A DNA stretch of 23,480 nt from IMG/VR virus record IMGVR_UViG_3300021356_000170, positions 1 through 23,480 of that record, one strand, 5' to 3'. The DNA is from a virus. A program made the position numbers and the translations under genes. Shown here one piece after another: positions 1 to 23,480 of the stretch. The notes beneath the pieces are model-generated. The model worked only from the letters and a program-made list of their open reading frames with translations. It had not been told where the DNA came from and did no database searches. Each line of letters starts with the position of its first letter. Positions within the stretch are counted from its first letter, which is position 1.

Positions 1-119
1 GTAACCATGTAAGACACAAGAATAAAGGTGCGTATGCAAGCAATAATATCTGCTTCTCTATCATCTCGTCCATCTTTACGTCCTAATGCTTTTGCCCAGA
101 TACGCCAAAGCCTCTTCAT
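1..119 (-). CDS. Small conserved cyanophage-type protein, cut by window edge
   Basis: The reading frame starts at ATG 119-117 and runs off the left edge, leaving 39 codons. The protein begins MKRLWRIWAKALGRKDGRDD and continues with a hydrophobic stretch (IIACIRTFILVSYMVT), so it looks like a small membrane protein with a basic, tryptophan-containing N-terminus and at least one membrane segment. I recall very similar N-termini in many T4-like cyanophage proteins of unknown function. Its ATG overlaps the stop of the preceding gene (ATGA), which supports both the start and translational coupling. Function unknown; the C-terminus is outside the window. Confidence 0.75.
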   Translation of the reverse strand, partial: MKRLWRIWAKALGRKDGRDDREADIIACIRTFILVSYMV

Positions 120-364
120 CTAACATCGAAATCTAACTTACGAACTTTTCTCTTTCTTCTCTGCTCTTGATATGCAAGATCTTGATTAGAAAGAACTTTA
201 TCTGATAACTTTTTCTTATCAGAATTAATCATAACAACCTTACTAAGATCCTGTGCAGAAACTTTGTCGCCACGCACAGACATCATGTTAGGGCAACCAC
301 AGACTTGAGTTTTATTATTACTACAAAGTTCTGTGTTGCATTCTTTGCATCTGACGGTAATCAT
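116..364 (-). CDS. Small cysteine-rich conserved phage protein
   Basis: This 82-residue protein has an N-terminal cysteine cluster (C6, C9, C14, C22, C24, in the pattern RCKECNTEL then VCGCPN) suggesting a small zinc-binding knuckle. A conserved-looking GDKVSAQDLSKVV segment follows, then a basic tail (QEQRRKRKVRK). I recall homologues of this shape in T4-like cyanophages, but no function is known. The ATG at 364 has AGGAGG about 10 bases upstream, and the stop overlaps the next start (ATGA). It lies just downstream of the tRNA cluster and may be transcribed with it. Metal or nucleic-acid binding is inferred from composition only. Confidence 0.8.
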   Translation of the reverse strand: MITVRCKECNTELCSNNKTQVCGCPNMMSVRGDKVSAQDLSKVVMINSDKKKLSDKVLSNQDLAYQEQRRKRKVRKLDFDVR

Positions 365-387
365 TTTTCATAGTCCTCCTATGGGAA

Positions 388-459
388 TGCAAGATGACGG
401 GATCGAACCGCCGGCCAATTCGGTGTAAACGAATTGCTCTACCGCTGAGCTAATCTTGC
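388..459 (-). tRNA. tRNA-Val (anticodon TAC)
   Basis: The minus strand folds as a full cloverleaf. Acceptor arms GCAAGAT and ATCTTGC pair perfectly, with discriminator A at 388. The D arm reads TAGCTCAGCGGTAGAGCA. The anticodon stem ATTCG/CGAAT encloses loop TTTACAC, giving anticodon TAC (codon GTA, Val). The T arm contains GGTTCGATCCC. CCA is not encoded. It is the last tRNA of the cluster and lies 23 bases upstream of the next gene's start. Confidence 0.95.
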
Positions 460-462
460 TGG

Positions 463-535
463 CTCCTCCACCTGGACTCGAACCAGGGACAGGGTGATTA
501 ACAGTCACCTGCTCTACCAACTGAGCTATAGAGGA
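463..535 (-). tRNA. tRNA-Asn (anticodon GTT)
   Basis: Acceptor arms TCCTCTA and TGGAGGA pair with one G-T wobble. The D arm is TAGCTCAGTTGGTAGAGCA. The anticodon stem GGTGA/TCACC encloses CTGTTAA, giving anticodon GTT (Asn). The T arm carries GGTTCGAGTCC. Only 3 bases separate it from tRNA-Val, so the two are probably processed from one precursor. CCA is not encoded. Confidence 0.95.
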
Positions 536-536
536 A

Positions 537-659
537 GGGGAATATCCCCTGCTCGTCAGCAGGGGAGGCTCAAGAGGGATCCCACCTCTCTCTCACATGG
601 GTTGTTGTTCCGATTCTTTTTTTTCTCGGAGATGTGAGCACGGATGTATTCCAGTCCGT
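537..659 (-). ncRNA. Possible structured RNA: consecutive hairpins between tRNAs
   Basis: This non-coding stretch between tRNA-Gly and tRNA-Asn contains tightly packed inverted repeats. In transcript order they are: ACGGA/TCCGT with a 10-base loop (640-659); CTCACAT/ATGTGAG (592-638), which encloses TCCGA/TCGGA around an A-rich loop; AGAGG/CCTCT (573-589); and a perfect 8-bp stem CCCCTGCT/AGCAGGGG with a 4-base loop (546-565). GGGGA/TCCCC (537-549) could form as an alternative to the last stem. No cloverleaf, open frame or T-run is evident. T4 makes small stable RNAs of unknown role inside its tRNA cluster, so a stable RNA or a processing spacer is plausible; that is an inference. Confidence 0.4.
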
Positions 660-661
660 TA

Positions 662-733
662 AGCGGGATATCGGACTCGAACCGACGACATTCAGCTTGG
701 AAGGCTGACGTTCTACCACTGAACTAATCCCGC
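662..733 (-). tRNA. tRNA-Gly (anticodon TCC)
   Basis: Acceptor arms GCGGGAT/ATCCCGC are perfect, with discriminator T at 662. The D arm is TAGTTCAGTGGTAGAAC. The anticodon stem CAGC/GCTG encloses CTTCCAA, giving anticodon TCC (codon GGA, Gly). The T arm contains GGTTCGAGTCC. CCA is not encoded. It lies 4 bases downstream of tRNA-Arg. Confidence 0.95.
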
Positions 734-737
734 GAGG

Positions 738-810
738 CAGGTACGGTAGGACTCGAACCTACAATCTACCGCTTAGAAGGCGGGGGCATTATCCATTATG
801 CTACGTACCC
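738..810 (-). tRNA. tRNA-Arg (anticodon TCT)
   Basis: Acceptor arms GGGTACG and CGTACCT pair with one terminal G-T. The anticodon stem CCGC/GCGG encloses CTTCTAA, giving anticodon TCT (codon AGA, Arg). The T arm reads GTAGGTTCGAGTCCTAC. It is the first tRNA transcribed, 11 bases after the stop of the upstream gene. AGA is a codon that AT-leaning phages favour more than typical cyanobacterial hosts, a usual rationale for carrying this tRNA. Confidence 0.95.
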
Positions 811-821
811 AGAAAGAAGAC

Positions 822-1031
822 TCAGATCTCTGATTCAGAGTTTTGAGTTGTGTCTTCGAGTACAATATAGTCCATTCCATCCATTTTGTCAAGATCGAAC
901 CACTCGTACCATTCATCCATCATTGCAAGTCTGTCATAGATTTGATCAACTGATTCAGTTGCTCCCATCTTTTCGATTCTGGTGATTGCCCAATCACGGG
1001 CTTGCATCACCACATCCGTTTCCATTTCCAT
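822..1031 (-). CDS. Small acidic conserved hypothetical protein
   Basis: The 69-residue protein (from MEMETDVVMQ) is acidic and contains a compact block, GATESVDQIYDRLAMMDEWY, that resembles conserved small cyanophage proteins I remember. The frame stays open upstream to 1247, but that part overlaps the GIY-YIG gene out of frame and is low-complexity Ser/Thr-rich, so I chose the ATG at 1029-1031. Alternative starts are the ATGs at 1023-1025 and 1005-1007; none has a strong ribosome-binding site. With this start it overlaps the end of the nuclease gene by 38 bases. Function unknown. Confidence 0.65.
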   Translation of the reverse strand: MEMETDVVMQARDWAITRIEKMGATESVDQIYDRLAMMDEWYEWFDLDKMDGMDYIVLEDTTQNSESEI

Positions 1032-1458
1032 AGTAGTCTTTTCGGAAGTATCTGCTGAGGATGTTACTATTGTAGTATTTGGGTTCTCCTGTGTCAAGGG
1101 ATTCTGTAAGGACTCCGTTGATGAAGAGTTGTCTGGTTTCTTCAAAATTAGTTTTGCCCTTCGTCTTATGAACACTGATAATAGTTCTGCTAAAATTTTG
1201 TTTGCCGAATTTGATAATGTCTTCCTTAAGCTCTGGACAAGAACCATAATACTTTTTCCAATCGGATTCTGATTTTACTTTTCGTTTTTTACCTCTAGGA
1301 GTTCTGAACTGCCAGAAGTATTTTCTACCGATGTATTGGCGATTATTTTTGAGATTTGTAATGAGGTAGACAAAACCGTACAGATCGTCAATATCCTCAG
1401 ATACAAAAGGTGATCCTTTAAAATACCATGGATTTTCATAATCACATTCGATACTCAT
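994..1458 (-). CDS. GIY-YIG-like endonuclease
   Basis: The 154-residue protein has the two strands that define GIY-YIG nucleases: GFVYLITN at residues 28-35 and QYIGRKY at 41-47. The Arg after YIG is in the expected catalytic position, and a later ETRQLF supplies a candidate metal-binding Glu. Similar free-standing proteins (KYYGS, FSRTIISVHKTKG) are common in T4-like cyanophages and are usually called putative homing endonucleases. It lies between nrdB and the tRNA cluster, both typical neighbourhoods for such genes. The start overlaps the preceding gene by 17 bases. The last residues (GNGNGCGDASP) are low-complexity and are read through the start of the next gene, so the original C-terminus may have been altered. 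Confidence 0.8.
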   Translation of the reverse strand: MSIECDYENPWYFKGSPFVSEDIDDLYGFVYLITNLKNNRQYIGRKYFWQFRTPRGKKRKVKSESDWKKYYGSCPELKEDIIKFGKQNFSRTIISVHKTKGKTNFEETRQLFINGVLTESLDTGEPKYYNSNILSRYFRKDYYGNGNGCGDASP

Positions 1459-1603
1459 CGATAGCGTCTAGCACCATATTGACGTATTTATGTGCTAAAC
1501 CTCTGGCTTCTTCACCGTACTTATTTTCTTCCCAGTAGAGTTCATTTTTAATTTTCTCTACTCTTGTTCTAATCTCCGCAACTGTAATTTGATTACGTGG
1601 CAT
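1442..1603 (-). CDS. Small conserved hypothetical protein
   Basis: The 53-residue protein starts MPRNQITVAEIRTRVEKIKN and ends DAIDEYRM; it appears fully helical and charged. I recall cyanophage proteins beginning MPRNQITV, which supports the ATG at 1603 over the TTG-initiated longer frame reaching 1639. It follows nrdB after a short gap filled by a hairpin whose loop side holds the only Shine-Dalgarno-like sequence (GGGGAG). Its end overlaps the GIY-YIG start by 17 bases. Function unknown. Confidence 0.75.
   Translation of the reverse strand: MPRNQITVAEIRTRVEKIKNELYWEENKYGEEARGLAHKYVNMVLDAIDEYRM
1485..1492 (-). promoter_or_regulatory. Candidate T4-type late promoter (CATAAATA)
   Basis: CATAAATA on the minus strand matches the NATAAATA form of T4-like late promoters and ends 26 bases before the GIY-YIG start codon. 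It lies inside coding sequence (codons for H-K-Y), so it may be a chance match; the spacing is the only support. Confidence 0.3.
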
Positions 1604-1627
1604 ATAAGGGGATATTACTCCCCTTAT
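1604..1627 (-). promoter_or_regulatory. Perfect hairpin directly before the start codon
   Basis: ATAAGGGG and CCCCTTAT form a perfect 8-bp stem with an 8-base loop (AGTAATAT) that ends at the base before the ATG at 1603. The candidate Shine-Dalgarno GGGGAG is mostly in the 5' arm. There is no T-run after it, so it is not an ordinary terminator. A role in controlling translation, or in stabilising the nrdB 3' end, is inferred. Confidence 0.55.
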
Positions 1628-1639
1628 GTATAGCAACAA

Positions 1640-2770
1640 TCAGAGTTGAAAACCACTGAATGTGTCCTTTTTCACATCTTGCTTGATACCACCAACCACA
1701 TAGGACTCTACTTCAGTCTCCTGAGGGGCAACCTGAAGTCCCTTAGAGGAGATCCAATGCTGCGTCCAGGGCAGAGGGTTAGCAGATGCGGGAATATCAT
1801 ACTGTGGTTTCAGTCCGATTGCTTTCAGACGACGATTAGCAATCCACTCAACATATTGCTGAAGAAGTTTGTCATTAAGTCCGATCATTGAACCATCCTT
1901 GAACAGATAGTCTGCCCACTTCTTCTCTTCGTTGACAGCACGATCAAACATCTTATAAGTCCACTCTTCTTCTTCCTTCATGATCTGCTTCATTTCAGGA
2001 TCATCACCTGCTCTCCACTTGTTCAGAATATTCTGAGTAATTGCTAGGTGTTGGTTTTCGTCTCTTGCGATAAGAGAGATGACTTTAGCTGATCCTTCCA
2101 TAAGCTTAAGTTCACCAAAGGCGAAACTACAAGCAAAACTAACGTAGAACCGAATACCTTCAAGAATGTTAACGTTTGCGACTGCTCTGTAGAGTCTACG
2201 CTTGACATCTTTGATCTCCCATTGTGCGGTAGGTGAATCTCTGAAATCTTTCTCCCACATATGTCCGTTGCCCCAGGTTTGAGCACCGTTGATGAAATCA
2301 TCATATGCTTCTGTAACGCTGCTAGCACGCTCCAGAATACGCTTGTCGGTGACGATCTTATCGAATACCTCTGAGGGATCCGCATAGACGTTCTTGATGA
2401 TGTAGGTGTAGGAACGACTATGAATCATTTCCATGAATCCCCACACTTCCATACATGCTTCCAACTCAGGAAGAGAGCAGTAAGGAATGAATGCCATTCC
2501 AGGCCCTCTACCCTGAATTGAGTCAAGCATGATCTGATACTTCAGATTAGAAGTGTAGATATGCTTCTGCTCCGGACGAAGAGTTTGATAGTCCCCACGA
2601 TCTTTCTGTAGAGACACCTCTTCGGGACGCCAAAAATATCCAAGTTGTTGGGTAGTCAGTTTATCAAAAACTGGATACTTATAGGAATCGTACCTCTGGA
2701 CTCCCAGAGGTTTTCCAAAAAACATTGGTTGCTTTTTGGTATCTACTTGTTCTGTGTTAAAGACAGTCAT
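1640..2770 (-). CDS. nrdB: Ribonucleotide reductase class I, small (beta) subunit
   Basis: NrdB holds the di-iron tyrosyl-radical cofactor that NrdA needs to reduce ribonucleoside diphosphates. From the ATG at 2770 the protein has 376 residues, essentially the E. coli length. The cofactor residues fall at nearly E. coli positions: D83 (MLDSIQGR), E114 and H117 (FMEMIHS), radical Tyr at 121 (SRSYTYI), and a later ENQH pair. The C-terminus ends GFQL, like the peptide that docks onto NrdA. A longer form starting at GTG 2830, preceded by a GGAGGGAG-like site inside nrdA, is possible; the residue numbering favours the ATG. It lies 40 bases downstream of nrdA and is co-transcribed. No intron is seen, unlike T4 nrdB. 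Confidence 0.96.
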   Translation of the reverse strand: MTVFNTEQVDTKKQPMFFGKPLGVQRYDSYKYPVFDKLTTQQLGYFWRPEEVSLQKDRGDYQTLRPEQKHIYTSNLKYQIMLDSIQGRGPGMAFIPYCSLPELEACMEVWGFMEMIHSRSYTYIIKNVYADPSEVFDKIVTDKRILERASSVTEAYDDFINGAQTWGNGHMWEKDFRDSPTAQWEIKDVKRRLYRAVANVNILEGIRFYVSFACSFAFGELKLMEGSAKVISLIARDENQHLAITQNILNKWRAGDDPEMKQIMKEEEEWTYKMFDRAVNEEKKWADYLFKDGSMIGLNDKLLQQYVEWIANRRLKAIGLKPQYDIPASANPLPWTQHWISSKGLQVAPQETEVESYVVGGIKQDVKKDTFSGFQL

Positions 2771-2810
2771 TCCTTTGACTTCTGTCTTTTTGTCGTCCAC
2801 GGATGAAACC

Positions 2811-5108
2811 TTAAACTGCACAGGATTCACACTCTCCCTCCTCGGCTTGTTCTAATTCTTGCAAGATACTATTCAGTTTTTCTTTGTCGTCCTCTACTTC
2901 GTCAGACTTTAAATCATTTGTATTCTGGTAGTAAGAGGTTTTCCAACCGTACTTATATGTAGTCAAAAAGTCTTGTGCCATGATGGACACTGGGACTTCA
3001 TTGTCAGGATAATTTTCTGGGTTGTAACTCCAGTTACCAGAAATTGCTTGATCAAAGAACTTTTGCATCACAGCAACAACATTAATATAACCCCTATTGT
3101 CAGGCATATCCCACAAAAGGGTGTAATTATTTTTAAGAGTCGCGTAAGACGGGACGATCTGTTTAAGCGGGCCCTTCTTGCTCTTCTTAACGGACAAATA
3201 GTCTCTAGGTGGCTCGATTCCATTTGTTGCGTTTGACACAACGGAACTGCTCTCTGATGGCATCTGAGCAGACAATGTTGAGTGCCGTAAACCGTGGGTG
3301 GAGATAGACTCTCTAAGACTTTCCCAATCATGTGCTAATTCTTGACTAGAAATTTCATCAACATCTTTCTTGTAAGTATCGATAGGAAGAATACCGTCTG
3401 CATACTTAGTGCGTCCAAAGTATTCACAGTGTCCCTTTTCCTTAGCAAGTTGATTAGACGCCTTCAGAAGGTAATACTGGAAGGACTCAGCAAGTCCATG
3501 GACTGCATCCCATGCTTCTTGATCACCATAATTATATCCAAGTTTTGCCAAATAATGTGCCAAACCAATGAATCCAATACCAAGCGATCTACGCGCCCTT
3601 GTAGCGATTTCTGCTGCCTTTACAGGGTACTTCTGATAGTCAATCAGTTCTTCCAGTCCACGAACAGAAAGATCACAAAGATTCTCAAGTTCTTCATCAG
3701 ACTTGACTTTACCAACATTGATGGCAGACAGAATACAAAGTGCAATCTCACCATACTCATCATCAATATGATTCAGAGGATAGGTTGGAAGAGTGATTTC
3801 TTGGCAGAGATTAGACATCTCAACCTTATCTTTAAAGGAAGAATGGGAGTTACAGTGATCAATGTTCATGATATAGAGGCGTCCAGTCTCTGCACGCTCC
3901 TTCAGAAGATCAAGGATCAGTTTCTGTGCCCCGATAGTCTTTCTTGAAATAAACTCATTTCGTTCAAAACTAACATATAGATCATCGAACCTATCAGTAC
4001 CAAAAGCGTCATATAAACCTGGTACGTCATGCGGTGAGAAGAGGCTAATCTCTCCATCAGCGATGAAACGTTCGTAGAAAAGTTTTGAAATCTGGATGGA
4101 GTAGTCAAGTTTCCTTACGCGATTGTCCTCTGTACCTTTGTTGTTCTTCAGGACAATGATGTCTTCGATTTCTTGGTGCCAGATTGGGAAGTGGACAGTC
4201 GCTGATCCACCTCTAATGCCATTTTGTGTGCAGCATCTGACAGTTGCCTCAAACTTTTTGAGAAATGGGACAACGCCTGTGTGTTGAACTTCTCCACCTC
4301 GGATTTTACTGTTGATGCCACGGATTCTGCCTGCGTTGATACCGATTCCCGCCCTTTGTGCAACGTACCGGCCAATTGCCATATCAGAAGTAAAGATAGA
4401 ATCGAGGGTGTCATCAACATCAACAAGCACACAGCTAGCAAATTGTCGAAGTGGAGTTCGCACTCCTGCCATGATAGGTGTGGGAATGTTGATTTTGTGC
4501 TTTGAGATTGCGTCATAATACCTCTTGACGTAAGACATCCTTGTGTCTTTGGGATACTCTGCAAAAATAGTCAGAGCAATCATCATATACATGAACTGAG
4601 GAGTTTCATACACTCCACCAGTGCTACGATCCTGAACCAAATACTTATCTGCTACCTGGCGCAGTCCAGCATAGGTAAAAAGAAAATCACGGGTATGATC
4701 AATGTAAGAATTTGCTCTCGCAATTTCTTCCTTAGAATATTTAATGAAAATATCTTTGTCATACACTTCTTTTGCAGTGCAATCCATAATATGTGCCTCA
4801 AGATGAGGAAGTTCTCTCATCTTCCCATAGAGACTCTTACGAAGACTAAACAAAAGCAGACGTGCTGCCACGAACTGATAGTTAGGATGATCCAAATCAA
4901 TCAGATCAGAAGCAGAACGAATCAAAATTTCCTGAATTTCTGCTGTGGTGATGCCATCATAAAACTGAATACCAGAAGTCATCTCAACTTGACTAGCTGA
5001 CACACCTGCAAGTCCTTTGGTTGCTTCATCAACCATCAGATGCATTTTATCCAAATCAAGAGACTCAATTCTACCGTCTCGCTTTTTAACCTTAATACCG
5101 TTGCTCAT
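2811..5108 (-). CDS. nrdA: Ribonucleotide reductase class I, large (alpha) subunit
   Basis: The 765-residue catalytic subunit converts NDPs to dNDPs for phage DNA synthesis. It opens with an intact ATP-cone (KVKKRDGRIESLDLDKMH, residues 6-23), so allosteric ATP/dATP control is probably retained. The active site is complete: C226 (RQFASCVL), N433-x-C435-x-E437 (SNLCQE) and C458 (ALCILSA). The radical-transfer pair is Y726-Y727 (SYYQNTND). The redox-active C-terminal cysteines are C760 and C763 (CESC), closer together than the CxxxxC of E. coli. The start overlaps the primase stop (ATGA), and nrdB follows directly. The sequence aligns by eye with E. coli NrdA over its whole length. Confidence 0.97.
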   Translation of the reverse strand: MSNGIKVKKRDGRIESLDLDKMHLMVDEATKGLAGVSASQVEMTSGIQFYDGITTAEIQEILIRSASDLIDLDHPNYQFVAARLLLFSLRKSLYGKMRELPHLEAHIMDCTAKEVYDKDIFIKYSKEEIARANSYIDHTRDFLFTYAGLRQVADKYLVQDRSTGGVYETPQFMYMMIALTIFAEYPKDTRMSYVKRYYDAISKHKINIPTPIMAGVRTPLRQFASCVLVDVDDTLDSIFTSDMAIGRYVAQRAGIGINAGRIRGINSKIRGGEVQHTGVVPFLKKFEATVRCCTQNGIRGGSATVHFPIWHQEIEDIIVLKNNKGTEDNRVRKLDYSIQISKLFYERFIADGEISLFSPHDVPGLYDAFGTDRFDDLYVSFERNEFISRKTIGAQKLILDLLKERAETGRLYIMNIDHCNSHSSFKDKVEMSNLCQEITLPTYPLNHIDDEYGEIALCILSAINVGKVKSDEELENLCDLSVRGLEELIDYQKYPVKAAEIATRARRSLGIGFIGLAHYLAKLGYNYGDQEAWDAVHGLAESFQYYLLKASNQLAKEKGHCEYFGRTKYADGILPIDTYKKDVDEISSQELAHDWESLRESISTHGLRHSTLSAQMPSESSSVVSNATNGIEPPRDYLSVKKSKKGPLKQIVPSYATLKNNYTLLWDMPDNRGYINVVAVMQKFFDQAISGNWSYNPENYPDNEVPVSIMAQDFLTTYKYGWKTSYYQNTNDLKSDEVEDDKEKLNSILQELEQAEEGECESCAV

Positions 5109-6076
5109 ATTTTCTTCCAGGTGTTGAATTTAAGTTTTGCTTCCAAGCCACTGTACGTGTTACATTCTACAATCTTCTGAACATCATGTCCAGCGATTAC
5201 CATGTCATTGATATCTTTCTCATCCATAGATGATGGAAAAATAACTACGGAGTCACCACTATCGATTGTTTTGCTGATTCGATTGACAATCTCCCTGTTG
5301 CGTGGTTCGTTATCATAGATCCACACAGGATTGCTAATCCCCCACTTACTAACATCAGCGTCAGCACCGCACATTGCAATCGCGTTGCGAAGGAACGTGC
5401 TGTCAAAAGGTCCTTCTGTAACATAGACTGGAGCATCTGTTCGGATGTTATCAAGTCCGTAGATTTTTGGTGCATCATCATCAAGCATCACAGTGATATA
5501 TTTAACAGGGTTAGGATCTATAGATCTTCCCTGAAGTCCAATCAGATTTTTATTGTAATAGATTGGAATGATGATCCTCTCTTCATCATAACGAGTGTCA
5601 TCAAAAGTTGGTTTGAGTGTATTTACAAACTTTTTAAACTTCTTTGCGTAGTAGAACTGAGAAGTATCAAGTTTTCTTGCAGTCAGATATCCATCTGATC
5701 TAGCATTCTCAGAAGCTTTAGGAAGATTCAGACTCTTCTTAAATTTTGGTGCTTCAAACTTAAATTCGGGTTCTTCAACAACAAAATTCCTACCACCTGA
5801 GTGTCCTTCTTTAAATTTCTCTAATGAGTATTGCTTATGAGTCGGAGGATCTACATGCTTCAAAAAATTATTAAACGACATTGAAGCACCACAGTTGTGA
5901 CACTTAAAGTTTGTATTCGCTTTCACAGAGTAAATATAACCCCGTGTTTTGTTTTTATTCTTCTTCGAGTCGCCGCAGATAGGACAACGGAAGTTGTAAA
6001 GGTTTCCCTTTACTCTCTTGAACTTTTCTAAGCGCGGAGAAATAATCCCAATATACTTAGAATCAATGTGATCCAT
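5105..6076 (-). CDS. 61: DNA primase (T4 gp61-like)
   Basis: The primase makes RNA primers for lagging-strand synthesis together with the gene 41 helicase further upstream. The 323-residue protein has an N-terminal zinc-binding domain with C31-x2-C34 (CPICG) and C59-x2-C62 (CHNCG). A central toprim-like domain follows: YVTEGPFDSTFL with E221, then VWIYDNEPRN around D255. Length and motif order match T4 gp61. The stop overlaps the nrdA start (ATGA), and its start overlaps the end of the coiled-coil membrane gene by 14 bases, so it sits in one co-transcribed run. Confidence 0.92.
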   Translation of the reverse strand: MDHIDSKYIGIISPRLEKFKRVKGNLYNFRCPICGDSKKNKNKTRGYIYSVKANTNFKCHNCGASMSFNNFLKHVDPPTHKQYSLEKFKEGHSGGRNFVVEEPEFKFEAPKFKKSLNLPKASENARSDGYLTARKLDTSQFYYAKKFKKFVNTLKPTFDDTRYDEERIIIPIYYNKNLIGLQGRSIDPNPVKYITVMLDDDAPKIYGLDNIRTDAPVYVTEGPFDSTFLRNAIAMCGADADVSKWGISNPVWIYDNEPRNREIVNRISKTIDSGDSVVIFPSSMDEKDINDMVIAGHDVQKIVECNTYSGLEAKLKFNTWKKI

Positions 6077-6464
6077 TCACGAAGGCAACTACTGGTGCTA
6101 CTATAGCACTTTCAGTAGAGGATAACAAGGGTTTAACAAGTTTGATCGCTTGTGGGTTCGTTAAAATTAATACTGCTCCCAATGCTCCGATTCCAATCCA
6201 AAGCTTCCGTTCCAGTATCGATAATCGTTTAGTAACGCTGTCATGATCGCTGTCCATTTTATCACGGAGTTTGTCGATCTTATCAAACAATACCGCGTCG
6301 ATTTCTTCTTGCTTCGTAATTCTTTCTTCATGGACGGCAAGCATCCTACTCACATTGTTATTTACCTCAGCAATTTTTTCAATGGCAGAGTCTAACCTAG
6401 AGACTAATGTCTCAAAGTTTTGAAGTCTTTCTTCTAATACTGCAACTTTAATTTGCTCCGCCAT
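6063..6464 (-). CDS. Coiled-coil protein with one membrane segment
   Basis: This 133-residue protein has a long charged helical region with heptad character (about residues 5-85). A single hydrophobic segment follows, LWIGIGALGAVLILT (88-102), and then a short tail. This layout resembles XhlA-type phage membrane proteins and other small phage proteins with an N-terminal coiled coil and C-terminal anchor. I cannot assign a function: association with holins, or a membrane-bound early factor, are both possible. It overlaps the preceding gene by 17 bases and the primase gene by 14. Confidence 0.8.
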   Translation of the reverse strand: MAEQIKVAVLEERLQNFETLVSRLDSAIEKIAEVNNNVSRMLAVHEERITKQEEIDAVLFDKIDKLRDKMDSDHDSVTKRLSILERKLWIGIGALGAVLILTNPQAIKLVKPLLSSTESAIVAPVVAFVNGSH

Positions 6465-6669
6465 TTTGTCGCCAGGTTCTACGTGTGCCGTATCTTCCTA
6501 CCGGAGTGGGTTTTCTTTTTTTCTTTAATCTAACCGGAGGATCATCTCCTGCCTCAGCAGTGCCAGCGATTTTTCCATCTCCCACATTATTGGTAGGAGC
6601 ACCCATGGCCCCTGCACCCATCATCTCTCTAAAAAGAAATAGAAACTTATCGACTGATTTACTGCTCAT
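6448..6669 (-). CDS. Small protein with Ala/Gly motif and basic tail
   Basis: The 73-residue protein contains GAPTNNVGDGKIAGTAEAGDD (residues 23-43) and a strongly basic C-terminus (RLKKKRKPTPVGRYGTRRTW). A near-identical A-P-T-N-x-x-G-D-G string occurs in the 285-residue protein at 8402-9259. I recall similar short strings in small proteins of several marine phages, often near virion genes, without a known function. It overlaps both neighbours (11 and 17 bases), typical of this gene run. The shared motif suggests, but does not prove, a virion-associated role. Confidence 0.75.
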   Translation of the reverse strand: MSSKSVDKFLFLFREMMGAGAMGAPTNNVGDGKIAGTAEAGDDPPVRLKKKRKPTPVGRYGTRRTWRQNGGAN

Positions 6670-7045
6670 TGTGAAAAGAAATAAGTTCTCTTAAACAAGT
6701 ATCATCTATATCCAAATCATGAATGTAGGTATGAGGATAGTCTGGGAGTTTATCTAAAAACACTACAAACGTTTTTAGACAACTCCACAAATCTTGCTCA
6801 TCAATTTTGTAAAACAACATTGGCGTTGTTGCTTCACCAAAAATATTATAAAGTACAATGAAGTGATTGAGAAGAAGATGTGTCTTCAACTCACCGGTTG
6901 ACTTATATCTTTTAAGCAACCGTTTAATATACTTAAAATGATTTAGATCCTTATCGAAATCTTCTCTTGTTACTGCCTGAGGATTTTCATAATTTTTAAT
7001 GGCAAAGAGGAGAAAGTTCTCCGAATTCAATTCATTAAATAACAT
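6659..7045 (-). CDS. Conserved T4-like phage protein (DUF7207-like)
   Basis: The 128-residue protein has the block NELNSENFLLFAIKNYENPQ, then FKYIKRLLKRY and LLLNHFIVLYNIFG. I remember this pattern from a conserved family of small proteins in T4-like phages (called DUF7207 in recent annotation). It appears all-helical and soluble. Function unknown. It lies between a virion gene and the coiled-coil/primase group, with a 9-base gap upstream and an 11-base overlap downstream. The family name is from memory. Confidence 0.8.
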   Translation of the reverse strand: MLFNELNSENFLLFAIKNYENPQAVTREDFDKDLNHFKYIKRLLKRYKSTGELKTHLLLNHFIVLYNIFGEATTPMLFYKIDEQDLWSCLKTFVVFLDKLPDYPHTYIHDLDIDDTCLRELISFHNEQ

Positions 7046-7054
7046 CCTTCAATA

Positions 7055-8137
7055 TCAAACCATAGTAGTAGGCGGATATTCAGTGCTGGTTGTGATACCA
7101 GACATTGCAACCAGAACTTCTTTCTTGACTCTTAAGGTTCCGTCGTCTTGAGTATAGGTGGTAACACCAACCCAACCGACACCTGCTTCAAACTGAGTTC
7201 CTTGAGCAGCACCAGCAGACGCTGCAGAAAGTCCGATTACCTGATTCTCCTTACTCTTAACACTTTCACCACCAACAACAAAGATTTCTTCACCAGGGGC
7301 GATGCCTCTTCTGATGTGGATAGCATCCAAACCATCAACCTGAGCAGAAAGTCCAACGCTGAACTCAAGACGCCTTACTCCAAGTGCAGGAGTAGTGATG
7401 GTTCCGATAGCGATGTTGTTAGTAATGACTTCAGGATCTGTAGAAGTCATGGTAACGAAGTTGTCACCAACTTTAATCTCATCGAGTCCGTGAATATCAC
7501 CTTCAAATGGACGCTCAACAACATCAACACTCAGTGCTCCAGCAGCGAATGTTTCGCCTTTCTTAGCATGATAGTGATGATCGAGTGCTCTTACACCATT
7601 GGTAAGAATAATAGAGGTTGAACTGGTTCCGGTGACAGTAGAACGCATTCTCATGTCCTGGAAGAGACTTCTTCCATAGACAACCGTATCTAATCCAGTA
7701 ACAGCATCAGTAACTGCGGTAGGATCGGCGTCAACAAAAATAATAGTATCACCAATTGCAACTCTTGAGGTTACGGAAGAAGAATACTTCTTAGTTCTCT
7801 CAAATACACTACCACTAGATTGATTCAGAGTAGGATCTGTTGCAACATACTTGGGAGATTGAGTTACTTGATAAGAAACCTCATGAATCTCACCACCACT
7901 CAAACCAGCGACAGATTGAATATGTGCAAGTTGAGTACCACCTACTCCAGTGATAACAGCCTCACCAAAGTAACCAGTTGCTCCACTGAAAACATTACCA
8001 AATCTGATAACATCACCAGTTCCACCGGCACCAACTGTTCCGAAGGAAGTACCGCTACCAATTACAGTTCTATTACCATAGTTAACGGATACGGTTCCAC
8101 CCGAAAACTTATTGTCATTATTTCCCCAGAGTGCCAT
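7055..8137 (-). CDS. Probable virion structural protein, beta-rich
   Basis: The 360-residue protein begins MALWGNNDNKFSGGTVSVNY, the opening I recall for a set of cyanophage virion proteins. It is rich in Gly, Thr, Ser and Val with alternating hydrophobic residues, as expected for beta-structured capsid or tail components. The C-terminal block GVGWVGVTTYTQDDG then KKEVLVAMSGI resembles a recurring segment of marine phage virion proteins. A consensus late promoter (TATAAATA) lies 32 bases upstream of the ATG, consistent with late expression. The exact place in the virion cannot be told from sequence. Confidence 0.85.
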   Translation of the reverse strand: MALWGNNDNKFSGGTVSVNYGNRTVIGSGTSFGTVGAGGTGDVIRFGNVFSGATGYFGEAVITGVGGTQLAHIQSVAGLSGGEIHEVSYQVTQSPKYVATDPTLNQSSGSVFERTKKYSSSVTSRVAIGDTIIFVDADPTAVTDAVTGLDTVVYGRSLFQDMRMRSTVTGTSSTSIILTNGVRALDHHYHAKKGETFAAGALSVDVVERPFEGDIHGLDEIKVGDNFVTMTSTDPEVITNNIAIGTITTPALGVRRLEFSVGLSAQVDGLDAIHIRRGIAPGEEIFVVGGESVKSKENQVIGLSAASAGAAQGTQFEAGVGWVGVTTYTQDDGTLRVKKEVLVAMSGITTSTEYPPTTMV

Positions 8138-8169
8138 GTCTGTTCTCTATGAATTTATTTGCTATAAGA

Positions 8170-8177
8170 TATTTATA
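8170..8177 (-). promoter_or_regulatory. T4-type late promoter TATAAATA
   Basis: Exact TATAAATA on the minus strand, in the 42-base gap between the 66-residue gene and the virion protein gene. It ends 32 bases before the ATG. T4 late promoters consist of this -10 element recognised by the phage late sigma factor gp55. Sequence, spacing, non-coding position and the downstream virion gene all agree. Confidence 0.85.
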
Positions 8178-8179
8178 AA

Positions 8180-8380
8180 TTATTCTTCTCTCGCTTTGAT
8201 TGCTTTTGTCACAACTTCAAGCAGTTGATCGTCCATATCAGTCTTGGTTAACTTAACTGCCTTAGCAAGAATAATAAGACAGATCTCAACCATTTTCTCA
8301 CCGAGTTCCTCATTTTCTGGAATCTGGGCGACGGCATCTTTGATAATTTTTGAAGCTAAAGGAAGTAAAAATGCGAGCAT
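8180..8380 (-). CDS. Small conserved protein with hydrophobic N-terminus
   Basis: The 66-residue protein starts MLAFLLPLASKIIKDAV and continues with amphipathic helices (ENEELGEKMVEICLIILAKAVKL, then TDMDDQLLEVV). The N-terminal hydrophobic patch is too short for a convincing membrane span. I recall near-identical small proteins in cyanophages with no assigned function. TGAGG upstream of the ATG at 8380 is a moderate ribosome-binding site. It sits among virion genes, so late expression is likely. Confidence 0.75.
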   Translation of the reverse strand: MLAFLLPLASKIIKDAVAQIPENEELGEKMVEICLIILAKAVKLTKTDMDDQLLEVVTKAIKAREE

Positions 8381-8401
8381 GATGAACCTCAGTTCTACAC
8401 T

Positions 8402-9259
8402 CTATATATTCTCTATAAACTCCTTAAATGTCTTTTTCTTTCCTTGACAGTGCGCTCTCTGCGAAAAACCTTTAGGATTGTTACAATCAATTGATTTCTT
8501 ATACTTCTCACTCCATGCTTCATTCATCTTTTTAGTCTTCTTTTTCATCGCATTAATATACTTTCGGTAGACTGCTGCTTCAGCAGACTTACCCATTTCT
8601 CTTGCTCTTTGTTCCATGGCAACTGCTGCCTGAATCTTATGAGCATGAGATCTTGATGAATTGCGAATCTTAGAAACAGATGCTTTAGCAGTGGCAACAT
8701 CTTTGAATCCCAAACCATGAATGGTTCCTTTAGGATTCTCATCAGTATATAAGTCAGAGTGCTTCTTAGAGTTTGCAGGTTGCCCCTTCTTTCTAGGAAT
8801 ACGAGGATTGAATTCTTCCGTTTGAAATCTTTTTATATTATCACGGATGCGTCTGAGGGTGTTATCATCCATCAACTGAGTGTATTCTTTTGATGCATGA
8901 ACCATTTGATCGATACTAGGCCCGTCACCTTGACTATTCGATAATGAAAGTTTTAATACTGGATATACGTTTGAAAATCTAAACTTCGCTTCTCCTGGTT
9001 CAGCAGGCGTTTGATAATCTTGAGTTAGATCATCATCATCTTCATTCTTAAAAAGATATGGAATGTAATTAGCAACGCCATCTCCAGTGGAGTTAGTGGG
9101 TGCTGCTTCAGGAAGAGGGCCACGCTCTGCACTTAATTTGGCAGCAATGGCCATCTCCCTTCTTTTTTTCTTAGACTTACCTTTGAATTGGGGTGCCTTG
9201 GACTTATAAAAGTCCTTGATGACATCTCCCATATCGTCTTTCTTCAGATCTAAAGGCAT
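8402..9259 (-). CDS. Basic conserved marine-phage protein, likely virion-associated
   Basis: This 285-residue, lysine-rich protein has a basic N-terminus (GKSKKKRREMAIAAKL). The string EAAPTNSTGDG (51-61) is shared with the 73-residue protein at 6448-6669. The central block KKGQPANSKKHSDLYTDENP leads into GLGFKDVATAKASV, and the C-terminal segment SIDCNNPKGFSQRAHCQGKKK carries two cysteines. The last two blocks resemble segments I remember from several marine phage proteins of unknown function, suggesting a modular makeup. The start ATG overlaps the stop of the previous gene by one base (TGATG), so translation is probably coupled. Confidence 0.8.
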   Translation of the reverse strand: MPLDLKKDDMGDVIKDFYKSKAPQFKGKSKKKRREMAIAAKLSAERGPLPEAAPTNSTGDGVANYIPYLFKNEDDDDLTQDYQTPAEPGEAKFRFSNVYPVLKLSLSNSQGDGPSIDQMVHASKEYTQLMDDNTLRRIRDNIKRFQTEEFNPRIPRKKGQPANSKKHSDLYTDENPKGTIHGLGFKDVATAKASVSKIRNSSRSHAHKIQAAVAMEQRAREMGKSAEAAVYRKYINAMKKKTKKMNEAWSEKYKKSIDCNNPKGFSQRAHCQGKKKTFKEFIENI

Positions 9260-10701
9260 CAGTCACTACTTCCCATTCTGGGTTTACCGACTGCATCAGT
9301 CATCTTCTCAGCGTCTGTTCTGGTGTCCTTTTTAGGAGCAACCTTTTTAACATCGCCCATTGCTTTCTTGTTTGCTGCTTTCTTCTGCTCAGGAGTCATT
9401 CTATTATACTTCTGAGAGATCTTCATCTGATCATCAACAGATAGATCCTCACTCATACGCTTTGCAACAGCGAGTGCTCCTTGCTTGATTCTGTCCTTGA
9501 TACTTTTCTTTGCAACTTTAGGAGCATCAGCAACTCTTTTCTTAGCAGTGGCAGCAGCACTCTTAACTTTATCTTTAGCAGCAGCGCCAGCGAATGCAAC
9601 ATCAACCGCCTTGTTTACTGCTTTCTTCTTCAGTTTACCAGCAACTTCACCTGCCTTTCTCTTCATAAATCTAAGGCGTCCTTTCGCCTTCTTCATCATC
9701 TCTGCTCTTTTAATTTTACCAGCAGCTGCTTTAGATGACTTCACAGCAGAGTCATAATAACTATCACTTACTTCGTTCAGTTGCTCAGTCAGAGCAAACT
9801 CAATCGCATCCTCAACGTCATCCTCAGAGTATCCTTCTTCAATCAGTTCATCATATACACTCTGAACGATATCATCAAATTCATCATCTTCGACTGCTTC
9901 AATCAAGGAACCACCAATCTGTTCGATTGCTTCACCAAGTTTAGGATTGATTTTTACCTTATTGTTTACCTTCTTCTCTTTGATAGGTTTTTCTGCTTCA
10001 TCCTCATCCATCACTTCGATGAGATCAGTTCTCCAATCAGAGAAACCTTCTTTGATACGAGCTGCACGTCTCTCATCACGCTCTTTCTTTGCACGATCCA
10101 CTGCCATTTCCATGCCACCTTTGCCGTAACCAGCAAGGATACGACGATCCTTTTTACGCTCAGCAGCAGTTCTTTCGGGAGCAGAAGCGGTGCCATCACG
10201 TTGGATGTGAGACTTAGATCCGCTGAACTTGCCTTCTTCTACATTCTCAACTTCTTCTTTCTTGTACTGAGGATGATCATCCATCTTCATGCCACGCTTT
10301 TTCTCAAGGCGTGCCTTACGCTCAGCAGTTCCCTTTTCAGAATCCTTATCACGGATGCCTTCTTGCATTTCAAGTTCTTCCTTGCGAGTCTTCATCGCTT
10401 TGGCAATTGCCTTACGACGCTTCATCAGATAAGAATCAGTGCTGTCCTTCTTACCATCATTATTGACATCACCGTCTTCCTTGCCAACAGGATCAAGTCC
10501 CTCTTTCATTTTAGCACGCTTAGCAGCTGCCTTCGCTAACAGACGCTCCTTAGCAGCTTTTTGTTCGTCCTTAGGAATGTTGAACATGTCACGATCAGTC
10601 TTCAACTTTTCCTTAGGAGGTTCAATCTTATATGACTCACGCATTTTTAAGTATACCTCTGAAATATCATTCAAAGGATTCTTACCGATTCCATTAGACA
10701 T
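9259..10701 (-). CDS. Large basic/helical protein with EF-hand-like loop, likely virion
   Basis: The 480-residue protein is made of highly charged, low-complexity helical segments rich in Lys, Ala and Glu. Residues 78-89 (DVNNDGKKDSTD) match a 12-residue EF-hand/dockerin-type calcium loop, with D78, N80, D82, G83 and D89 in the expected places, followed by SYLMKRRKAIAKAM. A middle acidic region (EDDEFDDIVQSVYDELIEEGYSEDD split by short gaps) contrasts with the Lys/Ala-rich C-terminal third. Gene position and a CATAAATA late promoter 29 bases upstream suggest a virion or DNA-associated late protein. No specific function can be assigned. Confidence 0.8.
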   Translation of the reverse strand: MSNGIGKNPLNDISEVYLKMRESYKIEPPKEKLKTDRDMFNIPKDEQKAAKERLLAKAAAKRAKMKEGLDPVGKEDGDVNNDGKKDSTDSYLMKRRKAIAKAMKTRKEELEMQEGIRDKDSEKGTAERKARLEKKRGMKMDDHPQYKKEEVENVEEGKFSGSKSHIQRDGTASAPERTAAERKKDRRILAGYGKGGMEMAVDRAKKERDERRAARIKEGFSDWRTDLIEVMDEDEAEKPIKEKKVNNKVKINPKLGEAIEQIGGSLIEAVEDDEFDDIVQSVYDELIEEGYSEDDVEDAIEFALTEQLNEVSDSYYDSAVKSSKAAAGKIKRAEMMKKAKGRLRFMKRKAGEVAGKLKKKAVNKAVDVAFAGAAAKDKVKSAAATAKKRVADAPKVAKKSIKDRIKQGALAVAKRMSEDLSVDDQMKISQKYNRMTPEQKKAANKKAMGDVKKVAPKKDTRTDAEKMTDAVGKPRMGSSD

Positions 10702-10710
10702 GGCTATCTA

Positions 10711-11937
10711 CTACTTTTTAGCTTTGTACTTATTTATGAAATTCTTAATAGTGGTAGTACCAGTTGCTGCCATCGCATTCTTAAGATATCCACCAGTGCC
10801 ATCGAGAGTGTTTGGTTTACCAGGAACTCTCATACGACGTTCCATTGTTTTCTCAGTATATTCCATAACATCACGAATCCAAGACTTAAACATTACGTTC
10901 TCTTGGGTGACACAAATGAGATGATTGGTTCCTCTACGGACAATCTCACCAATCAATCCAGTGTTGAGATTCTCAACAATATCGCCCATTTTATAAATGA
11001 GTCCATTTACATATTGCTCACGAAGTCCCCTTGTATCAAACTTTGGAGCAATCTCCCACATTTCCGCAGTAACTGCCTTTTTCTTAACATTCATACCAGT
11101 GCGGACTGCATCATAAAGTGCTTGGGCATCGGCGTCCTTTACACTAGAGGGAACACCTCTCTTGAATGCTTCAAAGTCATCATCAACAACTGCCTTTCTC
11201 ATCTTAGATGCAGACATTCCTTCTACACCTTCAGCATCTGCATCTCTAACACCTGCAGACACAACACGAATGTTATCAAAGTTGTATAACTCACCATTAT
11301 ATTTGGTGGCAAGACTTTCAAATTCAGACTGACGATCTGAACCAACAATGATAGTTACATTTTTGTACTCACCATCAGCAGTTTGTAATACATTAAAGAT
11401 GGATCTCATCTCATCATCATTAACGATGTTCTCATCAAAGTCTGGGAACATCTTCTTCATGAAAGAGACTTTCATATCAGGATCAAGAGGATTTTTCTTA
11501 GGATCCTGAGTTCTTGATGGATAGATTTTTAAGTCACCACCAGCGGCAGTCTTTCTTGCCATTTGAAGTAGTTTCTCATGTCCAACAGTTGGGGGGTTGA
11601 ATCTACCAAATGCAAGTGTGAGAGTGTCCGTGCTTACTTCCTTTTCCCCATCACCCTCTTCTTTACCACCTTTTTTCTTCTGAGGTGCCTTGTCCACAGA
11701 CATTGTTTTTGTCTTGAGAACAGGAGTTGTCTTCTTTGTATTAGGAGTTTGATCTGGATCCTTACCAGGTTTCTGATTCTTATTGAAAAATTTTAACTTA
11801 CCGTCTTCTGTCTTCGCAACAAACTCTCCGGCACGGTTTAACCAACCACCGTGTCCGTCACCTTTCAAACCAAGTTTTCTTGCCTGTGTTGCAGCTTGTG
11901 ACTCTGCCTCACCTAGGAACTTAAAGAAACTTTTCAT
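10711..11937 (-). CDS. Nucleotidyltransferase-like protein in late cluster
   Basis: The 408-residue protein has a cytidylyltransferase-type (HIGH-superfamily) core. GRFNPPTVGH is at residues 111-120, the place of the usual HxGH. IVGSDR is at 197-202, and EGMSASKMRKAV (239-250) sits where the family has its ISxTxxR loop. In the first motif the leading His is replaced by Asn (N114). The N-terminal part carries a separate module, LGLKGDGHGGWLNRAGEFVA (22-41), seen also in marine phage virion proteins, followed by a Lys-rich linker. The C-terminal 150 residues are unassigned. Placement among late genes suggests it may be packaged. Substrate unknown: NMN, pantetheine phosphate and sugar or lipid transfer are all possible. 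Confidence 0.8.
   Translation of the reverse strand: MKSFFKFLGEAESQAATQARKLGLKGDGHGGWLNRAGEFVAKTEDGKLKFFNKNQKPGKDPDQTPNTKKTTPVLKTKTMSVDKAPQKKKGGKEEGDGEKEVSTDTLTLAFGRFNPPTVGHEKLLQMARKTAAGGDLKIYPSRTQDPKKNPLDPDMKVSFMKKMFPDFDENIVNDDEMRSIFNVLQTADGEYKNVTIIVGSDRQSEFESLATKYNGELYNFDNIRVVSAGVRDADAEGVEGMSASKMRKAVVDDDFEAFKRGVPSSVKDADAQALYDAVRTGMNVKKKAVTAEMWEIAPKFDTRGLREQYVNGLIYKMGDIVENLNTGLIGEIVRRGTNHLICVTQENVMFKSWIRDVMEYTEKTMERRMRVPGKPNTLDGTGGYLKNAMAATGTTTIKNFINKYKAKK
10731..10738 (-). promoter_or_regulatory. Candidate T4-type late promoter CATAAATA
   Basis: CATAAATA (NATAAATA form) ends 29 bases before the ATG of the 480-residue gene. It overlaps the last codons of the upstream gene (F-I-N-K), so chance is possible. 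The spacing almost equals that of the TATAAATA at 8170-8177, which supports function. Confidence 0.6.
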
Positions 11938-11958
11938 GTATATACGTTTTCCTATGTT

Positions 11959-13137
11959 CTATTTAGCGTAAGTAAGTTTGCCTGTTTCAATCATAATTTT
12001 ATCAACATATTGCCCAGAACCATCCTTATAATTTCTTTTCCTAAATCTGAATTTAAAAATAAAATTATTGTTGTTAGTTTCACCTTTAGGCATAATTCTT
12101 ATATCACCCGCCATTTTCTTTGCAATCAATTTAATTGGTTTTCCTTTATCTCCATATTTTCTATACGCTCTAAACTGTCCAGGTTGCATCTCTTTTATTT
12201 TACCTCCAGTTGACTTCACATCAACAACTTGTGCCATATCATCACCAAAGATTGCCTCCTCAATAAAATTAAAAGCTCTATCAGTAAATTTTGGATCATT
12301 ACTTGAAACTAAACTTTCCGAAAGCAATTCAAACAATGCGGAGACATATTGCAGTTTTGCATCTCTTTTTGCTTTTTGTATATTTGATAGAAGTTCTTGA
12401 GCTTGCGCCGCTGTTTTTCCTCTAGGAGAGATGACTTCATACATTGCTTCTAATCCTTTCACAACCCCTAAGTTAGCAACAGTAGAAGAGTCACTCTTAA
12501 CAGAAATATTGATTTGATCTTTGACAAGTTCTTGTCCATTCGCAAAGATCGTAACCATGATATCTGCTTTTATATTACCATCTGCTTGCTCACCAGTAAC
12601 ACCATCAGCCAAAACATCATATCTTACAACATCAACCTTTTTATTTTGTAAGAATTTTTTCTTTGCCACAATCAATCTTCTAAAAAGAATTGATCCCCTT
12701 GATGCTAAAAGATTATCAACCTTTTTAGCAAGTTTACCGTAATCCTTTTTTTCTTCGACATACTGCTCATACTCTTTTCCAAACCCTGGAAAAACTTCTG
12801 CAGGTTTTAAATACACTTCGAGTCCAACTTGAATAAAATCAGCAGGATTATCATCTATTTGTTGAACGATATAATCCTGTCCACTTTTCATGTGTGGATT
12901 AACACTTGAATCTCCTTTGGCAATATTGTAACCCAAATCATCATCTCTTGGAAATAGTCTTTTTATTCCAATTCTTGGTTTGATATTTTCTTGTAGGACT
13001 GTTTCTTTTCTAAGTTTGCTAATATTACTTTTCATCTTTTGCATGTCCCGTCCATCATCAGGGTCAGCAAAAATCATGGCAATATACATCGCCATGATTC
13101 CTTCAATAATACTACCTTCTTTTACACCAGTAGCCAT
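11959..13137 (-). CDS. Conserved marine-phage protein with nuclease-like core
   Basis: The 392-residue protein opens MATGVKEGSIIEGIMAMYIA and contains GNIKADIMVTI (187-197), then INISVKSDSSTVANLG (209-224). The D192 ... S212-V-K214 arrangement on consecutive predicted strands resembles the D-x(n)-[E/S]-x-K core of PD-(D/E)xK nucleases, and an upstream Glu (E7 or E12) could complete the site. I recall homologues in other marine T4-like phages containing SLKSDSVTVANLS. No function is established. A nuclease, or a structural protein with a nuclease-derived fold, are both possible. It heads the late-character cluster; the next gene starts 21 bases after it. Confidence 0.7.
   Translation of the reverse strand: MATGVKEGSIIEGIMAMYIAMIFADPDDGRDMQKMKSNISKLRKETVLQENIKPRIGIKRLFPRDDDLGYNIAKGDSSVNPHMKSGQDYIVQQIDDNPADFIQVGLEVYLKPAEVFPGFGKEYEQYVEEKKDYGKLAKKVDNLLASRGSILFRRLIVAKKKFLQNKKVDVVRYDVLADGVTGEQADGNIKADIMVTIFANGQELVKDQINISVKSDSSTVANLGVVKGLEAMYEVISPRGKTAAQAQELLSNIQKAKRDAKLQYVSALFELLSESLVSSNDPKFTDRAFNFIEEAIFGDDMAQVVDVKSTGGKIKEMQPGQFRAYRKYGDKGKPIKLIAKKMAGDIRIMPKGETNNNNFIFKFRFRKRNYKDGSGQYVDKIMIETGKLTYAK
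11960..11966 (-). promoter_or_regulatory. Weak late-promoter-like CTAAATA
   Basis: CTAAATA lies 22 bases before the ATG of the nucleotidyltransferase-like gene and overlaps the stop of the gene before it. Only the last six bases match the late consensus, and CTAAATA also occurs inside coding genes in this window, so support is weak. Confidence 0.3.
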
Positions 13138-13147
13138 TTTTTCTAAC

Positions 13148-13154
13148 TATTTAG
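13148..13154 (-). promoter_or_regulatory. Weak late-promoter-like CTAAATA
   Basis: CTAAATA overlaps the stop of the 82-residue gene and ends only 10 bases before the next ATG, leaving almost no leader and no Shine-Dalgarno site. It marks the border between the replication-side genes and the late-character cluster, but could be chance. Confidence 0.2.
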
Positions 13155-13399
13155 AGTTTTCCTCCAACAACTCCGGAATTGATTACTCTTGTATAATCAT
13201 CAAGAGTGCCATCAATCTCACACTTAAGATGCCATCGAGTCATTTCAACAACATCTTCTTTTTTCAGTCCAGTGAGCATTTTTCTTCCCTGAACAGTCAT
13301 AGTGCTATGAAGTCCATAACGTGTTTTCCACACATAGAATGCTTCATCAATCAGTTCTGAACCATCAGGAATTTTAATCGTCGTCTGTGTTTCCGTCAT
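13151..13399 (-). CDS. Small conserved cyanophage-type protein
   Basis: The 82-residue protein (MTETQTTIKIPDGSELIDEA) has a recognisable block, FYVWKTRYGLHSTMTVQGRKML then WHLKCEIDG, that I recall from conserved cyanophage proteins of unknown function. The frame extends six codons further to a TTG at 13417, but the ATG at 13399 is the more likely start. It overlaps the previous gene by 26 bases. It belongs to the small-gene string downstream of mazG. No domain is recognised. Confidence 0.75.
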   Translation of the reverse strand: MTETQTTIKIPDGSELIDEAFYVWKTRYGLHSTMTVQGRKMLTGLKKEDVVEMTRWHLKCEIDGTLDDYTRVINSGVVGGKL

Positions 13400-13592
13400 T
13401 TGATTTGTTGAATCCAAAGGGGCCTTCCTTTTTTTCTAGTGCTAGTTTAAGTGCAAGTCCACCGACTGCTTCCATTACTTTAAGAACTTGTTCTGGTTTT
13501 GCATCTTCACCAAGTTCCTTTGCCACATACCAATACTTAGGCCAAAACGTTTCTCCAGCCTTTTGGTAGTCCTCAAGTGTCAGTAGTTTCAT
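13374..13592 (-). CDS. Small conserved cyanophage-type protein
   Basis: The 72-residue protein starts MKLLTLEDYQKAGETFWPKYWY, continues with a helical segment (EQVLKVMEAVGGLALKLALE) and ends in an acidic tail (SNDGNTDDD). The pattern of an LTLE(D/E)YQKA start and a GPFGFNK end is one I remember from T4-like cyanophages. Function unknown. It overlaps the preceding gene by 20 bases and the following gene by 26. Confidence 0.75.
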   Translation of the reverse strand: MKLLTLEDYQKAGETFWPKYWYVAKELGEDAKPEQVLKVMEAVGGLALKLALEKKEGPFGFNKSNDGNTDDD

Positions 13593-13773
13593 TCTTTAGT
13601 GCCTCTTGTCGTTGTTCAAAATCTACATCAATTTCTTTGTAGAGTCTATGGAGAACTCCTCTTACCAGTTGTACACGTTCTGATGCAAAAAATTCAGAGT
13701 CGTCTTTGGTGTGAAGAAACAGAGCATGTGCAATCGATGCTGCTTCACGAGGATTCATTTCAAGTTTAATCAC
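13573..13773 (-). CDS. Small conserved cyanophage-type protein
   Basis: The 66-residue, mostly helical protein contains REAASIAHALFLHTKDDSEF and then RVQLVRGVLHRLYKEID. The start is GTG 13773-13771, which overlaps the mazG stop (GTGA) and has AGGAGGGAG about 4-8 bases upstream, a strong site that decides the start; an in-frame ATG lies five codons later. It is translationally coupled to mazG. Function unknown. Confidence 0.75.
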   Translation of the reverse strand: MIKLEMNPREAASIAHALFLHTKDDSEFFASERVQLVRGVLHRLYKEIDVDFEQRQEALKNETTDT

Positions 13774-14162
13774 AGATCTCCCTCCTGGCGATTTTCAGAA
13801 TAATATGCGTCAAATGTTCCCTCAGGATATCGAGCAGAGAGTTTCTCAATGTTCATATCAAGAATCTCATCAAAGTTGGTATCCAGTGCCATGAATGCTT
13901 GAGCAAGATACCAGCAGATATCTCCCAGTTCACGCTTCATGTGGAACACATTGTCCTCATTGTAGGGTTTACCTTGAAAGACAATCTTTTTCACAACCTC
14001 AGTAAACTCACCTGCCTCAGCAGTCAAACCAAGGGCAGCAGTAAGAAGTTGAGTCGTGTTAGTTCCGTTTGCTTCCAGTTCAGCAAAACGAGTTGCCATA
14101 ACTGCATAGTCAAGACTTGGAGCACTAGTGGTTTGCTTAACAAATTCAGTGTAGTTGTTCAT
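13770..14162 (-). CDS. mazG: MazG-like nucleotide pyrophosphohydrolase
   Basis: MazG enzymes hydrolyse (d)NTPs to monophosphate and pyrophosphate using Mg2+. The 130-residue protein has the family's metal-binding pattern: E49-x-x-E52 (AEAGEFTEVV), then E78-x-x-D81 (RELGDICWYL). It is the single-domain form common in marine cyanophages. Proposed roles there include adjusting nucleotide pools or host alarmone signalling; published work points to dNTP substrates. It is coupled to its neighbours by ATGA upstream and GTGA downstream, and lies in the replication operon with nrdA/nrdB farther along, consistent with nucleotide metabolism. Confidence 0.93.
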   Translation of the reverse strand: MNNYTEFVKQTTSAPSLDYAVMATRFAELEANGTNTTQLLTAALGLTAEAGEFTEVVKKIVFQGKPYNEDNVFHMKRELGDICWYLAQAFMALDTNFDEILDMNIEKLSARYPEGTFDAYYSENRQEGDL

Positions 14163-14461
14163 AAATCTACTTCAGGTAATTCAGATTGTTGTAATTCTAG
14201 TTTTTGTCCTGCGACTTCAATGTATTCTACCTCTTGCCAACTGCCACCCACACCACCATCCATATTAACTACGATGTCGCGGGTGGGAAGTTGCTTGCCG
14301 CTAGAAACATCAATAATGTCACCAGGAAGAGGATTGAACGTGAAGTAATGCCCATCCCAATATTTGTTTCTAGAGTGCATAAGGTTAACTGCATCTCTTT
14401 CGATACCACAGTCAGCGATCTTTTTGCCGTTTGGATCAAATACAGAATAGTAACCGTTCAT
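14159..14461 (-). CDS. Small conserved cyanophage-type protein
   Basis: The 100-residue protein starts MNGYYSVFDPNGKKIADCGI, has a middle block LPGDIIDVSSGKQLPTRDIVV and an acidic end. The N-terminal half resembles a recurring cyanophage family of unknown function. Its ATG shares a base with the gene 41 stop (TAATG), and its stop overlaps the mazG start (ATGA), so it is coupled on both sides. No catalytic motif seen. Confidence 0.75.
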   Translation of the reverse strand: MNGYYSVFDPNGKKIADCGIERDAVNLMHSRNKYWDGHYFTFNPLPGDIIDVSSGKQLPTRDIVVNMDGGVGGSWQEVEYIEVAGQKLELQQSELPEVDL

Positions 14462-15834
14462 TAGAATTTGAATCCATCAAAGGACTTTTTAGGTTTGTCT
14501 TCGTAAGTATACTCTTCATCCTGCCCACTGTCAACCATATCATTCTGAGCAGTCTGTTCGCAATCATAAAGACGCATCTTGGCACGATCAATACCAACAA
14601 TGAAACGCTTATAAACAGTCGGATCGTTGTATCGGTTCTTCAACTGCTTCACCATAATCTGCCCGAGTTCTTCAAGCTCATCAGTTGAAATAAGGGCAAA
14701 CATAAAATCAGCAGTAGCAGGGAGGCCAAAGGACTCACTAGTATCAGTAAGCTCAACGTCAGAGCTACCATAACCAGAACGGGTAGTCTGGGTGGCAGAT
14801 ACGATAGGTACGTTCGCTTCGACAGCGAGTCCTCTAAGTTCTTCAGCAATAGCCTTGATATATGAATATGAATTGACAGAAAGGTTTCCGCGATACCTAG
14901 AGGAAGCACATATATTAAGGTAATCAATGAAAATAATGTCAGGACGAAATGATTTCTTAATAGCGAGTTCATTAAGCAAACCACGGAAATGTCCTGCATG
15001 TGCTGACGCAGTAGGATACTCCTTAATAATTAGGGTTCCTTGAGTCTTTTCTGAGAGTTTTGTCACCTTACTCTCATACATCATCTTGGGAAGATCTGAT
15101 ATCTCCTGAATGGGTACATTGAGAAGGTTTGCATCAATTCGCTCTGCAATCTTTTCTTCAGCCATTTCAAGCGTGATGTATAGCACGTTTTTTCCGTTAA
15201 GGAGTGCCGAAGCAGCGACATGACACATAAACAAACTCTTACCGACACCAGTGCCAGCGAGAGCAATATTAAGCGTCTTGTTAGGCAAACCACCTTTCGT
15301 AATCTTGTTGAAATACTCCAAGTCGAATTCGGTTTTGTCTTCTTTCTTGTGGTAGGACTCATAACGTGCCTCATAATCCTGAAGATAATCATGTCCCACA
15401 TGAGTGTCAAATGACACTGCAAGGGCATCAGAAAGGATTGTTGGGATGGCATCACGATTTTTCTTTTCGTCCTGTCCATCAGCAATCTGAATGGACTCCA
15501 TCAGTGCCAAATAGATGGCACGATCACGGCACCACTTCTCAGTGGTAGATACCAACCAATCAAACTCTGTAGGTGCTTCTTCTAATGAAGAAATGAGTTG
15601 TGTAATTTCTTTATAGTCACCATCAGTAATGTCCTGACGCTTCTCTGCCTCAATACAAAGAATTTCTTTGGTGACTGGTTTGTTGTATTCCTCTACGAAC
15701 TTGAGAATCTCTTCGTAGACAATCTTTTGACTACGATTCTCAAAATAATCTGCTTTGATAAACGGAATTACCTTACGGACATATTCCTCATTATGAAGTA
15801 GGTTTCTAAGAATTAGAAACTCAACATTGTCCAT
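14461..15834 (-). CDS. 41: Replicative DNA helicase (T4 gp41-like, DnaB family)
   Basis: The hexameric helicase unwinds DNA ahead of the polymerase and partners with the gene 61 primase. The 457-residue protein (from MDNVEFLILRNLL) has an N-terminal helical domain and a RecA-type core: Walker A GTGVGKS at about 194-200, Walker B PDIIFIDYLNI with D304, and a following arginine-rich region (TTRSGYGSSD). The frame extends to 15855, but the ATG at 15834 has AGGAG 6 bases upstream and matches remembered cyanophage gp41 starts. It overlaps the uvsX end by 14 bases. The C-terminal tail is acidic, then basic (KPKKSFDGFKF). Confidence 0.95.
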   Translation of the reverse strand: MDNVEFLILRNLLHNEEYVRKVIPFIKADYFENRSQKIVYEEILKFVEEYNKPVTKEILCIEAEKRQDITDGDYKEITQLISSLEEAPTEFDWLVSTTEKWCRDRAIYLALMESIQIADGQDEKKNRDAIPTILSDALAVSFDTHVGHDYLQDYEARYESYHKKEDKTEFDLEYFNKITKGGLPNKTLNIALAGTGVGKSLFMCHVAASALLNGKNVLYITLEMAEEKIAERIDANLLNVPIQEISDLPKMMYESKVTKLSEKTQGTLIIKEYPTASAHAGHFRGLLNELAIKKSFRPDIIFIDYLNICASSRYRGNLSVNSYSYIKAIAEELRGLAVEANVPIVSATQTTRSGYGSSDVELTDTSESFGLPATADFMFALISTDELEELGQIMVKQLKNRYNDPTVYKRFIVGIDRAKMRLYDCEQTAQNDMVDSGQDEEYTYEDKPKKSFDGFKF

Positions 15835-16828
15835 AACTAAACTCCTGTTTTGCAATCTCGTCTAATTTTTCCATCACCTCTGGGGTGAAGTATTGTTCTG
15901 GATCTTTATAGATCGCTTTTGCATAGACTTTCTTACCGTCTATTTCATAGCGTCCTGCTACATTTTTCCAGAGTCCTCCAAGTTCTCCCAATTCGAGCAA
16001 ACCATAGTAACGATCAAGGCCACGCTTGTCATAATATAAACGAACCGTAACATCTTTGTTCTCCTTGCTTAAACGCGACTTAGCAGTCTTTGCCTTGATA
16101 AGATTTCCGACGATTGTCGTTCCATCCTTTTCTTTCTTTTTGCTGAGATAGATGATTGTAGAAGCAGCATACTTGAGTCCACTACCTCCTCCCATTTCCT
16201 TTGTAGGAACATATGCGCCAATGACATCGTAGGTGTGATTCGTAACGATCATAGGAATGTTTGCTTGTCCCAGTTTCAGAGTCAGCATCCTAAACGCACC
16301 TTTGACAAGTTGCGATTTAGTCATATCACGAACTTGCTTGTCGTTCAGAACGTCTGTAATCTCCTTCTCGGTGGAAAGCATCCCCAAAGAGTCTAGCACA
16401 AACATGCAGGGTTTGCGTTCATCTACAGGTTTTTTTAAGTATAGATCAACTGCTTTGAGTGCTTTGCTGCGAAACTCTTCAATCGTGACGACATTGACAA
16501 CAGCGACACGATCAAGATCTAAACCCCTATCTGCGAGAAGAGACTTGTTAACAGCGGCTTCAGTGTCAAAATATAAGCAATACCCGTCAGGATTAGAATC
16601 CAGAAAGTTCTTGACGACAGCAAGGGAGAAAAAAGTTTTTCCAGTGCTAGACTCCCCAGCAATGGCAGTAATCTTATTCCCAGATACACCACCAAATATA
16701 CTCCCTGAACAAAGTCCGTTAAAAATGTACGAACCAGTGTCCACATACTGTTCAGTATCGTCGATGTCTGATGCGAGTTTGGTGTAGTCATCTCCGATTT
16801 CTTTTACAATCTCTTTTAAAAAATCCAT
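15821..16828 (-). CDS. uvsX: RecA-like recombinase UvsX
   Basis: UvsX coats single-stranded DNA and catalyses strand exchange, driving the recombination-dependent replication of T4-like phages. The 335-residue protein has Walker A GESSTGKT (58-65), a RecA-type catalytic FDTE (87-90), Walker B CMFVLDSLGM with D146, and the conserved NHTYDVIGAYVPTKEMGGGSG region that corresponds to DNA-binding loops. The ATG overlaps the polymerase stop (TAATG), so it is coupled to gene 43. It is shorter than T4 UvsX (about 390 residues), as is usual for cyanophage versions. Confidence 0.95.
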   Translation of the reverse strand: MDFLKEIVKEIGDDYTKLASDIDDTEQYVDTGSYIFNGLCSGSIFGGVSGNKITAIAGESSTGKTFFSLAVVKNFLDSNPDGYCLYFDTEAAVNKSLLADRGLDLDRVAVVNVVTIEEFRSKALKAVDLYLKKPVDERKPCMFVLDSLGMLSTEKEITDVLNDKQVRDMTKSQLVKGAFRMLTLKLGQANIPMIVTNHTYDVIGAYVPTKEMGGGSGLKYAASTIIYLSKKKEKDGTTIVGNLIKAKTAKSRLSKENKDVTVRLYYDKRGLDRYYGLLELGELGGLWKNVAGRYEIDGKKVYAKAIYKDPEQYFTPEVMEKLDEIAKQEFSYGQC

Positions 16829-19326
16829 TATCCAAAGAAGAGTTCAAGGTTTACAGTTTTTTCCACGCTCCATCCAATAGCATCAAGGATGGCTTTTAGA
16901 GGTTCAAGGAATGACTTCTCAAATTGTAAGTCGTAATCAACGTACTTGTCAAGATTCAATTCTCTAGGAAAGTCTTGAATAAATGAGATGACATTCTCAT
17001 GAATGTGATTTGGTTTTTTCAGATAGCAGAACTTAATCTTCTCACCATTCTGAATAAGAGAATACTTAGCATCAAGTTTTTTCTCTTTGATGTAATGATT
17101 GTATAAAAGTGCGCCTCTAGCATGGATGGGTGTCCCTTTGGCATAGATGCTTGCGTGGGACTTATATTTTACAACATCAGAAACAGAGCGTGGAAAAGAA
17201 ACTTCCTCAGGGGGCAACTTCTTAAACTCTTCACGTTTAGAATCGATGAACTTAATCATTTCATCTTCAGAGCCAGTCATCAGAATCTTAAATGCATCTT
17301 TTAACATCTGGCGACAGGGAGCAGGAGTGGATGATTTGACAGATTCAATACCCATCACCTTCAGTTTAGGCTCTTCATAACGAACACCTTCACTGTCCCA
17401 TACGTTGAGAATATATCGCTTCTTAGCAGTCCAGATACCACGATCAGCGATATTCTCACGCTTCATTTGCATCTTCTGATCATACGCCGATACATACGTC
17501 GCGAGGTTGCTATAACATTCGTCGATGTACGGTTCCAGTTTGTCACGACAAACCATATCAAGTAACTCCACAACCTTTGCTTTGTCGCTAGAGCGATTAG
17601 CAAGAAATTTATCAACAACAGGTCCAAGATTAAGATAAATTGAGTCTGTGTCGGATGCAATTACGTAATCCTCTTTCTCTGTTTTTAACAGATTATTTAG
17701 ATATTCATTCATCTTCTGCTCAATCCAACGGATTGAAACCTGTCCAGACAAAGTGATCGCTTCTGCGTTCTCTAGTTTGTAATACCTGAAGTATTGATTA
17801 CCAATAGCACCATAAGCAGAGTTAAGAGAAATCTTCTTCGCCATTTGAATGTTGTTACATCGGGCGATTTCCTTTTCAAGTGCTTTAGTAGGCGTCTTCT
17901 CATACTGCTGCTTGGCAGCAAGCATTCGCTTTTTGAAGACAACACGATCTCCATACATCTTCTCCATCAACTCAGGCAGGAACCCACGGACATCTTTGCG
18001 ATACATTGCACCATTAGCACAAATCGCATTATCCTTGTAGAGTTCAAAATTTATCTCTTCATTAAGTATTTTATCAACGGTAACTGTGGGATGTCTCTCA
18101 TCCAAGAGCGTCTCTGGGGAGATATTATACTGCATAATAAGATGAGGATAAAGGCTGTTGAGATCAAAACTGACAACCCAATCATACTTTCCCGGAATCG
18201 GTTCCTTAACATAAGCACCTGCGTACTTTTCGTTCTTGTCCGTCTGGCGTTTCTGAGGAATGACAATATCCCTCTTCTTTAGATAGTTATAGATGATGTT
18301 GTCCCACATGCGAACTTGGTAGAACACATCGTTATAATTCACCTTAGCATCATAAGCCATAGTTAGAGCAAGTTCGATAAGTTTCATCTTATCTTCCAAC
18401 CTGTCAACCAGTTCTACGTCAACGATGTTGTATTCAATAAACTTCTGCCATCCGTTTGTGTAGAAGTCCTTGAACGTATCATATTCAGAGTGATCAAGTT
18501 TCTTCTGCCCCAGTTCTACACTGGCAATGTAATCTAGGCGATATGATTCCTGTGCCTTGTAAGTAAACTTCTTATACAGATCAAGATAATCTAGTTGAGT
18601 GACGCCACCAACATCAAAGATGATGTGCTTACGTCCCTGAATATACATTTCACTTTCACTCACCAGTCCCCAAGGCGAGAAGCGTTTCATCAGTTTCTCT
18701 CCAAGCACCCTGTTGAGGCGCTTACAGATGTACGGGATATCGAACAATTGAATGTTCCAACCTGTGATGACATCAGGTACATCTTGCATCCAATGGTTGA
18801 TGAAACTATTCAGAAGACTGTGCTCATCAACACAATGATGATAAGTAACGTTCTTTTGTTTGTTGATGAATGGTTTTACACCCCAAGTGATAATCTTCTT
18901 AGAGGTGTAATCTTGAATAGTGATTGCCAGAATCTCTTCTGATGCAGATTCTACATCAGGGAATCCTTTTTCAGCAGTAGTCTCAATATCAAGTGTCACC
19001 AATTTGATTTTACTGATGTCAAACTTGACTTCATCCTGAGGATACTTCTCAGAGATATATTGATAGATGTACCGATCATTACCGTAGATGGCAAAACCAT
19101 CTACATCTTGATACTTCTTATAGAACTCACGACAATCACGAACCTGTCCAGGTTGAATAGGTTCTACACTCTCACCATCCAGCGTTTTGTACTTGGTTTC
19201 TCTTTTACTTTTGACGAAAAGAGTAGGGCAGAATTCACTGTCCCGAATCTCAAATCTCTTTCCGTCTTCAACTCCACGAACCAAAAACTGATTACCGATC
19301 AGCTGAACGTTGGTGTAAAATTTCAT
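16828..19326 (-). CDS. 43: Family B DNA polymerase (T4 gp43-like)
   Basis: The replicative polymerase has a 3'-5' proofreading domain and an 832-residue length in the cyanophage range. Exonuclease motifs: TLDIET with D113/E115, GWNIQLFDIPY with D196, YNIVD with D303. Polymerase motifs: A DLNSLYP (D388), B KKISLNSAYGAIGN (497-510), C SDTDS (D559/D561). The C-terminus VNLELFFG looks like a sliding-clamp (gp45) binding peptide. It is intact, with no intein or split, unlike polymerase genes of some T4-like phages. Its ATG overlaps the preceding stop (ATGA), and uvsX begins in its stop codon. Confidence 0.97.
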   Translation of the reverse strand: MKFYTNVQLIGNQFLVRGVEDGKRFEIRDSEFCPTLFVKSKRETKYKTLDGESVEPIQPGQVRDCREFYKKYQDVDGFAIYGNDRYIYQYISEKYPQDEVKFDISKIKLVTLDIETTAEKGFPDVESASEEILAITIQDYTSKKIITWGVKPFINKQKNVTYHHCVDEHSLLNSFINHWMQDVPDVITGWNIQLFDIPYICKRLNRVLGEKLMKRFSPWGLVSESEMYIQGRKHIIFDVGGVTQLDYLDLYKKFTYKAQESYRLDYIASVELGQKKLDHSEYDTFKDFYTNGWQKFIEYNIVDVELVDRLEDKMKLIELALTMAYDAKVNYNDVFYQVRMWDNIIYNYLKKRDIVIPQKRQTDKNEKYAGAYVKEPIPGKYDWVVSFDLNSLYPHLIMQYNISPETLLDERHPTVTVDKILNEEINFELYKDNAICANGAMYRKDVRGFLPELMEKMYGDRVVFKKRMLAAKQQYEKTPTKALEKEIARCNNIQMAKKISLNSAYGAIGNQYFRYYKLENAEAITLSGQVSIRWIEQKMNEYLNNLLKTEKEDYVIASDTDSIYLNLGPVVDKFLANRSSDKAKVVELLDMVCRDKLEPYIDECYSNLATYVSAYDQKMQMKRENIADRGIWTAKKRYILNVWDSEGVRYEEPKLKVMGIESVKSSTPAPCRQMLKDAFKILMTGSEDEMIKFIDSKREEFKKLPPEEVSFPRSVSDVVKYKSHASIYAKGTPIHARGALLYNHYIKEKKLDAKYSLIQNGEKIKFCYLKKPNHIHENVISFIQDFPRELNLDKYVDYDLQFEKSFLEPLKAILDAIGWSVEKTVNLELFFG

Positions 19327-19580
19327 TTAGTCTGTTCTAAGTATTTTTCAAGCAGTGTTGGCATAGGATCAGCAAGTGTGATGATCTTATCCGAACTAAT
19401 CATAAAAGTGTCTTGCATCGTGTGATCCATCATCCAAGGAGCAAGGTTGTTACTTTCCCAAATCTCCATAGGATTGATCAACTTGCAATCTGGTTCACCA
19501 ATTTCAGCACCTACCTCTTCAATTTCACTGATCAGTCTCTCGCTGTTCGTCAGCAGAATCACCTTCACTATCTTGTCCAT
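19323..19580 (-). CDS. Small conserved protein, paralogue of upstream gene
   Basis: The 85-residue protein (MDKIVKVILLTNSERLISEI) has two beta-like strands at the start and a C-terminal PWMMDHTMQDTFMISSDKII, then LADPMPTLLEKYLE. Its layout parallels that of the 120-residue protein encoded just upstream (V-K-x-x-L-L opening, mid PW, closing DP/EP then KYLE/MYLE), suggesting an old duplication. The short all-beta pattern resembles LSm/Hfq-like folds, but that is only a guess. It overlaps the upstream gene by 56 bases and gene 43 by an ATGA. A cyanophage-typical gene of unknown function next to the polymerase. Confidence 0.8.
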   Translation of the reverse strand: MDKIVKVILLTNSERLISEIEEVGAEIGEPDCKLINPMEIWESNNLAPWMMDHTMQDTFMISSDKIITLADPMPTLLEKYLEQTK

Positions 19581-19887
19581 TTCCGACTACATCCTCCAAA
19601 TACATTTCTTTGAGTTTTTGTTTAGGTTCAACGATTGTTACCACCCAGTCTACAGGAAGGGGGATAACACTGTCTTCTGCAAGGGGACACCAGGGATACA
19701 TTGAAACATTAAACGCTGCCTTTTTATCTCCTTCTTCCTGCTGCTCAGCATTCAGAATCTTGACAACACAGGGTTTATCAAGAAAATATCCAAGAACTTT
19801 CTTGTCTGCGTCTTCACCCACTGCCATCTCACTTACATCAGCAATCACGTCCTCACCGGACTTCAGCAGCAAAAGTTTTACAGTCAT
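19525..19887 (-). CDS. Small conserved protein, first gene after hsp20
   Basis: The 120-residue protein begins MTVKLLLLKSGEDVIADVSE, then YFLDKPCVVKIL, MYPWCPLAEDSVIPLPVDWV and VTIVEPKQKLKEMYLEDV, with an acidic disordered tail. I recall this family in T4-like cyanophages between hsp20 and gene 43. The predicted short beta strands and glycine turn after L-L-L-K-S-G recall LSm-type small barrels; no function is known. AGGAGG sits 12 bases before the ATG, farther than usual. A promoter-like sequence overlapping the hsp20 terminator lies just upstream, making this the first gene of the 43-uvsX-41 unit. Confidence 0.8.
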   Translation of the reverse strand: MTVKLLLLKSGEDVIADVSEMAVGEDADKKVLGYFLDKPCVVKILNAEQQEEGDKKAAFNVSMYPWCPLAEDSVIPLPVDWVVTIVEPKQKLKEMYLEDVVGNGQDSEGDSADEQRETDQ

Positions 19888-19908
19888 CTTTAGTGTGTAC
19901 CTCCTAGT

Positions 19909-19937
19909 AGTTTAGCAATAAAAAAGAGGGGCGTCAA
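19909..19937 (-). promoter_or_regulatory. Candidate sigma70-type promoter overlapping a terminator
   Basis: TTGACG (19932-19937, 5 of 6 to TTGACA) is followed after exactly 17 bases by TAAACT (19909-19914, 4 of 6 to TATAAT). It would start transcription about 20 bases before the next ATG. The -35 lies in the 3' arm and bulge of the hsp20 terminator. The weak -10 keeps confidence moderate. Confidence 0.45.
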
Positions 19938-19960
19938 CTGGATTTGGCCAGTTGCCCCTC
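19920..19960 (-). terminator. Rho-independent terminator after hsp20
   Basis: On the minus strand GAGGGG plus CAACTGG pair with CCAGTTG plus CCCCTC (13 bp with a 3-base bulge, loop CCAAAT), followed directly by TTTTTT. It lies 28 bases past the hsp20 stop and separates hsp20 from the polymerase unit. Confidence 0.9.
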
Positions 19961-19988
19961 CGTCTGCGACGACGATATTCAGTTTTAT

Positions 19989-20420
19989 TTAGAGATAATC
20001 CTTACGAGCATGGTGTTCAGGAACAATCTTCTTCACAAGCACACTGAGAAGTCCATTTTCAAAAGTCACATCAGTAACTTCCGTTCCCTCAGCAAGTGTC
20101 CATGATCTTTCAAAGTTCCTATGAGCAAGTCCTTTATGAAGGTATTGTCCCTCCTCGGTGGTTGCTTCTTTCTCCCCTTTGACTGTGAGTTTACCATACT
20201 CTGTATAAACTTTGATTTCATCTTTTGTAAATCCAGCCAGAGCAATCTCAAGTTTAGTCTCAGTATTGTTTAATTGTACAACATTATATGGGGGATAGTT
20301 GCTTTGTGTTTGGGTATGGAAGACGTTGTTTAGATAATCATCAATCCCGATAGAATTACGGGTGATTTTATCCATCAACTGATCCAAATCGGCAGCATTA
20401 AACTTCATTAAGTTTGTCAT
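19989..20420 (-). CDS. hsp20: Small heat-shock protein (Hsp20/alpha-crystallin)
   Basis: Small heat-shock proteins hold unfolding proteins in a refoldable state without ATP. The 143-residue protein has an N-terminal helical arm and an alpha-crystallin domain from about residue 44 to 131, including LEIALAGFTKDEIKVY, GKLTVKGEK and the signature NGLLSVLVKK (122-131). The C-terminal tail is short (DYL) and lacks an obvious I-x-I. Hsp20 is a signature gene of T4-like cyanophages in this position, next to regA and 43. The ATG has AAGGAG 7 bases upstream. It appears monocistronic, with its own -10 upstream and terminators before and after. Confidence 0.95.
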   Translation of the reverse strand: MTNLMKFNAADLDQLMDKITRNSIGIDDYLNNVFHTQTQSNYPPYNVVQLNNTETKLEIALAGFTKDEIKVYTEYGKLTVKGEKEATTEEGQYLHKGLAHRNFERSWTLAEGTEVTDVTFENGLLSVLVKKIVPEHHARKDYL

Positions 20421-20456
20421 TTGACTTCTCCTTATTTAAGCGAGAGTGTGTTGTGT

Positions 20457-20485
20457 GTACCCTTCCGGCGTACATACTAATTATA
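20457..20485 (-). promoter_or_regulatory. hsp20 promoter -10 and 5' leader hairpin
   Basis: A perfect TATAAT lies at 20480-20485; no -35 consensus is found 16-18 bases upstream, where the terminator stem is. Transcription would be expected to start near 20473, exactly where a hairpin begins: GTAC(G)CC-GGAA-GGGTAC (20457-20473), 6 bp with one bulged G and a GNRA-type GGAA loop. The hsp20 ATG is about 53 bases downstream. A 5' stabilising structure is inferred. Confidence 0.5.
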
Positions 20486-20496
20486 CAACTAAGCAT

Positions 20497-20520
20497 AAAA
20501 AAGCGGGTGTGAAACCCGCT
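20497..20520 (-). terminator. Rho-independent terminator after regA
   Basis: AGCGGGT/ACCCGCT form a perfect 7-bp stem with a 5-base loop, followed by a T-run on the minus strand. It begins 5 bases past the regA stop and closes the 44-62-regA unit. Confidence 0.9.
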
Positions 20521-20525
20521 CATTT

Positions 20526-20969
20526 TTATTCGGTTTGTTGGGCATTCTCTTTGCCTTTCTTACCAATGTTGTATTTCTGTTCAAGAATCCACTCACCCTT
20601 GTCCTTATAAGAAAGAACTTTGATTTGATTCAGAGGAGCAATGTCAAGAACAGTATCTTCATCAACGATAGAGATCAATCCCCAATCAGAAAGCAGACGA
20701 ACAATACGGTTACGGCGCTGAACATCGTTAATAGAAAGATTAGCGTGCTTTCCATCCAGCGCAAACAATTCCTTAAAATGGACAATATAATACTTGCCCT
20801 GCTTGTGAAGAATATGACAAGACTGATAAAGTTTCTTCTCTTTCCTAGAAGCAACTCCAATTCTCGTCAGTGTCTCTCTTACCTTTAGGAAATCATCTGG
20901 TTCATTAAGTAGGACTTCGATCATCTGATCCTGAGTCCAGTGATACTGAGGTTCCACAGTATTACTCAT
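20526..20969 (-). CDS. regA: RegA translational repressor
   Basis: RegA binds the start regions of phage early mRNAs (in T4 including genes 44 and 45) and blocks translation. The 147-residue protein matches T4 RegA by eye: EPDDFLKVRETLTRIG, LYQSCHILHKQGKYYIVHFKE, RRNRIVRLLSDWGLI and EWILEQKYNIG. Compared with T4 there is a 15-residue N-terminal extension (MSNTVEPQYHWTQDQ); the ATG at 20969 overlaps the gene 62 stop (ATGA), which supports it, while M16 would give the T4-like start. The C-terminal tail is charged and about 10 residues longer than in T4. Confidence 0.94.
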   Translation of the reverse strand: MSNTVEPQYHWTQDQMIEVLLNEPDDFLKVRETLTRIGVASRKEKKLYQSCHILHKQGKYYIVHFKELFALDGKHANLSINDVQRRNRIVRLLSDWGLISIVDEDTVLDIAPLNQIKVLSYKDKGEWILEQKYNIGKKGKENAQQTE

Positions 20970-21334
20970 TTTGTTCCTCCAACGTCAAGTCGTTTTTTAA
21001 TAAAGTTAATCTGTTCTTGTGTCAGGATTTTCAGAGCTTGACATGCCTTCTCATTACTATAACCATAGTATTGTTTGACACTTTCGAGATCCGTGACTTT
21101 ATCCTTACGGAGCCAGGGAGAAAATCTCTTCTTTTTCCTCAGACTATTTAGATAAAATTTATATTGCATATCCTTATCAAGAAAGTGATTCTTGTTCATC
21201 TCATTAGCGAACAACACACAATCAATGTGTCCAGATAAGCAGCGATTGACGATATATGGTGGATAGGACTTCATGTCCTCGGACAAATCTTCTTTTGTAA
21301 AGTTAATTGAGTTCAACCAATCTTTGAGTTCCAT
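20966..21334 (-). CDS. 62: Clamp loader small subunit (T4 gp62-like)
   Basis: Gp62 joins four gp44 subunits to load the gp45 sliding clamp onto primed DNA. The 122-residue protein resembles remembered cyanophage gp62 sequences: LKDWLNSINFTKEDL, YPPYIVNRCLSGHID, MQYKFYLNSLRKKKRFSPW, VKQYYGYSNEKA. It is much shorter than T4 gp62 (187 residues), as in other cyanophages. Its ATG shares a base with the stop of the DUF4338-like gene (TAATG). In T4, gene 62 instead follows gene 44 directly, with overlapping stop and start. Confidence 0.9.
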   Translation of the reverse strand: MELKDWLNSINFTKEDLSEDMKSYPPYIVNRCLSGHIDCVLFANEMNKNHFLDKDMQYKFYLNSLRKKKRFSPWLRKDKVTDLESVKQYYGYSNEKACQALKILTQEQINFIKKRLDVGGTK

Positions 21335-22398
21335 TATCTAATGATCTCCATATTTTCTGTAGATCCCCAAATCTCAAGTTCAGTTCTTACTCTGTCTTCA
21401 GACTTAAGTTTTTCAAAACGCTTGGATGCTTTCTTTTTCCACCAGGTGATTGCTTCCTCAGAAGTATGGCGGAAATCTCCAAGATAATATCTTTTCTTTT
21501 CTGTGAGAGACATTGCGTGATCAATACAATTATTGAACTGCTTTAGTTTGTCATCATCCTTCAAAGAGTTCCTAATAATAGAAATCATCTTGACTTGAAT
21601 CTTCAGTTTCTTTGAGGACTTATCAGCAGATATCAAACGCTCACCGCCATTACGATCGTTGAACCACCAGAAGAAGTCTCTGAATACATCATCATGAAAC
21701 AGCGGCAAGAACTTACTTTCAGTGTCTCCGATGTGCCTCAGGAACGGTTTGAGTCCATCGTACATTGATACACCCTTAGTGCTTCCGTAGAGAGAAGTAG
21801 TCTCAAAGTATTTGAGATCTGTTCCATACTTCTCATCAAACTGTTGCTTCAGTTCTTTTGATGATGCTAGAAGTGCAAGCAACTTACCACCGAGATAATT
21901 GTATCCGAAAGGTTGAGTAGGTACGATATTGAAACCCATAACGAAATGAGCATTAATATCACCAAGAGACTTGACTTCACCAAAGTAATTATTGCGGGGT
22001 TTGCTATTAATAGTAGGTGAACCAAACCTCACAACACCAATAACCTTGTCTGTGTTTGTTTCAACTACAATCCACTTATGTGTCCTACCAGGAATTGCTT
22101 CTTCAATAGGATTAGATGCAGTCAAATTCAGTGTCTCTGAATAGAGCCACTGATTATACTTTGAACGACTTTTTGCATCAGTGTCAACAACATGAACTTC
22201 AAAATTCATGTCATTGGGGTGCATATCAAACTTGTCAAACATATCCGAATCTGCACCAAAACCAGGAAGATATCCTGATCTGTTCTCACCTCTATCTTCC
22301 TTGATGTGCCTTAGATAATCATCAATACGATTGAACTGAGTATAATAATCAATAAATTTATCTGCGGCATAAACCGCATCACTCTCAGTCAGTATCAT
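21334..22398 (-). CDS. DUF4338/DruA-like protein inside the clamp-loader operon
   Basis: The 354-residue protein has a central region matching what I remember of the DUF4338 family (DruA of the Druantia anti-phage system). WIVVETNTDKVIGVVRFGSP is followed by the phrase around FGYNYLGGKLLALLASSKEL, then a KYGTDLKYFETTSLYG segment and LKPFLRHIGDT. A charged helical C-terminus (RYYLGDFRHTSEEAITWWKK) follows. In DruA proteins these blocks occur in the same order, but no enzymatic activity is firmly known to me. It lies between genes 44 and 62, which are normally adjacent. The start overlaps the upstream small gene by 14 bases and the stop shares a base with gene 62. Family assignment by eye; a profile search is needed to settle it. 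Confidence 0.7.
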   Translation of the reverse strand: MILTESDAVYAADKFIDYYTQFNRIDDYLRHIKEDRGENRSGYLPGFGADSDMFDKFDMHPNDMNFEVHVVDTDAKSRSKYNQWLYSETLNLTASNPIEEAIPGRTHKWIVVETNTDKVIGVVRFGSPTINSKPRNNYFGEVKSLGDINAHFVMGFNIVPTQPFGYNYLGGKLLALLASSKELKQQFDEKYGTDLKYFETTSLYGSTKGVSMYDGLKPFLRHIGDTESKFLPLFHDDVFRDFFWWFNDRNGGERLISADKSSKKLKIQVKMISIIRNSLKDDDKLKQFNNCIDHAMSLTEKKRYYLGDFRHTSEEAITWWKKKASKRFEKLKSEDRVRTELEIWGSTENMEIIR

Positions 22399-22573
22399 TT
22401 AAGTTAGCGATATACTCATAAATTAATTTCCACCCAAACTCATAAGTATCTCCATTCTCATCTTGTAGATAGAAAGGAATATTTGGGTGCCAGTATTTAG
22501 CACGATAGTAATTATTGACGACTTCATAGTCATCATCAATACATCTTTCTCGTTCTAATTCCTGCTCTGTCAT
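22385..22573 (-). CDS. Small unknown protein between HNH and DUF4338-like genes
   Basis: The 62-residue acidic protein (MTEQELERERCIDDDYEVVN ... FGWKLIYEYIANLNDTD) is rich in aromatic residues in its middle (NYYRAKYWHPNIPFYL). I do not recognise it. Its ATG lies in the second copy of the gene 44 end repeat and stands in the same position relative to that repeat as the HNH start does to the first copy. Before the HNH insertion it was therefore probably coupled to the gene 44 stop. It overlaps the next gene by 14 bases. Confidence 0.65.
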   Translation of the reverse strand: MTEQELERERCIDDDYEVVNNYYRAKYWHPNIPFYLQDENGDTYEFGWKLIYEYIANLNDTD

Positions 22574-22586
22574 TTGAATTCACACT
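22570..22586 (-). repeat. Downstream copy of gene 44 end repeat
   Basis: AGTGTGAATTCAAATGA matches 16 of 17 bases of the copy at 23161-23177. Read in the gene 44 frame together with the preceding G it gives E-C-E-F-K-stop, identical to the gene 44 C-terminus with one synonymous change (GAA for GAG). It follows the HNH coding end and contains the next ATG. Confidence 0.85.
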
Positions 22587-23164
22587 CCATATTCAACTTT
22601 AAATTTCCAAATCATACGATTATTTAATCTGGCATTAGCCAAATGTTTAGCGATGTCACTAATTTTATGATTTGAAGACTTCATACGAGGAGTGATAAGA
22701 TCAAGATTTTGTCTTACCCACTCTGCTATGTTATTACCATTCCAAACTTTTCCGTTGCTTGTGTCGGTAATTTTATATGATTTAGGAGTAGCACAAGAAC
22801 CCACAACACCCTCCATATTCTCAATATGAGTTCCCCATTTTAGATTAGTGTAATGATTATTTCGATTGTTCTCATCTACATGCAGTATCTCTGTGTATTT
22901 GTGCGGATTTGGAACCCAAGTTTCTGCAACTAACCTATGAATATATTGAGTTATTTGTTTAACATATTTACCATTCTCATCTCTGATAGTAATATTGACA
23001 GAGAAATATTGTTTTTCCGGGTATTTGGGATGTCCACGTAAAAATGGTTTTATAAAAACTAAACCATCTTCATTAATAGGCATTCGTTCGTTCTTTACAG
23101 GAAGACGATATACATCGCCATCTTGAGTTACAAAATAACGCGAATGTTTTGGGTGCTGTTTCAT
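22580..23164 (-). CDS. HNH homing endonuclease
   Basis: The 194-residue protein has an HNH_3-type core: IHRLVAETWVPNP (75-87), then LHVDENNRNNHYTNLKWGTH (94-113), with H95, D97 and N107 in the expected arrangement and HIEN closing the motif. The C-terminal region (YKITDTSNGKVWNGNNIAEW) resembles the NUMOD1-type DNA-binding repeats often joined to such nucleases. The start ATG overlaps the gene 44 stop (ATGA). A direct repeat of the gene 44 end on both sides marks it as an inserted free-standing homing gene. It is intact, so possibly active. Confidence 0.9.
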   Translation of the reverse strand: MKQHPKHSRYFVTQDGDVYRLPVKNERMPINEDGLVFIKPFLRGHPKYPEKQYFSVNITIRDENGKYVKQITQYIHRLVAETWVPNPHKYTEILHVDENNRNNHYTNLKWGTHIENMEGVVGSCATPKSYKITDTSNGKVWNGNNIAEWVRQNLDLITPRMKSSNHKISDIAKHLANARLNNRMIWKFKVEYGV

Positions 23165-23177
23165 TTGAACTCACACT
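23161..23177 (-). repeat. Upstream copy of gene 44 end repeat
   Basis: AGTGTGAGTTCAAATGA forms the last codons and stop of gene 44 plus the HNH start. It pairs with the copy at 22570-22586 (16 of 17 identical), giving direct repeats on both sides of the HNH gene. Confidence 0.85.
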
Positions 23178-23480
23178 CTACCATAATCTCAGTCAGACAA
23201 GCTAGAAGGTTTATTTCTTGATCCGCAACGAAGGCAATCTGATACTGATACTTAGCAATGATAAGCACAGCAGCAGGAATACTAGCGTTTGCCAAGGATG
23301 TATAAAGAGCATCGTAAATACGGCGGAGAAGTACGCCAGAATCATTATCCAAATTATCCACCACCCACTTCCGAACTTCAGGGAAGTTCTTTTGTTTAAG
23401 GTTTGAGATAAGGTTGTTGACTTTGACATCAGAAAACGTTGCCAGGATTCCAGCGTCAATCGCTCCACCCGACGAGTATC
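23161..23480 (-). CDS. 44: Clamp loader large subunit (T4 gp44-like), C-terminal part
   Basis: Gp44 is the AAA+ ATPase subunit of the clamp loader. Only the last 105 codons are present; the frame enters at the right window edge (YSSGGAIDAGILATF) and continues through VRKWVVDNLDNDSGVLLRRI, SIPAAVLIIAKYQYQ and DQEINLLACLTEIMVECEFK. This matches the C-terminal helical collar domain of cyanophage gp44 as I remember it, including the DQEIN and ECEFK end. The catalytic ATPase domain lies outside the window. Its stop overlaps the HNH gene start, whereas in T4 the next gene is 62. Confidence 0.9.
   Translation of the reverse strand, partial: YSSGGAIDAGILATFSDVKVNNLISNLKQKNFPEVRKWVVDNLDNDSGVLLRRIYDALYTSLANASIPAAVLIIAKYQYQIAFVADQEINLLACLTEIMVECEFK

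Follow-up and report, generated by a model that had tools for sequence, protein, structure and literature searches.

In a virus sequence of 23,480 nucleotides (IMG/VR record IMGVR_UViG_3300021356_000170; this 23.5-kb stretch, which is the record in full, is referred to here as the window), a gene of the DruA family (DUF4338) lies in the clamp-loader operon, between gp44 and gp62, a slot in which related phages carry a DNA methyltransferase (Dam). One gene is exchanged for the other in this slot, and they were never found in it together. On balance, we favor the proposal that the product, a stand-alone enzyme with a predicted GNAT fold, marks the DNA of the phage and takes the place of Dam methylation.

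The DruA-like gene and its distribution

The genes at this end of the window are arranged on the same strand in the order gp44, HNH endonuclease, 62-amino-acid ORF, DruA-like gene, gp62, and regA. The DruA-like gene therefore lies between gp44 and gp62, as had been stated in an earlier reading of the sequence alone. The features are as follows.

23161-23478 (-), gp44, clamp-loader large subunit, C-terminal part, cut off by the end of the contig; borders the slot upstream
22580-23164 (-), HNH endonuclease of 194 amino acids, probably homing, inserted in the gp44-gp62 slot
22385-22573 (-), ORF of 62 amino acids, function unknown, with a 14-base overlap with the start of the DruA-like gene
21334-22398 (-), DruA-family (DUF4338) protein of 354 amino acids, clade A, with a predicted GNAT fold; putative DNA-modification enzyme
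20966-21334 (-), gp62, clamp-loader small subunit; borders the slot downstream
20526-20969 (-), regA, translational repressor, next gene of the operon

The DruA-like ORF starts with ATG, and its stop codon overlaps the start codon of gp62 by one base (TAATG). When it was compared with relatives of 87 to 98% protein identity, dN/dS values of 0.035 to 0.066 were obtained, and the ORF is thus a real gene under purifying selection rather than a chance reading frame. Relatives of the 62-amino-acid ORF were found in slots with Dam, in slots with a DruA-like gene and in slots with neither, while relatives of the HNH endonuclease were present in two further slots of the survey, a Dam slot and a slot with neither gene. 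Two adjacent ORFs of 85 and 120 amino acids at 19323-19887 (-) of the window gave DUF6561-type matches, of which one exceeded the cut-off and the other did not, and small proteins resembling this pair were present in many gp44-gp62 slots.

The protein matched the DruA profile PF14236 over residues 59 to 199 (hmmscan; E=3e-11; 43.4 bits, the gathering score being 27), and no other Pfam family exceeded the cut-off for the 354-amino-acid protein. It also matched DruA in PADLOC (E=2.5e-8) and PHROG 19197, a family of unknown function (581 bits); no NCBIfam family was matched by it. Profile-profile alignment (hhalign) with the DruA proteins of Druantia type I, represented by three whose loci have a large DEAD/DEAH-box helicase close by, gave an E value of 6e-17 and a probability of 98.8 over 238 columns. 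The motifs GR-L..V, G..GSP.IN..PRN, LGGKLLA, TTSLYG..S.Y..LK, and GxT were paired in this order between the phage and Druantia proteins, in agreement with the sequence-only reading, which had described the gene as a DruA/DUF4338 relative with its conserved blocks in the DruA order. The residues common to all the aligned phage and Druantia proteins include G104, G121, R135, P163, G170-K172, S202, and Y213.

In a survey of other phages, the query matched 31 INPHARED records, nearly all of them from T4-like cyanophages; the others came from Pelagibacter phages and from two marine virus contigs without classification. In IMG/VR, a relative is encoded by at least 594 candidate stretches. The usual position of the gene in the isolates examined was between gp44 and gp62; it follows gp43 in HTVC008M and is near gp46/47 in S-B68, and in Pelagibacter phages the genes of a second clade, B (Mosig type), are found close to the gp47 region. 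In one marine virus contig (L153, positions 1457-3997) a clade A gene and a clade B gene are adjacent, and the pair adjoins genes resembling MazG and peptide deformylase.

The DruA-like genes of S-SM2 and S-SSM7 are listed as T4-GC 1216. According to the available text of the Phold paper (2026; PMC12774648), six Synechococcus phages have a DruA-like protein; these proteins (T4-GC 1216; S-PRM1 and others), recognised there by structure, correspond to the same gene. The presence of the gene in cyanophages is already published, hence it is not new, and the sequence-only reading overstated its novelty. The same available text assigns these proteins no function and mentions neither a slot exchange nor a connection with Dam, and the new element appears to be the exchange in the gp44-gp62 slot and the mutual exclusion of Dam and the DruA-like gene.

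Exchange with Dam in the gp44-gp62 slot

In related cyanophages without the DruA-like gene, such as Bellamy and S-RIM8, the slot carries a D12-class N6-adenine DNA methyltransferase, and Dam is carried by ~90% of the Synechococcus and 'Cyanophage' T4-like records. For a quantitative analysis of the slot, 223 loci were fetched by gp62 alone, blind to Dam and to the DruA-like gene, and 144 non-redundant gp44-gp62 intervals were classified. Dam (PF02086) was present in 72 intervals and the DruA-like gene in 53, whereas 19 contained neither and none contained both, as confirmed by profile HMMs. One or the other gene was therefore found in 125 of the 144 slots. If the two genes were independent, 26.5 intervals with both would be expected, against the 0 observed (Fisher p=2e-23, relatedness ignored).

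The exchange has occurred repeatedly. On a tree of gp44 plus gp62 comprising 128 loci, 20 changes between Dam and DruA were counted, 9 to 11 of them forced by well-supported (starred) branches, so that at least about 10 swaps took place. Among independent pairs, Dam and the DruA-like gene never changed in the same direction (median p=0.016 in a sign test). The other slot families accompanied both kinds of slot in similar proportions (24 DruA-like and 36 Dam slots in one case, 17 and 27 in another, and likewise for others); several genes can thus share a slot, and they reassort. Among the large slot families, mutual exclusion was limited to Dam and the DruA-like gene. A simple allelic explanation involving the whole slot is weakened by the finding of other slot genes with both kinds. 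Dam of cyanophages (PF02086) thus shares slot and operon with the DruA-like protein, and the same role is predicted for both, although their folds and chemistry are unrelated.

Slots containing a protein of 163 to 186 amino acids, whose family was unchecked, were observed in four loci of a deep-branching group (L394, L396, L404, and L435).

The exclusion was also observed beyond the slot. Slot-type Dam was absent from 15 records, from isolates or single cells, that contain the DruA-like gene; one of them, S-SCSM2R, encodes a D12 enzyme of 27% identity at another place in its genome. Similarly, Dam was absent from 14 DruA-like contigs of 10 to 224 kb, and PF14236 was absent from 13 Dam contigs. 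In S-B68, a gene in the gp62 position directly follows gp44 with nothing between them, the DruA-like gene is located elsewhere, and Dam is absent, so that the exclusion holds outside the slot in this phage, as it does in HTVC008M. In the latter, a 2OG-Fe(II) oxygenase, confirmed by Pfam, precedes gp62.

The two groups of genomes also differed in the avoidance of a tetramer. When 20-kb regions off the slot were compared, GGCC was the most discriminating of 136 tetramers between DruA-like and Dam genomes (p=8e-5), with median observed/expected ratios of 0.60 in 21 DruA-like genomes and 0.17 in 10 Dam genomes; the signal had been first noticed in the survey loci and was then checked on these separate genome regions. 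In 19 close pairs the values were 0.68 for DruA-like and 0.29 for Dam (pooled p=0.002), with GGCC ranking 9th of 136 in the paired test, and several DruA-like lineages still avoid GGCC; the stronger avoidance of GGCC by Dam phages is no more than a hint in favor of the proposed substitution. GGCC lacks adenine, and an adenine methyltransferase could therefore not mark it. For its part, a cyanobacterium methylates this sequence as GGm4CC (PMC6560206). GATC avoidance did not clearly separate the groups, and an RGCY-like avoidance signal, which was the first to be seen, may be partly a lineage effect.

Predicted fold and proposed function

The AlphaFold model of clade A, obtained from 52 relatives, showed a mean pLDDT of 86.7. 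Most of its top 50 PDB matches (Foldseek) were GNAT acyltransferases, with modest TM-scores, and the same was true of the top 50 matches of the clade B model; on these models, a fold of the GNAT superfamily is predicted for both clades. No solved relative was found to be significant by sequence search. DUF4338 has been called a GNAT domain in earlier work (NAR 2024; PMC10853773), in which a domain of this family, the same Pfam family as that of the phage protein, is fused to DndF in a bacterial system and is a predicted protein-targeting co-effector. The phage protein, in contrast, is not fused.

The significant matches among viral models (Foldseek) included giant-virus proteins, a Mom protein (E=1.2e-4), and a GNAT. 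The strongest of the viral structural matches include the uncharacterised giant-virus proteins A0A3G4ZXG3, A0A5K0UAJ3, and A0A3G4ZRA1 (Faunusvirus, Yasminevirus, and Dasosvirus), which suggest that the predicted fold extends to giant viruses. Mom of phage Mu and its relatives (PF25680) are also GNAT-fold enzymes used by phages, the fold of the phage DruA-like protein being that of a model. A sequence link to Mom was considered and rejected (hhalign, 0.3%; the Pfam Mom family, PF25680, was not matched by the window protein), and the solved Mu Mom (8bv8) was not among the 50 best PDB matches. Since sequence similarity was not found, the comparison with Mom is limited to the predicted fold and to phage use. 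By analogy with GNATs in general, we take Y213 as a candidate general acid and the GGKL loop as a candidate CoA-binding loop.

Because the DruA-like protein occupies the same slot as Dam and is never found there together with it, we infer that it may mark the phage's own DNA. The enzyme would be made together with the clamp loader and would act on newly replicated phage DNA, the predicted chemistry being, most likely, the transfer of an acyl-type group to a base. Phage DNA marked in this manner would escape recognition by host nucleases and be protected against restriction, and the enzyme would fill the role played in most related cyanophages by the Dam-type N6-adenine methyltransferase.

GNATs often acylate proteins, and the enzyme could instead modify a protein, such as the clamp loader, the host RNA polymerase or another host factor, and so aid takeover or replication. 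The GNAT fold predicted by the models of both clades and the location of the gene among replication proteins would be in accordance with this, and a phage GNAT, Rac of phiKMV, acetylates the host RNA polymerase (PMC7824862). However, protein acylation predicts neither exchange with a DNA methyltransferase nor exclusion of it, and the DruA family is also present in Druantia, a DNA-targeting defence. We therefore regard this explanation as unlikely.

It is also conceivable that the slot is simply a variable locus, at which recombination in gp44 and gp62 swaps one cassette for another, and that the functions of Dam and the DruA-like protein are unrelated. The conserved flanks, the many swaps on the backbone tree and the coming and going of other accessory genes would agree with such a scenario, and homologous recombination in gp44 and gp62, exchanging whole cassettes, can account for part of the exclusivity. 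Nevertheless, other slot genes occur on both backgrounds whereas Dam and the DruA-like gene never occur together, just these two account for so large a share of the slots, and their exclusion is maintained off the slot in S-B68 and HTVC008M, all of which makes a lack of functional relation quite unlikely.

Relation to Druantia and to the DruA family

Like DruA of Druantia type I, the phage protein contains GR-L, G..G-P, R[DN]..xG, GGKL, and S...Y, but it stands alone, without DruB-E partners, its C terminus is divergent, and it forms a separate branch of the family. The zinc domain of the DruE helicase (PF09369) was absent from the window and from 15 phage genomes with DruA-family genes, whereas it was found in a Druantia plasmid by the identical search, which served as the positive control. 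Instead of the DruE helicase and its partners, the neighbours of the gene are replication genes. In a tree of the family, unrooted, built by a quick method and with some long branches, phage clades A and B and stand-alone proteins from microbial contigs were placed on one side and the Druantia-type DruA proteins on the other, both sides being supported at 100*. Given the missing PF09369 and the separate sides of the tree, the phage gene is a member of the DruA family and not of a Druantia system.

These data also bear on the roles that the sequence-only reading had suggested. A role as decoy or inhibitor, in which a mimic of DruA poisons the Druantia of the host, would be in keeping with the homology between both proteins, but the most conserved residues are common to phages and Druantia, unlike what would be expected of a mere decoy, and the gene follows the clamp loader in an operon for replication, where a DNA methyltransferase can stand in its place; this possibility is very improbable. 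A weapon turned against competing phages, as part of a phage-borne Druantia-like defence, is hardly credible even though DruA is a component of a defence system, since the gene is alone and PF09369, readily found in the plasmid control, is lacking in the window and the 15 phage genomes. As for the third suggestion, an ancestral nucleic-acid enzyme, a nucleic-acid enzyme is our best reading, whereas its being the ancestor of DruA was not sustained, the tree being unrooted.

In Druantia type II, a DNA methyltransferase (DruM) is present where type I has DruA. This difference between the Druantia types would be a second example of the exchange seen in the phages. DruM is required in type II (PADLOC; PMC8565338), and DruA of type I has been listed as a protein of unknown role (PMC7251935). 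It is tempting to speculate, with more doubt than confidence, that the DruA family consists of unrecognised DNA base-modifying GNATs, which would be the Dam replacement of the phages and, in Druantia, a self-marking component that spares host DNA. A phage relative that replaces a DNA methyltransferase provides a direct, testable hypothesis for the DruA family as a whole. It may also be a sign that viruses abundant in the ocean have a DNA modification not yet described.

No plasmid homologues of the window protein were found; clade B queries gave weak plasmid matches, several of them with Druantia-type loci. When microbial genome contigs were searched, most of the sequences obtained fell among the phage proteins on the tree, and there were a few stand-alone genes besides. 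Two stand-alone DruA-like genes in microbial contigs (L258 and L260) lie near integrase- and resolvase-like genes, and the family may thus also travel on mobile elements. A 78%-identical copy of cyanophage type was observed in the chromosome of an archaeal MAG (L247; CP070751.1, Thermoplasmata), where it is probably the result of a mis-assembly or of a mis-binned phage.
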